DNA from: Thiotrichaceae bacterium
Lineage (GTDB): Bacteria; Pseudomonadota; Gammaproteobacteria; Beggiatoales; Beggiatoaceae
Reading direction: 5' to 3'
Length of the DNA stretch: 64,000 nt
Assembly: GCA_028688145.1 (NCBI GenBank)
Contig: JAQTYU010000002.1
Coordinates: 372,001-436,000, forward strand
In this document: piece after piece, positions 1-64,000 of the stretch
Numbering within the stretch: position 1 is the first letter of the stretch
How the letters are laid out: each line of letters opens with the position of its first letter
Notes under the pieces: model-generated
Seen by the model: the letters and a program-made list of their open reading frames with translations, nothing else
Databases searched by the model: none
Told to the model about the DNA's origin: nothing
Program-made: the position numbers and the translations under genes

Positions 1-184
1 TATACGGATCAGTCGCGGGGGGTAAATCAATTTCGGGCTTAGAAATATGTAAAAAACTGTAAGGACGATCTGCTGCCATATTTCGCGCCTCATCGCTGCT
101 CAGAACGTCATAAGGCGGGGCGAGAACGGCGGCAGTGTGTTCAGGCTGCGGACGTAAGCCTGCAAAAGCACGAATTAAGGGCAT
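1..184 (-). CDS. DUF1015 family protein (5' part, runs off the window)
   Basis: The reverse strand from an ATG at 184 is open to the window edge. It encodes about 61 residues beginning MPLIRAFAGLRPQPE and continuing through APPYDVLSSDEAR and SFLHISKPEIDLPP. This N-terminus is typical of the DUF1015 family (about 400 residues, biochemical function unknown, often beside serA). A GGAG ribosome site lies just upstream of the ATG. Only the start is present, so nothing can be said about the rest of the protein or its downstream neighbours. Confidence 0.85.
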   Translation of the reverse strand, partial: MPLIRAFAGLRPQPEHTAAVLAPPYDVLSSDEARNMAADRPYSFLHISKPEIDLPPATDPY

Positions 185-507
185 AATTTCTCCAGCGGAT
201 TAAGGCAAAAGGTCATAATTTCAACAGCACCCGACCGTTCAATATCACAGCGGTGTGGGCGGTGGAATAATCTAGCACAGAAGCGGCGTTGATACATGCG
301 CTTCGCTGCATAATTCTCAGAAAATCGCGGCATTTTTCCTAAATTCAAGTCAGCTACAATCTCCATAATCTACCTATAATTAGACAAGCGGCAGATATTT
401 TGCTAGGTGTTTGCAAATACAATAGAATTCAATAGCAACACTTTTCAAAACTGTCTCTAAATCAGACAGCCACTTTTTAGTAATTCCCTAATCAAAGGAC
501 ATGGAGC

Positions 508-3500
508 ATGGAAACTGAACAACGGGCAGGTGAGTTGCCACTTGCGACACTCCCCTATGCAAGCCTATGCTTTGTCAATTTTCAGGGTAAATTACTTGAA
601 AAAACACCTAGTTGCGCCCCTTTTCTCGGATTAAGCACAGGCGATTTAAGTAAAATTATTTTTGCCGAAGATTGGGAGATTTTTTCTCAACAATTACAAG
701 CCATCACCCAAGCTGCCGCAGGCTACAGCACACAATTTGAAATCCGTTGTTGCAACCAACAAGGGAATTTCGCGATGCTGTTATGGCAGGCAACCCGTAC
801 CACCACGGGATTTTATGCGCAATTAACCGATATCAGTGCATATTCGCATCCAATCCATAACAATCTCAGGGGTTTTAACGAGGAAAACCATTATCATGAA
901 TTATTGTTTGAGCAAAATCTCTTGGGTATATTTCGCTCCACGCCAGAGGGTCAAGTCCTTAAAGTGAACAATGCCTTAGCCATGATTTATGGCTACGAGT
1001 CAGTCGGAGAATTTCAAGCGGAAGTCGTCAGCATTCAACGCCAGCTTTATGTATATCCTGAACAACGGCGGCATATTTTAGAAACTATGCGAAATTCCAA
1101 TGGAATAATGCAGCTTTTTGAAGTTGAGCATTATCACCGCTCAGGAAGAATTATCTTTATTAATATGTATTTACGTGCTTATCTCGATACTCAGCATAAT
1201 ATTCAATATTTGGAAGGTATTCTACAAGATATTAGTGATTATAAACATTTAGAAACTGAATTACGCCACAGTGAGGCAAATTATCGTTTATTGGCAGAAC
1301 ATTCCACCGATATGATTTCACGCCACACTTTACAAGGCATTTATCGTTATGTCTCGCCCGCGTGCTCCTATTTATTGGGTTATGCGCCGTCAGAATTAAT
1401 AGATCGCAGTGTTTATCAATTAGTCCACGCCGATGATCTCGCACAAGTCACCGCTGCTTATCGTCCTCAACCCGAAAACAGTCGCCTGACTTTCACCTAT
1501 CGAATGCGTCATAAAAATGGCGCGTACTTGTGGTTTGAGACCACTAACCGCATTTTACCTGCCGATTTTTCATCCAGCTTGCCCGAAGTGCTCTCCGTTT
1601 CCCGCGAAATCAGTCAACGCAAACGCATCGAGCAAGAAAGCCACGCCGCCCATGAACGCCTATTGCGGGTGCTCGACAGTTTAGACGCGCTGGTGTATGT
1701 GGCTGATTTGGAAAGCTATGAAATTTTATATGTGAATAAATATGGGCGCGATGCCTTTGGGGAAATCGTCGGTGAAGTATGCTGGAAAGTGTTTTGGAAG
1801 GATGGCACAGCACCTTGTTACAACGCAAAACATCCGCTACGCAAGTTTTGCAATCAATTACGCGCTCATGCTGAAATGAAGGCATCTACCTCTCAAGTCC
1901 ATGAGTCTTTTAATAATATTACACAAAAGTGGTATTCGATTCATTCACGCGCCATTTACTGGGTCGATCAACGCTTAGTGCGTCTTGAAATTGCCTATGA
2001 CATCACCGCCCGCAAACAACAAGAACGCGCCTTAAAGCAAAGCCAAGAACGTTATAGTCTCGCCACCCACGCGGGAAAAACAGGGGTGTGGGATTGGAAT
2101 ATTAGCACCCAATATTTTTATATCGACGGCAGCATTAAACAATTACTCGGTTATAAAGAAAACGAATTGCAAGATAATTTAAGCACTTGGTTATCTTTGG
2201 TGCATCCCGACGATGTCGATTTCCTCAAACAAGCGTTTAAACAATATTTATCAGGTAACAGTGCGGCGTATCAAGTCGAACACCGGATGATTCACCGCGA
2301 TGGGCAGGTGTTGTGGATGTTGGAGCGCGGCGAAGCCCTGCAAGATGCGGCGGGTAAGGCCTATCGTGTGATTGGCACCAGCAGCGATATTACCGAGCAC
2401 AAACTCAGCAAGCAACAACTGCAACGACAAGAACAATTCCTGCGTAAAATCGCCCAAATCACCCATTTACTGCTCACCGTTCCCAGTTATGACCAAGCGA
2501 TTACCCAAGCCTTAGATGCTTTGGGTAGTTCATTAGAAGTAGACCGCGCTTATCTCATCGAAAATGAATACTTGCCCAAACAACAAGATGTACTGATGTT
2601 TCAACGCTGTGCGTGGATTAAAGCCTCGCAAACTTCGGATAATCCACGGCATTTTCACCAACTGAGTTATGTGCATCATTTGCCCGAATGGTATCAAAAA
2701 TTACTGGAAAATCAATCTGTTTTAGTCAATATTCACGCAGAAAATTCAGAGTTTATTCAGTTATTTTTAGAGCAACAACAAATCAGCAGCTTATTAATCA
2801 TCCCTATTCATTTTAAAGGGCATTTTTGGGGCTGCATTATTTTAGAAATGGCAGAGCAGCAGCGCGAATGGACGACCCATGAAATTTTCAGTTTGGGCTT
2901 GGTGGGCGACAGTATGCGCGGGGCTTTGTTGCGCCAACAAATTAAAAATTCCTTACAACGCAGTGAAGCCAAATTCCGCACCATCATTGAAAACAATCAC
3001 GACGCAATTTTAATTATTGATCCCAATGATTTAATCTGTTTTGCCAATCCTGCGGCAGAACAATTGTATCAAGTCGCCAATGATGAATTAACAGGCACAC
3101 ACTGCCCGTTTGCTCATGCCGAAAATGCCCATCAAGAACAAGCAGTGATTGACCGTGAAGGCGAACTGCATATTTGTGAAATGCAGTTGACAGAATTAAT
3201 CTGGGAAAATTTAAGCGTCACTATGGTGACTTTGCGGGATATTACCGCCCGTAAACAAGCCGAGGACGCGCTGCGCCAAAGCGAACAACGCCTACAAACC
3301 CTCACCAATAATTTGCCGATTGTATTATTTGCCTTGGACAGTGACGGGGTGTTCACCGTGTTACGCGGCAAAGGTTTAGAAGCCCTGGGTTTGAGTGAAG
3401 AAAGTCTGTTGGGCAAATCGATTTTTGAACAATATCGGCATTTTCCAGATGTCATTGAAAACACACGGCGCGCACTGCAAGGCGAAACTTTTAGTTGCAC

Positions 3501-5613
3501 CATCAGTTTTAACAAAGGGCGGCTGATTTTAGAAATTCAATATTCGCCCTTGTTAAACCAAGCAGGCAAATTGATCGGCACCTTGGTGCTGGCGACCAAT
3601 ATCACTGAACGTAAGCGTGTCGAAATTGAACTGCATCGCGCCAAAGAAGCCGCAGAAATTGCCAACCGTTCTAAGAGCGAATTTCTCGCCGCAATGAGCC
3701 ACGAAATTCGTACGCCGATGAATGGGGTGATTGGGGTGACGCAATTGCTCACGCAAACTGAACTTTCCCCACAACAAGCGCATTATGTGGAAATGATTCA
3801 CACATCGGGCGAAACCTTGCTCACCGTCATCAACGATATTTTAGATTTTTCCAAAATCGAAGCGGGCAAACTGGTTTTAGATAATATTGAATTTGATTTA
3901 CGCGCCCTGTTTGAAGACGTGATTAGCTTTTTTGCCCCCGCCGCGCAACGCAAAGGCTTGAATATTATCTGCGATTTACCCCCGCAATTACCGCAGCGCA
4001 TGTGCGGCGATGTGAATCGCTTGCGCCAGATTTTAAATAATTTAATCGGCAATGCGGTGAAGTTTACCCAGCGTGGCGAAGTGTGTTTAGAAGTCACTGT
4101 TGCGGAAGAACGCGAAACCCAAATCGGTTTTGCTATCGCGGTCAGCGACACGGGGATTGGTATTAGTGCGCAATTACGCGCGAATTTATTCAAACCCTTT
4201 TCTCAAGCCAGTTCAGAAATTAGTCGGCAATATGGCGGCACGGGGCTGGGTTTGGTGATTTCAAAACGTCTCATTGAAATGATGGGCGGTAATATTGGCG
4301 TGCACAGTGTTCCTAATCAGGGCAGCACCTTCTGGCTAAAATTGCCCTTGGATAAAACCGATACCGCGCCATTTTGTAGCCTGCCTTCCACGAGTTTACT
4401 GCACGGAATGCGAGCGTTAATTATCGACAGCTATCCCAAAAACACCGCGATTTTGAAGCGAGAATTACAAGCTTGGGAGATGCCCGTCAGTGTGCTGGAT
4501 CGGGCAGAGGCAGTGCACGCGCTGTTACAGCAGGTCAATTTTATGCCCGAACAACAAGCTGACGTGATTTTATTAGACAGCCATGTTCCCCGATTAAATT
4601 ACACCCAAGTGCTGCAACAATTTAACAGTCATCCGTGGTTGCGTAGTGTTCCAATCATCATGCTGACTTCTTTACAGCAATATGTGGACGCGCCCCAATT
4701 AGAATGTGTCACCAGTTATCTTAATAAACCGATTCGACAAAGCGAGTTGCGCCACGCCTTATTGCAAGTACGTCACCCAGTGTCGAGCGCAGCCTCGCCG
4801 CAACGCTTACAAAAAGCAATCTTTGCCAAACTTGGAGATTTTCAGATTTTATTAGTTGAAGATAATTTGATTAATCAAGAAATTGCGCGCGATATGTTGC
4901 TGCAATTGGGTTGCATGGTATTTATTGCTAAAGATGGACTAGAAGCGGTTCATGCGGTGCAAAATGCCCATTTTGACCTGATTTTGATGGATTGCCACAT
5001 GCCCAATTTGGATGGTTTTGCCGCCAGTCAACAGATTCGCCAATTTGAAACCAAACATCAGCGTGTTCCTGTGCCGATTGTCGCATTGACTGCCAATGCG
5101 ATGCAGGGTGATAAAGAACGTTGCTTATCCGCAGGAATGAATGATTTTGTCACCAAGCCGATTATTTTGGCAAAGTTGCGTCCTGTGTTAGAACGCTGGT
5201 TACGCCCCGAACAAGCGCATTATCAGCCTTCACCCGCCACGGTGACACCTGAGACAGAGAGTGGAGAAGTTTTAGATAAAAGCTTATTAGCAAATTTACG
5301 TGCGGATAGCCAAATGGGGAGCATTAATTGGTTAATCGATTTGTATTTGCAAGAGTTACCGAATTATCTTGAAAGTCTACAGCAGGCAGGCAGATCAGGC
5401 GATACGCGCAACTTATATTTACAAGCGCATAAACTGAAAGGGGCAAGTGCCAATCTGGGTGCGAAGCGTTTGGTGGTGTATTGCAGGAGTTTGGAAGATG
5501 TGGCACAACAAAGCAAGCTCGAACCGATTGAAGGCTTGATGCAACGCATTATGAAAGAAGCGGAGCTATTGAAAAAACTATTACTGTTGGAAAAACAGCA
5601 GGAGAGAAAGTAG
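508..5613 (+). CDS. Giant multi-PAS/GAF hybrid histidine kinase with two receivers and HPt
   Basis: This is a 1701-residue phosphorelay sensor. Approximate order: a weak PAS-like segment (12-115), PAS domains near 126-245, 255-375, 383-505 and 512-630, a GAF domain (641-810), and two more PAS domains (818-915, 925-1040). A HisKA domain (1045-1115) has the phospho-accepting His1065 in an SHEIRTPMNG motif. A HATPase domain (about 1160-1280) follows, with N box NLIGNAVKF and G boxes DTGIGIS and GGTGLGL. Then come a first receiver (about 1300-1420, Asp1357), a canonical second receiver (about 1445-1570, Asp1495, Lys in FVTKP) and an HPt domain with His1641 in AHKLKG. The first receiver is degenerate: it has a single acidic residue near its start (LIIDSYP), where the second receiver has LLVEDN. 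No membrane segment is visible, so the protein should be cytosolic. No output regulator lies next to it. The two convergent genes downstream encode secreted binding-protein-like proteins that could supply a signal (inference). Confidence 0.97.
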   Translation: METEQRAGELPLATLPYASLCFVNFQGKLLEKTPSCAPFLGLSTGDLSKIIFAEDWEIFSQQLQAITQAAAGYSTQFEIRCCNQQGNFAMLLWQATRTTTGFYAQLTDISAYSHPIHNNLRGFNEENHYHELLFEQNLLGIFRSTPEGQVLKVNNALAMIYGYESVGEFQAEVVSIQRQLYVYPEQRRHILETMRNSNGIMQLFEVEHYHRSGRIIFINMYLRAYLDTQHNIQYLEGILQDISDYKHLETELRHSEANYRLLAEHSTDMISRHTLQGIYRYVSPACSYLLGYAPSELIDRSVYQLVHADDLAQVTAAYRPQPENSRLTFTYRMRHKNGAYLWFETTNRILPADFSSSLPEVLSVSREISQRKRIEQESHAAHERLLRVLDSLDALVYVADLESYEILYVNKYGRDAFGEIVGEVCWKVFWKDGTAPCYNAKHPLRKFCNQLRAHAEMKASTSQVHESFNNITQKWYSIHSRAIYWVDQRLVRLEIAYDITARKQQERALKQSQERYSLATHAGKTGVWDWNISTQYFYIDGSIKQLLGYKENELQDNLSTWLSLVHPDDVDFLKQAFKQYLSGNSAAYQVEHRMIHRDGQVLWMLERGEALQDAAGKAYRVIGTSSDITEHKLSKQQLQRQEQFLRKIAQITHLLLTVPSYDQAITQALDALGSSLEVDRAYLIENEYLPKQQDVLMFQRCAWIKASQTSDNPRHFHQLSYVHHLPEWYQKLLENQSVLVNIHAENSEFIQLFLEQQQISSLLIIPIHFKGHFWGCIILEMAEQQREWTTHEIFSLGLVGDSMRGALLRQQIKNSLQRSEAKFRTIIENNHDAILIIDPNDLICFANPAAEQLYQVANDELTGTHCPFAHAENAHQEQAVIDREGELHICEMQLTELIWENLSVTMVTLRDITARKQAEDALRQSEQRLQTLTNNLPIVLFALDSDGVFTVLRGKGLEALGLSEESLLGKSIFEQYRHFPDVIENTRRALQGETFSCTISFNKGRLILEIQYSPLLNQAGKLIGTLVLATNITERKRVEIELHRAKEAAEIANRSKSEFLAAMSHEIRTPMNGVIGVTQLLTQTELSPQQAHYVEMIHTSGETLLTVINDILDFSKIEAGKLVLDNIEFDLRALFEDVISFFAPAAQRKGLNIICDLPPQLPQRMCGDVNRLRQILNNLIGNAVKFTQRGEVCLEVTVAEERETQIGFAIAVSDTGIGISAQLRANLFKPFSQASSEISRQYGGTGLGLVISKRLIEMMGGNIGVHSVPNQGSTFWLKLPLDKTDTAPFCSLPSTSLLHGMRALIIDSYPKNTAILKRELQAWEMPVSVLDRAEAVHALLQQVNFMPEQQADVILLDSHVPRLNYTQVLQQFNSHPWLRSVPIIMLTSLQQYVDAPQLECVTSYLNKPIRQSELRHALLQVRHPVSSAASPQRLQKAIFAKLGDFQILLVEDNLINQEIARDMLLQLGCMVFIAKDGLEAVHAVQNAHFDLILMDCHMPNLDGFAASQQIRQFETKHQRVPVPIVALTANAMQGDKERCLSAGMNDFVTKPIILAKLRPVLERWLRPEQAHYQPSPATVTPETESGEVLDKSLLANLRADSQMGSINWLIDLYLQELPNYLESLQQAGRSGDTRNLYLQAHKLKGASANLGAKRLVVYCRSLEDVAQQSKLEPIEGLMQRIMKEAELLKKLLLLEKQQERK

Positions 5614-5622
5614 ATTTCTGTT

Positions 5623-5660
5623 TTAGAGCTGACAGCGTTTGCAACGTCTGTCAACTCTAA
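5623..5660. terminator. Imperfect hairpin between convergent genes
   Basis: TTAGAG and TGACAG pair with CTGTCA and CTCTAA around a 12-nt loop. It lies between the convergent ends of the hybrid kinase (+) and the binding-protein gene (-). There is no long T-tract, so it may act as a weak bidirectional terminator. Confidence 0.4.
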
Positions 5661-5682
5661 TTTCTAAATTACGTTAAACCCA

Positions 5683-6639
5683 TTAACGAATAATTTCAGC
5701 AATTCTCAATAAGGCAGGTTTAAACGTAATTTTCAGTTTATGCCCCAAGCGCAAGTTAATTACTAACTTACCTTCTTTATTAGTCACCAAGGGAAAATGA
5801 TCAATCGGTTCTCCCGCCAAGACTTTCAGCGCAGTTTCCGCCGCCCAACGCCCTTGCTCTTCAGGCAAACGAATGATTCCGATTAACGAAAATTGTGTAG
5901 TATAAGAAGAGGTTGTTCCCGTCGGGATTTTGGTGTTTGCTTCAACAAAGGCTCTTGCCTCGGCATTATTCCATTGGGGCAAGCCATCAGGATTATGTAT
6001 TAATAACATATCAACTTCTTGCTGCGCCCGGATAAACTCAGTTTTCCATTCTTCAAAATTTTTCACAAAATAGGTTTTATCTAGCTCAATATCGAACAAT
6101 GAGTGTGCATAATCAGGAAATTGGTGCTCGGTATAACCATCCATGCCGATAAAACCAATGCGATTACCGTGTGCATATTCTTTAAGATTGTGCACGATAC
6201 GATCCAGCAATTCGACTTCAATCATGCCAGTGATAGTTTTGGTATTGAAATGATAAGCAGAAACATCGCGGTTGACCCCACAAAACACCACGGGTAAATT
6301 GCCGTTAAAATAGGGTTCAACCAAGTATTTGGTGGCATTGTCATCGGAGACGATGAGCAAATCGGGGTGAAACTGTTCGATATTGGCTTTTGCTTGGAGC
6401 GCCACATATTCATTGTGTTCAACACTGGGATTGCGTTTTCCATCCATCTCAAAATGTTCAAAAATGATGCCTTTGTCGGCAAATATATCTTGAATCGTTT
6501 TCAAGATAGCATCACTCCAAGGATAACCTTGGTGATAAGAGGCAACGTAGTAAACACGCTTGCCTACATAATCATCTGCCGCCCATGCAAAGGGGCTTAG
6601 ACTACAAAATAACAGCAGCAATCTCACGAATAGTGACAT
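5683..6639 (-). CDS. Secreted ABC-type substrate-binding-like protein (paralogue 1)
   Basis: The protein has about 318 residues, with a signal peptide (MSLFVRLLLLFCSLSPFAWA) followed by a periplasmic-binding fold. Its landmarks are KRVYYVASYHQGYPWSD, DLLIVSDDNA and LPVVFCGVN, as in ABC substrate-binding-like proteins of the PF04392 type. No permease or ATPase is nearby. Three ATGs are adjacent; the third, at 6639, is best spaced from the AAGGAG site, so that start is chosen. The next gene (6785-7753) is a close paralogue. A related domain forms the periplasmic part of the sensor kinase at 34903-37275. A role as ligand sensor rather than importer is inference. Confidence 0.85.
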   Translation of the reverse strand: MSLFVRLLLLFCSLSPFAWAADDYVGKRVYYVASYHQGYPWSDAILKTIQDIFADKGIIFEHFEMDGKRNPSVEHNEYVALQAKANIEQFHPDLLIVSDDNATKYLVEPYFNGNLPVVFCGVNRDVSAYHFNTKTITGMIEVELLDRIVHNLKEYAHGNRIGFIGMDGYTEHQFPDYAHSLFDIELDKTYFVKNFEEWKTEFIRAQQEVDMLLIHNPDGLPQWNNAEARAFVEANTKIPTGTTSSYTTQFSLIGIIRLPEEQGRWAAETALKVLAGEPIDHFPLVTNKEGKLVINLRLGHKLKITFKPALLRIAEIIR

Positions 6640-6784
6640 CATCATTCTCCTTAAAATCTGATAAGGACGGAGCATAATTCTCAAGCAGCATTGTCTACAG
6701 AACGAGAAAACCAGTCCTTGCTGTTTTTACTAACGTCCTTTCCGACCACTAAAATACAACCCGTCTGATTTTAAGTTTAGTCGA

Positions 6785-7753
6785 TTAATGCAAAATTGTT
6801 GCAGTTTTCAGCAAGGCAGATTTAAAAGTGATTTTCAGTTTATTCCCTAAGCGCATATTGATCACTAAGTTACCCTGTTTGTTGCTTGTAAACGGAATAT
6901 GATTAATCGGCTCTCCACGTAAAACTTTTAATGCCGTTTCAGCCGCCCAACGCCCTTGTTCTTCGGGTAGGCGAATGATTCCAATCAAAGCAAATTGTGT
7001 GGTGAAAGAAGAACTTGTTCCTGAGGGTATTTGAGTATTTTCTTCAACAAATTGTTTTGCAGCAACACTGTCCCACTGCGGCAAACCATCGGGATTGTGA
7101 ATTAGCAACATATCGACTTCTTGCTGAGCTTTGAGATAGGCAAGTTTCCATTCTTCAAAGTTTTTTACATAATAGGTTTTATTCAGCGAAATTTGAAACA
7201 ATGAATTAAAATACTCAGGTAGTTTGCGCTCGGTATAACCATCCATACCGATAAAACCGATGCGATTGCCGTGCGCATACTCTTTTATATCATGCACAAT
7301 CTTATCAATCAGTTCGACTTCGACCATGCCTGTAACCATTTTACGGTTAAAATGGTATTCCGACACGTCCCAATTCACTCCACAAAACACCACGGGTAAA
7401 TTGCCATTGAAATAGGGTTCAACTAGATATTTCATGGCGTTGTCGTCGGAGACCAGCAATAAATCGGGATGAAATTGTTCGATTTTTGCTTTTGCCTGAA
7501 GGGCTATATTTTTACTGTATTCAATCGACGGATTGCGTTTTGTATCCATCTCAAAATGTTCAAAAATAATGCCCTGGTCGGCAAATACTTCCTGAATGGT
7601 TTTTAAGATACTATCACTCCAAGGATAACCTTGGTGATAGGAGGCAACATAATAAACACGTTTGCCTGTGTATAAGTTATCCACCGCCCATGTATTGGCA
7701 ATGTTGCCAAGTAATAAGACACCCAGCAATATTTTTATAAATCGCAGTCTCAC
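6785..7753 (-). CDS. Secreted ABC-type substrate-binding-like protein (paralogue 2)
   Basis: The protein has 322 residues from a GTG start at 7753, preceded by a strong AAGGAGG site at about 6 nt. It has a signal peptide (hydrophobic ILLGVLLLGNIANTWA). The mature part matches paralogue 1 through most of its length, including VYYVASYHQGYPWSD, DLLLVSDDNAMKYL, GNRIGFIGMDGYTE and EEQGRWAAETALKVL. The two genes are about 145 nt apart in the same direction and look like a tandem duplication. No transport partners are present. The nearest gene upstream is the Nudix hydrolase, 28 nt away and probably co-transcribed. Confidence 0.88.
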   Translation of the reverse strand: MRLRFIKILLGVLLLGNIANTWAVDNLYTGKRVYYVASYHQGYPWSDSILKTIQEVFADQGIIFEHFEMDTKRNPSIEYSKNIALQAKAKIEQFHPDLLLVSDDNAMKYLVEPYFNGNLPVVFCGVNWDVSEYHFNRKMVTGMVEVELIDKIVHDIKEYAHGNRIGFIGMDGYTERKLPEYFNSLFQISLNKTYYVKNFEEWKLAYLKAQQEVDMLLIHNPDGLPQWDSVAAKQFVEENTQIPSGTSSSFTTQFALIGIIRLPEEQGRWAAETALKVLRGEPINHIPFTSNKQGNLVINMRLGNKLKITFKSALLKTATILH

Positions 7754-7781
7754 TCTTTTCCTCCTTGAAGTTTGAATAAAA

Positions 7782-8228
7782 TTAATCCATGTCGGTTAAC
7801 AGTGTTAGCGGATAACGAATACCCGCCAAATAGTCATCCACACAGCGCAATACCATCGGACTTCGTAAATTGTCCTTCTCACTCAACTCTTCTCGACTTA
7901 ACCATAAAGCACGTAAAATCCCCGTGTCTAATTGCCGATTAGGATCATGATCGTGGGCTTTTCCTGCAAAACATATCCGTAAATAAGTTCCATTACTGTA
8001 AGGGTTTCGATAATGATAAATCCCTACAATAAACTCAGGGGTAAATTGCCAGCCCGTTTCTTCGAGGGTTTCACGGGCCACAGCATGTAACAGGCTTTCG
8101 CCTTCATCCCAATGTCCTGCAGGCTGATTAAAGACGAGACCTGCACTTTCGCCGACTTCTTCAATGAGTAAAAAACGTCCATCTTGTTCTGCAATAGCAG
8201 CAACAGTAACATGCGGTGTCCATAACAT
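7782..8228 (-). CDS. nudJ: NudJ-like Nudix hydrolase
   Basis: This 148-residue protein has a complete Nudix box (GHWDEGESLLHAVARE followed by TLEETGW), fitting Gx5Ex7REUxEExGU. The N-terminus (PHVTVAAIAEQDGRFLLIEE) and the C-terminal DNLRSPMV segment match the NudJ group, whose E. coli member hydrolyses nucleoside di- and triphosphates and the thiamin precursor HMP-PP. In many gammaproteobacteria nudJ sits next to mnmA and hflD. Here those two genes lie some 25 kb away, so the usual cluster is split. The ATG at 8228 gives the usual family length. Confidence 0.88.
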   Translation of the reverse strand: MLWTPHVTVAAIAEQDGRFLLIEEVGESAGLVFNQPAGHWDEGESLLHAVARETLEETGWQFTPEFIVGIYHYRNPYSNGTYLRICFAGKAHDHDPNRQLDTGILRALWLSREELSEKDNLRSPMVLRCVDDYLAGIRYPLTLLTDMD

Positions 8229-8268
8229 AAGCTATTCTCTGGGCTATTTAAATTAAGTAAGTCGCGTC

Positions 8269-9075
8269 CTAACGCATTGCTAACTCAAGTAGCATTTTAA
8301 TGCTCAACGCAATTAAAAACAGGGCAAACACTTTCTTTAAGGTATTGACGGGAATGCTATGCGCTAATTTTGCCCCAAGCGGTGCGAATAATAAAGTTAG
8401 GGGAGTGATGGTCAAAAAAGCAGGAATATAAATGTAACCCAAGGTTGAAGAGGCAGGTAAGCCAGAGACATTCCAACCTGTGATCATAAAACCAATTGCG
8501 CCTGCAACTGCAATCGGAAAACCGCAGGCAGCAGAAGTTGCCACTGCGTTGCGCATCGGTATATTGCACAGGGCTAAAAACGGCACGGTCATTGCGCCCC
8601 CCGCAACCCCAACCAAAGCGGAAATGAGACCAATCGTACTACCCACTAATCCCATGCCTAAAAGTTTTGGCAATTGTCGATTGGGGGCTGGGGGTTTACC
8701 AAAGTTCATTTGTAATGCAATGAGTAATAAGAACACGGCAAAAATAACTTTCAGGGTCAGATTTGACAGAATGCCTGCCAGTGCCGCGCCCGAAAATGAG
8801 CCGATTACAATCCACGGGGTGAGACGTATCGCAACTTGCCAATTGATTGCGCCATGACGTTGATGAGCAAGAATGGAGGATATAGAAGTCAAAATAATGG
8901 TTGCCAGTGAAGTTCCAATGGCAATGTGCATGATATGCGCGCTCGGCATTTCAGGATGAGATTGTAAGATTAAGATCAGAATGGGTACGATAACCGCGCC
9001 GCCACCAACCCCTAATAATCCAGCTAATGTTCCTGCAAATATCCCAAGGGCAATTAAACTTACCATCTCAATCAA
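8269..9075 (-). CDS. TauE/SafE family sulfite/anion exporter
   Basis: The 268-residue polytopic membrane protein has about eight hydrophobic segments. Two Gly-rich repeats are typical of TauE/SafE permeases: GTLAGLLGVGGGAVIVPIL near the N-terminus and STIGLISALVGVAGGAMTVP in the middle. Members move sulfite, sulfonates or related anions, though the substrate cannot be read from sequence. A TTG at 9075 is about 8 nt from an AAGGAA site, while the first ATG (9066) is about 17 nt from it, so the TTG start is preferred. The thioesterase gene upstream ends only 12 nt away, suggesting one transcript. Confidence 0.88.
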   Translation of the reverse strand: MIEMVSLIALGIFAGTLAGLLGVGGGAVIVPILILILQSHPEMPSAHIMHIAIGTSLATIILTSISSILAHQRHGAINWQVAIRLTPWIVIGSFSGAALAGILSNLTLKVIFAVFLLLIALQMNFGKPPAPNRQLPKLLGMGLVGSTIGLISALVGVAGGAMTVPFLALCNIPMRNAVATSAACGFPIAVAGAIGFMITGWNVSGLPASSTLGYIYIPAFLTITPLTLLFAPLGAKLAHSIPVNTLKKVFALFLIALSIKMLLELAMR

Positions 9076-9087
9076 TTGAAAAATTCC

Positions 9088-9537
9088 TTATTCTTTACAT
9101 GCGACATACACTCCCGAGAAATCAACAGCTAACTCATGTTCTGTTTCAACACGGGCATGTAATTCCCAGCGCGCCTTCCCTTTTTCGAGAATGTCTTGCT
9201 TGAATTGCGCCACTACTTCAGGGGTGGGCATGTTACAAATGGCATAAATATCCTGTTTTACAGGACGTAGATAATCTATTTTGCTGCGTCTTACTACGGT
9301 AGAGCCTTTAACACCCATTTCTTCTAGGGTTAAGTGGGTTAATGCCCAGCCTGACAAAATAATCACTGCTGCTAAGCTTCCCCCAAAGGCGGTATTTTTA
9401 TCATTTTTGTTTGCGATTAGAGGGGCGGTCAATACTAAACCTTTTGCATCAAAGCGTACAACTTTAATCCCAATTTCTTGCGTAATGGGAATATTCTCAT
9501 CCAGATATTTTTGTAATCGATGTGTGAAAGCCGTCAT
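9088..9537 (-). CDS. YiiD C-terminal-domain type thioesterase
   Basis: The 149-residue single-domain protein resembles the C-terminal hotdog domain of YiiD (putative thioesterase). Landmarks are ANKNDKNTAFGGSLAAVIILSGWAL and the later STVVRRSKIDYLRPV. Predicted role: hydrolysis of acyl-CoA or acyl-ACP thioesters in the cytosol; substrate unknown. The reading frame extends ten codons further to a TTG at 9567, but the ATG at 9537 fits the family N-terminus (MTAFTHRLQKYLDENIP). No good ribosome site precedes either codon, so the start is uncertain. Confidence 0.8.
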   Translation of the reverse strand: MTAFTHRLQKYLDENIPITQEIGIKVVRFDAKGLVLTAPLIANKNDKNTAFGGSLAAVIILSGWALTHLTLEEMGVKGSTVVRRSKIDYLRPVKQDIYAICNMPTPEVVAQFKQDILEKGKARWELHARVETEHELAVDFSGVYVACKE

Positions 9538-9670
9538 AATAAAGGGTTCAATGTGTTGCTCTCCCAAGGTTTAGGGAGTGGCATGGGGAATACTGATGGA
9601 AAGTAAGCAATGTCTTTCCTCCTCTGGGATATGTCGTAGTGATTATTACAGTCACTATGCACATCAATAT

Positions 9671-9696
9671 CTTAGTATAAATTAATTTATCCTAAG
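9671..9696. promoter_or_regulatory. AT-rich near-perfect palindrome, operator-like
   Basis: Two 13-bp halves (CTTAGTATAAATT and AATTTATCCTAAG) are inverted copies with one mismatch. The site is about 130 bp upstream of the reverse-strand thioesterase start. Size and symmetry suit a dimeric repressor, but no regulator is encoded nearby. Confidence 0.3.
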
Positions 9697-9774
9697 ATTA
9701 AAATAATTCGCACTGTTTAACCTGAGATTGGGATAACAAAGTAGGCTGTTTAAAATCTGAGAAGATATAAGGTT

Positions 9775-9820
9775 ACTCACTTTAGCCTCCCCTTTGTCAA
9801 AAGGGGAGGCTAAAGTGAGT
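9775..9820. repeat. Perfect 21-bp-arm inverted repeat
   Basis: Arms of 21 bp (ACTCACTTTAGCCTCCCCTTT and its exact complement) flank a 4-nt loop GTCA. The CCCCTTT/AAAGGGG core recurs at 18455, 19892, 32590 and 37974, so this is one copy of a dispersed repeat family. It could also stop transcription. Confidence 0.8.
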
Positions 9821-9973
9821 ATTGCCTGTTGTACACTTAAATTAATGGTGGTGACCTGGGAGCGAGATAACGATTTATTCCGTTCCTTGACTCGGCTTTA
9901 AGGCAAGCAAAGTTAATCATTGCCCTGCATTTCTCCACGGCTTCATTACGAGCTACAAAAGCTAAGTTTTAAA

Positions 9974-11338
9974 TCACGCCGCTTTCCGCAATAAATGCCC
10001 CAAAATAGGCGGAGTCAGCAAAGTGGTCAGGGTAATCATAATCACAATCACCGCAAACATATCGTCATCAACCACGCCCAAACCTCTGCCCGTCATCGCA
10101 AAAATTAGCCCGACTTCACCGCGTGGAGCCATCCCCCAGCCAACAATCCATTTATTCACCTTGCCTGCTGCCAAACCTGCCGCCAATTTACTCACGAAAG
10201 CCAATGCAGTAATCACCAATGCCGTTGCCAGAATCGGTAAATTTGTAAAACTGTGAAGGTTAACCTGCATTCCTGTGAGCACGAAAAACAGCGGAATTAA
10301 AAAGTGTCCTAATGGATCAATGAGATTTTCAATGTGGTGATGGCGATGTTTTTCCAAAACATTTTCAACACGATCTTTCAATTCTTCATCGGCATGAATC
10401 AAGGTTTTTTGGATGTCACCATGCACGGCAGCATCTTCAAAATCTTCAAATTGCACCTTATCCAAAACCAAGCCTGCGGCAAATGCGCCGACAATCGGGG
10501 CAAGCCCCACCAAATGCGCCAAATAGGCAAAAATTAATCCGAAACAAATCACAAGGGTGAATTTCATGCTTTCGCCTGCATGAATTTTGGAAAGTTTTTT
10601 CCCGATGTAGTCCGCAGTCCATTGTCCAATCACAATTGAGCCGACTAAAAATAAGCCTGCTTTCAGGGTAATCCAACTCACTTCGCCCGCACTGACTGTG
10701 CCTGTGGTGACAATTGCAGAAACCACCGCCAAAATCACCAAGCCCATCACATCGTCAAGCACCGCAGCCCCAAGCACAATTTGCGCCTCGGGAGTATTGA
10801 GTTTACCCAAGTCTTTGAACACACGGCTAGTAATACCGATTGAGGTTGCGGTTAAGGTTGCGCCTAGAAATAAATAGGTGTTTTGGGAAAGGTTGGGCAA
10901 AATCAAAGGTGCGATAAAATACGCCAATCCAAACGGCACAATGACCCCGATGCAAGCCACTAAAAACGCCCGCATTCCGACTTTCAATATGGTGTCGATG
11001 TTGGTTTCTAAACCACTTTTAAACAGCAGCAGCACCACGCCCAATTGCGCCAAAAATGCCATCACTTCATCGGTTTTGATGGCTTCAAAATAATTAATGC
11101 CAAACAAACCTAAATTTCCAAGCAGCACCCCAATTAATAACTCGCCTAATACGGCGGGTTGTTGAATACGTTCCACGGCAAGGCTGGAAATTTTCGCGGC
11201 AATTAATAACAGCGCGATCCAAAGAAATAAACTTGCGGTGTGTCCGTCAGTTGAGGCATAGACACTGGGAACGAGGGCGCACATTCCAAATAAGATGAGT
11301 CCTATTCGTGAGCGCGAAAGTCGTGGGTTTTTTGGCAT
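9974..11338 (-). CDS. Cation:proton antiporter, CPA2/Kef family
   Basis: This 454-residue integral membrane protein has about 12-13 hydrophobic segments. An N-terminal hydrophobic leader ends near VPSVYASTDG. Recognisable features include QPAVLGELLIGVLLGNLGLFG, the QLGVVLLLFKSGLE motif, VLDDVMGLVIL with the paired Asp residues of the ion site, and APRGEVGLIFA near the C-terminus. A His-rich, charged loop (about residues 317-345, EKHRHHHIENLIDPLGH) sits between membrane segments. No TrkA-N domain is attached, so this is the short Na+/H+-type form. An AGAGGA site lies 6 nt before the ATG. Confidence 0.93.
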   Translation of the reverse strand: MPKNPRLSRSRIGLILFGMCALVPSVYASTDGHTASLFLWIALLLIAAKISSLAVERIQQPAVLGELLIGVLLGNLGLFGINYFEAIKTDEVMAFLAQLGVVLLLFKSGLETNIDTILKVGMRAFLVACIGVIVPFGLAYFIAPLILPNLSQNTYLFLGATLTATSIGITSRVFKDLGKLNTPEAQIVLGAAVLDDVMGLVILAVVSAIVTTGTVSAGEVSWITLKAGLFLVGSIVIGQWTADYIGKKLSKIHAGESMKFTLVICFGLIFAYLAHLVGLAPIVGAFAAGLVLDKVQFEDFEDAAVHGDIQKTLIHADEELKDRVENVLEKHRHHHIENLIDPLGHFLIPLFFVLTGMQVNLHSFTNLPILATALVITALAFVSKLAAGLAAGKVNKWIVGWGMAPRGEVGLIFAMTGRGLGVVDDDMFAVIVIMITLTTLLTPPILGHLLRKAA

Positions 11339-11440
11339 GAGAAATCCTCTTCATAGCGGTTCATTGATAAACTTCATTAGGGAACATGCGGGCTATGACG
11401 CGGACAATCAAGGGCGAGGGAAGTTTTGCAATCTTACTTC

Positions 11441-11523
11441 AACTGCGCCCCCAGTCCCCTAAAGAAGACTTTTAAAGATTAAGGCATTATTTTGTGTTTA
11501 GCTACCTTTAGAGGGTTGGGGGC
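11441..11523. repeat. Diverged copy of the GCGCCCC repeat family
   Basis: The copy begins AACTGCGCCCCCAGTCCCCT and ends with GAGGGTTGGGGGC. It has the same two-hairpin layout as the better copies at 14431, 26601, 31501 and 52990, but several substitutions break the hairpins. Confidence 0.6.
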
Positions 11524-11534
11524 TATTTTCAAAC

Positions 11535-11747
11535 TTATTTCTTCAGTACAAATTCAACCAGCACAATTTTTGCGATAAATCCCACAAAGCCCAGCCCTAG
11601 GGCTAAAAATAGCACGAAATAGCCGAATTTTCCCGCGTTGGAATCTTTAGCTAAGCGGTAAATGATAAACAGCATGTAGAGAATCAGCCCTAAAATTCCG
11701 AAGGTTACGAAGTGCTCTTCAAATTTCATCCAGGTTTTCACGTCCAT
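11535..11747 (-). CDS. DUF2788 family small membrane protein
   Basis: The 70-residue protein has two predicted membrane segments (FGILGLILYMLFIIYRLA and FGYFVLFLALGLGFVGFIA) joined by KDSNAGK. The pattern FEE..LTFG followed by AKxSxAGKFG matches the DUF2788 family of short proteobacterial membrane proteins, whose function is unknown. It lies 30 nt downstream of lrgB in the same direction and may be the last gene of the lrgAB transcript. Confidence 0.8.
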   Translation of the reverse strand: MDVKTWMKFEEHFVTFGILGLILYMLFIIYRLAKDSNAGKFGYFVLFLALGLGFVGFIAKIVLVEFVLKK

Positions 11748-11777
11748 AACGAAACTTTTTACCTCTGAGATACGGGT

Positions 11778-12509
11778 TTAAATACCCAATGATTTAATTA
11801 ATAAGGGCAGTAAAAACGCGCTGACAATCCCCGTTAGCCCAATCGCCAAGCCTGCAAACGCGCCTGCCAATTGGCTAATATCAAAGGCGTAGGCTGTGCC
11901 GAAACCGTGGGCACTTAAGCCTAAGGCAAAACCTTTGACGCTGTCATGACGAATATTCAGGAGTCGGTATAAAGGTGCAGCGATTAAACAGCCAATTGCA
12001 CCCGTAATCAGTACCAGCCCCGCGGTGAGTGCAGGCAAACCGCCGATTTTTTCAGAAATCCCCATCGCAATCGGAGAAGTCACCGATTTTGGGGCCAGCG
12101 ACATAATGGTTTCTCGTGACGCGCCCATCCACACTCCAACCCCGATTGCAGATAAGGCGGCGGTGGTTGCGCCCGTGAAACAGGCAATGATGATGGGGAA
12201 AAACATACGTTTCACCCAATCCAAATGATGATATAAGGGGATTGCCAGCGCGACAGTTGCTGTGCCTAATAAAAAGTGCACAAATTGCGCGCCTTTGAAA
12301 TAGGTGTCATAAGAGATGTTGGCGACTTTCAAAAAGGTGATGAGCATCGCCATGCTGAGCAACACCGGGTGAAAAAGCGCGCTTTTCCCGAGTTTTTTAT
12401 TTAACCAAACACAGCACTGAAAAGTGACCAAAGTCACTGTTAAACTCAACAAAGGGCTGGCGGCAAGATAAACCCATAATGAAGATAAGTCGGCGGGGGG
12501 ATTAGTCAT
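11778..12509 (-). CDS. lrgB: LrgB/CidB family membrane protein
   Basis: This 243-residue polytopic protein has the LrgB signature regions LAPKSVTSPIAMGISEKIGG and SAHGFGTAYAF. LrgB pairs with LrgA/CidA. The pairs were first linked to murein hydrolase control and programmed lysis, and more recently to pyruvate or glycolate movement. Its start overlaps the end of lrgA by 8 nt, so the two are translationally coupled. The pair is complete, but no LytSR-type regulator lies next to it. Confidence 0.92.
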   Translation of the reverse strand: MTNPPADLSSLWVYLAASPLLSLTVTLVTFQCCVWLNKKLGKSALFHPVLLSMAMLITFLKVANISYDTYFKGAQFVHFLLGTATVALAIPLYHHLDWVKRMFFPIIIACFTGATTAALSAIGVGVWMGASRETIMSLAPKSVTSPIAMGISEKIGGLPALTAGLVLITGAIGCLIAAPLYRLLNIRHDSVKGFALGLSAHGFGTAYAFDISQLAGAFAGLAIGLTGIVSAFLLPLLIKSLGI

Positions 12510-12864
12510 AAGGCTTCTCTTTGTCGACGTGGTGTTCCGTGAGGAATTTTAAGACGATAGCAGTCACTGCCATCGTAACAATGGTGCTCACCACCAGCGC
12601 GATACTGATCACCAACCAACCTTTAGAGATTAATTTGAAATGCTCCATTAAACCCACGCCTGCGGGCACATAGAGCAAGGCAATATTGTTTAATAGCGCG
12701 TCGCCTACCGTTTGCACGGATTTCGGCACAGAACCTTTTATAATTAAAACTATTAGTAATAACACCATACCGACTACAGGACCTGGCACGGGGAAATTGA
12801 GCAAGCGCACCAAGACTTCGCCGCAGAGTTGGCAAATTAATAAAATTGAAATTCCAAGTAACAT
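12502..12864 (-). CDS. lrgA: LrgA/CidA family holin-like membrane protein
   Basis: The 120-residue protein has four predicted membrane segments. The family motif LNFPVPGPVVGMVLLL lies near residue 21, and LLNNIALLYVPAGVGLMEH lies in the third segment. The charged C-terminal tail (EHHVDKEKPYD) is probably cytosolic. It is the first gene of the lrgA-lrgB-DUF2788 run. The ispB terminator lies upstream, so lrgA must have its own promoter in 12865-12940. Confidence 0.9.
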   Translation of the reverse strand: MLLGISILLICQLCGEVLVRLLNFPVPGPVVGMVLLLIVLIIKGSVPKSVQTVGDALLNNIALLYVPAGVGLMEHFKLISKGWLVISIALVVSTIVTMAVTAIVLKFLTEHHVDKEKPYD

Positions 12865-12940
12865 AATGACTTCCTAAGCCATTTAAAAAAATACTGTGCC
12901 TCGCTCCCTCAAAGAGAGCTGAAGAACTGATTTAATTTTT

Positions 12941-12963
12941 AAAAAAGCCTCCTTGCAGGAGGC
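12941..12963 (-). terminator. Rho-independent terminator of ispB
   Basis: On the reverse strand GCCTCCT-GCA-AGGAGGC forms a 7-bp GC-rich stem with a 3-nt loop, followed directly by six T residues. It sits 25 nt beyond the ispB stop codon. Confidence 0.88.
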
Positions 12964-12988
12964 ACAGTTTATTTGAATTTAATTTGAA

Positions 12989-13960
12989 TTAATGATTACG
13001 TTGCACCGCAAATAATGCCAAACCGTGCAAAGCATCGTGATAAACCGACGGTGGCAATTTTTCGAGCGCGGTCAGGGCGATATTTGCTTCACGTCGCGCA
13101 GCGGCGGCGGTGTAAGCAATCGCATCGGTGCTGCGAATAATTTGCATCACTTCCTCAATTTTATCTTTGCCCGCATGAATAATCGCATCCCGCAACACTT
13201 CACGTTGTTCTGGCGTACAATGTTGCATCGCATAGATTAATGGCAGTGTGGGCTTGCCTTCTGCTAAATCATCTCCGACGTTTTTCCCCATTTCCTCAGG
13301 GGTCGCGCTGTAATCGAGCACGTCATCAATTAATTGAAACGCGGTTCCCAAATGTCTGCCATAGCTTGCAATCGCGATTTCAACGGCGGGCGGTTGGTGA
13401 GTGATGACTGCGCCAAGTGCGGCGGCGGCTTCAAATAATTTTGCAGTTTTAGAGCGAATCACCTGAAAATAGGCTTCTTCGGTGGTGTCAGGTTCGTGGC
13501 AATTGAGCAGTTGTAAAACTTCGCCCTCCGCAATCACGTTAGTGGCATTGGAAAGAACTTCCATGACGCGCATATTTTTGACTTGCACCATCATTTGAAA
13601 GGCGCGGGAATATAAAAAATCGCCCACCAACACGCTGGCTTCATTGCCCCAAATGCTGTTGGCAGTTTGTTTGCCGCGCCGCAATTCTGAGGCATCGACT
13701 ACGTCATCATGCAGCAAGGTTGCGGTGTGAATAAATTCGACCACTGCTGCAAGATTAATGTGGTCTTGTCCTTTATAGCCAAAGAGTTGCGCGCTGAGCA
13801 ACACTAAGACTGGGCGTAAACGTTTGCCGCCGCTGTTGACGATGTAATGTCCTAATTGGTTGACTAGGGCGACATCTGAGCGCAATGAGTGGTGAATCAG
13901 GGCATCGACAGCTTGCATGTCGTCGCGAATTAAGGATTGGATAGCTGAAATATCCATCAT
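12989..13960 (-). CDS. ispB: Octaprenyl/polyprenyl diphosphate synthase
   Basis: This trans-type prenyltransferase of about 323 residues extends farnesyl diphosphate with isopentenyl diphosphate to make the ubiquinone side chain. The first Asp-rich motif is in LLHDDVVDASELRRG and the second is FQLIDDVLDYSA. GGKRLRPVL binds isopentenyl diphosphate. The frame extends to a GTG at 13978, but alignment to the family N-terminus (MDISAIQSLIRDDMQAV) favours one of the two adjacent ATGs at 13960/13957. It is divergent from the DUF423 gene. Confidence 0.93.
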   Translation of the reverse strand: MMDISAIQSLIRDDMQAVDALIHHSLRSDVALVNQLGHYIVNSGGKRLRPVLVLLSAQLFGYKGQDHINLAAVVEFIHTATLLHDDVVDASELRRGKQTANSIWGNEASVLVGDFLYSRAFQMMVQVKNMRVMEVLSNATNVIAEGEVLQLLNCHEPDTTEEAYFQVIRSKTAKLFEAAAALGAVITHQPPAVEIAIASYGRHLGTAFQLIDDVLDYSATPEEMGKNVGDDLAEGKPTLPLIYAMQHCTPEQREVLRDAIIHAGKDKIEEVMQIIRSTDAIAYTAAAARREANIALTALEKLPPSVYHDALHGLALFAVQRNH

Positions 13961-14023
13961 GATTGCAGAGTCGTTCACGTTAGTTAGGCATGATTAAAGT
14001 TGAATAAAGGAGCACGGTTCACA

Positions 14024-14422
14024 ATGCGAGATTGTAATGTCCGTATGGATAAAGTTTTTATTATTTTAGGCGGTATAAACGCAGCTTTAGCCGTTGCTTT
14101 GGGCGCATTTGGAGCGCATGGGCTAAAGCGCGTCCTAACGCCCGAATGGCTGACAATTTACCAAACGGGTGTTCATTATCATTTAATCCACGCGCTTGGC
14201 TTGTTATGCGTCGGCATTATTGCACAAAAGTTCACGCCTTCATGGTGGTTGAATAGCGCGGGTTACTGTTTATTAGCGGGTATTATACTGTTTTCTGGTA
14301 GCTTGTATGCACTCAGTCTCAGCGAACTTCGCTTTTTAGGGATGATTACCCCGTTTGGTGGACTGAGTTTTTTATTGGGCTGGGGATTTTTGGTGACGGC
14401 GGCTTTTAAAGAGCCGAGTTAA
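14024..14422 (+). CDS. DUF423 family membrane protein
   Basis: The 132-residue protein has four predicted membrane segments. It carries the family signature LGAFGAHGLKRVL, followed by YQTGVHYHLIHALGLL and the C-terminal ITPFGGLSFLLGW. Members (E. coli YgdD type) are inner-membrane proteins of unknown function. The frame extends to a TTG at 14000, but the ATG at 14024 lies 11 nt after a GGAG site and is preferred. A later Met (14045) is also possible. It is divergent from ispB. Confidence 0.82.
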   Translation: MRDCNVRMDKVFIILGGINAALAVALGAFGAHGLKRVLTPEWLTIYQTGVHYHLIHALGLLCVGIIAQKFTPSWWLNSAGYCLLAGIILFSGSLYALSLSELRFLGMITPFGGLSFLLGWGFLVTAAFKEPS

Positions 14423-14430
14423 ATGCTTAG

Positions 14431-14519
14431 TGCGCCCCTAAATCCCCTAAAGGGGACTTTAAAGATAAGAAAGTGTTGATGTTTTAGTCTTTAGCCCCCT
14501 TTAGGGGGTTGGGGGCGCA
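14431..14519. repeat. GCGCCCC-bordered two-hairpin repeat (best copy)
   Basis: The 89-bp unit has inverted ends TGCGCCCC and GGGGCGCA. It contains two internal hairpins, CCCCTAAAGGGG and CCCCCTTTAGGGGG. It separates the convergent DUF423 and epmB genes. Related copies are at 11441, 26601, 31501, 52990 and 54141. Confidence 0.85.
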
Positions 14520-14527
14520 TTAAGATT

Positions 14528-15535
14528 TCAAAACACAGGCAACTTATACCCCAAGCCCGCCACTTCTCGCACCAAACGCGGCACTAAATAGCCCGACAAA
14601 CGTTCACGCATTGCCTCAATCAAACTTAAAGCCTCGGTTTCAGACACTTCAAAATGTCCCGCGCCTTGCACTTTATCTAATAAATGCAAGTAATACGGCA
14701 CAACCCGCTGTTCAAATAAACGCTCATGTAATTGCACCAAACTTTCCACATCTGCATTCACGCCGCGCAACAACACCGCTTGATTAAATAGCGTAATGCC
14801 CGCATCCGCTAATTTTCGCAACGCCTGCGTCACGGAATTATCCAATTCAGCGGCATGATTGGCGTGTACTACCATTATCGTTTGTAAACGGGTTTGGGTT
14901 AAAGCTGCAATCAATTCTGGGGTGACACGTTCAGGCAGCACAATCGGCAAGCGGCTGTGAATGCGTAAACGTTGCAGATGGGGAATTGTCGCCAATAAAT
15001 TAATCAATTCCATCAGCCGACTGTCTTTGACGCTGAGCGGATCGCCACCGCTTAAAATCACTTCATGAATGCTGTTATCCGATTGAATATAATTATAAAT
15101 AGCTTGCAGTTCTGAACTATTATTCTCACGATAATCATAATGCTGGCGAAAACAATAACGGCAATGAATCGCACAGGCAGCGGTGACGATAATCAACACT
15201 CTGCCTTGATATTTGTGCAGCAAACCCGCGCCTTTACTCGCCGCATTATCGCCCACAGGGTCGGTGGTGAAATTGGCGAAGGGCAATTGTTCCGCTTGCA
15301 AAGGCAGGACTTGGCGCAACAGCGGATCGTGAATATCGCCTTTTTGCATTCGCGCCACATAACTGCGGGGCACACGCAAGTGAAAACGCGGATTTTCCCA
15401 AACCGTGTCTTGTAATAAATCTGGGGGCAACTCCAATAAAGCGAATAATTCCTGCGGATCACGCACTGCATTTTGCAAGGCTTGTTGCCAAGTGGGTAGA
15501 CGAGACTGCCAAGTGATTAAATTTTCAGTTATCAT
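14528..15535 (-). CDS. epmB: EF-P beta-lysylation enzyme, lysine 2,3-aminomutase-like radical SAM protein
   Basis: This 335-residue protein carries the radical-SAM cluster motif CAIHCRYC with Cys121, Cys125 and Cys128. ILSGGDPLSVKD follows as the SAM-binding GGDP element, and the PLP-binding region lies near the C-terminus. The short length, without the long lysine-aminomutase tails, and the position divergent from efp identify EpmB. EpmB makes (R)-beta-lysine, which EpmA attaches to EF-P. EpmA is not in the window. The ATG at 15535 leaves 72 nt to the efp start, so the promoters are back to back. Confidence 0.93.
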   Translation of the reverse strand: MITENLITWQSRLPTWQQALQNAVRDPQELFALLELPPDLLQDTVWENPRFHLRVPRSYVARMQKGDIHDPLLRQVLPLQAEQLPFANFTTDPVGDNAASKGAGLLHKYQGRVLIIVTAACAIHCRYCFRQHYDYRENNSSELQAIYNYIQSDNSIHEVILSGGDPLSVKDSRLMELINLLATIPHLQRLRIHSRLPIVLPERVTPELIAALTQTRLQTIMVVHANHAAELDNSVTQALRKLADAGITLFNQAVLLRGVNADVESLVQLHERLFEQRVVPYYLHLLDKVQGAGHFEVSETEALSLIEAMRERLSGYLVPRLVREVAGLGYKLPVF

Positions 15536-15549
15536 ATTTTGATTTTTAA

Positions 15550-15578
15550 TTGACTGCGAATAAGGTTTAGATTATAAA
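15550..15578 (+). promoter_or_regulatory. Sigma-70-like promoter for efp
   Basis: TTGACT at 15550-15555 and TATAAA at 15573-15578 are separated by 17 bp. The efp ATG follows 29 bp downstream of the -10 box. Both boxes are one base from consensus. Confidence 0.7.
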
Positions 15579-15607
15579 TCGTAATTTTCGCTTGACGAGG
15601 GCGTAGT

Positions 15608-16183
15608 ATGGCATTTTTTAGTACCAATGAATTTAAATCAGGGTTAAAAGTCATGATGGACAATGATCCCTGTGCGATTATAGAAAACGAATTTGTAAAA
15701 CCCGGTAAAGGTCAAGCCTTTAATCGTGTGAAAATCCGTAACTTGAGAACAGGACGGGTTTTAGAACGCACTTTCAAATCAGGCGACAGCTTAGAAGGTG
15801 CGGATGTTATGGATACTGAAATGCAGTATTTGTATAACGATGGCGAATTCTTTCATTTTATGGTTCCCGAATCTTTTGAACAACATGCCACTACGCCTGA
15901 AGTGGTGGGCGATGCGGCAAAATGGATCAAAGGTCAAGAAACCTGCATTATCACTTTATGGAATGGTCAACCGATTGCGGTCACACCCCCAAATTCCGTG
16001 GTTTTAACCATCACTGACACTGATCCTGGTGTGCGTGGCGATACCTCTGGCGGCGGCGGCAAACCTGCGACTTTAGAAACAGGTGCGGTGGTTCGTGTGC
16101 CTTTGTTCGTCGGTGTGGGCGAAGTGATCAAAGTGGATACGCGCACGGGTGATTATATTTCCCGCGTGAACGTTAAAGAATAA
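15608..16183 (+). CDS. efp: Translation elongation factor P
   Basis: The 191-residue protein has three EF-P beta-barrel domains: KOW-like N-terminal, OB-type central, and a C-terminal domain ending [26 protein letters not shown]. The modified lysine is Lys34 in KPGKGQAF, the form that EpmA/EpmB beta-lysylates, consistent with epmB next door. EF-P relieves ribosome stalling at polyproline stretches. A GAGGG ribosome site precedes the ATG. Length and sequence are normal for the family. Confidence 0.97.
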
Positions 16184-16198
16184 GCTTCATTTTCAAGT

Positions 16199-16230
16199 AA
16201 CTGCGCCCCTAAATCCCCTAAGGCGCAGTT
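16199..16230. terminator. Hairpin after efp (short GCGCCCC repeat)
   Basis: AACTGCGCC pairs with GGCGCAGTT (9 bp) around a CCTAAATCCCCTAA loop, 16 nt after the efp stop. There is no T-tract. The sequence is a shortened member of the GCGCCCC repeat family and may stabilise or end the efp message. Confidence 0.45.
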
Positions 16231-16400
16231 AAGATGAGTGTTAAATCCCTGCTATTTTCCTCTCCCCGTTGAATTCCCAGCGCACTGCACGCATCAAGTA
16301 AATATTCATACAGGAAAATCCTCCTAAACCCTCTGCACGAACAGCCCATGTCCGCATTATAATGGGGCTGCTTATTCCTACATAACAAGGTTTCATAAAA

Positions 16401-18440
16401 ATGACTGTTGCCAATCCCTTACTCGCCATGCAAGGCTTACCTCCTTTTTCGCAAATTCGTCCTGAACATGTCGAAGCGGCTTTAATCGAGACTTTAAAAA
16501 ACAATCGTGCCGACATCGCCGCCGTGCTCAGCAGTGACGCGCCCCCCACTTGGGACAGCGTGATTCAGCCCTTGAATGAAATCAATGATCGTTTGAATCG
16601 GATGTGGTCGCCAATTACCCATTTACACGCCGTCGCCGACAGTGAAGAATTACGCACCGCTTATAATGCCTGTTTGCCTTTATTGTCGAATTATTACAGC
16701 GAGAATGGGCAAAATCAGCGCATGTTTGCCGCCTATAAAACGCTTTCCGAAAGTCCCGAATTTACCCAATTAGAACCCGCGCAACAACAAATTATTAACA
16801 ATGAATTACGCGATTTTCATTTGTCAGGCATTGATTTACCGCCCGAACAACAACAGCGTTATCAAGCAATTCAACAAGCACTTTCCAAATTAGCTGCCAA
16901 ATTTTCAGAAAATTTACTCGATGCCACCCACGCGTGGAAGAAGCACATTACCGACGAAAACTTGCTCAGCGGTTTGCCCGATTCTGCCAAAGCCTTGCTG
17001 CGCCAAAATGCCGAACAAGAACAGCTTGAAGGCTGGTTGGTGGGTTTAGATATTCCCTCCTACAACGCGATTATGATGTATGCCGACAACCGTGAATTGC
17101 GCCATGAGGTTTATGTGGCTTATGTGACCCGCGCCTCGGAATTATTCAGTTTGGGCACGCAATGGGACAACAGCAGCGTGATGCAAGAAACCTTAGCATT
17201 GCGTTATGAACTGGCGCAGTTGTTGGGTTTCAAAAACTATGCAGAATATTCACTTGCCACCAAAATGGCGAATTCTCCACAACAAGTCTTAGATTTTTTA
17301 CTGGATTTATCGGCTCGGGCGCGTCCGATGGGGCTGAAAGATTTAGCTGAATTGAAAGCTTTTGCCAAAACGGAACACCAGCTTGAAGATTTGGAAATGT
17401 GGGATATTCCTTATTATTCTGAAAAGCTTAAGCAGCATTGTTACTCGATTTCTCAAGAAGAGTTACGTCCTTATTTCCCCTTTGAAAAGGTGCTGTTTGG
17501 TTTATTTGAAGTGGTGAATCGTTTATATGGCATTAAGATTTTAGAACGTAAAGAGGTCGATGTTTGGCATCCTGATGTAAAGTTTTTTGAAGTGTTTGAT
17601 GCTAAAGGCGAAATCTGCGGACAATTTTATTTAGACGTATTTGCCCGCCGTGGCAAACGCAGCGGCGCGTGGATGGGTGAATGTCGGGTGCGCAAATTTG
17701 CCGCCAACAAGTTGCAATTATCCGTGGCGTATATCAATTGCAATTTCACCCCGCCCGTGGGCGACACCCCCTCTTTATTAACCCATAATGAATTAATCAC
17801 GTTGTTTCATGAATTTGGGCACGGCTTGCACCACATGTTGACCCGTGTGAATTACGCGCCTGTGTCGGGGATTAATGGGGTGTTGTGGGATGCGGTCGAG
17901 TTGCCTAGCCAATTTATGGAAAATTGGGCGTGGGAACGTGAGGCTTTGGATTTATTTTCAGGACATTATCAAACGGGCGAGACTTTGCCTGAAGATTTAT
18001 TTAACAAATTGATTGCTGCGAAGAATTTCCAATCGGGTTTATTTATGCTGCGTCAGTTGGAATTTGCGGTGTTCGATTTCCGTTTGCATTATGAATACGT
18101 GCCGAATATTGATATTCAACACTTGTTAGATGAAGTGCGTCAACAAGTTGCGGTGTTAATTCCCCCGAGCTTTAACCGTTTTCAACACAGTTTTGGACAT
18201 GTTTTTGCGGGTGGTTATGCCGCTGGCTATTACAGCTATAAGTGGGCAGAAGTGTTGTCTGCGGATGCGTTTTCCAAATTTGAGGAACACGGTATTTTCG
18301 ACCGCGCCACGGGTTTGCAATTCTTGCATTCAGTTTTAGAAAAAGGTGGCTCAGCACATCCCATGAAGTTATTTGTGGCATTTCGTGGCAGAGAACCCAA
18401 GATTGATGCCTTATTGCGGCATTCGGGCATGGCGGCTTAG
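16401..18440 (+). CDS. prlC: Oligopeptidase A (M3 metallopeptidase)
   Basis: This 679-residue cytosolic zinc endopeptidase degrades short peptides, including cleaved signal peptides. The catalytic motif is HEFGH at residues 470-474, followed by GINGVLWDAVELPSQFMENW. The N-terminus (NPLLAMQGLPPFSQIRPEHVEAAL) is typical of PrlC, and the length matches the E. coli enzyme. A possible -10 box (TATAAT, 16358-16363) lies 37 nt upstream without a good -35 box. The start has only a weak ribosome site (AAGG). Confidence 0.95.
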   Translation: MTVANPLLAMQGLPPFSQIRPEHVEAALIETLKNNRADIAAVLSSDAPPTWDSVIQPLNEINDRLNRMWSPITHLHAVADSEELRTAYNACLPLLSNYYSENGQNQRMFAAYKTLSESPEFTQLEPAQQQIINNELRDFHLSGIDLPPEQQQRYQAIQQALSKLAAKFSENLLDATHAWKKHITDENLLSGLPDSAKALLRQNAEQEQLEGWLVGLDIPSYNAIMMYADNRELRHEVYVAYVTRASELFSLGTQWDNSSVMQETLALRYELAQLLGFKNYAEYSLATKMANSPQQVLDFLLDLSARARPMGLKDLAELKAFAKTEHQLEDLEMWDIPYYSEKLKQHCYSISQEELRPYFPFEKVLFGLFEVVNRLYGIKILERKEVDVWHPDVKFFEVFDAKGEICGQFYLDVFARRGKRSGAWMGECRVRKFAANKLQLSVAYINCNFTPPVGDTPSLLTHNELITLFHEFGHGLHHMLTRVNYAPVSGINGVLWDAVELPSQFMENWAWEREALDLFSGHYQTGETLPEDLFNKLIAAKNFQSGLFMLRQLEFAVFDFRLHYEYVPNIDIQHLLDEVRQQVAVLIPPSFNRFQHSFGHVFAGGYAAGYYSYKWAEVLSADAFSKFEEHGIFDRATGLQFLHSVLEKGGSAHPMKLFVAFRGREPKIDALLRHSGMAA

Positions 18441-18454
18441 CATCATATTTTAGC

Positions 18455-18478
18455 TTCCCCCTTTGAAATAAGGGGGAA
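18455..18478. terminator. Hairpin between convergent prlC and gspL
   Basis: TTCCCCCTT pairs with AAGGGGGAA around a short loop, 15 nt after the prlC stop and 44 nt beyond the gspL stop. It could serve both genes. It belongs to the CCCCCTTT...AAAGGGGG repeat type. Confidence 0.5.
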
Positions 18479-18521
18479 TGACGTGGGAAGAAGGAAAAAC
18501 TCACTGCGACAACTAAACCAT

Positions 18522-19742
18522 CTACTTCTTCGCCACCTTCATTTTCAACTCAACCCCATTTTGACGGCTGTTCATGCCCGCAATTTCCACTTGAAACCCT
18601 TGTTGTACCCAAGATTGTTTCAATTGCTCAACCGCTTGTAAACTCCCCAAATCCATTTCCAGCTCGAAACGCCCTTGACGAAATTCCAAACGTTTCAACC
18701 ATAAGCCTGTACTTTGCTTCAAAGACGGACTGAGTTGCACCAACTGACTTAAAAAATCCGTTTCACCGCCGCCTTGCCCGCGCTGATTCCGCAATTGTTT
18801 TAATTGCTGTTCCATTTGCGCCCGAGGATTCACAATTTTCTTCGATTCGGGAAAAGTCTCACGATACACCTGTTCAATTTGCTGGCTTAATTGGCTGCGT
18901 TGCTGCGTAAGCTGTTGCGATTGCGTCCACAATTGACCGCCATAAATCAGCACGCCCAGCATTAATAACGCTGCGGTCAATCGCCACGGTTTCCAAAATT
19001 CGCCCAGCGCGTGACTGGGGCGATATTCGCCTTGCAACAAATCCAAGGGCGGCGCGGCAAATAGCCCTTTGCTAAGCCACGCATATTCACCCTGCGCATC
19101 AGTTTGCACTTGCACAGGAATGCCTAAACTATTTAAATCCTGCACCCAATGCACCGTTCCCGAAGCATAAACTTGTAATGAGCTGGGTGCATTTTCCCCC
19201 GCTTCATTGATGGCGAGTTGCAACCACGTTACTGCATTACTCAGTTCAACTGCGAAACCTGTGTACGCGCCCGTGCGCACTAATAAAGTATTGCCCAATA
19301 ACAATAAACCCCAGCCTTGCGGCGGCAAGGGCACGGCTAACACGTCGGGGACAATCGCGTCAAACACTAAGCCAGTGGCTTGAATCGCTTCAAGATAAGT
19401 TTGTAAATGCGCCCGTTCCAACACTGCCACGGGAATTAAACCGTTGACTTTGTCGCGCTCTCCCACGGCAAAATGTAAGTTTTCAATCTCTTCTGCCAAT
19501 TGCTCTTCTAAAACAAAAGGCACGGCTTGTAATAAGCGTTGGCGTTGTTTACTGGGGACATCGACTTGTGCGAGCAGAATATCGGTGCTGGGCAACAGTC
19601 CATAAACCCGTTTGGCGGTGGGCAATTGTGAAAGTTCACCCGTTTGTACAGGGGTTTGCAGTTGCCCTTTGGCATCACAGGCTAACCACGTCACAGCGGT
19701 CGGAGAGGAACTTGTCCAATGACAAAATAGAGTATGTAGCAT
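18522..19742 (-). CDS. gspL: Type II secretion system protein GspL
   Basis: This 406-residue protein has the GspL layout. A cytoplasmic actin-like domain (residues 1 to about 240) includes LPSTDILLAQVDVPSKQRQRLLQAVPFVLEEQLAEE. One membrane helix follows (about 254-272, LTAALLMLGVLIYGGQLW), then a periplasmic coiled coil and a ferredoxin-like domain. In the type II machine GspL links the GspE ATPase to GspM and the inner-membrane platform. No other gsp gene is in the window; the usual partner gspM should follow but is absent. It is convergent with prlC. Confidence 0.9.
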   Translation of the reverse strand: MLHTLFCHWTSSSPTAVTWLACDAKGQLQTPVQTGELSQLPTAKRVYGLLPSTDILLAQVDVPSKQRQRLLQAVPFVLEEQLAEEIENLHFAVGERDKVNGLIPVAVLERAHLQTYLEAIQATGLVFDAIVPDVLAVPLPPQGWGLLLLGNTLLVRTGAYTGFAVELSNAVTWLQLAINEAGENAPSSLQVYASGTVHWVQDLNSLGIPVQVQTDAQGEYAWLSKGLFAAPPLDLLQGEYRPSHALGEFWKPWRLTAALLMLGVLIYGGQLWTQSQQLTQQRSQLSQQIEQVYRETFPESKKIVNPRAQMEQQLKQLRNQRGQGGGETDFLSQLVQLSPSLKQSTGLWLKRLEFRQGRFELEMDLGSLQAVEQLKQSWVQQGFQVEIAGMNSRQNGVELKMKVAKK

Positions 19743-20044
19743 GGGAATCTGCGTCGAGTACCAAGAAAAACAGCGAACGAATAGGATAGGCTATTGTGTA
19801 AGGAATTACTGTCCCTTATCATAAGAAAGCGGGTGTGGTGTTCAGGTATTTGGTAGTGCTAAACAAATAAGGCTAAATGCAGATTTAGCCTCCCCCTTTT
19901 TCAAAGGGGGTGAAAAACATCATTATCTATTTAGCACAAGCAAGTATTCTAATGCACGTCCACAACATTTCTAAGAGGCATTATACTGCACCTTGCAGAT
20001 TTCTCTATAAAACACAGCTCCGAATAATCGTAGGGACGGGAAGA
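19743..20044. other. Intergenic region between gspL and the etf operon
   Basis: No gene is supported in these 302 bases. They must hold the gspL and etfB promoters. A CCCCCTTT/AAAGGGGG hairpin lies at 19892-19910. The etfB frame is open back to 19910, but that extension looks non-coding. Confidence 0.5.
19892..19910. repeat. Short CCCCCTTT/AAAGGGGG hairpin
   Basis: CCCCCTTT and AAAGGGGG form an 8-bp stem with a TTC loop. It is preceded by TTTAGCCT, as in the 9775-9820 repeat, so it is a partial copy of that family. Confidence 0.6.
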
Positions 20045-20794
20045 ATGAAAATACTGGTTGCTGTCAAACGCGTGGTTGACTATAACGTAAAGGTAAGGGT
20101 AAAAAGCGATGGTTCTGACGTGGATATTGCCAACGTCAAAATGTCAATGAACCCTTTTGATGAAATCGCCGTTGAAGAAGCGATTCGCTTGCAAGAAGCA
20201 GGCATCGCCACAGAAATCATTTTAGTGTCTTTAGGCGTAAAAGCTTGCCAAGATATTTTACGCACAGGTTTAGCAATGGGCGGCGACCGCGCCATTCTCG
20301 TTGAAACCGATGAAGAAATTCAGCCGCTGAGTGCTGCTAAATTATTAAAAGCCGTGGTCGAAAAAGAACAGCCTAAAATGGTGATTCTGGGCAAACAAGC
20401 CATTGACGACGATGCCAATCAAACAGGACAAATGCTTGCCGCTTTATTGGGTTGGGGACAAGCCACGTTTGCCTCAAAAGTCACGGTTGCAGGCGAACAA
20501 GCCACGGTAATTCGTGAAATCGACGGCGGGCTGGAAACCATTGCGGTGAAATTGCCTGTCGTGGTCACCGCTGACTTGCGTTTGAATGAACCGCGCTATG
20601 TCAAATTACCCAACATTATGAAAGCTAAGAAAAAGCCCTTGGATGTACTCACTCCCGCAGACTTAGGCGTGAACTTAACGAAAAATTTAGTCACCCTCAA
20701 AGTGCAAGAACCGCCTGTGCGCAAAGCAGGGGTCAAAGTGGCTGATGTACAAAGCTTAGTGGATAAACTCAAGAACGAAGCAAAGGTGATTTAA
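20045..20794 (+). CDS. etfB: Electron transfer flavoprotein subunit beta
   Basis: The 249-residue protein begins [19 protein letters not shown] and has the EtfB core: [45 protein letters not shown] and the [20 protein letters not shown] segment that binds AMP. With EtfA it accepts electrons from acyl-CoA dehydrogenases and passes them to ETF:quinone oxidoreductase. The upstream in-frame extension to 19910 contains a repeat hairpin and is rejected. The next gene, etfA, starts right at the stop codon, and an acyl-CoA dehydrogenase follows. Confidence 0.96.
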
Positions 20795-21727
20795 ATGCGC
20801 GTGTTAGTGGTTGCCGAACATGATAATCAAAGCCTGAAAGCAGGCGTACTCAACACCATTCAAGCGGCGCGTAAAATTGCCAGCGAAGTGGTGGTTTTAG
20901 TGGCAGGGCATGAAGCCAGCAGTGTGGCACAAGCCGCCGCGCAAGTGGAAGGTGTAAGCAAAGTATTACACGCTGATGCCGCTCAATATGCCCATGCCTT
21001 GGCAGAAAATATTGCCAATTTAGTGCTGAGCATTGCCAAAGAATACACCCACATTTTGACCCCTGCTTCGACCTTCGGGAAAAATTTCTTACCCCGCGTC
21101 GCCGCTTTATTAGACGTGGCTCAAGTTTCTGATGTGATTCAAGTCGTGGATGCGGACACTTTCGTGCGCCCGATTTATGCGGGCAACGTGTTAGCCACGG
21201 TGAAAGCGACCGATGCAATTAAAGTTTTAACCATCCGTACCACGGGTTTTGACCCTGTTGCCGCCACGGGAGGCAGTGCTGCAATTGAAAGCTTAGCCGC
21301 TCAAGCCGATAGCGGTTTAGCCAGTTTCGTTGAACAAACCTTGACCAAGTCCAGCCGTCCTGAATTGGGCGCAGCAAAGATTATTGTGTCGGGTGGGCGC
21401 GGCATGGGCAGCAGTGAAAACTTTGCGATTCTTGAAGCCCTTGCGGACAAGTTAGGCGCAGCCATTGGCGCATCGCGTGCCGCAGTGGATGCGGGCTATG
21501 TGCCCAATGATTACCAAGTGGGACAAACGGGCAAAATCGTCGCGCCCCAATTGTATATTGCCGTCGGAATTTCAGGCGCAATTCAGCATTTGGCAGGCAT
21601 GAAAGACAGCAAAGTGATTGTTGCGATTAACAAAGATGAAGAAGCCCCAATTTTCCAAGTGGCAGATTATGGCTTAGTGGCTGATTTATTCACAGCCGTT
21701 CCCGAACTTACCCAAGCATTGAGTTAA
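20795..21727 (+). CDS. etfA: Electron transfer flavoprotein subunit alpha
   Basis: The 310-residue subunit has an N-terminal domain that pairs with EtfB. Its C-terminal FAD domain is recognised by [36 protein letters not shown], then [23 protein letters not shown] and [22 protein letters not shown]. The start codon directly follows the etfB stop, so the subunits are made in a coupled manner. The GGRG and SGAIQH motifs are intact. Confidence 0.96.
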
Positions 21728-21742
21728 TCTCAAGGAGCACGC

Positions 21743-23539
21743 ATGAGCTATCACGCACCCACTCAGGATATGCTGTTTGTTATCAATGAATTGGCGGGGC
21801 TTTCTGAGCTGAATGCTTTTGAAGAATACGCTGAAATTACCCCCGATGTGGTGGAGTCAATTCTTGAAGAAGCGGGCAAATTTGCCACCGATATTCTTGA
21901 CCCCATCAATCACAGTGGCGACAAAGAAGGCAATCAGTTTGCAAACAATGCCGTGACCACGGCAACGGGCTTTAAAGAAGCTTATGCCCAATTTGCCGAA
22001 GCAGGCTGGACGGGCGTTGCCAGTTCGCCAGACTACGGCGGGCAAGGTTTGCCTTCTTTGGTGTCTACCGCCGTGGCTGAAATTTGGAAATCGGCAAACA
22101 TGGCATTCAGTTTGTGCCCAATGCTGACCCAAGGCGCAATTGAAGCCTTAATGCACCATTGCAGCGATGAAAGTATTCGCAGCGTTTATTTGCCCAAAAT
22201 GATTGAAGGCACTTGGACGGGCACGATGAATTTAACTGAACCTTCTGCGGGTTCAGATTTAAGCGCGGTTCGCAGTAAAGCCGTGCCTGAAGGCGACCAT
22301 TACCGTCTGTATGGACAAAAGATTTTCATTACTTGGGGTGAACATGATGTCGCTGAAAACATCATTCACCTTGTACTGGCTCGTTTGCCCGACGCGCCTG
22401 AAGGGGTGAAAGGGATTTCTTTGTTTGTTGTGCCTAAGTTTTTGGTGAATGCCGATGGCAGTTTAGGCGCACGCAATGATGCTTACTGTGTGTCTATCGA
22501 GCATAAATTAGGGATTAACGCCAGTCCTACCGCCGTGATTGCCTTTGGTGACAATGAAGGCGCGTTGGGTTACATGGTTGGCGAACCCAATCAAGGCTTA
22601 AAATACATGTTCACCATGATGAACCATGCGCGTTTGGCGGTGGGTTTGGAAGGGGTGGCAATCAGTGAACGCGCTTATCAACGCGCTTTAGCTTATGCGA
22701 AAGATCGTATTCAAGGCGTTGAAATTGGTTCACGCACGGGTCAAAAAGTCGCGATTATCAAACATCCTGATGTGCGCCGCATGTTGTTGACCATGAAGTC
22801 TGTCACCGAAGCGACGCGCGCTGTGGCTTATTATGGGGCGGCTTTGTTGGATAAAGCTGGGCATGAGCCTGATGATGCAGTGCGTGCAGAGGCACAATCT
22901 CAGGTGGATTTGTTGATTCCTGTGGTTAAGGGCTGGTGTACGGAAATGGGGGTTGAATTGACCTCTTTGGGCATTCAAGTGCATGGCGGCATGGGCTATA
23001 TTGAAGAAACGGGCGCGGCGCAACATTTCCGCGATGCACGCATTGCCACGATTTACGAAGGCACGACGGGCATTCAAGCCAATGATTTAGTTGGGCGCAA
23101 AGTGGGTTTAGATAAGGGCGTGGCGGCACAGGCGTTATTTGTCAAAATCAAGGCGACTTTAGCGGATTTGGAGACGGTGCACGGCGATGATTTTGCGGTG
23201 ATTCGTCAAGGTTTGAGCACGGGTTTGGAGGCTTTGACCACGGCAACGGCTTGGATTGTGCAGCAATATGCTGAGAAGAATCCACAGGCTGCGAATGCAA
23301 GTTCTGTCGCCTATTTGCGTTTGTTTGGCTATGTGGTGGGTGGCTGGCAAATGGCGCGGGCTGCGTTTATTGCTCAGCAAAAACTGCAACAATCTTCGGG
23401 AAATCATGCGTTTTTTGAAGCGAAGATTATTTCAACGCGCTTTTATGCTGATTACATGTTGTCGCAAGCGGCGGGCTTGAGTCATGCAGTGACGCAAGGT
23501 TCTGTGGCGATTTTGGCAATGAGTGATGAGTTGTTTTAA
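21743..23539 (+). CDS. Acyl-CoA dehydrogenase (DmdC-like, long form)
   Basis: This 598-residue enzyme has the three-part acyl-CoA dehydrogenase core: N-terminal helical, beta domain with MNLTEPSAGSDLSAVR, and C-terminal helical with IYEGTTGIQANDLVGRK. An extra C-terminal domain of about 120 residues follows. This is the long architecture shared with 3-methylmercaptopropionyl-CoA dehydrogenase (DmdC), but many members act on ordinary acyl-CoAs, so the substrate is open. The predicted catalytic Glu is in IYEGTTG. It follows etfA by 15 nt with an AAGGAG ribosome site, so dehydrogenase and electron acceptor are likely made together. Confidence 0.93.
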   Translation: MSYHAPTQDMLFVINELAGLSELNAFEEYAEITPDVVESILEEAGKFATDILDPINHSGDKEGNQFANNAVTTATGFKEAYAQFAEAGWTGVASSPDYGGQGLPSLVSTAVAEIWKSANMAFSLCPMLTQGAIEALMHHCSDESIRSVYLPKMIEGTWTGTMNLTEPSAGSDLSAVRSKAVPEGDHYRLYGQKIFITWGEHDVAENIIHLVLARLPDAPEGVKGISLFVVPKFLVNADGSLGARNDAYCVSIEHKLGINASPTAVIAFGDNEGALGYMVGEPNQGLKYMFTMMNHARLAVGLEGVAISERAYQRALAYAKDRIQGVEIGSRTGQKVAIIKHPDVRRMLLTMKSVTEATRAVAYYGAALLDKAGHEPDDAVRAEAQSQVDLLIPVVKGWCTEMGVELTSLGIQVHGGMGYIEETGAAQHFRDARIATIYEGTTGIQANDLVGRKVGLDKGVAAQALFVKIKATLADLETVHGDDFAVIRQGLSTGLEALTTATAWIVQQYAEKNPQAANASSVAYLRLFGYVVGGWQMARAAFIAQQKLQQSSGNHAFFEAKIISTRFYADYMLSQAAGLSHAVTQGSVAILAMSDELF

Positions 23540-23558
23540 GCGGGGTTGAATGAAGGTC

Positions 23559-23663
23559 TGTCTGAACCGCAATTTACGCAATTACCTTAATTTTCTTAAT
23601 TAAAAACCTAATTTGTTTTATATTGTGTAAATTTAGGTAATTGTGTGAATTGTGGTTCAGACA
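23559..23663. repeat. TGTCTGAA-bordered inverted repeat, copy 1
   Basis: Imperfect arms of about 31 bp face each other, TGTCTGAACCGCAATTTACG on the left and the complement of TGTCTGAACCACAATTCACA on the right. They flank an AT-rich centre. It has the same borders as the element at 32629-32755. It separates the acyl-CoA dehydrogenase and the convergent restriction gene. Confidence 0.75.
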
Positions 23664-23731
23664 AGAAAGCCGAGTTTGAAAACTCGGCTTTCTTTATTGG
23701 GTGTCTCTAACTTTCATATCTACTTTGGTTT

Positions 23732-25495
23732 TCACGGAATCCCAAAGCCTTGTTTAATTTTCGCGAGGACTTCAGCATGATTTTTTGTTAAATCTGCTAA
23801 AGACCAAGTCGAATACTGACTGTAAATTCTTATTGAATTACTGAACAACTCTACATTACCTTTAAAGTATTTGTCTTTCTTATCCGCATAATCTTGATTC
23901 CCTTGTGCAGAGTTTTTGCGTCTTGAAATTAATACCAAGTTGCCGAGTTTATCTGTCCATTCCTCTCTCTGACTTTTGTCAAAATCAATCTTCCATTGAC
24001 TACCATCACGTGGAGTTTGTGGCAAGATGTGTTCAATACTGATTGTTTCATCAGTTGGATTAAACTTTGTGGTATGTCCATGATACAGTAAGTCAAGTTT
24101 AAGCAGAATATATCTAGCCCTTGTTGGTTTGCCGTAAATATTACCCTCAAGTTTAGCTAACAGCGCTTTACTCTCAAGAGACAGGCAAGTGCTTTGCAAA
24201 ACATCGTTTGGAGTTTTTGCATCATCAATTACTTGAATTATCGCGTTTACCTGCTCAATTCTCTTGGCTAGCGTGTACTCTAGTAACCAATCATGAGCGA
24301 ACTTATTATCCAATGCTTTTACAAAGTCGATAAGCTTATCTGTTTTGAATCTGTCGTAGAACCTTAGTAGAGGCGCAACCCAAAAATCAGCTTCAAAACC
24401 TTTCTTCATAAGATACAGATAATTATGAAGCTCATACTTATCACGCTCGAAATTCTTCATTACTTCATACGCATTATCGAACAGGTCTTCGTAATGTTTC
24501 TTGTATTTATTGATAAAATCGAACGTTTTCTCCCCTTTACTTAAAAGTGGCTGGGAATAAGTTCTTGTTTTAGTAGATAAATCGTAGCTTGTTGGGCGAT
24601 AGATATTATCTGCAAATTCTTTTAACAGACTGGCAGAAGCTTTTCGTTTTACTAAAATGGTTCTCAGGTGTGAAAGAAAAATGTCAAAAGCTTCTCCAAA
24701 ATAATTTTCGGCAGTTTCCCATTTCTCTGCATATTCAAGTCGTTTTGCGTCATCTTGGATCATTCCAAGATTGTCAGCTTTGAGAATATCACTACTTCTG
24801 AGTTTGACACCCCTGTTATTCATCACAGTAAAAAGTCTAAATGCGTCTTCAAGTCCTTCTGCGGAAACGTAAATCATTAGAACATTTAAGCGCAAGTAAA
24901 GAAAAAACTCCGAAATACTGCTAGTTTCATCAAAATAATCCCTAATGGTCAAAATTGCTTTTGCCATATTGCGAATGGAAATATCTTCTTTATTATTTGC
25001 AACTTTATGTTGCAATTCATCTTTTTTTGTTGTGCCACCATATTGTTTCACAAAACTGTCTATAAAATCTTTTACTTCTCTTCGTATGTCAAAAACAATT
25101 CTCAATCTTTCTGGTACACTACTGAATTTATCTTGTTTTTGGAATATGGCTTTTTCGCAGGCTTCTTTTAAATCGTTATCATCAGACATATCTCTGATAA
25201 CAGCTGTAATAAGAAATAACGTTATCAAACGTTGCTGTCCATCAAGTACATCATATTCTTCGTATTTAGTATCCCTTTCTTCTTTTGAGTTTTTTCTCAA
25301 TACCATAGATCCCAAAAAGTATTGAGAAGCGGAACTATTAGTTCTTGCTTGTGTAATATCATCAAGTAATTCCATTATTTGTTCCTTATCCCACACATAA
25401 GGTCTTTGGTATTCAGGAATACTAAACCATTTTGAAAATAAATCTTTCACAAGAAGTTTGTCACATTCAATTTGTTGAGCCATGTTTTTCATCAT
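23732..25495 (-). CDS. DUF262-DUF1524 protein, GmrSD-like type IV restriction enzyme
   Basis: This 587-residue protein has an N-terminal DUF262 domain with IPEYQRPYVW (26-35) and DVLDGQQRL containing the DGQQR nucleotide-binding/hydrolysis motif (85-89). Its C-terminal DUF1524 HNH-type nuclease domain has SIEHILPQTP (His489) and LGNLVLISRRKNSAQGN. Fused GmrS-GmrD-like proteins are type IV restriction enzymes that cleave phage DNA with modified bases, as do BrxU-type relatives. No methylase or other defence gene is beside it, as expected for a stand-alone type IV enzyme. The gene is more AT-rich than its neighbours and is bordered by inverted repeats, suggesting acquisition. The ATG at 25495 and one at 25480 are both possible starts. 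Confidence 0.9.
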   Translation of the reverse strand: MMKNMAQQIECDKLLVKDLFSKWFSIPEYQRPYVWDKEQIMELLDDITQARTNSSASQYFLGSMVLRKNSKEERDTKYEEYDVLDGQQRLITLFLITAVIRDMSDDNDLKEACEKAIFQKQDKFSSVPERLRIVFDIRREVKDFIDSFVKQYGGTTKKDELQHKVANNKEDISIRNMAKAILTIRDYFDETSSISEFFLYLRLNVLMIYVSAEGLEDAFRLFTVMNNRGVKLRSSDILKADNLGMIQDDAKRLEYAEKWETAENYFGEAFDIFLSHLRTILVKRKASASLLKEFADNIYRPTSYDLSTKTRTYSQPLLSKGEKTFDFINKYKKHYEDLFDNAYEVMKNFERDKYELHNYLYLMKKGFEADFWVAPLLRFYDRFKTDKLIDFVKALDNKFAHDWLLEYTLAKRIEQVNAIIQVIDDAKTPNDVLQSTCLSLESKALLAKLEGNIYGKPTRARYILLKLDLLYHGHTTKFNPTDETISIEHILPQTPRDGSQWKIDFDKSQREEWTDKLGNLVLISRRKNSAQGNQDYADKKDKYFKGNVELFSNSIRIYSQYSTWSLADLTKNHAEVLAKIKQGFGIP

Positions 25496-25606
25496 CCGTT
25501 AGTGAGTTGTTGAGGTTTATAGTAGCTATGTTAGGATTTGGGAGTTTAAGAGCGAATTAATATAAAAGCAATATTTTTTTGTATGTAAATAGCTTTTATA
25601 GTTGTT

Positions 25607-25673
25607 GTAGGGTGGGCATTGCCCACCCATATTTTATAAAGTTATACACAATGGTGGGCGATGCCCACCCTAC
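25607..25673. repeat. GTAGGGTGGGC inverted repeat
   Basis: GTAGGGTGGGCATTGCCCACC and its inverted form GGTGGGCGATGCCCACCCTAC flank an AT-rich 25-bp centre. Each arm is itself palindromic (GGTGGGCATTGCCCACC). It lies between two reverse-strand genes. Confidence 0.85.
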
Positions 25674-25680
25674 GAAAACT

Positions 25681-26571
25681 TTATATCTTCAACCGCCGCT
25701 GACTAATCACCACCCCCAAAATAATCAGCATAGCACTGACAATTTTACTCATTTCCAAAGACTGGTTTAAAAACACATATTCGCCCCACAGCGTGACCAC
25801 GGGAATCAGATAAATATAAACATTGGTCACGCCCTCGCCTAAATCAGACAAAGCTTGATTCCACAAAATAAACGCCAACAATGAACAAATCAGACTGAGA
25901 AACACCAACAGACTGATAATAATCCCTGTCCAGCCGTGGCCAGGAATTAACGTCGCCTCAGCTTCTAAAAAAGGCAATAAAGTGAAAATGCCGCATAAAC
26001 TAGCATAAAAAGTCGTGGGCAAAATCCCAAACTTTTTCACCACAGGCGGAATCAAAAAGCTATACGCAACCCAACAAAACACCGCGATAAAAATGAATAA
26101 ATTGCCAATGAAATGCTCCCCTTCCAATAATTGCACTTGCCCACTGACCAAGCCGTAAACCCCAAGCAAAGAGAGCACCAGCCCAAAATACAATTGCGGG
26201 TTAAAGCTGCGTGAACGCCATGAAACAATCAGTTCGGTAAACAAGGGAATCGTGGTGACAATCAGCGCGGTATTGCCCGCCGTGGTTAAGCCCACCCCCG
26301 TATTTTCAAACCAGAAATACAGTGAATAGCCGCTTAAACCCAGCAACATAAACACGCTAAAGTCATACAAAGTGAAGGCTTGAAGTTTTAAACTATTGCC
26401 GCTCAGCAGGCAGTACATGCCTAAAAATCCGCTGGAAAGTATGAAACGAATCAAAGCAATTGCGGCGGGCGTGAGTTCATTTAATAATTGTTTGGTGACG
26501 ACAAAGGAAAGTCCCCACACCACAATGCAGAAAAATGCGCCAAGGTGGCGACGAAAGCGGGGCGTATTCAA
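25681..26571 (-). CDS. EamA/DMT family transporter
   Basis: This 296-residue inner-membrane protein has ten predicted helices in two five-helix EamA repeats. Landmarks are WGLSFVVTKQLLNELTPAAIALIRFILSSG in the first repeat and a second-half segment ending GEYVFLNQSLEMSKIVSAMLIILGVVI. Family members export amino acids, nucleotide precursors or drugs; the substrate cannot be told. It has no obvious operon partner. Confidence 0.9.
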   Translation of the reverse strand: MNTPRFRRHLGAFFCIVVWGLSFVVTKQLLNELTPAAIALIRFILSSGFLGMYCLLSGNSLKLQAFTLYDFSVFMLLGLSGYSLYFWFENTGVGLTTAGNTALIVTTIPLFTELIVSWRSRSFNPQLYFGLVLSLLGVYGLVSGQVQLLEGEHFIGNLFIFIAVFCWVAYSFLIPPVVKKFGILPTTFYASLCGIFTLLPFLEAEATLIPGHGWTGIIISLLVFLSLICSLLAFILWNQALSDLGEGVTNVYIYLIPVVTLWGEYVFLNQSLEMSKIVSAMLIILGVVISQRRLKI

Positions 26572-26600
26572 TTAATATTCCTGATTTTTAAAAAAAGCTT

Positions 26601-26686
26601 CACTGAAGCCCCCAACCCCCTAAAGGGGGCTAAACATAAAAGATTTTATCTTTGAAGTCCCCTTTAGGGGATTTAGGGACGCAGTT
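26601..26686. repeat. GCGCCCC-family two-hairpin repeat
   Basis: The unit reads GCCCCCAACCCCCTAAAGGGGGC, a spacer with TAAACATAAAAG, then GTCCCCTTTAGGGGATTTAGG and ends near GCAGTT. Both internal hairpins are perfect. Orientation is opposite to the 14431 copy. Confidence 0.8.
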
Positions 26687-26696
26687 AAAACACAAT

Positions 26697-26726
26697 AAAA
26701 AAAGGAGGTATTTTAAAAATACCTCC
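26697..26726 (-). terminator. Rho-independent terminator of the DUF4426 gene
   Basis: On the reverse strand GGAGGTATTT-TTA-AAATACCTCC forms a 10-bp stem with a 3-nt loop, followed by seven T residues. It lies 43 nt beyond the stop codon. Confidence 0.88.
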
Positions 26727-26769
26727 CAAATCAACCTTGCAACTACAACGGGTTAGGAACTACTTAGCA

Positions 26770-27219
26770 TCAATTGGTAAAAAATTGTTGGCGGAATGTG
26801 AACTCATGGGCTTTCCCTTTATTTTCAGGGTCAACCTTCACTTTAAAATTGAGAGTGTCTTCATTGTTGATATTGAACACCCCAATGTAATAAATAGCAT
26901 CTTGTTCTTGAATGGTTTGCATGTCGATAACACCTAATTGCCCATTCAAATTAGTCACAGTCGCCGTGACCGTACCGGGAACAGCCTTATCCCCCAGTTT
27001 CTTATCATCACCGCTCTTGCGGATTGAAATATTTAACAAAGCACGATTTTTACTGCGGACAATCTGATTGGCGCGGGCAACTTCGGGTAATAGAACTTCG
27101 GTATTGACGGCATTGTAATGAATCACATAATTCCCAAAAGTCTCAAATTGCCCTGCATGACTGGGAAGGCTCAGGAATAATCCTGCAAGTGACAAGCTAA
27201 TAGCAGCTAACAGACGCAT
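26770..27219 (-). CDS. Exported DUF4426-like protein
   Basis: This 149-residue protein has a signal peptide (MRLLAAISLSLAGLFLSLPSHA) with cleavage after SHA. The mature part is a predicted beta-rich domain (FETFGNYVIHYNAVNTEVL, then YYIGVFNINNEDTLNFKVKV) resembling DUF4426, a small periplasmic family of unknown function. Two ATGs follow an AAGGAG site; the second (27219) has the proper 8-nt spacing. A structured repeat ends about 20 nt before the ribosome site and would lie in the 5' leader. A terminator follows the gene, so it is monocistronic. Confidence 0.8.
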   Translation of the reverse strand: MRLLAAISLSLAGLFLSLPSHAGQFETFGNYVIHYNAVNTEVLLPEVARANQIVRSKNRALLNISIRKSGDDKKLGDKAVPGTVTATVTNLNGQLGVIDMQTIQEQDAIYYIGVFNINNEDTLNFKVKVDPENKGKAHEFTFRQQFFTN

Positions 27220-27242
27220 CTCCATTTCTCCTTATTTTATTA

Positions 27243-27420
27243 TGTTTCAATCCAGACCCGACCTCATCTGTCGAGTGAAAAAGCCATCGACAGGTCGGCG
27301 GATTGCCTCTCCGTAAACGAAGAGCTTACTAAAAATAATAACATGCTAATGCACATGGGCACAATTGAACGATCTTCCTGAAGGGCGCGCTTTCAAACCT
27401 TCAAAAATTGGATGAACATG
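27243..27420 (-). repeat. Structured ~180-nt element, copy 1 (possible tnpB-transposon end or guide RNA)
   Basis: Read on the reverse strand, this shares with 58745-58932 the ordered blocks GGTTTGAAA, CCTTCAGGA, GTAAGCTC(T/C)TCGTT(T/C)ACG, GAGG..CAATCC, CGACAGATGAGGTCGGGT and a 3' end GGATTGAAACAT. Several blocks can form hairpins. The order of hairpins and the sharp 3' border resemble the right end/RNA region of IS200/IS605-type elements, but no tnpA or tnpB is present. Assignment is inference; the duplication itself is directly visible. It ends just before the DUF4426 ribosome site. Confidence 0.6.
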
Positions 27421-27435
27421 TGCTCTGAGTGTAGA

Positions 27436-28350
27436 CTATGGTTGTGCCGTTGTCATTTTCAAACCCAAACGCACAGGTAATTTTTCTATAGGTGCATTTA
27501 ATAATTCGTTAATCGTAATCGGCGGCGTAGGCTGCAATAAAGCATTTAAATTCGCAGGGGTTTGAATAAATTGCTTCAGACTATTGCTCACACTGCCATC
27601 GATCACCAAACCTGATTGCTGAATATCTTGCGTGATTTTTTGCGCCAAAGCGGTTTTTAAACTTTCCACTGGCTGCCCTTGGCGTTGTGCCAGAAAACTT
27701 AAGAGACGCGCACTTAAACCCGTGTCTTGATAAGCCAGCCGTGTTTCAGCCACTTGCATTTGCCCTGATAATTGCCCCCATTTTGGCAAAGCAGGCACTT
27801 TATTCAACTCCAGCACTCCAGACCAATTGCCCCACGCGCTCGATTTAATCACCGTCGCGACTTTCAACACTTCAGCCTGTTGCAAACCTGAAAAAGCAAT
27901 ATCGCCTTGCCATTGTGCATAGCCTAAATTGCGTAACTCTTTGCTGCTTAAATAATAATTTCCATAACCCACGGCTTTAAACACGGCTTGCCAAGAATCT
28001 TGCGCCGCTGCTTCAGGAATCGGAATCCGCACATCATTTAATTCCAGTGAAAAGTTACTCGGCAAAGCGGCGGGCAAACTCAACCAATGATAAGCCGCAG
28101 GCAAACGCACTTCGGCAACGGAAAAATTTAAACCAAACGGTGTGCTGCCTTGTACATTTTCCACCACCACCGCGCCCATCCACGACAAATAAGCCGTTGA
28201 ATAACGTAAGCTAATCTGCTTAGAAACACTTTTAACCGCTTGTTGTAAACTGTCGCTTAGGGTGTAATCGACAAAAGCTTTTCCCCCACCCAGCACCGCC
28301 GCCAACAACAATAAAACGCCATAAAAAATATTTTTTAATACCTGACCCAT
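27436..28350 (-). CDS. Membrane-anchored protein of unknown function
   Basis: I do not recognise a family with confidence in this 304-residue protein. It has an N-terminal hydrophobic anchor (NIFYGVLLLLAAVLGGGKAFVDY) and a large non-cytosolic part without cysteines or enzyme motifs. The alternating hydrophobic pattern and segments such as VEVTR-like strands and QSGLVIDGS recall envelope proteins of the AsmA/DUF945 kind, but this is only an impression. Its ATG overlaps the stop of the SUMF1-like gene (TAATG), so the two are translationally coupled and may act together in the envelope. Confidence 0.8.
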   Translation of the reverse strand: MGQVLKNIFYGVLLLLAAVLGGGKAFVDYTLSDSLQQAVKSVSKQISLRYSTAYLSWMGAVVVENVQGSTPFGLNFSVAEVRLPAAYHWLSLPAALPSNFSLELNDVRIPIPEAAAQDSWQAVFKAVGYGNYYLSSKELRNLGYAQWQGDIAFSGLQQAEVLKVATVIKSSAWGNWSGVLELNKVPALPKWGQLSGQMQVAETRLAYQDTGLSARLLSFLAQRQGQPVESLKTALAQKITQDIQQSGLVIDGSVSNSLKQFIQTPANLNALLQPTPPITINELLNAPIEKLPVRLGLKMTTAQP

Positions 28351-29135
28351 TACGGTTGTCTCACCAAACGAAAGCCTAAATAACTGGTTTTACGTTTCGG
28401 TTCGTGATAGCCCCGAAACGAAGAACGTGACCGCCAAATTGTGTCTGACCACGCATTGCCCCGAATCACTTTGTGCACCCCATAAGTTGCACCGTGTGGA
28501 TCAGTTTGCGCGGTTGGGGAGTAAGAACCGTACCAATCTTCTACCCATTCCCAAACGTTGCCGATAATATCATGTAAACCATAAGGATTTTTTGGGAACT
28601 TACCCACAACCTGCGGTTGCTGATTTTCACTGAATTCGCTGCTGCAATCGCCACAATTGGCCATATTTTTTTGAGGCTCGTTCCCCCACCAAAAACGGTT
28701 TTCTGTGCCGCCGCGTGCAGCATATTCCCATTCCGCTTCGCTGGGCAGGCGATATTTTTTACCTGTTTGGGTGCTCAACCATGTGGCATAACTGACCGCA
28801 TCATGCCAAGAAATATTAATCACGGGATGTTTATCCCGTCCCCAGCCATTATCCCGAGGCTTTTCGCGCTTGGTAGCTGCACAAAATAAATCATATTCGG
28901 CAAACGTGACTTCATAAACCCCAATTTCAAACGCTTTGCTGAGTGTTACTTTGTGGACGGGTAATTCATCGGGTTCGCCCCCATTTTTACCATCTTGAAT
29001 ATTACCCATCAGAAAGCTGCCTGCGGGAATCAACACCATTTCAGGTTCAATATAATTAGCTTTAACCGACGGTTTTTCCGCTGCGAATACTGAAAAACTC
29101 ATGCTAAGCAGCAAAAGGGGAAAAATTGGTTTCAT
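28350..29135 (-). CDS. Secreted SUMF1/formylglycine-enzyme-like protein
   Basis: This 261-residue protein has a signal peptide (MKPIFPLLLLSMSFSVFA) and one FGE-sulfatase (SUMF1) domain: MVLIPAGSFLMGN, then HPVINISWHDAVSYATWLS, YRLPSEAEWEYAARGG, GNVWEWVEDWY and SFRGYHEPKRKTSYLGFRLVR. True formylglycine-generating enzymes activate sulfatases, but most bacterial single-domain members have other or unknown roles. Two nearby cysteines (NCGDC) are present. No sulfatase lies in the window, so sulfatase activation is not supported. It is coupled to the downstream anchored protein. Confidence 0.88.
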   Translation of the reverse strand: MKPIFPLLLLSMSFSVFAAEKPSVKANYIEPEMVLIPAGSFLMGNIQDGKNGGEPDELPVHKVTLSKAFEIGVYEVTFAEYDLFCAATKREKPRDNGWGRDKHPVINISWHDAVSYATWLSTQTGKKYRLPSEAEWEYAARGGTENRFWWGNEPQKNMANCGDCSSEFSENQQPQVVGKFPKNPYGLHDIIGNVWEWVEDWYGSYSPTAQTDPHGATYGVHKVIRGNAWSDTIWRSRSSFRGYHEPKRKTSYLGFRLVRQP

Positions 29136-29181
29136 TGTTGAGTTCCATTCATAATGTGGTCAAAATTTAAATTATCGAGCT

Positions 29182-29928
29182 TTAGCTGGCTAAATAACGC
29201 ACATGTGTGTTAATGCCTTGTGAATTCCAATCAATCACTCGCCAACCTGCGCGCTGATGTTCAATTTCAAAACACAGGTTTTCCGTGTCGATTTGCAAGG
29301 CAGTGGAAGGGGTGACATAGACAGCTTTATTGTCTTTGAACAAGGCGCGTTCTGCGTGATAGTGTCCGCAAAATACCGCTTCAATCAGGGGGTATTCCCG
29401 AATCACTGCCCAAACTTCATCGTGATTGCGCAAGGGATAATAGGTATCCATAAAAGTACAATTACACAGCAGCGGCGGGTGGTGCATGAACAATAAACAG
29501 GGTTCAGTTTGCTTGGAAAGTTGTGCGCGTAACCAGTCAATTTGGAGTTTTGGGAGTAAATAACTGGACGTATCGAGGCAAAGCACCCGTTTATTTTTGA
29601 CAGTCTGTTCAAAAAATAACATTTCTGCGGTGATGAACGCCTGCAAATTAAACACTTCTGCCAAACGTCCCGCATGATCATGGTTGCCTGCCATGACTAA
29701 ATAAGGGCTTGGAAAATCTTGCAAGCGGGCTTTCACCCATTGGTAAGATTCGATTTCTCCTGCAAAAGCAGCAATATCACCCGAAATCACCAGTAAGTCT
29801 AAAGGCTCTTGTTTAATGCAATTCAGCACCTCTAAGAATTGTCGCCGTACATCAACGCCTGAAATCGGTTCGTCAGTGTGCCCGATATGTATATCGCTCA
29901 CTTGTACAATTCGTAAGCTATCCACCAT
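29182..29928 (-). CDS. CpdA-like metallophosphoesterase
   Basis: This 248-residue calcineurin-like phosphoesterase shows all metal motifs: QVSDIHIGH (D-x-H), VISGDIAAF (GD), MAGNHDHAG (GNHD) and VFCGHYHAE (GHxH), plus MHHPPLL. The set and length match the CpdA-type class III phosphodiesterases that hydrolyse 3',5'-cAMP. A class III cyclase is encoded about 11 kb away, so a cyclic-nucleotide role is plausible but unproven. There is no signal peptide. Confidence 0.88.
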   Translation of the reverse strand: MVDSLRIVQVSDIHIGHTDEPISGVDVRRQFLEVLNCIKQEPLDLLVISGDIAAFAGEIESYQWVKARLQDFPSPYLVMAGNHDHAGRLAEVFNLQAFITAEMLFFEQTVKNKRVLCLDTSSYLLPKLQIDWLRAQLSKQTEPCLLFMHHPPLLCNCTFMDTYYPLRNHDEVWAVIREYPLIEAVFCGHYHAERALFKDNKAVYVTPSTALQIDTENLCFEIEHQRAGWRVIDWNSQGINTHVRYLAS

Positions 29929-30095
29929 GATATTTCATTCCCAATGCAGTCAATCTTTCCATCCAAGCTGCGGCTAAATTGCATAATTTACAAGGCATAG
30001 CAATTCTTAGACCAGTAATTTTATTATAGTCTAGGCATTGTGCAGTTGAATTATCGGTTTTGAAATGCAGGATGCTGTTTATTTTTAAATGTCAT

Positions 30096-30120
30096 AAAAA
30101 AAGGGCGAATCGTTTCGCCC
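30096..30120 (-). terminator. Rho-independent terminator of the FlgO-like operon
   Basis: On the reverse strand GGGCGAA-ACGA-TTCGCCC forms a 7-bp stem with a 4-nt loop, followed by seven T residues. It is 30 nt beyond the stop of the FlgO-like gene. Confidence 0.88.
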
Positions 30121-30149
30121 CGTTTTTATAATGGCAGATGATAAAATAG

Positions 30150-30707
30150 CTATTGGCGACGTTGCTTGTTATCGCGCAGCAATTGGCGGGTATCAACGCC
30201 AACAGGCAGGCTATAATCATAAGCCCCGATAATCGCATTGCCATCCGCACGCACCATTTTAGTGGTGACATAGACCGTGCGCTTGCCTTCAGCATACGTA
30301 CCAACCACGACCGCAAACGCATCATGTACTTTACTAATATCTAAAATTTCACGCGATAATAATAATTCACCCGTTTGTTCTTTGATAAACAAACTATCGC
30401 GTAATTTCACTTCCAACACTTTGAAACCTTTTTGTGCCAAACGCGAACTGATTTGTTCAGCAATCATGCGTCCAAAGGTTGAGGAATAGCGCACATCATC
30501 GACATTCACAAAACTTGCCACCAGAATTGGTTTTTCTTTGAACAAAGAATACCCATTTTCCGCAGCCTTTTGTGCCAAAGCTTCGGCGGCGGCATAACTG
30601 GCACTGACCAAGTCTTGATCTTCAATTTCTTTAGTGCCTTGCTGGATGCAACCGCTCAACAACAGCACACAGCACATCATAAAGCTAGTAAGGATGGATT
30701 TCCGCAC
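30150..30707 (-). CDS. FlgO-like outer-membrane lipoprotein
   Basis: This 185-residue protein has a lipoprotein signal (LLLSGC lipobox, Cys about residue 20). Its FlgO-type domain includes ILVASFVNVDDVRYSSTFGRMIAEQISSRLAQKGFKV, LSREILDISKVHDAFAVVVGTYA and VTTKMVRADGNAIIGAYDYSLPV. In Vibrio FlgO takes part in flagellar assembly, but such domains are also common in bacteria without flagella. No flagellar gene is in the window, so the name describes the fold only. It is the second gene after another lipoprotein, 27 nt apart, with a shared terminator. Confidence 0.85.
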   Translation of the reverse strand: MRKSILTSFMMCCVLLLSGCIQQGTKEIEDQDLVSASYAAAEALAQKAAENGYSLFKEKPILVASFVNVDDVRYSSTFGRMIAEQISSRLAQKGFKVLEVKLRDSLFIKEQTGELLLSREILDISKVHDAFAVVVGTYAEGKRTVYVTTKMVRADGNAIIGAYDYSLPVGVDTRQLLRDNKQRRQ

Positions 30708-30734
30708 GTCTTGTTACCTTTATGAAACAGTAGC

Positions 30735-31301
30735 TTATTGACAGCTACTTTGTTGTTGACAATTGACCACCGCAAAACGTCTCCCACTGCGACGGTATTG
30801 ATCTTCGTCTTCAGTATTAATGTAAAACATTTGTGCATCGTCAAAAATGTGCTGCGTTCCATAGGTGACGCTGGTATTAATCACCGCTTCAGTTCCTGTT
30901 TCATCTTGAGAAGCCACCGCTGCACGTTCTTTATGTTGCAGAATTTGCACACCGTAATCTAAAATCAGCGTGTTACGATCATTATTGGTGAGTACGGTCA
31001 AACCCTTGCGAGCCAATTCAGCGCGTAAGAAATTGTAATAGATTCTGCCAAAATCGGTTTCTTCTTCATTTTTAGTGTAGCGAATATAAATCGGTGGCTT
31101 AACCACCGCATTGGTAAAAATCCGATCCAATGTGTCTTTTAAACGATCCGCCACATTTTCCGCCAAAACATCCCAATGATGCGCTGCCGCCATTTTTGGC
31201 TGTGTCGTGGTTGGAAATGGTGCGGCGAGCGGAATATAACGTTGCGTACATCCTGTGATACTCGCAACCAACACACCCGCAAATAGTAACTGCCCTTTCA
31301 T
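30735..31301 (-). CDS. Lipoprotein of unknown function
   Basis: The protein has 188 residues from the ATG at 31301. Its signal peptide MKGQLLFAGVLVASITGC ends in a lipobox-like SITGC. I do not recognise a named family. The mature part has FGRIYYNFLRAELARKGLTVLT, comparable in position and character to the FGRMIAEQISSRLAQKGFKV stretch of the next gene, so both may have a related fold. The frame extends 17 codons further upstream, but that would bury the signal peptide. It is the first gene of a two-lipoprotein operon. Confidence 0.8.
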   Translation of the reverse strand: MKGQLLFAGVLVASITGCTQRYIPLAAPFPTTTQPKMAAAHHWDVLAENVADRLKDTLDRIFTNAVVKPPIYIRYTKNEEETDFGRIYYNFLRAELARKGLTVLTNNDRNTLILDYGVQILQHKERAAVASQDETGTEAVINTSVTYGTQHIFDDAQMFYINTEDEDQYRRSGRRFAVVNCQQQSSCQ

Positions 31302-31500
31302 GTAAAGCCCCCAGATGGTCAAAAGCTTTGTCGTGGATACCGAATCATTCAAACATATTTTTTAAAATTATGTAAGTTTTTCAGGCATTGCAATAAGTAA
31401 TCGAGCTATTTTAATGTCATTTATAGCTTAGCGTCTAGGAAAACATCGTTAATATTCCCTCTTATGAAAAGGGGATGGGGGGATTTAAAGATTTAAAGAA

Positions 31501-31577
31501 AGTCCCCAACCCCCTAAAGGGGGCTAAAGATAAAGATTAAAACGCTTTTAAGTCCCCTTTAGGGGATTTAGGGGCTT
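31501..31577. repeat. GCGCCCC-family two-hairpin repeat
   Basis: AGTCCCCAACCCCCTAAAGG begins the unit; GTCCCCTTTAGGGGATTTAG ends it. Same orientation and hairpins as the 26601 copy. It ends 10 bp beyond the stop codon of the DUF2069 gene (31588). Confidence 0.8.
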
Positions 31578-31587
31578 ATTTTAAATA

Positions 31588-32755
<1,168 letters not shown>

Positions 32756-32928
32756 AACAACTGCAAGGACGCAATGCACTTTTAACAGAGCCGCGACAAG
32801 TCGCACACAGCCTGTCTATGATTTGCTACAATACACAGAGTTTATCATCATTGTTCCACCCAATTCAGCAGTTTTGCATGGGGTTCTCCCAAAAACTGCC
32901 GACCAGCCAACGAACTGACGACCCCCTC

Positions 32929-33549
32929 ATGAGTATTCAAGAAACTACACTTGCATTAGCAGGCATTCTTCAGGCTGCAACCTTGGTAAAACAAGTTGCG
33001 CGTCAAGGCTTAGTCGAACAATCGGCTTTTGATAGCAGCATTGGCAGTATTTTTAAATTAGACGCAAAAAGCTGTGAAGACGTTTATGGCGGTTTAACAG
33101 GCGTGCGCCTTGGTTTGCAACACCTTTGCGCCGCGCTTGAAGACAGCAATAAACGTGATTTAGAAGTGCTGAAATATGTATTCAGTATCATGGTGTTAGA
33201 ACGAAAATTTATCCAAGACACGCCCATGACCCGCGCCGTGCATTCAGGCATCGAAACGATTGCCGAGCAAAACAAAGATATTGCCTATACCCAAATGGTG
33301 ATGATTTCCCAAGTGGGCAAACTGTATGTGCGCACGCTCAGCACTTTTGATTATCGTATTCAAGTAGTGGGCGAACAACGCCATTTAGAAAACGAACACA
33401 ATGCCAATCGGATTCGTGCTTTATTGTTGGCAGGCATACGCTCTGCGGTGCTGTGGCGACAAAAAGGCGGCACGCGCTGGCAATTGCTGTTCTCACGCGG
33501 CAAAATTCTCGCAAGCGCGAAACAGCAATTAGCCAGCATCAGTCGCTAG
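32929..33549 (+). CDS. hflD: HflD homologue
   Basis: This 206-residue, mostly helical, peripheral membrane protein matches HflD in length and in landmarks: [45 protein letters not shown] and the C-terminal [22 protein letters not shown] followed by [10 protein letters not shown]. coli HflD modulates lambda CII and is encoded directly after mnmA. Here the two genes face each other and overlap by 11 bp at their 3' ends, an inversion of the usual order. The frame extends to 32737 through a repeat, but the ATG at 32929 matches the family start. Confidence 0.9.
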
Positions 33550-34627
33550 CGGCAATAATTGCCCCGCCCAAACACACTTCACCTTGATAGAAAACCAATG
33601 ATTGCCCCGGTGTCACTGCGCGCTGGGGATTCTCGAAGTGCACTTCACAATTGCCATTTTCCAAACTGACAATTTCACACGCCTGATCTGCTTGGCGATA
33701 ACGGGTTTTCGCCGTACAACGCAAGGGAATTTCAGGCGCGTATCCTGCAATCCAATGGGTATCAATGCCTTGTACTCGCTGGCTGAATAACAAGGGATGA
33801 TTATGTCCTTGTCCCACAATCAGGCAATTTTCCGCGACGTTTTTCCCCAACACATACCAAGGTTCGCCCGTGCCCGCAGTCGAACCGCCAATTTTTAAAC
33901 CTTGGCGTTGTCCCAAGGTGTAATAAATCACGCCATCATGTTCGCCAACCACTTTACCCTCGGGCGTGACCATAACTCCTTTTTGAGCAGGAATGAACCG
34001 CGCCAGAAACTCTTTAAATGGTCTTTCCCCGATAAAACATAAGCCTGTGCTGTCTTTTTTATCATGGGTGATTAAATCGTGCTGCTGCGCGAGTTGGCGG
34101 ACTTGCTCTTTGGGCAACGCGCCCACGGGAAATAAACTTTGTGCAAGTTGTGCCTGCCCAATCATGTATAAAAAATAGCTTTGGTCTTTATTCGGGTCTA
34201 AACCTTTGAGTAATTGAAATTCTTCGCCCCGCGTGCCACGGCGCACATAATGTCCTGTGGCAATCGCACAGCCGCCCAAATGTTGCGCATGTTCGAGAAA
34301 CACTTTAAATTTAATTTCACGATTACACAGCACGTCAGGATTAGGAGTGCGTCCTGCTTGAAATTCTTGCAAGCAGAATTCAAACACCTTATCCCAATAA
34401 TCACTGGAAAAATTCACAGTGTGCAAGGGAATGTCGAGTTTTTCACACACGGCGCGGGCATCGCGTAAATCTTCCGCCGCACTGCAATAGGTGGAAGTGT
34501 CGTCTTCCTCCCAATTTTTCATAAATAAGCCTTGCACGTCATAGCCTTGTTGCTTGAGCAATAAGGCTGAAACGGAGGAATCAACGCCGCCCGACATGCC
34601 GACGATAAGAGTAGCTGCTTGTGACAT
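33539..34627 (-). CDS. mnmA: tRNA-specific 2-thiouridylase
   Basis: This 362-residue enzyme thiolates U34 of tRNA Lys, Glu and Gln. The PP-loop ATP site [15 protein letters not shown] is at the N-terminus. The two catalytic cysteines sit in [10 protein letters not shown] and STGLCFIGE, and TGHYVRR and YTLGQRQGL are also conserved. It accepts sulfur from the IscS/Tus relay. Its 3' end overlaps the convergent hflD by 11 bp. Family length and motifs are complete. Confidence 0.96.
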
Positions 34628-34902
34628 TTTAAATGTGTGGGTTGAAAGAGAAGAAATTAAAATTTATTCAGAATTATAGCGAAGTCTGTCTTTAAATTTA
34701 GCCTGTTTCCGAGAAAAGGAGTGCTGAGATTTTTAGATTTAACTGCGTAATTCCTAAGATTTTTCGGATTAAAAATCGCTATAATGGCAACCTCATTTAA
34801 TACATATTAATAAGAACATTGCCTTGCCAATTTGACGAGAATTTTGTGACTTTTCTGCAAGCCCGTTGCTCGAGCAATTTTCAGAAAGCCAAGGGTATCA
34901 TA

Positions 34903-37275
34903 ATGGGTAAATGGATTATTCAATATTTCTCACAACGACCGCTACTTTATCGTCTCATGCTGTTGCTCATTATGGGCAGTAGTTTCAGTCAAAGTAGGGC
35001 TGCTGAACAAAATCCACAGCGTGTACTCTATATCAGTTCTTATCATCGCGGCTATGCTTGGAATGATGGCATTGAACAAGGTTTACGTGAACGTCTGAAA
35101 GAATCCAATCAACAGATTGATTTGTTTGTTGAATTTTTGGATATGAAGCGTTTTCCAAATCTCAATAATTCTCCCAGTCTTGCAGAGTTTTTTGCCTCCA
35201 AACACAGCAATATTGTCTATGATGCCATCGTCATTTCAGATAATGCTGCCTTCGATTTTGCGATTAAATATCGCGAGAAAATTTTTCCAAAGAGTCCGAT
35301 TATTTTTTGTGGTTATAATTCATTTCGCCCAGAAGTCTTGAACGGCATCACCAATATCACAGGAGTGAATGAAGAAATCGATTTTAAGGGCACGATTGAT
35401 ATGGCTCTCAAAATACATCCTCACACCAAAAAATTGGTATTTGTCACCTCAGATTATTATGTGAATGGCAAACGCAATCAAGATGTTGTAGAACAAGAGC
35501 TGATTCCTGCTTATCAAACTCGCTATGCCGTGAGCGAATTAAAAAACCTGTATCTACAGGAACTTAAAAAAAACTTAGCCAACTTATCCTCAGACGCTCT
35601 CGTGTTTGTTTTGGGTGATCCTTTGGATAATCGGGAGCAGGAAATCATTTCAACCGAAACCTATTATCATGAAGTTGCCGCCGCAAGTGTTGTTCCTGCG
35701 TATGCTTTTTGGGATTTTATTTTGAATACTGGCATGATGGGTGGGCAAATTGTCACAGGAGTTGATCAAGGGCGCAAAGTGGCAGACTTAACGCTTCAGG
35801 TGCTGAATCATAAGCCCGCCGATCAAATTCCCGTGGTGATGGAAACGCCCACCAGTAAAATTTTTGATTTCAATGCACTGCAACGTTTTAATATTTCAGA
35901 AACGGCTTTACCTGCCGACAGTATCATCATTAATAAGCCCCACAGTTTTTATGAGCAATATAAAACCTATATCTGGGGAATGATTTTGCTCAGCGTAGCC
36001 CTGTTCATTTCATCAAGTATTTTAGCCGTGTTATTACGGCGCAGTTACTGGTTACGGAAACAATTGGCGGCTGAAATTATTGAGCGACAAAAAGTAGAAG
36101 ATACCTTACGTAAATCTCAAGATCATTTGGAAGAACGGGTTACAGAACGCACTGCTGAAATTCAGCGCATAAATGAAAGTTTACAAGAACGTGAAGCCTT
36201 GTTTCATGGTATGTTTGATTTGCACAGTGCGGTGATGTTTTTGCTCAATCCTGAAACAGGTCATATTGTTGAGGCAAATCGGGCAGCCTTAGATTATTAC
36301 GGCTACAGCTTAGAAAGTTTACGTGCTTTACATGTGGATCATATTAACCTGCTGAGCCGCCCAGAAATTGAAGCAGAAATGCAACGGGCAAAAAATGAGC
36401 ATTGTAAATATTTCGAGTTTCGCCATCGTTTAGCGAATGGAGAAATTCGAGATGTGGAAGTTCATGCCTCAATCGTGAGCTGGAAACGCGAAAGTTTGTT
36501 ATTTTCCATCGTGCACGACATCACTGAGCGTAAACAAATCGATGCTGCCTTGAAAACCCGAGAAGCCCAACTTAATGAATTAAATACCACCAAAGACCGC
36601 TTGTTTTCAATTATTGCGCATGATTTACGCAGCCCTTTCCAAGGAATTTTGGGTTTGTCAGAGTATTTATTAGAACGTTTAGAAATGGGTTCTGTTCAAG
36701 AAAATCGTTCCTTAGTTCAAAATATTTATGGTGCGGCGGACAATACCTTCAAATTATTGAATACATTACTAGATTGGGCGAGAACGCAAACCAATCAAGT
36801 CAGCATTCATTTAGAAACCGTGCCCTTATCCCCCGTGATCATCGATGTGCTCAATAGTTTAAGTGCGTTAGCACAGCATAAAAACATCAGCTTAAATTTT
36901 TATTTCGCTGCCGATGTCGCTGTTTATGCAGATAAAAATATGTTAAATACGATTTTGCGTAATTTGGTGTCTAATGCGATTAAATACACTAAAACCTACG
37001 GAGACATTGAAGTTTCTGTGCAGGCGCGTGACGAATATGTAGAACTTGCGGTGATTGATAATGGAGTAGGAATGTCTGAAGAAGCTAAAAATAAGCTATT
37101 CACTTCAAACGTGAATCAATCTACCTATGGCACAGGTCAGGAAAAGGGCACGGGTTTAGGCTTGGTGATTTGTAAAGATTTTGTGGTCAAGCAAGAAGGC
37201 ACAATCTGGGTGGACAGTGAAATCAATAAAGGCAGTGCATTTCGCTTTATTTTGCCTCGGGCAAATTTGGAATGA
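34903..37275 (+). CDS. Membrane histidine kinase with periplasmic binding-protein-like sensor
   Basis: The protein has 790 residues from the ATG at 34903, preceded by AAGGG. A signal/anchor (about 14-30) leads into a periplasmic ABC-substrate-binding-like domain (about 35-330) with RVLYISSYHRGYAWNDG and IIFCGYNSF. It is related to the two secreted proteins at 5683-7753. A single transmembrane helix (about 356-380), a coiled coil, a PAS domain (about 420-540), HisKA with His573 in IIAHDLRSPFQG and a HATPase domain (DNGVGMS, KGTGLGL) follow. No response regulator is adjacent, so the output is unknown. A TATAAT box at 34780-34785 may be its promoter. Confidence 0.93.
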   Translation: MGKWIIQYFSQRPLLYRLMLLLIMGSSFSQSRAAEQNPQRVLYISSYHRGYAWNDGIEQGLRERLKESNQQIDLFVEFLDMKRFPNLNNSPSLAEFFASKHSNIVYDAIVISDNAAFDFAIKYREKIFPKSPIIFCGYNSFRPEVLNGITNITGVNEEIDFKGTIDMALKIHPHTKKLVFVTSDYYVNGKRNQDVVEQELIPAYQTRYAVSELKNLYLQELKKNLANLSSDALVFVLGDPLDNREQEIISTETYYHEVAAASVVPAYAFWDFILNTGMMGGQIVTGVDQGRKVADLTLQVLNHKPADQIPVVMETPTSKIFDFNALQRFNISETALPADSIIINKPHSFYEQYKTYIWGMILLSVALFISSSILAVLLRRSYWLRKQLAAEIIERQKVEDTLRKSQDHLEERVTERTAEIQRINESLQEREALFHGMFDLHSAVMFLLNPETGHIVEANRAALDYYGYSLESLRALHVDHINLLSRPEIEAEMQRAKNEHCKYFEFRHRLANGEIRDVEVHASIVSWKRESLLFSIVHDITERKQIDAALKTREAQLNELNTTKDRLFSIIAHDLRSPFQGILGLSEYLLERLEMGSVQENRSLVQNIYGAADNTFKLLNTLLDWARTQTNQVSIHLETVPLSPVIIDVLNSLSALAQHKNISLNFYFAADVAVYADKNMLNTILRNLVSNAIKYTKTYGDIEVSVQARDEYVELAVIDNGVGMSEEAKNKLFTSNVNQSTYGTGQEKGTGLGLVICKDFVVKQEGTIWVDSEINKGSAFRFILPRANLE

Positions 37276-37314
37276 TTGTACTGCACCCCTAAAGGGGAGG
37301 GCTTTTTTAAGTTT

Positions 37315-37941
37315 CTAACTAATTTGCTTCGATTCTCGCAACACCTTGATTTGAAACAGGGTATTGCGTTCTTCTTCTTCCAAGCTGGCGTTAATGAAAC
37401 GAATAGTTTCCCGATATTTAGGAATCACATTATATTTCAAAGCATTAACTCGTTTTTGAGTTTTGCGCTGCTCTTCAAGTAGCCGCCACAACGCGGTTTC
37501 TGCCTCGCCCAATTGTGCAAATAAAACAACCAGTTCCGTTAAATGGCGACGGGTTTCGTCAAAACTGGTATCCGTTCCCATCAAACCTACGGGCTGCAAA
37601 GGCAATTTTTCCGCAGTCACCGAAGGATATTGCACCCCGATACTGCTGCGCGGCAAAATATTGATATTTAAAGAAGGAGTTAGACCGACCGCCGCTTGAC
37701 GCAAACCGTGGCTACCGATACGCATGTGGGTGATTCCTAACCATTTATAGGCTTGTTCTAAAGTAGTTTTCGCGGCTTGGCGCAAACTGCGATACTGCTT
37801 GAGACGTTCATAAACCAAGCGCGTCAGCAGTTCTTTTTTATGCTCCAGTAAGTTGTGTCCTTGTTCAAGGAACGCAACTTTACGCTTAAGAATCAATAAG
37901 GTGCTTTTGGTGGGGGGCGTTTTTAGACGTTGCGCACTCAT
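37315..37941 (-). CDS. atpD: V-type ATP synthase subunit D
   Basis: This 208-residue protein is a long helical hairpin typical of the V/A-ATPase central stalk subunit D: TKSTLLILKRKVAFLEQGHNLLEHKKELL at the start and KRVNALKYNVIPKYRETIRFINASLEEEERNTLFQIKVLRE at the end. It should form the rotating shaft inside the A3B3 head. None of the other V-ATPase genes is in the window. It is flanked by a sensor kinase and ffh, so it is isolated from any local operon. The symbol follows V-ATPase usage and must not be confused with F-ATPase beta. Confidence 0.87.
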   Translation of the reverse strand: MSAQRLKTPPTKSTLLILKRKVAFLEQGHNLLEHKKELLTRLVYERLKQYRSLRQAAKTTLEQAYKWLGITHMRIGSHGLRQAAVGLTPSLNINILPRSSIGVQYPSVTAEKLPLQPVGLMGTDTSFDETRRHLTELVVLFAQLGEAETALWRLLEEQRKTQKRVNALKYNVIPKYRETIRFINASLEEEERNTLFQIKVLRESKQIS

Positions 37942-37973
37942 GATAGGAAACCTTTAAGTTAAGCCTATAAACC

Positions 37974-38066
37974 TCCCCCTTTGAAAAAGGGGGATTGAGG
38001 GGGATTTAATATTTCCATAACTGTTGAGATTTTTAAATCCCCCTGCCCCCTTTTTCAAAGGGGGTG
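37974..38066. repeat. 93-bp inverted repeat, CCCCCTTT family
   Basis: The left arm CCCCCTTTGAAAAAGGGGGA followed by TTGAGGGGGATTT is matched by the inverted right arm CCCCCTTTGAAAAAGGGGGC followed by AGGGGGATTTA. Each arm has its own hairpin. It fills the gap between the V-ATPase D gene and ffh and is the largest copy of this repeat type here. Confidence 0.85.
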
Positions 38067-38075
38067 AAAAGCCAG

Positions 38076-39437
38076 TTAAAACCCCATGCCGGGCGGCAAT
38101 CTGCCTTTAAGATTGCCCAACATGCTCATCAAACCGCCGCGCTTATTCATCTGCTTCATCATTTTTTGCATTTGGGTGAATTGCTTCAACAAACGATTCA
38201 CATCTTGCACTTGCGTGCCTGAACCGTTGGCAATGCGCACTTTACGCGAGCCTTTAATCACCGCAGGAAAACGGCGTTCATGCGCAGTCATTGAATTAAT
38301 AATCGCTTCTAAACGCTTAATTTCCTTGTCATTAATTTGTGCTTTAGCTTTTTCAGGAATTTGGGTCATGCCGGGCATTTTATCCATTAAACTGCCGATG
38401 CCGCCCATGTTGCGCATTTGTACCAATTGCATACGGAAATCTTCTAAATCAAAGCCTTGCCCTTTTTTAAGCTTGTTGACTAATTTTTCAGCTTCGTCTT
38501 TATCAATGCTGCGCTCGGCTTGTTCGATTAAGCTTAAAACGTCGCCATAACCGATGATGCGTGAAGCCACGCGGTCAGGATAAAAAGGTTCTAAAGCGGT
38601 AGTTTTTTCACCCACCCCAATGAATTTAATCGGTTTTCCTGTGATATGGCGCACCGACAAAGCTGCCCCGCCGCGTGCGTCACCGTCAGTTTTGGTGAGA
38701 ATCACGCCCGTTAAAGGCAGCGCGTCATTGAAGGCTTTGGCAGTATTGGCGGCATCTTGCCCGGTCATACTGTCGACCACAAACAGGGTTTCCGTGGGGC
38801 TTAAGGCACGATGGACTTGCTTGATTTCTTCCATCATGTCCATGTCGATGTGCAAACGCCCAGCGGTATCGACCAGCAATACATCCACAAATTGCTTACG
38901 CGCCTTATCCAGTGCAGCGGTGGCGATGTCTACAGGTTTTTGGTCGATGGAGCTTGGGAAAAATTGCGCCCCGACATCTTCGGCAAGGGTTTCTAACTGT
39001 TTGATTGCGGCGGGGCGATAAATATCGCAACTCACCACCATTACAGTTTTCTTTTGGCGTTCAATCAGCCAGCGGGCTAGTTTGGCGGTGCTGGTGGTTT
39101 TACCCGACCCTTGCAAACCTGCCATCAACACCACCACGGGCGGACGCGCATGTAAATTTAATTCGTCGCATTGCTCGCCCATGATGCTGATGAGTTCATC
39201 GCGCACCACTTTGATTAACGCTTGTCCGGGAGTCAGGCTGGCAATGACTTCTTGCCCCAGCGCACGTTCCCGCACTTGCTCGATAAAAACTTTCACCACG
39301 GGCAAGGCAACGTCGGCATCTAATAAGGCAAGGCGCACTTCACGTAGGGCATCTTTGATATTGGTTTCATTTAAACGTCCCATCCCGCGCAAGTCGCGCA
39401 GGGTTTTGGAAAGACGTTCGGTAAGGCTTTCAAACAT
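38076..39437 (-). CDS. ffh: Signal recognition particle protein Ffh
   Basis: This 453-residue SRP54-type GTPase has N domain, G domain with GLQGSGKTTSTAKLA (P-loop), DTAGRLHID, TKTDGDARGGAALS, and a Met-rich M domain ending QMQKMMKQMNKRGGLMSMLGNLKGRLPPGMGF. With 4.5S RNA it targets nascent inner-membrane proteins to FtsY and the Sec translocon. No 4.5S RNA gene was found beside it. The ATG at 39437 gives the normal N-terminus MFESLTERLSKTLRDLRG. Confidence 0.97.
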   Translation of the reverse strand: MFESLTERLSKTLRDLRGMGRLNETNIKDALREVRLALLDADVALPVVKVFIEQVRERALGQEVIASLTPGQALIKVVRDELISIMGEQCDELNLHARPPVVVLMAGLQGSGKTTSTAKLARWLIERQKKTVMVVSCDIYRPAAIKQLETLAEDVGAQFFPSSIDQKPVDIATAALDKARKQFVDVLLVDTAGRLHIDMDMMEEIKQVHRALSPTETLFVVDSMTGQDAANTAKAFNDALPLTGVILTKTDGDARGGAALSVRHITGKPIKFIGVGEKTTALEPFYPDRVASRIIGYGDVLSLIEQAERSIDKDEAEKLVNKLKKGQGFDLEDFRMQLVQMRNMGGIGSLMDKMPGMTQIPEKAKAQINDKEIKRLEAIINSMTAHERRFPAVIKGSRKVRIANGSGTQVQDVNRLLKQFTQMQKMMKQMNKRGGLMSMLGNLKGRLPPGMGF

Positions 39438-39840
39438 GCTGGAGATTCCTTAAGACTGTTTGATAATGAGAAGATTCGGGGGCGATTAGCGCATGGAATC
39501 AGCATTTTTGGGCGCGTTTTAAAAAATCCAAGCGAATCGTTTCTTATGTCAACATTATCGCATAAGTTTAGGGATTACGCAGTTGAGAATGGGAGCGATG
39601 GAATTGTGAGGATGTAAAACAGGCTCGTAAATGGGACTTCAAATTTATTTAAAGGCGGGTCAAACTCTAAATGAGTTGAGATAAAAGGCAGATTTCCATT
39701 TTTTTGCCATATTTCGCCCTTGCTTTGTCATAACTCCTTTTTACAATGGCAGTCATCTTAGTTGAACGCAGTGCCATAATTGGTAAACTAAGTGCGTTTT
39801 TATACCCATTCAATTTTTAATTACCTTGGAGATATACGAC
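39438..39840. other. Divergent intergenic region, ffh / small peptide
   Basis: I see no gene in these 403 bases. They contain a TTTAGGGATTACGCAGTTG repeat near 39568-39587, related to copies near 34740 and 45676-45900. A promoter-like pair lies at 39720-39747. The rest shows no structure I can name. Confidence 0.5.
39720..39747 (+). promoter_or_regulatory. Possible promoter of the small peptide-sortase operon
   Basis: TTGCTT (39720-39725) and TACAAT (39742-39747) are spaced by 16 bp. The small-peptide ATG lies about 94 bp downstream of the -10 box. Confidence 0.4.
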
Positions 39841-39984
39841 ATGAATACGACTACGCTGAAATCAAGCTCCCAATCCGCCCCTTTTATGAGTTTATTAAAC
39901 TTTGTTGGGGTTAGTTTGTTGGCGGGGCTTTCTTCCGCTGTCGTATTAGCAGGCGTAGTATTGTTAATTTCTTCGGCAAGTTAA
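39841..39984 (+). CDS. Small hydrophobic peptide upstream of sortase
   Basis: This 47-residue reading frame begins MNTTTLKSSSQSAPFMSLLN. It has one long hydrophobic stretch (FVGVSLLAGLSSAVVLAGVVLLI) and ends SSAS. A GGAG ribosome site lies 10 nt before the ATG. The sortase gene follows after 31 nt in the same direction, so they are likely one operon. I do not recognise a family. It could be a small membrane partner of the sortase; it lacks an LPxTG-like motif, so it is not an obvious substrate. Confidence 0.7.
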   Translation: MNTTTLKSSSQSAPFMSLLNFVGVSLLAGLSSAVVLAGVVLLISSAS

Positions 39985-40015
39985 GTTTGTAACTTTCGTT
40001 TTATCTGGAGGAATT

Positions 40016-40615
40016 ATGGCTAAGCACACCTTGCGGACATTCTCGCGTTTAAGCTGGATTGTCATAGGTGCTTTGTTGATGATGATTGTGTGGAATAGCA
40101 GTCACGGAAAATCATTGTATTCCCCACAAGCATGGGTGGCTCATGGCTTATTACACACGGCTTGGGTGCGCACGCAAGCCAGTGGTCGTCAAGTTAAACC
40201 TTGGCCTTGGGCAAATACTTATCCATTGGCACGTTTATCCATTCCTCAATTGAATTTTGAACGGGTGATTTTAGCGCGAGCGAGCGAAGGCGTTTCTTCC
40301 TACGCGCTGGGTCATTTAGACAGCAGTGCCATTCCTGGCGAATTGGGAAATAGCATTCTCAGTGTGCATCCTGACACCGATTTGCGGATTTTACAGAATT
40401 TACATGTCGGTGATTTGTTAATTCTGGAGTCTTTACGCAGTGGTTTATGGCGTTATAAAGTCTCAGATATTCAAGTGGTCGAAAAGAGCAATATGCAGTT
40501 ATTAACCCCGATTATGAATCGTCGTTTAACTTTAATTAGCTGTTATAGCTGTTCTTCTGAAAGCGATCCGTGGCGTTACGTGATTGTTGCAGAAGAAGTA
40601 GAACGTGTCGGCTAA
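40016..40615 (+). CDS. Class-GN-like sortase
   Basis: This 199-residue protein has an N-terminal membrane anchor (LSWIVIGALLMMIVW) and a sortase domain: ARLSIPQLNFERVILA, SALGHL-like region, GNSILSVHPDTDLRILQNLHVGDLLIL, and LTLISCYSCSSESDPWRYVIVAEE. The catalytic triad is visible as His in SVHPDTD, Cys in LISCYS and Arg in DPWRYV. Gram-negative class GN sortases normally sit with a dedicated vault/vWA target protein; none is in the window. A GGAGGA ribosome site precedes the ATG. The upstream 47-residue membrane peptide is its only operon partner. Confidence 0.87.
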   Translation: MAKHTLRTFSRLSWIVIGALLMMIVWNSSHGKSLYSPQAWVAHGLLHTAWVRTQASGRQVKPWPWANTYPLARLSIPQLNFERVILARASEGVSSYALGHLDSSAIPGELGNSILSVHPDTDLRILQNLHVGDLLILESLRSGLWRYKVSDIQVVEKSNMQLLTPIMNRRLTLISCYSCSSESDPWRYVIVAEEVERVG

Positions 40616-40625
40616 CTGCTGGTTG

Positions 40626-40656
40626 GGACTGGCAGTCCTTGTGAGGACTACAGTCC
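40626..40656. terminator. Hairpin between convergent sortase and cyclase genes
   Basis: GGACTG and CAGTCC form an outer stem and AGTCCT and AGGACT an inner stem around TGTG. It lies 11 nt past the sortase stop and 24 nt beyond the cyclase stop. Without a T-tract it may be a dispersed repeat acting as a weak terminator. Confidence 0.45.
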
Positions 40657-40679
40657 TGAAATTGGCAACAAACTCCAAT

Positions 40680-41966
40680 TCAGCTTGAAACTTCCGCCCC
40701 TTCCAATAAATACACAGGCATTTGTCCTTTGCCTTTGATTTCTAAAGTGCCCCGCAGTGTAAGACTATAATCTGCATGATATTTTAAGGCAGCATAGACT
40801 TGCTGTGTCACTTGAATTGCCCCGATAACCCCTTGCGATTCCATACGGCTTGCGGTGTTCACCGTGTCGCCCCATAAGTCATAAGCAAATTTCTTAATCC
40901 CAATCACCCCCGCCACCACTGCGCCTGTGTGAATCCCAATCCGAATGCTGAGCGGTGTCGGCGCGTCGCGGTTAAATTCGGCTAAAACCTGCTGCATTTC
41001 CAAAGCTAAATTGGCAATATGGATGACATGCTCAGGATGCGGCGTGGGCAAGCCCGCCACCACCATATAGGCATCGCCAATGGTTTTGATTTTCTCCAAG
41101 CCGTGGCGTTCCACCAAATTGTCAAAACTCGAAAAAATGTGATTCAGCATTGCTACCAATTGTGTCGGGGACATGCGACTGGAAAGCTCGGTAAATCCCA
41201 CAATATCTGCAAATAATACGCTGACTTCATCGAAATGATCGGCAATAATGACTTGTTCGTCTTTCAAACGGGCTGCAATGGAAGCGGGTAAAATATTTAA
41301 TAATAAACGTTCCGATTTTTCTTGTTCAGCTTGTAATTTGATGCGGGCAAAAAATTCATCGCGTTGTAATTTCTCATAAAAGTAAACTGACACGCAACAA
41401 ATGACACAAAACCAAAATAAATAAAGATAAAACAGTGGTTGGCTGTTGGTTTGTATCGCGGACACTGCAATTAAATTAGGATACAGTGCTTTCACAGTGA
41501 AAAAGAATAAAAATGTGCCCAGTTGTGATAATAAATGCCATCGCCAACACACGGGAGAAAGCACGGTTTGCGAGAGGAAAACCAGTGTCCAAGAAATCAC
41601 GTCAAACTGCAAATATCCTGCTTCAAGGTTATAGTAAATCGGGGTAATGGTGACAATCCAAGAAACGGTTAAAAATAAGGCAGGCAGGATTGTTAATGCG
41701 ATACGACTGTGCATTAACAATACACAAATTAGAAGAGCAATCTCTTGAAATATTTGGATATTAAACCAAATTTCACGCGTTTTTTCTAAAGAACTGTCTA
41801 ATCCTAGCAAATTTAACATGATAAAGCTTGGAATAATAAGTAAGGCAATACTCCATCCCAAAATTAGCCGCTGGCGCATAAACTGCGCTTGCCATTCCAG
41901 ATAAGCCTGTTCTTCTACTGGACTGGGAGAAGGCATCGCAAACCGACAAGCCTTTAATTCAGCCAT
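40680..41966 (-). CDS. Membrane class III adenylate/guanylate cyclase
   Basis: The protein has about 428 residues. An N-terminal part has six predicted membrane helices (about 30-205), followed by a short linker helix and a class III cyclase domain. That domain starts SVLFADIVGFTELSS, continues with KIKTIGDAYMVVAGL and RIGIHTGAVVAGVIG, and ends with DLWGDTVNTASRMES. Metal-binding Asp residues and the transition-state Asn/Arg region are intact, so it should be active. Specificity for ATP or GTP is not decided here. The start is uncertain: GTG at 41999, ATG at 41966 or ATG at 41933 are possible. The first two overlap the end of the binding-protein gene, implying translational coupling. Confidence 0.9.
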   Translation of the reverse strand: MAELKACRFAMPSPSPVEEQAYLEWQAQFMRQRLILGWSIALLIIPSFIMLNLLGLDSSLEKTREIWFNIQIFQEIALLICVLLMHSRIALTILPALFLTVSWIVTITPIYYNLEAGYLQFDVISWTLVFLSQTVLSPVCWRWHLLSQLGTFLFFFTVKALYPNLIAVSAIQTNSQPLFYLYLFWFCVICCVSVYFYEKLQRDEFFARIKLQAEQEKSERLLLNILPASIAARLKDEQVIIADHFDEVSVLFADIVGFTELSSRMSPTQLVAMLNHIFSSFDNLVERHGLEKIKTIGDAYMVVAGLPTPHPEHVIHIANLALEMQQVLAEFNRDAPTPLSIRIGIHTGAVVAGVIGIKKFAYDLWGDTVNTASRMESQGVIGAIQVTQQVYAALKYHADYSLTLRGTLEIKGKGQMPVYLLEGAEVSS

Positions 41967-42916
41967 GCCTGCCACCGCCGCGTGTTTTTCTGCATCCACG
42001 CAGCCACGACATCCTCAATTTTTTCGTGGTGCACATCAACTTGTTTGACCATGCGGCTCATTTCATAATTATTTAAACGAAAAGCGCGGAAAATCTTATA
42101 GGCTTTAGGATATTGCGCAATGACATGTTTAGAAACCACCCGCCAAATCGGGCCGCGTGGCTTTCCACAATCATGGGTTTTCTTAGGATTAATCCCCCAA
42201 CTGGGATTGGTATAACATTCAGGCTGATAACGCGGAAACTCCACCCATTCCCCCGCATATTCGTTAGGAATCCAATAAGGGGCGTATATCCATAATAAAA
42301 TCGGTTGGTGCGCTTTATAGGCTACATCTAACTCCTGATAAAGTTGAGCATCATTTTCCACATGCTCCACTTTATAATTCAATCCCAATGCCTCGATACG
42401 CTCCTCATCATAACCGCCCCATGACACAGGACCGCCTAAATAACGTCCCAAGGGCGCGGTTTCAGGTGTTGCAAACAATTCTGCACAGTCATTTAACGCA
42501 CGCCAATCGGGCAGTTTCGGACATTTTTCCTTCATGTAAAGCGGATACCACCATTCTTCAATGGACATCAAGCCCGTGTCGCTGAAAGACTCAATATTTC
42601 CTGTCTTCAAACCCTCATCTAAAACTTCTTTTCCTGTGGTTGCCCAGACTTCCATCACAAAATCGAGGTTTCCAAGTGTTAATTCTTTGATTTGTTTTAA
42701 ATATTCAACTTCCACATACTGCACCTGATACCCTGCTTTTTTTAACACTTCCCCTATGATATGGGAGGATAAATGCTGACCTGTCCAGTCATTTATACTT
42801 ATTCTTAAAGTAGGGGTATAAGGAACGTGCGGTTCTAAACTTGCAGCCTGTGAGCAAATTCCCATCATAATCAGTAGTAGTCCAAACTTTCCGAATAACC
42901 TGCCTGCGTCTTTCAC
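41954..42916 (-). CDS. ProX/OpuAC-type glycine-betaine-like binding protein
   Basis: This 320-residue secreted protein has a signal peptide (FGLLLIMMGICSQAAS). The OpuAC-type fold includes ISINDWTGQHLSSHIIGEVLKKAGY, LGNLDFVMEVWATTGKEVLDEG, and a Trp/Tyr-rich region (ILLWIYAPYWIPNEY) such as makes the aromatic cage for quaternary amines. The GTG start at 42916 follows an AGAGGG site. No permease or ATPase gene is present. Instead the next gene, overlapping by about 12 nt or more, encodes a membrane cyclase. Substrate identity (betaine, choline or related) is inference. Confidence 0.88.
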   Translation of the reverse strand: MKDAGRLFGKFGLLLIMMGICSQAASLEPHVPYTPTLRISINDWTGQHLSSHIIGEVLKKAGYQVQYVEVEYLKQIKELTLGNLDFVMEVWATTGKEVLDEGLKTGNIESFSDTGLMSIEEWWYPLYMKEKCPKLPDWRALNDCAELFATPETAPLGRYLGGPVSWGGYDEERIEALGLNYKVEHVENDAQLYQELDVAYKAHQPILLWIYAPYWIPNEYAGEWVEFPRYQPECYTNPSWGINPKKTHDCGKPRGPIWRVVSKHVIAQYPKAYKIFRAFRLNNYEMSRMVKQVDVHHEKIEDVVAAWMQKNTRRWQAWLN

Positions 42917-43050
42917 GGGACAACCCTCTCTACTTTAAACACTATTTCAGGTATTATTAAGTCAATACTAACTCCAATGATAGCAAGGTTTTTACCCGTT
43001 CTCACGACGAGTTCATTCTTAGAATAAATTTAACAGGGCAGAGCTTTTCC

Positions 43051-44808
43051 TTGAAACCACAACTTCAAACCTTATTCCAACACGCACTTGTACAACTCCA
43101 AACCGAAGGCTTGATTCCACAAGACACCGTGGTTGAAGTTCAACTTGAACACAGCCGCGATCCCAAGTTTGGAGATTTTGCCTGTAATTTAGCAATGGTC
43201 TTAGCCAAAATTGCCAAAATGCGTCCACGAGATTTGGCGGAACGAATTGTTGCGGCCTTGCCCAGTGCAGATTTTGTCAGCAAAGTTGAAATTGCAGGCG
43301 CAGGATTTATCAATATTTTCCTCGTGCCCAATGCCTACCGTCAGGTTATCGCCACGGTGTTACAACAAGGCGAACACTACGGGCGTGGTCAAGTTGGCGC
43401 GGGTCAAAAAGTGATGGTGGAATTTGTGTCTGCCAATCCCACAGGCCCTTTACATGTTGGGCACGGACGCGGCGCGGCATACGGTGCAGCGTTGTCTAAC
43501 TTACTCAGTGTAGCAGGCTATGACGTTTATAAAGAATATTATGTGAACGATGCGGGGCGGCAAATGGATATTCTTGCCACCAGCGTTTGGCTGCGCTATT
43601 TAGAAAGCTATGGCGAGCCATTCACTTTCCCCAGCAATGCCTATAAAGGCGTGTATATTCGCGACATTTCCGCTGCACTGAAACAGCAATATGGTGACAG
43701 TTTACATCATCCCATCAGTGCCGTTTTTGCCGACTTGCCTGCCGATGAACCTCAAGGCGGCGACAAAGAAATTTATATCGATGCGATGATTGCACGCTGT
43801 AAACAACTGCTTGGCGCGACGGGATATGAACAAGTGTTCCAAGCGGGTTTGGTGGATATTTTGGGCGACATTCGCCAAGACTTGGAAGAATTCAGCGTCA
43901 CTTATGACAATTGGTTTTCCGAACGCAGCTTAAGCGACAATCACACTGTCGAACGCGCCATTGAAAAATTGAAAGCCCAAGGGCACACCTACGAACAAAA
44001 CGGCGCGTTATGGTTTCGTTCCAGCAGTTTTGGGGATGAAAAAGACCGCGTGTTAGTGCGTGAAAATGGCTTAATGACTTACTTCGCCTCCGACATCGCC
44101 TATCATTTGAACAAAATCGAGCGCGGTTTTGATGTGTTAATTAACATTTGGGGCGCGGATCATCACGGCTACATTCCTCGCGTTAAAGCCGCAATGTCTG
44201 CCTTGGGCGCAAATCCTGAATGTTTAACCGTTTTATTGGTACAATTTGCGACTTTGTACCGGGGCACTGAACGTTTACAAATGTCGACCCGCAGCGGCGA
44301 ATTTGTCACCTTGCGCGAATTGCGTGATGATGTCGGCAACGATGCGGCGCGTTTCTTCTATGTGCAACGCAAGAGCGAGCAACATTTAGATTTCGACTTA
44401 GACCTTGCAAAATCACAATCCAGCGATAACCCTGTGTATTATGTGCAATATGCCCATGCGCGGATTGCCAGCGTGTTGCGTGAATTGACCGAGCGCGGTT
44501 TTCCCGCCCACGAATTCAATGCCGCTGATTTAGCCAGTTTAGACAGCCCGCACGAACAGACTTTATTAACCCGTTTGGCGCGTTATCCTGAAGTGATTGA
44601 AGCCGCCGCCCGCGCTTATGAACCGCATCAAATTGCCTATTATTTACGCGAGTTGGCACAGGATTTTCATACTTATTACAATGCGTATAAATTCTTGATT
44701 GACGATGCCAACTTACGCAATGCGCGTTTAAGTTTAAGCAAAGCGGTGCAACAAGTATTGCGCAATGGTTTAAACATCATCGGTGTTTCTGCGCCAGACG
44801 TGATGTAA
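43051..44808 (+). CDS. argS: Arginyl-tRNA synthetase
   Basis: This 585-residue class I synthetase charges tRNA-Arg. [21 protein letters not shown] holds the HIGH-type motif, [15 protein letters not shown] replaces KMSKS as usual for ArgS, and the C-terminal anticodon domain ends with [16 protein letters not shown]. The only start that preserves the N-terminal domain is a TTG at 43051; no ATG or GTG exists between it and the upstream stop. The SPOR gene follows 70 nt downstream, an arrangement common in gammaproteobacteria. Confidence 0.96.
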
Positions 44809-44878
44809 CGCGCTACCGTTCTCAGCGGGTGATTGGCACACGCTGAGAAATTACCCGCTTTCAAGGAGTTCATTCATC

Positions 44879-45499
44879 GTGGCATTACGGCGATCTCCCC
44901 CTCCCCCCCGAGTTCCTGCCCATTGTCCTCCGGGTTGGGCATGGCTGCTGGCGGGTATTTTAATCGGCATTTTTTTATCTTTTTTGTGGTATTTGCGAGA
45001 AATCGCACCCAATATTCCCTTGCCGATTAATAATTTAACAGGCTCAGCACCGACGCGCGTTGCGCCTCCAACTCCCGCCCCTATAACCCCGCCGCCCGTG
45101 GCAACAACTGCGCCCCCGACTCCACCAGCCCCGCGTTTCGAGTTTTATGACGTGCTGCCCGCCAATGGCAAGCCTGTGGCAAAACCCGCGCAAGCGGCAC
45201 AAACTCAGCCCGCGCCTAATAATACAGCGACACCGCCACACTCGTCCGCACCTGCTCCCATTATTGGCAATTATGCTTTACAAGTCGGTTCATTCCGAGA
45301 CGCGAACAGTGCCGAAGCTTTAAAAGCGCATTTGTCAGGTTTAGGCATTGCGGCTTTTGTGCTGCCTGTGACTTTGAATAATGGTGAAACTTGGTATCGG
45401 GTGCGTGCCGGGGCGTTTCAAGATGCGAATCAAGCCAATCAAGCCCGAGGACAAATCTTGAGTCACGGACTTGCGGCAGATGTGGTGCGAAATCAATAG
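44879..45499 (+). CDS. SPOR-domain (FtsN-like) cell-division protein
   Basis: This 206-residue bitopic protein starts at a GTG after an AAGGAG site. It has a short Pro-rich cytosolic end, one membrane helix (AWLLAGILIGIFLSFLWYL), a long Pro/Ala-rich periplasmic linker and a C-terminal SPOR domain (NYALQVGSFRDANSAEALKAHLSG, ending RVRAGAFQDANQANQARGQI). SPOR domains bind denuded septal peptidoglycan. Position after argS supports an FtsN-like role. The essential FtsN segment cannot be confirmed by eye. Confidence 0.9.
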   Translation: MALRRSPPPPRVPAHCPPGWAWLLAGILIGIFLSFLWYLREIAPNIPLPINNLTGSAPTRVAPPTPAPITPPPVATTAPPTPPAPRFEFYDVLPANGKPVAKPAQAAQTQPAPNNTATPPHSSAPAPIIGNYALQVGSFRDANSAEALKAHLSGLGIAAFVLPVTLNNGETWYRVRAGAFQDANQANQARGQILSHGLAADVVRNQ

Positions 45500-45924
45500 C
45501 CTTCATTCCAGCCTTAATCCTCATTTGGTATAGCTTAGTATTTTTGACTAAACTATACTGAATGTGAACTATCACGCTAATTCAGCTTATTTTATCTAGT
45601 TTATAACTTCAAGCTGCTAGTCTGTATAAAAATAAACTTTCAAATTTAACTAATTAAAAATATTTTCTTATGAATTTAGGGGTTACGCAGTTTAATTTGT
45701 AACTCTTTAATTTTAATGGAAATATAATTATGCAGCGTACAATACTAACTCATTGTAAGTTAATGAATTATGATGTTAACTGCGTAACGCCTAAACATAT
45801 TAATTTAAAAAATTTATCAAGCGTAAAATGTATGGCGGCTAAGCCTTATACACTCTACGAACTGCTTATAAATTCAACTGCGTAACTCCTCATTTAAACA
45901 GTATTCATCGATTGGAGAAAGATC
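45500..45924. other. Repeat-rich non-coding region
   Basis: I see no gene in these 425 bases. An imperfect hairpin GTATAG...CTATAC (45529-45558) follows the SPOR gene. Three copies of the AACTGCGTAA-type repeat lie near 45676, 45778 and 45879. A GGCGGCTAAGCCTT...CTACGAACTG repeat lies at 45833-45866. The promoter of the signalling operon should be near the 3' end. Confidence 0.6.
45676..45900. repeat. Cluster of AACTGCGTAA/TTACGCAGTT repeats
   Basis: TTTAGGGGTTACGCAGTT (near 45676), AACTGCGTAACGCCTAAAC (near 45778) and AACTGCGTAACTCCTCATTT (near 45879) share a core in alternating orientation. Single relatives occur near 34740 and 39568. The spacing is about 100 bp. Confidence 0.65.
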
Positions 45925-47640
45925 ATGCGGCTACAAACCAAGTTACTGTTAACTATTGGTGTTGTGTTGCTGTTGGTGTTTACGGCGGTTGAATACAGCA
46001 GTTATCAAGACGCACAACACAATGCTGTACAAGATTTACAAGGGCAGGCTGAAAAAGTCCGCGCGGTGTTGATGGCATTCCGACGTTATCAACAGCAAGT
46101 AATTTTGAAATATAAAATTGAAATGGATGACGTTCATTTAAATTTTTTGCCTGCTTTTGCCGTGGGTAAAATTTCTCAAGAATATCCGAATTGGGATAAC
46201 TCGGGATTCAGTTTTGAAAACGTCTCCGATCAACCTCGCAATCCAGAACATGCCGCTGATACAATTGAATTAGAAGCAATGGCGTATTTTCGCGAACATC
46301 CCAAGGATCAGATTTTATTCAAACCTTTTAATAATCCCCAAAAAAATGGTGAAGAATATTATTTATATGCACGCCCCGTGTGGACGGAGAAATATTGCCT
46401 CGCCTGTCATGGCAAGCGCGAAGATGCCCCCAAATTGATTCGTGAAAAATATGACACCGCATGGAATTACAAAGAAGGTGATTTACGCGGTTTACTCAGT
46501 ATCAAACTGCCTGCAACAACGATTAAGGCGCGGGCATGGGAAACATTTAAAAAAGGTGCGCTACTGCATTTTGCGGGATTTACTTGTATATTTTTTGCGG
46601 TATTAGTGATTATTCGGCGCACAGTCACTCATCCCATGAGCCAATTGGAGCAGGGAATGCAGGCGGTTGCTGTGGGTAATTACACACATCGCTTGCAAGG
46701 TTTTGAGGGCGAGTTTGAAAAAATCAGCGAAGGTTTTAACAATATGTCGCTGAAGGTGAATCAGCAACAACACGCTTTGCAAAATCTGAATGAAAACTTA
46801 GAACAACGGGTTTTATTGCGCACCTCGGAACTTGCGGCAGCGCATGAAAAAATCCGTCGTTTGAACGAAGGCTTACAAAACGAAAATATACGGATGGCAG
46901 CAGAGTTAGAAATTAGTCGTCAATTACAACAATTGCTGTTACCCAAACCGCAGCAACTCGCAGCGATAACAGAATTAGACATTGCAGGTTTTATGGAAGC
47001 TGCCACCGAAGTTGGCGGGGATTATTACGATATTTTGCCGCACGCAGGACATATTAAACTGTGCATTGGTGATGTCGTGGGACACGGTTTAGAAAGTGGC
47101 GTAGTGATGTTGATGGTGCAAATGGCAGTACTGACTTTATTGGAAAATGAAGTCACTCATCCTGAAACTTTCTTAAACATCATCAACCGCGCCATTTTTG
47201 CCAACTTGCAACGTATGAATTCTGACAAAACCCTGACTTTAAGTCTTTTGGATTATCATCAAGGTCGTTTGCAAGTGACGGGGCAACATGAAGAAGTTTT
47301 AGTAGTACGTCAAGATGGCAGCGTAGAACGGATTGATACCATTAATTTAGGCTTTATTGTGGGTCTGAAAGCCGACATCAGCGCATTTTCAAAACATCTG
47401 GAACTTCAATTGGCGGTCGGTGATGGGATTGTGTTGTATACCGATGGTATTACCGAGGCACACAATGCGCAGGATGAAATGTATGGCATTGAACGTTTAT
47501 GCCAACAAATCAGCACGCATTGGCAAGCGGGAAATGCTGAATATATTCAGCAAGCCGTAATTCAAGAGTTACGGCAATATCTGGGCACGCAAGCCCTTGA
47601 AGATGATATAACTTTAGTTGTGGTAAAGCGCGTAATTTAG
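45925..47640 (+). CDS. SpoIIE-type phosphatase with DUF3365 haem-site sensor and HAMP
   Basis: The 571-residue protein has a membrane helix (about 7-24), a periplasmic DUF3365/Tll0287-like domain (about 30-210) with a CLACH motif (Cys158, Cys161, His162), a second helix (213-232), HAMP (233-285), a coiled coil and a SpoIIE/PP2C domain (about 340-570). GGDYYD, IGDVVGHG and LYTDGITEAHN supply the metal-binding Asp residues. Such phosphatases dephosphorylate STAS antagonists; the CxxCH motif suggests covalent haem c and redox or gas sensing (inference). It heads a four-gene run: the GHKL-like gene starts 12 nt later, then STAS and a histidine kinase. Confidence 0.94.
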   Translation: MRLQTKLLLTIGVVLLLVFTAVEYSSYQDAQHNAVQDLQGQAEKVRAVLMAFRRYQQQVILKYKIEMDDVHLNFLPAFAVGKISQEYPNWDNSGFSFENVSDQPRNPEHAADTIELEAMAYFREHPKDQILFKPFNNPQKNGEEYYLYARPVWTEKYCLACHGKREDAPKLIREKYDTAWNYKEGDLRGLLSIKLPATTIKARAWETFKKGALLHFAGFTCIFFAVLVIIRRTVTHPMSQLEQGMQAVAVGNYTHRLQGFEGEFEKISEGFNNMSLKVNQQQHALQNLNENLEQRVLLRTSELAAAHEKIRRLNEGLQNENIRMAAELEISRQLQQLLLPKPQQLAAITELDIAGFMEAATEVGGDYYDILPHAGHIKLCIGDVVGHGLESGVVMLMVQMAVLTLLENEVTHPETFLNIINRAIFANLQRMNSDKTLTLSLLDYHQGRLQVTGQHEEVLVVRQDGSVERIDTINLGFIVGLKADISAFSKHLELQLAVGDGIVLYTDGITEAHNAQDEMYGIERLCQQISTHWQAGNAEYIQQAVIQELRQYLGTQALEDDITLVVVKRVI

Positions 47641-47651
47641 GAGGAGGCGGT

Positions 47652-48257
47652 ATGGGTAGCGTAGTCTATGGCAATTTTCACGACAAGAAACAGCCTGAAA
47701 ATGAAGAGTATTTGTCGCTTCAATTTTCCCCAAGTCGTTTGCCTTTAAAAAAGCGATGGGAAAATAATGGCTTATCCGCTGATTTTATCTCGGAATATTT
47801 TAAGATTTTCTACATTAGCTCCGAAGAAGAACCTGAAGAGGCGAATATTAAAGAAGTAGTATTAGAGAATATCCGTAATAGCGTGAAATATGTCGCTAAT
47901 GAACTGCTTGAAAATGCGATGAAATTCCAAGCCCCCACTGAATATCCCACCGTGGCACAAATTTTCTTATCACTGTATGAAAAACGCTTAGTGTTTTACA
48001 TTACCCACAGCATTACACTCGAACAATCTACGCTATTCCAGCAGTTTATTGAACAACTGCTTGCAAACGACCCGAAATTACTTTATTTCGAGGCGATGCG
48101 CGACAGTGCTCGCGAAGAAAATGCACAGCGTTCAGGGATAGGTTTGTTAAGCATGATATGCGATTATGAGGCTCAACTCGGCTGGAAATTTGAAACTCTC
48201 CAAGATTCACCGCTGATTAGCGTGACTGCTATGGTGACTTTAGGTACTGGTGTTTAA
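47652..48257 (+). CDS. GHKL-like regulator (slr1658-type), probable STAS partner kinase
   Basis: This 201-residue protein has a possible ATP-binding N box (VANELLENAMKFQ) and a short G-box-like RSGIGLLSM, the pattern of degenerate GHKL/anti-sigma kinases. Its length and position between a SpoIIE phosphatase and a STAS protein resemble cyanobacterial slr1658-type regulators. It may phosphorylate or bind the STAS protein encoded next. A strong GGAGGAGG site precedes the ATG. Kinase activity is inferred from context, since the HATPase motifs are weak. Confidence 0.78.
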   Translation: MGSVVYGNFHDKKQPENEEYLSLQFSPSRLPLKKRWENNGLSADFISEYFKIFYISSEEEPEEANIKEVVLENIRNSVKYVANELLENAMKFQAPTEYPTVAQIFLSLYEKRLVFYITHSITLEQSTLFQQFIEQLLANDPKLLYFEAMRDSAREENAQRSGIGLLSMICDYEAQLGWKFETLQDSPLISVTAMVTLGTGV

Positions 48258-48265
48258 TAGGGAAA

Positions 48266-48631
48266 ATGAACATGTTCGAACTTCACGATAATAAATATAA
48301 AATTGTGTACGATCCCGCAACTGCCAGTGTGATCTGTGAGGGTTCATTATTACTCAATGGTGCGCCTGCCTATGAGCCGATTTTGCAATTATTAAAACAA
48401 GCGGCGGAAACCCAAGAACCGAATAAACTCACGGTCAATATCTGCGCATTGAAATTCATGAACAGCTCAGGAATTAATATGCTCACCAAGTTTGTGATGT
48501 ATGTGAGCGATATAAAACAGCTCAAACTGACACTGGTGTTTCAAGCGCAACAACAAATTGCTTGGCAAGATAAATTATGTATTAATTTACAACGTCTATT
48601 ACCCACGCTACAAGTGCATCTGCTGAATTAA
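48266..48631 (+). CDS. STAS-domain anti-sigma-antagonist-like protein (slr1659-type)
   Basis: This 121-residue STAS-fold protein has the motif ALKFMNSSGINMLTKFVMY. Ser67/Ser68 sit where antagonists such as SpoIIAA are phosphorylated. It is expected to be the switch of the module: phosphorylated by the GHKL-like protein and dephosphorylated by the SpoIIE protein. It starts 8 nt after the previous gene; ATG at 48266 and ATG at 48272 are equivalent choices. No sigma or anti-sigma factor is in the run, so the final target is unknown. Confidence 0.85.
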   Translation: MNMFELHDNKYKIVYDPATASVICEGSLLLNGAPAYEPILQLLKQAAETQEPNKLTVNICALKFMNSSGINMLTKFVMYVSDIKQLKLTLVFQAQQQIAWQDKLCINLQRLLPTLQVHLLN

Positions 48632-48652
48632 CAAGGACTGGGCAAGTGCGTT

Positions 48653-49612
48653 ATGGAAAATCACGAAATTACTTCATTGTACGAACGCCTCCAAGAACTT
48701 GAAAAAGAAAACTTGCAATTACGCATTGCTTTGGACGCAGTCACAGAACATTCCGATTTAATGGAAGCGCAACTGTTAGAAGTTCAAGAAAATCTCGAAC
48801 TGAAAGTACAACAACGTACTTGCGAACTGGCAGAGAAAAATGCGGAGCTATATCAGGCAAAAGATGCCGCAGAACAAGCCCGTATTGCCGCAGAAATGGC
48901 GAATCGAGCAAAGACTGCGTTTTTGACCAATATGAGTCATGAATTACGCACGCCCTTAAATGCCGTGATTGGCTATGGTGAGATTTTAATTGAAGAAATG
49001 CATGATAATAATTTCCCCCACTGGGCGCGAGATATGGAAAAAATTCTGGCTGCCGCGCTGCATTTATTGAGTTTAATTAATGATGTTTTAGATATTTCTA
49101 AAGTGGAGGCGGGGAAAGTCAGTGTGCATTTAGAACGTTTTAATATTGAAAGCTTGATCAAAGAAATTACCTTAATTGTTCAACCCTTGATTCAACAAAA
49201 GCACAATACTTTACAATTACAAATTGCCGAACAACTTGGGGAAGTGTATACCGACTCCACCAAAGTGCGACAAATTCTATTTAATCTGTTGAGCAATGCT
49301 GCCAAATTTAGTGAATATGGGGAAATTCGTCTCATTGTTCGCGAAGAAAATACAGCCGATGGCAATCATTGGATGGTTTTTAGCGTGATTGATCAGGGGA
49401 TTGGTATGAGTCCCGAACAAGTAAAACGTTTGTTTCAGCCATTTATGCAGGCAGATAGTTCGACCACGCGCAAATTTGGGGGCACGGGTTTGGGTTTAGC
49501 CATTAGTAAATCTTTTTCGGAAATGTTGGGTGGGCGTATTGCTATCAGCAGCGAATTGAACAAAGGCAGTACTTTCACCGTGTTTTTGCCACGGATTGCC
49601 CCAAAAAAATAG
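48653..49612 (+). CDS. Cytosolic histidine kinase of the partner-switching operon
   Basis: The 319-residue kinase has an N-terminal coiled coil (about 1-85), HisKA with His96 in MSHELRTPLNAVIGYGEIL and a HATPase domain (NLLSNAAKFS, DQGIGMS, GGTGLGLAIS). It has no sensor domain and no membrane segment, so input probably comes through the coiled coil from another protein. It follows the STAS gene by 21 nt, linking two-component and partner-switching signalling in one transcript. No response regulator is adjacent. Confidence 0.93.
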   Translation: MENHEITSLYERLQELEKENLQLRIALDAVTEHSDLMEAQLLEVQENLELKVQQRTCELAEKNAELYQAKDAAEQARIAAEMANRAKTAFLTNMSHELRTPLNAVIGYGEILIEEMHDNNFPHWARDMEKILAAALHLLSLINDVLDISKVEAGKVSVHLERFNIESLIKEITLIVQPLIQQKHNTLQLQIAEQLGEVYTDSTKVRQILFNLLSNAAKFSEYGEIRLIVREENTADGNHWMVFSVIDQGIGMSPEQVKRLFQPFMQADSSTTRKFGGTGLGLAISKSFSEMLGGRIAISSELNKGSTFTVFLPRIAPKK

Positions 49613-49753
49613 TTCTAAGTTTTGATAAAAGAGGATGTTAAAAACTAAACAAGCCTGTTTAGCCCCCTTTTCCAAGAAAGAGTATTAAGAATAAAACTGT
49701 ATTACAAAATCAACTTAGTATAATATTAAAAACGAATTAAGCAGGTTAATCTT

Positions 49754-50191
49754 ATGAAAATAATAGGTTTATTGACAGTATTGATGGCATTTTCTATCAG
49801 CATACAGGCGGCAGGCAACAATGAATCGCGGGCGACAGAACCCCGATCCAGTGCACCCGATACTTCTTCCGCCATTACTTCTTTGCTCAATGATGCCAAA
49901 AAGCATTTTGAAGCAGGCGAAAGCGAACAAGCCGCCGCGCTATTAGAACGTGCGTTACGGATTGATCCGCGCAACCCCATTTTATGGCACAATCTTGCAG
50001 GAGTGCGCCTTCAGCAAGAGGATTGGTCGCGTGCTGCCAATCTCGCCTCAAAATCCAATACCTTTTCTAACGACAGTAAATGGTTGCGAGTTCGCAATTG
50101 GGTCGTCATCGCCTTGGCATGTGAAGGCATGGGTGACAAAAATTGTGCACACGAAGCGCGCAAACGTGCCCGTGTTTTGGCAAGCACTTAA
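49754..50191 (+). CDS. Secreted TPR-repeat protein
   Basis: The 145-residue protein has a signal peptide (MKIIGLLTVLMAFSISIQA) and at least two tetratricopeptide units: AKKHFEAGESEQAAALLERALRIDPRNPILWHNLAGVRLQQEDWSRAANLASKS and a weaker third. It should be periplasmic and bind another protein. The tldD gene follows 32 nt later, but no functional link is known. Confidence 0.82.
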   Translation: MKIIGLLTVLMAFSISIQAAGNNESRATEPRSSAPDTSSAITSLLNDAKKHFEAGESEQAAALLERALRIDPRNPILWHNLAGVRLQQEDWSRAANLASKSNTFSNDSKWLRVRNWVVIALACEGMGDKNCAHEARKRARVLAST

Positions 50192-50223
50192 ACTTATAAG
50201 TAGTCTTTAGGAGTCAACAAGCG

Positions 50224-51660
50224 ATGTTCGCCGAAATTAAGCAACGTTTTCGCAAAGTATTACCCGATTTACCGTTTTGTTCCCTACGCTATGTGGTCAA
50301 ACGTAGCGAAGAAATCACCGTGCGGAATCACATTGCAGAACCACCTGTGTTGAATTATGACACGGGCGCGATGATTACTGTCATTGAAGCAGGCGGCTTA
50401 GGTTATGCCGCAACCAGCGATTTAAGCACAGCAGGCTTGTATGAAGCCATCATTCGGGCGCGCCAATGGGCGCAACGCAGTCGCCATTACAGCGTCACCA
50501 ATTTTTCAAAAATTCCGATGCCACATCCGCAAGGTGAATATCATTCCCCAATTCAAACCCCGTGGGAAAGTTTGAGCATTGCTGAAAAAATTGCCTTATT
50601 ACAACACGAAGCCCAACAATGCCCCGCTGATCCGCGCCTTGTTGAAACCGAACTGGGTTTAGAATGGACAGACAGCAAGCATTATTATTTGACCAATGCA
50701 GGCGGTGAAGTTTATCAACATATTCAGCAAATTGTGCCGCACATCAGCGTGATTGCCAATGAAGGTTTAATCACCCAACGCCGCAGTTTTGGGGCGCATG
50801 GTCATTCCCAACAAGGCGGTTTAGAAATATTGGATCGTGTTGGCTTTTACGGGGCTTGTCGCACATTGGCGGACGAAGCGTTAATGTTGCTCTCCGCGCC
50901 TGACTGCCCGACTGATACCCGCGATTTAGTGCTTGCGCCTGATCAAATGTTATTGCAAATTCATGAATCTATTGGGCATCCTTTGGAATTAGATCGGATT
51001 TTGGGCGATGAACGCAATTATGCAGGCACAAGCTTTGTCAACATGGAGATGTTTGGCACGTATCAATATGGCTCGCCGCTGCTCAATGTCAGCTTTGATC
51101 CCACGATTAGCGAACAGTTTGCAAGTTACGGTTTTGATGATGAAGGCACGGCGGCTAAAAAAACCTATGTGATCCGTGAAGGGATTTTGCAAGCGCCTTT
51201 AGGTGGCATTAGTTCTCAATACCGCGCAGGCAGCACAGGCGTTGCCAATGCGCGCGCTTGTAGTTGGAATCGTCCGCCGATTGATCGCATGGCAAATTTA
51301 AATATTGACGCAGGCGACAGTAGCCTTGATGAAATTATTGCGAGCACTGAACGCGGCATTTTCATGCAAACCAATATTTCTTGGTCGATTGACGACTCCC
51401 GCAATAAATTCCAATTCGGCTGTGAGATGGGACAATTGATAGAAAACGGCAAATTAACCCAAGTGGTTAGAAATCCTAATTATCGCGGCATCTCAGCAAC
51501 GTTTTGGCGCAATTTACATAAAGTCGGTAATCAATCCACATTTCAAGTCTTAGGCGTGCCTTTCTGCGGAAAAGGTGAGCCTAATCAAGTGATTCAAGTC
51601 GGACACGCGTCCCCTGTTTGTGCATTTACAGACGTTGAAGTCTTCGGAGGGGCTGCCTAA
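50224..51660 (+). CDS. tldD: TldD-type metallopeptidase subunit
   Basis: This 478-residue protein of the TldD/PmbA (U62) family has the zinc motif HESIGH (His247, Glu248, His252) in LLQIHESIGHPLELDRILG. GTSFVNMEMFGTYQYGSPLLNVSFD and a C-terminal Cys-containing region follow. TldD and PmbA form a heterodimeric protease that processes small peptides such as the microcin B17 precursor and CcdA. The next gene encodes the partner and overlaps by TAATG, so equal synthesis is expected. The sequence is rather diverged from E. coli TldD, which may indicate a paralogous pair. Confidence 0.88.
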   Translation: MFAEIKQRFRKVLPDLPFCSLRYVVKRSEEITVRNHIAEPPVLNYDTGAMITVIEAGGLGYAATSDLSTAGLYEAIIRARQWAQRSRHYSVTNFSKIPMPHPQGEYHSPIQTPWESLSIAEKIALLQHEAQQCPADPRLVETELGLEWTDSKHYYLTNAGGEVYQHIQQIVPHISVIANEGLITQRRSFGAHGHSQQGGLEILDRVGFYGACRTLADEALMLLSAPDCPTDTRDLVLAPDQMLLQIHESIGHPLELDRILGDERNYAGTSFVNMEMFGTYQYGSPLLNVSFDPTISEQFASYGFDDEGTAAKKTYVIREGILQAPLGGISSQYRAGSTGVANARACSWNRPPIDRMANLNIDAGDSSLDEIIASTERGIFMQTNISWSIDDSRNKFQFGCEMGQLIENGKLTQVVRNPNYRGISATFWRNLHKVGNQSTFQVLGVPFCGKGEPNQVIQVGHASPVCAFTDVEVFGGAA

Positions 51661-52985
51661 TGGAACAATATTTTTACCAATTAATGGATTATTTAACCTC
51701 GCAATTGCATGGGGCTGAAATTTTTCTGTGTGAATTTGAAGGTGAACATTCTGATTTTACTCGATTTAATCATGCCAAAATTCGCCAAGCGGGCACAGTA
51801 GAACAGCGTTATTTAACCCTAGATTTTATTGATGGCGCACGGCACGCCAATGCAAAATTAACCTTGAGTGGTGAAAAATTACTGGATCAGGCACAGCTTT
51901 TAACGATTTTGAACAATTTACGCGCGATTTTACCCGGCTTACCGTCCGATCCGCATTTGTTATACGCGACGGAAATTAATTCTAGTGAACACTTGGGCAA
52001 TAATGCATTACCACATCCTAAAGATGCAGTGATGGAAATTATTAATCAAGTGCAAGGCAATGACTTTGTGGGGATTTATGCCGAAGGGGGCATTTTCAAA
52101 GGTTTTGCTAATTCTTTGGGACAGCGCAATTGGCACAGCAGCTACAGTTTTAATTTGGATTGGAGTTTTTATCACAGCCAAGATAAAGCGGTAAAAACCG
52201 CTTATGCAGGGCTGCATTGGAATAATGCGGCGTTTCAACAAAAAGTGGATCGCGCACTGCAAGAATTAGAATTACTGAAACAGCCTTCGCGCAAAATCCC
52301 ACGCGGCAAATATCGGGTGTATCTTGCGCCCGCTGCCTTGTCGGAAATTTGTGGAATGTTGGCATGGGATGGTTTTAGCGCAAAAGCACATTGTTCTAAA
52401 CAAAGTCCTTTACTGCGCATGTCGCAAGCCCCCCAACAAAATTTACATCCCAGCATTACCCTGCGCGAACACACGGCGGGCGGCATTGCACCTGCATTTC
52501 AAGCACAGGGATTTATCAAACCTGATGCCGTGACTTTAATTGAAAATGGCGTATGGAAAAATCCTTTAATTTCGCCACGTTCCGCGCAAGAATTTGGATT
52601 AATTACCAATGGCGCAGATGAAGAAGAAATGCCCAATTCTTTACAATTGGCGGCGGGTGATTTTCCCCAAGCTGATGTTTTGAAAACTTTGGATACGGGC
52701 GTTTATATTAATAATTTGTGGTATTTAAATTATTCCGACCGCGCCGCTTGTCGGATTACGGGTATGACCCGTTTTGCGAGTTTTTGGGTGGAAAACGGCG
52801 AGATTGTTGCGCCTTTGGATGTGATGCGTTTTGATGAAACCATTTTTAATATTTTGGGTGATAATCTGCTCGCCTTGACCCAAGAACAGGAAATGATTAT
52901 CGACAGCGATACTTATGAACAACGTTCTGTGAACAGTACCTTGATGAGTGGAGCATTGGTGAAAGATTTTACGTTTACTCTGTAA
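51660..52985 (+). CDS. pmbA: PmbA/TldE-type partner subunit
   Basis: This 441-residue protein of the same U62 family lacks the HExxxH motif, as do PmbA/TldE subunits. Landmarks are GNDFVGIYAEGGIFKGFANSLGQRNWHSS and GVYINNLWYLNYSDRAACRITGMTRFASFWVENGEI. It forms the second half of the TldD/PmbA protease. Its ATG overlaps the tldD stop by one base. Ends 4 bp before a dispersed repeat. Confidence 0.87.
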   Translation: MEQYFYQLMDYLTSQLHGAEIFLCEFEGEHSDFTRFNHAKIRQAGTVEQRYLTLDFIDGARHANAKLTLSGEKLLDQAQLLTILNNLRAILPGLPSDPHLLYATEINSSEHLGNNALPHPKDAVMEIINQVQGNDFVGIYAEGGIFKGFANSLGQRNWHSSYSFNLDWSFYHSQDKAVKTAYAGLHWNNAAFQQKVDRALQELELLKQPSRKIPRGKYRVYLAPAALSEICGMLAWDGFSAKAHCSKQSPLLRMSQAPQQNLHPSITLREHTAGGIAPAFQAQGFIKPDAVTLIENGVWKNPLISPRSAQEFGLITNGADEEEMPNSLQLAAGDFPQADVLKTLDTGVYINNLWYLNYSDRAACRITGMTRFASFWVENGEIVAPLDVMRFDETIFNILGDNLLALTQEQEMIIDSDTYEQRSVNSTLMSGALVKDFTFTL

Positions 52986-52989
52986 AGTA

Positions 52990-53075
52990 AACTGCGCCCC
53001 TAAAGGGGACTTTAAACACTAAATATTTGGTTTATGTTTAGTCCCATTTAGGGGATTTAGGGGCACAGTGCAGTT
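52990..53075. repeat. GCGCCCC-family two-hairpin repeat
   Basis: AACTGCGCCCCTAAAGGGGA starts it, and CCCATTTAGGGGATTTAGGG followed by GCACAGTGCAGTT ends it. It separates pmbA and the lysozyme gene and partly overlaps the in-frame extension of the lysozyme frame. Confidence 0.8.
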
Positions 53076-53115
53076 ATTTCTAAGAAAGATAAGATCAGCA
53101 AAGGATTTTAGTAGG

Positions 53116-53625
53116 ATGAACCAAGACACATTAATGCCACAATTAATCTTGCACGAAGGAGTGCGTTTAAATGCTTATCTCGACACCATGGGGATTTTAA
53201 CCATTGGAGTTGGACGTAATGTGATTGCCAATCCAACCGAGGAAGAATTAGGGCGTGCGATCAGTAAAGTGGGGGATAGCATTACTGAAGAAGAAGCGAT
53301 GTTGTTGCTTAGTAATGATATTGATGAGGCAGTCGATAATTTAACTGACGAATTTGATGATGATTTTGATAAGCTTTCAGAACCGCGCCAGCATGTGCTG
53401 ATTGACATGTGTTTTAACATGGGCATCGGTATAGAAGGAAAATCGGGGCTGTTGGCGTTTCAAAACATGTTAGATGCGACGTTTAGTGATGATTATCCTC
53501 GCGCAGCCCACGAAATGTTGAATTCACGCTGGGCAAAACAAGTTAGGCGACGAGCCACTTTATTATCTTTGATGATGGAGCAAGATTTATCTTTTGAAGA
53601 TGCACGTAAGCAATTGGGGTATTAG
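53116..53625 (+). CDS. T4-type lysozyme (GH24)
   Basis: The protein has 169 residues from the ATG at 53116. The active-site region ILHEGVRLNAYLDTMG and ILTIGVGRN aligns with T4 lysozyme and keeps the catalytic Glu, Asp and Thr. LSNDIDEAVDNL and the later RQHVLIDMCFNMGI region and RWAKQVRRRAT near the C-terminus also fit GH24. It cleaves peptidoglycan. No signal peptide, holin, spanin or other phage gene is nearby, so it may be a domesticated phage lysozyme. The frame continues upstream to 53068 through repeat DNA. Confidence 0.88.
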   Translation: MNQDTLMPQLILHEGVRLNAYLDTMGILTIGVGRNVIANPTEEELGRAISKVGDSITEEEAMLLLSNDIDEAVDNLTDEFDDDFDKLSEPRQHVLIDMCFNMGIGIEGKSGLLAFQNMLDATFSDDYPRAAHEMLNSRWAKQVRRRATLLSLMMEQDLSFEDARKQLGY

Positions 53626-53684
53626 GCAAGTTTTGCGCCCCAAGCCTCTTTAGGGGAAGGGCTACATCGAAGATTTAAATAACT

Positions 53685-53717
53685 AGGGCGTGTCATCAAA
53701 TTATTAAAATATGGAGA
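53685..53717. mobile_element. End of a degraded IS5-family element
   Basis: AGGGCGTGTCATCAAATTAT resembles the terminal inverted repeats of IS5-family (IS1031/IS427-like) elements. It lies just beyond the 3' end of the transposase fragment. The opposite end is missing. Confidence 0.6.
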
Positions 53718-54018
53718 TTAAATCAAAAGAATGAGAATAGAAGCCAAGTAAATACCACTCAAGAAATGTGCTGAACGTTTGTCATATCGAGTCGCTATCG
53801 CTCTGCTTCAACTTGCAAAAGAAGTTCTCTATCAAATGACGGGCTTTGTAAAGCTCTTTATCATACTCACAAGGATTCAAACGGTTTTTCTTGAAAGGAA
53901 TCACACAACGAATCTCTCTGAGTCTTAAAACCGCTCTGACACGCTTATCTGCATCAAAGGATTTATTACCCAGAAGAGCATCCGCCCCGACAAGGTCACT
54001 TGCCTGTCCTTCTGTTAA
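53718..54018 (-). pseudogene. IS5-family transposase, 5'-truncated and frameshifted
   Basis: The reverse strand encodes LTEGQASDLVGADALLGNKSFD through PFKKNRLNPCEYDKEL and YKARHLIENFFCKLKQ, the C-terminal half of an IS5-type DDE transposase. The sequence then shifts frame and resumes as AIATRYDKRSAHFLSGIYLA up to TAA at 53718-53720. A few bases are lost at the junction where YR normally stands. The N-terminal half is absent beyond 54018. It is not functional. Confidence 0.85.
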
Positions 54019-54094
54019 AAATTTGTTTAGCTTTGATTCTCTATTTGTCATCTTTTACGTCTTACTAAAGATTTCAAATGGGTTCTATAAGAAT

Positions 54095-54129
54095 GTAGCC
54101 CGCATTCCGCTACGCTCCATACGGGCTAC
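54095..54129. repeat. GTAGCCCG...CGGGCTAC hairpin repeat
   Basis: GTAGCCCG and CGGGCTAC pair around an inner palindromic-like GCTACGC segment. This type of short hairpin repeat is widespread in gammaproteobacterial intergenic DNA. Confidence 0.7.
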
Positions 54130-54140
54130 AAAGCTATTTT

Positions 54141-54173
54141 TTAGTCCCCTTTAGGGGATTTAGGGGCGCAGTA
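54141..54173. repeat. Partial GCGCCCC-family repeat
   Basis: TTAGTCCCCTTTAGGGGATT followed by TAGGGGCGCAGT is one half of the 89-bp unit. It ends 7 bp beyond the queA stop and could act as its terminator. Confidence 0.7.
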
Positions 54174-54179
54174 AAATTT

Positions 54180-55208
54180 TTATTTCTTCGTCACAAACAT
54201 CGCATCCCCATAACTGAAAAAGCGATATTTTTGTTGAACGGCGTGCGCATAAGCAGCCAGTACGGCATCCTGTCCCCCCAAAGCTGAAACCAACATTAAC
54301 AACGTTGATTCAGGCAAATGAAAATTGGTGAGCAGCGCGTCGATGCAACGGAATTGATAACCTGGGGTAATAAATAAACGAGTGTCCCCTTGATAAGGCT
54401 GTAATTCACCCATCGCGGCGGCAGCACTTTCCAAAGCGCGCACGCTGGTCGTACCAATGGCAATCACTCGTTTACCCCGCGCCCGCGCCGCTTGCACTTG
54501 TGCCACCACCTCCGCAGAAACTTCGACTTGTTCCGCGTGCATTTTGTGCTCGGCTAAATTATCGACACGGACAGGGGTAAACGTTCCCGCGCCCACATGT
54601 AAAGTCACAAAAGCGGTTTCTAAACCTTGTTCGCGTAAAGTTTGCAACATTGCTTCATCAAAATGTAAACCCGCCGTCGGGGCTGCCACTGCGCCTTGGG
54701 CACGGGCGTAGACGGTTTGATAACGTTGTTGGTCGTAATTATCATCTTCGCGATCAATGTAGGGCGGCAAGGGAATATGTCCCACCGCTTCCAATAATTG
54801 GCTCAAAGGATAATCAATCATAAATTCCAGCGTGAAAAAATTATCCACGCGCTGACCAACTACCACCACTACGTCATTTTCTAAACGTAAACGCCCCCCA
54901 ACTTTGGGCGATTTGCTGGCACGCACTTGAGCGAGCACTCGCTTTTCATCAAGAAAACGTTCAATCAGGATTTCAACTTTGCCCCCTGAAAATTTTTGTG
55001 CAAACAAACGTGCAGGAATCACCTTGGTATCGTTAAACACCAATAAATCCCCTGCTTCTAAAAAGCGCGGTAAGTCGGTAAATTGATAGTCACTACAGTT
55101 TCCCGTCGCGCCATCCAAATGCAGCAGACGGCTGCCTGTGCGCTCGGGGCTGGGTTGTTGGGCAATGAGTTCGGGGGGGAGTTCAAAAAAGAAATCTTGG
55201 CGTTGCAT
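54180..55208 (-). CDS. queA: S-adenosylmethionine:tRNA ribosyltransferase-isomerase
   Basis: This 342-residue enzyme makes epoxyqueuosine in tRNA. Family segments are [68 protein letters not shown] and [21 protein letters not shown]. The ATG at 55208 gives the standard N-terminus [11 protein letters not shown]. The longer frame to 55295 runs through a repeat and is rejected. tgt is not beside it, as would be usual; the window has tRNA-Leu upstream instead. Confidence 0.96.
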
Positions 55209-55263
55209 AGGCGTTTTTAGTTGATAACCGTATAAATAACGTGAAGGAGTTACTGCATTCAAG

Positions 55264-55384
55264 AACGTAGGGTATATAAGCGTAGCGTCATACACCTTGC
55301 GTAATAAAACTCAGCTCTCATGTAAGAAAGTGGCTCTCTTTGGTGCATGGCGGCTACGCCTTGATGCACTCTACGAACTGATTT
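55264..55384. repeat. GTAGGGT...CTACGAACTG repeat pair
   Basis: GTAGGGTATATAAGCGTAGC (55267 on) and GGCGGCTACGCCTTGATGCA followed by CTCTACGAACTG (55348 on) are imperfect inverted relatives. The second closely matches 45833-45866. Confidence 0.55.
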
Positions 55385-55437
55385 AGGTAAGCAGTCTACC
55401 GCTAAATTGCAAAACTGAAAAATAAAACAGAAAAAGC

Positions 55438-55465
55438 TTGCTTTTTTAACACAGCTCTCTATAAT
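55438..55465 (+). promoter_or_regulatory. Promoter of tRNA-Leu
   Basis: TTGCTT (55438-55443) and TATAAT (55460-55465, perfect -10) are spaced by 16 bp, 18 bp before the mature tRNA start. Confidence 0.7.
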
Positions 55466-55483
55466 AAGCACTTCAAATTTATT

Positions 55484-55570
55484 GCCGGGGTGGCGGAACT
55501 GGTAGACGCGCCAGACTCAAAATTTGGTGGTGGTGACACCGTGTCGGTTCGATTCCGACCCTCGGTACCA
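55484..55570 (+). tRNA. tRNA-Leu (anticodon CAA)
   Basis: This 87-nt sequence has class II structure. Acceptor strand GCCGGGG pairs with CCTCGGT (two G-U pairs). The D-arm is GGCGGAACTGGTAGACGC, the anticodon loop contains CTCAAAA with anticodon CAA, a long variable arm follows, and the T-loop is GGTTCGATTCC. The 3' end ACCA is encoded. Confidence 0.95.
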
Positions 55571-55794
55571 AAATTTTCCCTTCTGTTTTTTTCAAAATTT
55601 CTGTTGTAACTCCTTTCAAGTTTTACCCAACTCTGTACGATTTTAAGCCTCGTGCAAAGTATTTTCGCATATTTTTCATATTAGCACTTAACTCTCTCTG
55701 TCAATTGGCATAAAATTCGCTATTTCAGGCATAATGCCCTGATGCACAAGTTAGCATGTCTTAACTTTGGCAACTTTGAGATAGGTGTCTAAAA

Positions 55795-56463
55795 ATGTTT
55801 ATTGAATATACCTTTACCATGGATGATGGAAAGGTCTTACATTATCGGATTGACTATGAAAGACCCCGTGAACGTATTTTAGATGCTCGCCAATATCCTT
55901 CATGGACACGCTTAGAATTTCATCAATGTCCCAATTGTCCCCTCAGCCGTTCGGAATATTCTCATTGTCCCGTGGCGGTGGATACTCATGAAATTGTGCA
56001 AGGTTTTTCTGAAATTATTTCTTGTAAAGAAGTCGATATTTTAGTCAAAACCCCCGAGCGTGAATATTTTAAACGCACTGATGCACAAACAGGGTTGCGA
56101 GCAATTATTGGTTTTATCATGGCAAGCAGTGCCTGCCCGATTTCCTCAATGATGCGCGGCATGGCGTTTTATCATTTGCCTTTTGCCTCGGTTGATGAAA
56201 CCGTGTATCGGGTTGCCTCGTCTTATTTACTCAAGCAGTATTATTTACAGAAAAAAGGCTTAAAGCCCGATTTTGAATTTGAAGGACTCAAGGTCTATTT
56301 TAAAGAGATGCAAACTGTCAATTTTCATGTGTTAGATCGAATTCGAGATGCCAGTGAAGCGGATGCTAATTTGAACGTGTTGGCAACTTTATTTACAATT
56401 TCCTCTATGATTTCCTTAACGCTCGATAGACACCTGAAAGAAATTGAACACCTGTTTGTTTAA
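55795..56463 (+). CDS. Cys-rich cytosolic protein of unknown function, paralogue 1
   Basis: The 222-residue protein begins FIEYTFTMDDGKVLHYRIDYERP. A four-Cys cluster region (HQCPNCPLSRSEYSHCPVAVD) suggests a metal site, and SSACPISSMMRGMAFYHLPFASVDETVYR follows as a conserved core. The rest is helical. It may belong to a DUF6901-like family, but I am not sure. There is no signal peptide or membrane segment. The next gene, 35 nt downstream, is a clear paralogue, so this is a tandem duplication in one operon. Confidence 0.85.
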   Translation: MFIEYTFTMDDGKVLHYRIDYERPRERILDARQYPSWTRLEFHQCPNCPLSRSEYSHCPVAVDTHEIVQGFSEIISCKEVDILVKTPEREYFKRTDAQTGLRAIIGFIMASSACPISSMMRGMAFYHLPFASVDETVYRVASSYLLKQYYLQKKGLKPDFEFEGLKVYFKEMQTVNFHVLDRIRDASEADANLNVLATLFTISSMISLTLDRHLKEIEHLFV

Positions 56464-56498
56464 TCTCTCCCTCCCCGCCGCACCGAGAACTATCCATC

Positions 56499-57209
56499 AT
56501 GTTTGACCAACGTGACCAGATGTATATTGAATATACGTTTACCCTCGATGAGGGCAAAGTATTACGGTATAAAATTGATTTTGACCGCCCCCGCGCCGAA
56601 ATTTTAGACAATGCAAACTATCCCGAATGGACACGTTTAGAATTTCAAAAATGCGGTAATTGCCCTTTAAAATCAACTGAGTATTCACACTGTCCCGTCG
56701 CTATTGACGCAAAAGAGATTATTTTAGGTTTTAAAGAAATCCTCTCATGCAGCACCACCGATGTGCAGGTGATTACCCCTGAACGCGATTATTTCAAACG
56801 CTGTGATGCACAAACGGGCTTACGTGCCTTGATTGGCTTTGTGATGGCAACCAGTGCTTGTCCGATTCTTTCGAGAATGCGCGGCATGGCACATTATCAT
56901 TTGCCGTTCGCGTCAATTGATGAAATTGTGTTTCGCGTCACCACTTCATACTTATTAACCCAATTGTATTTGTACAAAGATGGGCAGCAACCTGATTGGG
57001 ATTTGATAGGTTTAAAGCAGCATTACGAAGATATGCAAACCTTGAATTACGATTTCCTACAACGCATTCGCGTCGCCACGGAAGCCGATACGAATTTAGA
57101 CGTATTAGCGACTTTGTTTTCAATTTCTTCGTTGTTGTCGATGAATTTAGAACAACACTTAGAGAAATTAAAACCGCTGTTTAGCGAGTGGAATGTTACA
57201 CGCAGCTAA
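56499..57209 (+). CDS. Cys-rich cytosolic protein of unknown function, paralogue 2
   Basis: The protein has 236 residues (or 229 from ATG at 56520, which aligns with the start of paralogue 1). It keeps the same blocks: YIEYTFTLDEGKVLRYKIDFDRP, EFQKCGNCPLKSTEYSHCPVAID and SACPILSRMRGMAHYHLPFASIDEIVFR. All Cys of the cluster are shared and an extra Cys appears (FKRCDAQTG, Thr in paralogue 1). Function unknown; the pair may form a heteromer. Confidence 0.85.
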   Translation: MFDQRDQMYIEYTFTLDEGKVLRYKIDFDRPRAEILDNANYPEWTRLEFQKCGNCPLKSTEYSHCPVAIDAKEIILGFKEILSCSTTDVQVITPERDYFKRCDAQTGLRALIGFVMATSACPILSRMRGMAHYHLPFASIDEIVFRVTTSYLLTQLYLYKDGQQPDWDLIGLKQHYEDMQTLNYDFLQRIRVATEADTNLDVLATLFSISSLLSMNLEQHLEKLKPLFSEWNVTRS

Positions 57210-57291
57210 GTGCAGCTCAAGCGGATGTTGAATTGGAAAGTTTATTTCAGAGGAAGAGAGGACTTGCTAGTAGACGATAACTCTAGCAAGC

Positions 57292-57340
57292 TCTGAATCC
57301 AGATTTTTAGGTTTAAATTATCCTTAAACCCTGATTCAGA
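57292..57340. terminator. Inverted repeat between convergent genes
   Basis: TCTGAATC and AGGTTTAA pair with TTAAACC and GATTCAGA around a 7-nt loop. It lies between the Cys-rich gene pair and nuoF. It is related to the TGTCTGAA repeats and may terminate both. Confidence 0.5.
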
Positions 57341-57363
57341 ACTTACTAGAGATAAACTAAAAT

Positions 57364-58635
57364 TTAGCTTGCACCGACCATACACTTCTTGTGATCAATG
57401 TGATATTGGAATTCATCACGGAACTGACGCACAAAACTTGCCACAGGCATCGCAGCCGCATCTCCCAAAGCACAAATCGTGCGCCCTGAAATCTTGTCTG
57501 CAATATCGGACAACAAATCTAAATCTTCTTGACGACCTTGCCCGTGTTCAATACGGTGCACGATGCGTGACAGCCAGCCCGTGCCTTCGCGGCAAGGGGT
57601 GCATTGTCCACAAGATTCTTCAAAATAGAAGTGAGAAATCCGTGCGAGTAATTTCACCATGCACGCAGTTTCATCAATCACGATGACTGAACCCGCGCCC
57701 AGCATTGAACCTGCTTTAGCGATGGAATCGTAATCCATCGTTAAACCCATCATCACATCACCGGGCAGCACGGGGGTAGAAGAACCGCCGGGAATGACCG
57801 CTTTCAGTTTGCGCCCGTTTAATACGCCGCCCGCCATTTCCAATAATTCGGAGAACGGCGTGCCCATCGGAATTTCATAATTGCCGGGGCGGTTGACGTG
57901 TCCAGAAACCGCAAATAACTTAGAACCGCCATTATTAGGCTTGCCTAAACCTAAGAACCATTCTGCGCCCTTTTCTAAAATCGTGGGGACAGAAGCGAGG
58001 GTTTCGGTATTGTTAATCGTGGTGGGCTTGCCGTATAAGCCAAAACTTGCAGGGAACGGAGGTTTAAAGCGAGGTTGTCCCTTTTTACCTTCGATGGATT
58101 CTAATAAGGCAGTTTCTTCGCCGCAGATATAAGCACCTGCCCCGTGATGGGTATATAAATCGAAATCGAGACCTGAACCTAAAATATTTTTCCCTAATAA
58201 ACCTGCGGCATAAGCTTCTGCCAAGGCAGCTTCAAAACGATCAATCGGTTCGTTAAATTCGCCACGAATATAGTTATAGCCGACGCTTGCCCCAAGGGTA
58301 TAGCCTGCAATAATCATCCCTTCAACTAAGGCGTGAGGGTTATAGCGTAAAATATCACGATCTTTGAAAGTGCCGGGTTCGCCTTCGTCAGAATTACACA
58401 CCACGTATTTTTGAATATTGCTACGTGGCATAAAGCTCCACTTCAAACCCGTCGAGAAGCCTGCGCCGCCGCGTCCACGTAAGCCTGAAGCCTTCAATTT
58501 CTGAATGATTTCATCAGGTGGGGTCTTTTCACTTAAGATTTTACGCAAAACTGCATATCCGCCCGTGCTTTCATACACGGGAAGTGTCCAAGATTTGTCT
58601 AAGTGAATGTTTCTAAAACAAACTTCATTTGCCAT
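57364..58635 (-). CDS. nuoF: NADH-quinone oxidoreductase subunit F
   Basis: This 423-residue complex I subunit binds FMN and a 4Fe-4S cluster and accepts electrons from [20 protein letters not shown] is the NADH site, [17 protein letters not shown] the FMN region, and [14 protein letters not shown] with a later Cys (TICALGD) the cluster N3 ligands. The ATG at 58635 follows GGAG by 8 nt. Normally nuoE precedes and nuoG follows; here neither is present. Upstream lies a structured repeat, and downstream the convergent Cys-rich genes. Confidence 0.95.
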
Positions 58636-58744
58636 GAGGGGACTCCAGTTACAACATGCCCAACGACCTGATCCCCACACGCGCAGGGAATAGCCAGTGT
58701 CCGTAAAGCCCAACAGTTTAACGGTTTGTGCAGAAAAATTCAGC

Positions 58745-58932
58745 AGAAAAATTCATCAGATGTCCTTGCTGGTTTGAAACCACCTCCTTCAGGAGGGGAA
58801 GTTTTGACAGCGATACGCTAGTCTCGTTATCCTTTACGGTAAGCTCCTCGTTCACGGGGAGGAACAATCCATCGATCTCTATCTGTCGGTGGGTTTCACC
58901 CGACAGATGAGGTCGGGTATGGATTGAAACAT
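58745..58932 (+). repeat. Structured ~180-nt element, copy 2 (possible tnpB-transposon end or guide RNA)
   Basis: Hairpins include CCTCCTTCAGGAGG, GCTCCTCGTTCACGGGGAG and CTGTCGG...CCGACAG. The order of blocks and the 3' end GGATTGAAACAT match copy 1 at 27243-27420. The element lies upstream of nuoF (opposite strand) and about 150 bp before the toxin-antitoxin operator. No tnpA or tnpB is present. The IS200/IS605-end assignment is inference; the shared structure is visible. Confidence 0.6.
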
Positions 58933-59080
58933 GCGCTGATTACCGAAAAGCCATGCTGAGGGCAACTTTTTTTCAATTTATCCTGAAAAATGAGCTGAGT
59001 AGGGTTTTTAATGCCGCTAAAGAATGATTTTAAAATCAAAAGAATCAGGAATTAAGCCAAGTTTACTATTTTACGACTGG

Positions 59081-59114
59081 GTGATAATTGTACAATATAT
59101 TGTACAATTATCAC
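59081..59114. promoter_or_regulatory. Perfect 34-bp palindromic operator of the yefM-yoeB pair
   Basis: A perfect palindrome centred at 59097/59098 contains two TGTACA hexamers (59089-59094 and 59101-59106), one turn apart. In E. coli, YefM and YefM-YoeB repress their operon at palindromes with a TGTACA core. The antitoxin ATG lies about 70 bp downstream. Confidence 0.85.
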
Positions 59115-59183
59115 ATAATAAAAATTTAGATTGAACATCTAAACATAACGAGATAAGCACCTAACACTTTTAGGGATAACACA

Positions 59184-59459
59184 ATGAATATACTTACTTT
59201 TAGCGAGGCTAGAGCCAGTTTAAAATCTGTTATGGATGATGTATGCAAAGACCACTGTCCTACAGTGATTACCCGTGTCAATAACGAACATGTCGTGATG
59301 TTATCGTTGGCAGACTTCAACAGTATGGAGGAAACTCTATATCTTCTCAGCTCTCAGAAGAATGCCAGCCGCCTTATGGAATCCATTGCACAGATTAAAG
59401 CAGGTAAAGCCCTACAACGGGAATTAATCCGCAATGAAAAACAAGAAAACCCAGAATAA
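59184..59459 (+). CDS. yefM: YefM/Phd-family antitoxin
   Basis: The 91-residue protein has an N-terminal Phd-type DNA-binding fold (ILTFSEARASLKSVMDDV, TVITRVNNEHVVMLSLADFNSMEET) and a C-terminal toxin-binding tail (SRLMESIAQIKAGKALQREL). It neutralises YoeB and represses its own operon at the TGTACA palindrome upstream. Its end overlaps the toxin start by 26 bp, giving coupled synthesis. Confidence 0.93.
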   Translation: MNILTFSEARASLKSVMDDVCKDHCPTVITRVNNEHVVMLSLADFNSMEETLYLLSSQKNASRLMESIAQIKAGKALQRELIRNEKQENPE

Positions 59460-59742
59460 ACAGCAGACTAAAGCTGCTGTTCTCTTATCTTGGAGTAAAC
59501 ATGCTTGGGAAGATTATCTTTCATGGCAAGCTGAAGATAAAAAAATTGTTGATGAAATCAACGCACTTATTGAAGAATGTTTACGCGATCCGTTTAAAGG
59601 CACGGGAAAACCTGAACCTTTGCGTGGCGATTTAACAGGTTTTTGGTCACGCCGCATCACCAAAGAACACCGTCTAGTTTACTTGCCCGAAGGCGGCACA
59701 CTTTACATTGTGGCTTGTCGCTACCATTACACCCAGCTTTAG
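59434..59742 (+). CDS. yoeB: YoeB-family mRNA interferase toxin
   Basis: This 102-residue RelE-fold ribosome-dependent endoribonuclease matches YoeB through SKHAWEDYLSWQAEDKK, GKPEPLRGDLTGFWSRRIT and EHRLVY to the C-terminal ACRYHY. The catalytic Glu (PEPL region), Arg (WSRRIT) and terminal His-Tyr are intact, so it should be active. It has an N-terminal extension of about 18 polar residues (KNKKTQNKQQTKAAV) compared with E. coli YoeB, so a later start is possible. Confidence 0.92.
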   Translation: MKNKKTQNKQQTKAAVLLSWSKHAWEDYLSWQAEDKKIVDEINALIEECLRDPFKGTGKPEPLRGDLTGFWSRRITKEHRLVYLPEGGTLYIVACRYHYTQL

Positions 59743-59932
59743 CTCCAAATTTTTCTCGTTCGCGCCGTTGGAGCGACGCGATAGGCATTCCCACGCAAGA
59801 GCATGGAGCGAGAAATAAGTAATTGCTGCGGTTAAAAATGGCGTTTGAATGTCCACACAGCCTTGCAAACGCGCACTTTTACAAATAAACCTGTTACCAT
59901 TATTAAAAAGAATCACTGTGGAGTATTTATTA

Positions 59933-61057
59933 ATGAAAGTAGATTGGTTAATTGTGGGCGCGGGGTTTACAGGCGCGGTGTTGGCAGAACGGATTGCCAG
60001 CCAATTGGGCAAAAAAGTTTTAATTGTGGAACAACGCGACCACATCGCGGGCAATGCCTATGATTATTATGATGAACATGGGATTTTAGTGCACAAATAT
60101 GGACCACATATTTTTCACACCAATGCCAAACATGTGTGGGATTATTTGGGGAAATATACCGAATGGCACAGTTATTACCACCATGTTTTGGGTTATGTGG
60201 ATGGCAAGCCTGTGCCGATTCCGTTCAATTTAAATTCCTTGTACACGCTATTTCCGCCACGCTATGCCGATAAATTAGCCGATCAACTGTTGGCGCAATA
60301 TGGTTTTAATGTGAAAGTGCCGATTTTGAAAATTCGGGAAAGTGCCACAGGCGATGATTTACGTTTCCTTGCGGATTACATTTACAACAACGTGTTTTAT
60401 CATTACACCCGCAAGCAATGGGATTTAACTCCTGAAGAACTAGGGCCTGGGGTGACGGCGCGTGTGCCAATTTACATCAGCCGCGATGACCGCTATTTTC
60501 AAGACACTTATCAAGGTATGCCGAAATTAGGTTATACCGAAATGTTCCGCAATTTACTAAACCACAAGAATATTAAAGTGTTGCTGAATACTTCTTTCAA
60601 AGAATTGGAAGGCGAAGTGCAATATGAGCGCATGATTTTCACAGGGCCGATTGACGATTTCTTTGAACATTGTCATGGTGAATTGCCATATCGTAGTTTG
60701 CATTTCAAATTTATCCACTCGCCCGAAGACAATATGCAGGCGGTGGGCACGGTCAATTATCCCAATGAATATGCTTACACCCGCACCACGGAATTTAAAC
60801 GCCTGACGGGACAACGCACTTTTGGCACGACTTACGTTGAAGAATATCCTCAAGCCTACAAGCGCGGTGAAAATACGCCGTATTATCCAATTCCGAAAGA
60901 AGAATATCGCGAGCTATATCGTCGTTATGAAGCAGAAGTGACGCGCCTGAATGGACGAGTCTTATTTGCGGGGCGTTTGGCAGATTACCAATATTACAAT
61001 ATGGATCAAGCCGTGGCGCGGGCTTTGAGTTTGTTTGAAAAAACGATTGCAGTTTAA
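59933..61057 (+). CDS. glf: UDP-galactopyranose mutase
   Basis: This 374-residue flavoenzyme converts UDP-galactopyranose to UDP-galactofuranose for surface polysaccharides. The N-terminal FAD motif is VDWLIVGAGFTGAVLAERIA; HIAGNAYD, VHKYGPHIFHTN and ITRKQW-like YTRKQWDLTPEEL follow, and FAGRLADYQYYNMDQAVARAL ends it. The ATG at 59933 follows a GGAG site. The longer frame to 59849 is unsupported. No other polysaccharide gene is nearby. Confidence 0.96.
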   Translation: MKVDWLIVGAGFTGAVLAERIASQLGKKVLIVEQRDHIAGNAYDYYDEHGILVHKYGPHIFHTNAKHVWDYLGKYTEWHSYYHHVLGYVDGKPVPIPFNLNSLYTLFPPRYADKLADQLLAQYGFNVKVPILKIRESATGDDLRFLADYIYNNVFYHYTRKQWDLTPEELGPGVTARVPIYISRDDRYFQDTYQGMPKLGYTEMFRNLLNHKNIKVLLNTSFKELEGEVQYERMIFTGPIDDFFEHCHGELPYRSLHFKFIHSPEDNMQAVGTVNYPNEYAYTRTTEFKRLTGQRTFGTTYVEEYPQAYKRGENTPYYPIPKEEYRELYRRYEAEVTRLNGRVLFAGRLADYQYYNMDQAVARALSLFEKTIAV

Positions 61058-61455
61058 AGTGCGCAAATCCAAGCTGACAGATTTTAAAAAGCTGTCAGCT
61101 TATAAGTGACAAACTTCAGTCATAATTACCCATATCCTGATTAAAGCTGCTGTCGCCAGCTCAATCTAAAATTCTGCCTCTGCAATAATCATATTTTATC
61201 TTGCCCATCAATATGCTATTTGTAATTTTCTGAAAAATCCCCATCACCCTGCAAACAAGCCTTCAGATTTGATGTTTAAAATTAATCGATTTAAAATGAA
61301 ACGCTGTCATAATTATCAGCGACTGCTCTCATTTTAAACTTCCTGCTCAAACACAGCACACGCTATAAACCGTCGTCGAAATTTAAAATAAGGGCTGTAG
61401 AAGCCCATTTTCCGCTTCAATTTAAATAACGATGTACCACCCTTCAAGGCACACA
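61058..61455. other. Intergenic region between glf and lysS
   Basis: I see no gene in these 398 bases. A perfect hairpin lies at 61071-61101. The remainder is AT-rich and must contain the lysS promoter, which I cannot pinpoint. Confidence 0.5.
61071..61101. terminator. Hairpin after glf
   Basis: AAGCTGACAG and CTGTCAGCTT form a 10-bp perfect stem with an 11-nt AT-rich loop, 14 nt after the glf stop. There is no strong T-tract. Confidence 0.5.
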
Positions 61456-62973
61456 ATGACTCACACTCCAGATAACGAATCTTTACCCCTCGTAGACGAA
61501 AACGAACAAGTTGCACAACGCAAAGCAAAACTCACAGAATTGCGTGAAAAAGGCAATGCGTTCCCCAACAATTTCCGCCGCAATTGCCTTGCTGAAACGC
61601 TGCATAAAGAATACAGCCATCAAGACAATGAAACCCTCGAAATTCGCAATATCCGTGCAAAACTGGGTGGACGGATGATGACACGGCGCATCATGGGAAA
61701 AGCGGCTTTCGTGCACATTCAAGACATGTCGGGGAAAATTCAGGTTTATCTGAAACGTGAAGATTTGCCTGAAGAAATGTATGAAAGCTTTAAAACTTGG
61801 GATATTGGCGACATTATCGGAGTCGAAGGCTCAGTTTTCAAAACCAAAACGGGCGAACTTTCGGTGAAAGCCACGGCAGTGCGTTTGCTGACCAAAGCGC
61901 TGCGTCCTTTGCCTGAAAAGTTCCACGGCTTGACTGACCAAGAAACTTGTTATCGGCAACGTTACCTTGATTTGATTATGAATCAAGAAACCCGTCAAAC
62001 CTTTAAAGCCCGTTCCAATGTCATCAATTACATTCGCCAATTCTTGAATGAACGCCAATTCATGGAAGTCGAAACCCCGATGATGCACGTCATTCCCGGC
62101 GGTGCCAGTGCGCGTCCGTTCAAAACCCATCACAATGCGCTGGATATGCCTTTATTCTTGCGTATCGCGCCTGAATTGTATTTGAAGCGTTTAGTGGTCG
62201 GTGGCTTCGAGCGCGTGTTTGAAATTAACCGTAATTTCCGCAATGAAGGTTTATCCACGCGCCATAATCCCGAATTCACCATGTTAGAATTTTATATGGG
62301 TTATGCGGATTATCGCGATTTGATGAACTTGACTGAAGAAATGTTCCGCGAATTGGCAGAAATGGTGCTGGGCACGACCGATGTGCCGTATCAAGGCGAT
62401 GTTTACGATTTTGGCAAACCCTTTGCGCGAATGACGATTCTCGAAGCGATTGCGCATTATAATCCCAGCGTTGAAGTTGCAGACCTGTATGACATGGCAA
62501 CTACGCGCGGTCTCGCCGACAGTTTGAATATTGCCCACAGCCCCACCGACAGCTTGAGTAAAATCCACGTCAATATTTTTGAAGAAACCGTCGAGCACCA
62601 ATTAAAAGACCCAACTTTCATCACCGCTTATCCCACGGAAATTTCTCCGCTGGCACGCAAGAATGATGAAGACCCGAGCATCACTGACCGCTTTGAATTA
62701 TTCATTGGCGGGCGTGAAATTGCCAACGGCTTTTCTGAATTAAATGATGCTGAAGACCAAGCCGCGCGTTTTCAAGAACAAGTGCTTGCCAAACAAGCGG
62801 GCGATGATGAAGCCATGCACTATGATGCCGATTACGTGTGCGCCTTGGAATATGGTTTGCCGCCCACCGCTGGCGAGGGCATTGGGATTGACCGTTTAGT
62901 AATGTTATTAACCAATAAACCGTCTATTCGTGATGTCATCTTATTCCCCCACATGCGTATCAAATTAGACTAG
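61456..62973 (+). CDS. lysS: Lysyl-tRNA synthetase, class II
   Basis: The protein has 505 residues, the usual length. An N-terminal OB-fold anticodon domain ([28 protein letters not shown]) precedes the class II core: motif 2 in [26 protein letters not shown] and motif 3 in [18 protein letters not shown]. The ATG at 61456 is preceded by AAGG at 6 nt; an ATG at 61432 has no ribosome site. No prfB is upstream, although this pairing is common. Confidence 0.97.
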
Positions 62974-63109
62974 CGTAAACAATGGGAAGTGTTAAAATAC
63001 AGGCGTTGACACAGTTTGTGCTTACACTTCCCCTCGCTTATGACAGCACCGCGCATAAGACAGAGACACGGGTTTTGTTCATGCGTTTTACTCTATAAGG
63101 AACTCGAGT

Positions 63110-63394
63110 ATGTTAAAAACCACTTTAGCCCTTGCAATTGCCGCTGCTTTAAATTTGGCTTTCATTGCAACGCCTGCAACCGCTGCCAATGCTGGCGTAA
63201 CTGCAACACATCACAACGTCCAAGCTGCTGATAAGAAAGCCGCCGATGCTGCAGCCGATGACACTGCTGCTGACGAAAAACCCGCTAAAAAAGCTCATGC
63301 TGGTAAAGGCAAAGCTCATAAAGCCAAAGCCCACCATAAAGGCAAGGCTCACAAAGCTAAAGCTCATAAAGCCGCCAAAAAAGTTGCTGAATAA
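63110..63394 (+). CDS. Secreted Lys/Ala/His-rich low-complexity protein
   Basis: The 94-residue protein has a signal peptide (MLKTTLALAIAAALNLAFIA, cleavage near TAANA), a short Ala/Asp-rich acidic segment (KKAADAAADDTAADEKPAKK) and a strongly basic tail of repeated KAHKAK/KGKAHK units. The tail resembles histone H1-like or AlgP-type proteins, but the signal peptide sends it outside the cytosol. An AAGGAA ribosome site precedes the ATG. Possible roles are metal binding by His residues or binding of polyanions in the envelope; both are inference. Confidence 0.82.
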   Translation: MLKTTLALAIAAALNLAFIATPATAANAGVTATHHNVQAADKKAADAAADDTAADEKPAKKAHAGKGKAHKAKAHHKGKAHKAKAHKAAKKVAE

Positions 63395-63404
63395 GATTTT
63401 TATA

Positions 63405-63432
63405 GATACTCTTTTACAATTGAGAGGGTATC
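63405..63432 (+). terminator. Hairpin after the Lys-rich gene
   Basis: GATACTCTTT pairs with AGAGGGTATC through G-U pairs, 10 nt after the stop, followed by TATTT. Moderate terminator. Confidence 0.6.
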
Positions 63433-63523
63433 TATTTCCCCCAAAACTGTTTGATATTATCCCCCTAATTTCCCTGAAAATTCTCATCTCAAAAGTCATT
63501 GATTTTGTATTCACCCCGTGTAA

Positions 63524-63865
63524 TGGCTAAAACCTGTTTCAAAGTTACTCGCTTTAGATGACATAGAACTGATGACCATCCTAAAGAAAAACATGAAGCC
63601 TAGAGTACTAGCCGCTTTTGATAACCTCTTGTTACGTAAGCGTTGTATTATAGAAACTATCAATGACCAGTTGCAAAACATCTTTGACCTAGAACACTCG
63701 CGGCATCGTTCACTAAGCAATTATATGATTAATATTGTTGCAGGTTTGGTCGCTTATTCTTATCAGGATAAATTACTTTCCTTGAATATTGCTAAAAAGG
63801 ATTTGATTCCTTTATTCCAATCGCTTCGCTTATACCGAACTCAGGTTACATATCAGTTAAATTAG
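63524..63865 (+). pseudogene. IS982-family transposase, C-terminal remnant
   Basis: The open stretch encodes LDDIELMTILKKNMKPR, then LLLRKRCIIETINDQLQNI and EHSRHRSLSNYMINIVAGLVAYSYQ. This is the C-terminal third of an IS982-type transposase (KNMKP, LLRKR.IIETINDQLKNI, EHSRHRS). The catalytic N-terminal part is missing. The last residues overlap the end of the reverse-strand gene beyond, so the junction lies near 63846-63865. Confidence 0.85.
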
Positions 63866-64000
63866 GTTTACGCACTTGTAAATAGCCCACTTCGCGCACG
63901 GTGAAATTTGCCAGCACTTGTTTATCTAAATCCTGCACTTCGACCGCCACTTCATATAAGCCCACTTGGTAAAAACCTTGCCCGCCCGTGTGCGCCATGC
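63846..64000 (-). CDS. C-terminal end of an unknown protein (runs off the window)
   Basis: Read on the reverse strand from the window edge, the frame encodes about 50 residues including MAHTGGQGFYQVGLYEVAVE followed by VQDLDKQVLANFTVREVGYLQ and ends PNLTDM at TAA (63846-63848). The alternating hydrophobic pattern suggests beta strands. I do not recognise a family. Confidence 0.6.
   Translation of the reverse strand, partial: MAHTGGQGFYQVGLYEVAVEVQDLDKQVLANFTVREVGYLQVRKPNLTDM

Follow-up and report, generated by a model that had tools for sequence, protein, structure and literature searches.

A predicted partner-switching operon of a Thiotrichaceae bacterium joins a haem-Cache phosphatase to a histidine kinase with a putative STAS-docking stalk

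Analysis of a 64,000-nucleotide stretch of a Thiotrichaceae genome (the window) led us to propose that four adjacent genes encode a partner-switching relay of the SiaABC/BgrUWV type, in which the output is a histidine kinase and an slr1659-type STAS protein docks on the stalk of this kinase; we assign a probability of roughly two in three to this reading. We infer that a periplasmic haem-Cache domain, probably reading NO, would control a cytoplasmic PP2C phosphatase, with a HAMP domain and a coiled coil as the connection. In the slr1659 STAS protein, Ser67 would receive a phosphate from the slr1658 protein and lose it again to the phosphatase encoded by gene 1. The unphosphorylated form would dock on an N-terminal helical motif of the kinase, where, like SiaC on the stalk of SiaD, it would alter the dimer geometry of the enzyme and thereby its activity. 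That a haem sensor acts on the kinase by way of STAS phosphorylation had already been suggested by the sequence-only reading, an outline that is supported here and to which the probable docking stalk is now added.

All four ORFs lie on the + strand in a tight run. Gene 1 (45925..47640) encodes a membrane SpoIIE/PP2C phosphatase of 571 aa, gene 2 (47652..48257) an slr1658-superfamily GHKL protein of 201 aa, gene 3 (48266..48631) an slr1659-superfamily STAS protein of 121 aa, and gene 4 (48653..49612) a histidine kinase of 319 aa (ORF list, with Pfam for genes 1 and 4 and NCBIfam for genes 2 and 3). The genes are separated by 11, 8, and 21 nt, and the first of these gaps had been counted as 12 nt earlier. 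Conserved linkage, which had been put forward as a check of the operon, was found in four related genomes, where sensor-phosphatase, GHKL, STAS, and kinase genes follow each other in the identical order (loci L092 (= L004), L094 (= L005), L087, and L097). Promoter and terminator scans gave results at chance level, and a search of the organism's own genome with the NF038262 profile returned no match. Judged from gene arrangement, the four genes are a genuine operon. As had been claimed, none of the neighbouring ORFs in the window could be recognised as a sigma or anti-sigma factor. Consequently, a sigma-factor partner switch of the RsbUVW/SpoIIAB kind, which calls for a linked sigma factor as the GHKL partner, was rejected, although the scope of this result leaves room for an unlinked sigma factor.

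The product of gene 1 carries a Tll0287/DUF3365 haem-Cache sensor at aa 32–196 (PF11845, 110.6 bits, cut-off 24.1), a HAMP domain at aa 230–277 (Pfam), and a PP2C domain at aa 375–569 (Pfam SpoIIE, 122 bits), in which the acidic motifs GGDYYD, GDVVGHG, GDG, and DDIT are all intact. The CLACH haem-c attachment motif noticed in the first reading was located at residues 158–162 (46396..46410, + strand), and the Pfam match established the DUF3365 domain alongside it. PF11845 with CXXCH, TM segments, and HAMP is shared with other Tll0287/DUF3365 sensors, from which gene 1 differs in being fused to a SpoIIE phosphatase within a full partner-switch operon. Haem-Cache proteins have been split into NO-binding and redox classes, and those with TM segments and HAMP that lack an axial Cys were proposed to be NO sensors (preprint PMC12889525). 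Cys158 and Cys161 of CLACH are the sole cysteines of the sensor domain, as they are in all five orthologues. Since it has no Cys beyond CLACH and combines PF11845 bearing CXXCH with HAMP, the sensor was placed in the signalling, NO-binding class, and not in the redox class. Thus, the haem-sensor part of the earlier proposal of a redox or gas signal stands, while the redox part does not fit the Cys pattern, and we consider that the domain probably reads NO. The sensor might instead read redox state, oxygen, or another ligand, with the rest of the relay unchanged. This is a possibility to which we give rather less than even odds: just one signalling-type haem-Cache protein has been assayed so far, in the preprint (PMC12889525), whereas the NO proposal for proteins of this architecture argues against it, as does the absence of the axial Cys from all five orthologues when a stand-alone homologue in the same genome (L256) has a Cys well upstream of CxxCH, as in the redox class.

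Genes 2 and 3, separated by 8 nt, both pass curated NCBIfam cut-offs and constitute an slr1658/slr1659 pair; the resemblance to these cyanobacterial proteins that had been noted before thus amounts to superfamily membership. Gene 2 scored 195 bits against NF047703 (cut-off 100) and 204.5 bits against NF052618, past the cyanobacterial equivalog cut-off of 200, and gene 3 scored 118 bits against NF047705 (cut-off 100). The description of the GHKL protein as degenerate had to be abandoned, as its N-box (NELLENAMKF) is retained, in common with most relatives, and its Sinorhizobium meliloti homologue BgrW was reported to be a functional Ser/Thr kinase (PMC7647112). The AF2 model of gene 2 resembles SpoIIAB/RsbW-type kinases, at a low confidence (pLDDT 61) that informs on fold class only. 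Gene 2 is a predicted STAS kinase, similar to SiaB and BgrW. Its presumed substrate contains Asn66-Ser67-Ser68, where the serines had been correctly placed by the first reading: Asn66 and Ser67 are present in 60/60 relatives and Ser68 in 57/60, making Ser67 the most likely phospho-acceptor. When the AF2 model of gene 3 (pLDDT 76) was searched with Foldseek, the top matches were SiaC chains (7e6g, followed by 6k4f, 6kkp, and 6kko), with TM values of 0.54–0.67 and none with an E-value below 0.001, and the best of them, 7e6g, is the SiaC–SiaD complex. Comparison of the slr1659 and SiaC profiles gave a weak match (E 0.0018, probability 15). SiaC contacts the SiaD stalk via alpha-2, including T68, and alpha-3 (PMC8457831), and the most conserved slr1659 segments are the counterparts of these two helices.

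Gene 4 is an orthodox histidine kinase with HisKA (aa 86–154, Pfam, 60 bits) and HATPase_c (aa 201–314, Pfam, 103 bits), lacking a receiver domain and having the H, N, D, and G boxes intact across six orthologues. It had been called sensorless, which overlooked a conserved helical motif of about 30 residues at its N-terminus, a probable STAS docking site: EKENLQLRIALDAVTEHSDLMEAQLLEVQE (aa 17–46, 48701..48790, + strand; consensus LEISLExITEHADxxExQLL). The model of this stalk motif was built from six short-kinase orthologues and detected a single copy in the organism's own genome (G000:C3:420701-420790, E 2.9e-13), while comparison of the gene 4 N-terminus with solved structures gave nothing beyond chance coiled coils. 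About 40 proteins with the motif were found in the fetched loci, every one encoded near slr1658/slr1659, with kinase, GGDEF, or PAS outputs. Altogether, about 55 related proteins carry it ahead of histidine-kinase, hybrid-kinase, GGDEF, or GGDEF-EAL modules (HisKA in 41, GGDEF in 14, EAL in 9), their genes either adjoining slr1658/slr1659 or residing elsewhere in genomes that have this pair. Tandem copies, often 32–39 residues apart, occur in 18 of the 55, in arrays of up to five.

The motif could alternatively be a mere dimerisation or signalling helix of a kinase that is just co-transcribed, in which case slr1659 would target an unlinked sigma/anti-sigma factor or some other enzyme. The coiled-coil-like appearance of the motif ahead of dimeric enzymes is in line with this, and so is the occurrence of slr1658/slr1659 without it in rhizobia, Kovacikia, and some members of the family. 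Seven slr1658-bearing family genomes have no stalk motif (G012, G017, G023, G025, G028, G030, and G032), nor do BgrR and the rhizobial operons, indicating that the stalk is not the sole output route. Nevertheless, the motif fronts unrelated catalytic domains (HisKA, GGDEF, EAL), and confident matches among the genomes searched are confined to those bearing slr1658; such tracking of one partner is unexpected for a generic coiled coil and makes the alternative unlikely. The motif was detected in 22/30 slr1658-positive and 0/28 slr1658-negative relatives (Fisher p 1e-9), and within the family only in 22/29 and 0/8, respectively (p 2e-4), these counts within one family being phylogenetically correlated. 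Outside the family, the only match at E<0.001 in a phylum sample of 399 genomes was G312, where two motifs lie on a 272-aa SiaD-like DGC encoded beside slr1658, while its three family-mates have neither slr1658 nor the motif. The matches in G484 and G495 (E 0.004–0.006) were discarded as noise, since about four chance matches per 399 genomes are expected at E<=0.01.

A close known system is SiaABCD of Pseudomonas aeruginosa, where a HAMP-PP2C membrane phosphatase, a GHKL kinase, a STAS-fold phosphoprotein, and an output enzyme whose N-terminus forms a helical stalk are likewise encoded in one operon, the STAS-fold protein has the Asn-Ser/Thr-Ser site, and SiaC is the nearest solved fold to gene 3. 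Here, however, a histidine kinase takes the place of the output enzyme, the sensor domain belongs to the haem-Cache type, and the stalk sequence is unrelated. SiaABCD proper was rejected: the scores stayed below all family cut-offs (SiaA 71/700, SiaB family 20/85, SiaC PF09345 22.2/24.5 bits) and the output has HisKA/HATPase_c instead of a DGC with tandem [IV]SDx[YF]Q motifs. Homology of the stalk motif to the SiaC-binding motif of SiaD was also rejected, as it scored no higher than unrelated DGC linkers (profiles, null set); with no detectable sequence similarity, the link to SiaD is an analogy. The 32–39-residue spacing of the tandem motifs recalls the two SiaC sites on SiaD, which lie 32 residues apart (PMC8457831). 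On this analogy, the best reading of the motif is a portable socket for dephosphorylated slr1659, comparable to the SiaC-binding stalk of SiaD, and the STAS serine may face Thr15/Asp19 or Ala18/Asp19 of the motif.

The pSymB locus of S. meliloti, which we take to be bgr from its gene order and general knowledge (the record is unannotated), encodes BgrW and BgrV that score past the slr1658/slr1659 cut-offs. BgrRSTUWV shares these superfamilies and the phosphatase-kinase-STAS order with our operon but differs in its extra GHKL-like and STAS-methyltransferase genes and in BgrR, an upstream DGC without the stalk motif; there, the BgrU/BgrW pair is reported to set BgrV phosphorylation and to control BgrR (PMC7647112). 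Slr1658/Slr1659 of Synechocystis belong to the same superfamilies, although no stalk-bearing kinase is known there; the slr1658 mutant recovers poorly from iron limitation. In RsbT/RsbU-type switching, the partner works on a coiled-coil linker at the N-terminus, of a kind proposed to be exchangeable among phosphatases, DGCs, and histidine kinases; however, kinase-like RsbT binds the RsbU N-domain, while here a STAS protein would bind a short helix motif. Histidine kinases can also act upstream of partner switches, and the operon holds no receiver partner for the kinase, so that it could be an input that relies on a partner for sensing and acts, by phosphate transfer or by binding, on a GHKL/STAS switch with a target elsewhere, but this is very improbable, as a sensor is already present on the membrane phosphatase, cyclases and phosphodiesterases, which are outputs, bear the same motif, and the STAS protein acts on an enzyme in the characterised SiaC and BgrV systems.

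Taking the kinase as the output, we regard it as an even bet that the motif belongs to an addressable wiring system, in which a short helical socket, single or in tandem, is shuffled before kinases (histidine and hybrid), cyclases, and GGDEF-EAL proteins. Phospho-switched STAS proteins would then control many enzymes at once, in cis as well as in trans, and Ser/Thr partner switching would be united with the two-component and c-di-GMP pathways. We found no description of such a plug-and-socket system in the literature searched. If the proposal is true, a sequence-recognisable socket would explain how sigma-less partner switches choose their targets, and the outputs of slr1658/slr1659 pairs would be predictable from genome sequence alone. 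The outputs of these widespread proteins, from Synechocystis to BgrW/BgrV of Sinorhizobium, would then become searchable and testable, and in sulfur bacteria a probable NO-sensing haem domain would be linked to two-component and c-di-GMP signalling.

The ORFs at 45925–49612 (+) confirmed the positions that the sequence-only reading had assigned to the four genes; the intergenic gaps are 11, 8, and 21 nt, the last two as previously read and the first put then at 12 nt. Domain searches identified gene 1 as a membrane phosphatase with Tll0287-like sensor, HAMP, and SpoIIE domains, and gene 4 as a complete HisKA/HATPase_c kinase without a receiver. The proposed slr1658/slr1659 likeness of the GHKL/STAS pair was borne out, as genes 2 and 3 scored above the curated cut-offs of the slr1658 and slr1659 superfamilies, respectively. 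Judged from sequence, the operon is a SiaABC/BgrUWV-like partner switch with the histidine kinase as its predicted output. The flanking genes in the window, ArgS-like and SPOR-like upstream, TldD/PmbA-like genes and a TPR protein downstream (all names but TPR were read from translations), included no candidate output. Elsewhere, the window encodes a hybrid histidine kinase of 1701 aa, in which numerous PAS domains accompany GAF, Hpt, and two receivers (508–5613), a GmrSD-family (type IV, DNA modification-dependent) restriction endonuclease (23732–25495), and tRNA-Leu(CAA), the sole Rfam match (55484–55570).

Genome searches detected slr1658 in 32 of 58 relatives, and approximately 75 copies were retrieved with their neighbourhoods and gene-mapped; operon orthologues were aligned three-way, five-way, and six-way. 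The four-gene set including the haem sensor was found again at four loci (L092, L094, L087, and L097), thus the co-occurrence of all four genes is conserved. At other loci the slr1658–slr1659 core was constant and the preceding sensor and following output varied, with a SpoIIE protein free of the haem domain at L093, L089, L081, and L075 and GGDEF outputs at L056 and L059. A sub-lineage (L053, L073, L047, and L080) carries duplicated slr1658–slr1659 pairs adjoining very long SpoIIE–kinase fusions or a receiver protein plus kinase; these loci lack the stalk motif described below and represent a different wiring.

DUF3365/Tll0287 domains have been shown to be Cache domains carrying haem c; those that stand alone show Cys/His ligation and are apparently redox-related, and a TM-plus-HAMP protein without the Cys binds NO tightly (2026 preprint, PMC12889525). 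In the window protein and four orthologues, the only cysteines of the sensor domain are the two of CxxCH; Cys221 of gene 1 maps to the region of membrane helix 2. The host genome encodes one further Tll0287 protein (L256, G000:C31:321142-321573), a stand-alone form with an additional Cys well before CxxCH, matching the redox class of that preprint. NO is therefore the most likely candidate for the signal of gene 1.

Comparison of N-termini revealed that genes following slr1659 share a helical stalk motif, xxEKxDLEISLETITEHADxxExQLL (aa 17–46 of the gene 4 kinase). Applied to the ORFs of the fetched loci, a model built from six short-kinase orthologues matched about 40 proteins, every one encoded near slr1658/slr1659, the weakest of which (E near 1) look like chance matches. 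At genome level the motif occurred in 22 of the 58 relatives, all slr1658-positive (Fisher p 1e-9; p 2e-4 inside the family), an association observed directly, like the linkage and the sequence relationships. Several matches lay far from any slr1658 gene; in 20 such regions retrieved, the stalks belonged to hybrid kinases, GGDEF, and GGDEF-EAL-type proteins with no slr1658 nearby, and in two (L176 and L179) an slr1659 gene stood just upstream. In the single-contig genome G002, the sole phosphatase–slr1658–slr1659 cluster has no adjoining output, and two stalk proteins are encoded away from it. The 55 stalk proteins scanned contained HisKA (41), receiver (23), GGDEF (14), and EAL (9) domains; 18 of those listed had tandem motifs, often 32–39 residues apart, and one had five copies. 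A GGDEF protein with five tandem motifs is encoded at L052 (5476–7782), its N-terminus partly masked as N.

Among 399 genomes of the phylum, slr1658 exceeded the cut-off in seven, and two had the motif at E<0.001: the source genome of the window and G312, which belongs to another family. In G312 the gene adjoining slr1658 encodes a GGDEF protein of 272 aa that carries two motifs, therefore the locus order begins with the diguanylate cyclase and slr1658, followed by slr1659, a periplasmic-binding-like protein, and a SpoIIE protein. Searches of its three family-mates yielded neither slr1658 nor the motif. The rhizobial operons (Sinorhizobium meliloti pSymB and Aminobacter) contain phosphatase, slr1658, and slr1659, and the motif was not found in them. 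The pSymB locus is presumably bgr, judging from the gene order R-S-T-U-W-V; BgrW and BgrV exceed the slr1658 and slr1659 cut-offs. Two upstream genes there (L214:2332-4064) are weakly related to slr1658 and slr1659, respectively, and a methyltransferase domain is fused to the second. In the cyanobacterium Kovacikia (L212:7265-10550), a SulP-like transporter gene (named from its translation) and an ORF whose N-terminus is STAS-like come after the pair.

Two experimentally studied systems frame the mechanism. In Pseudomonas aeruginosa, the phosphorylation state of SiaC Thr68 depends on SiaA and SiaB; when unphosphorylated, SiaC attaches to SiaD at two stalk sites and activates it (PMC8457831). 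The second is Bgr of S. meliloti, in which BgrU and BgrW reportedly determine BgrV phosphorylation and control the diguanylate cyclase BgrR (PMC7647112). The predicted structure of the window STAS protein has the SiaC topology, with SiaC chains as top solved matches, and its Ser67, invariant in 60 of 60 relatives, aligns by motif with Thr68 (F-M-N-S-S-G vs. Y-L-N-T-S-S). Conservation across these 60 peaks in alpha-2 and alpha-3, the SiaC surfaces that hold SiaD (PMC8457831). Because of this fold, residue match, and conservation, we propose that slr1659 would dock on the TEHxD stalk of the kinase; stalk binding and regulation by slr1659 are predictions. Profile comparison detected no relationship between the stalk and SiaD motifs, and the likeness lies in arrangement: N-terminal, helical, and often tandem. 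Coiled-coil linkers have been proposed as an exchangeable toolkit among phosphatases, diguanylate cyclases, and histidine kinases (PMC12143880), but that proposal deals with RsbT and further modules rather than with STAS proteins. The literature searched, whose coverage was incomplete, contained no STAS-controlled histidine kinase of this kind. That a motif follows slr1659 across unrelated enzymes would surprise specialists.
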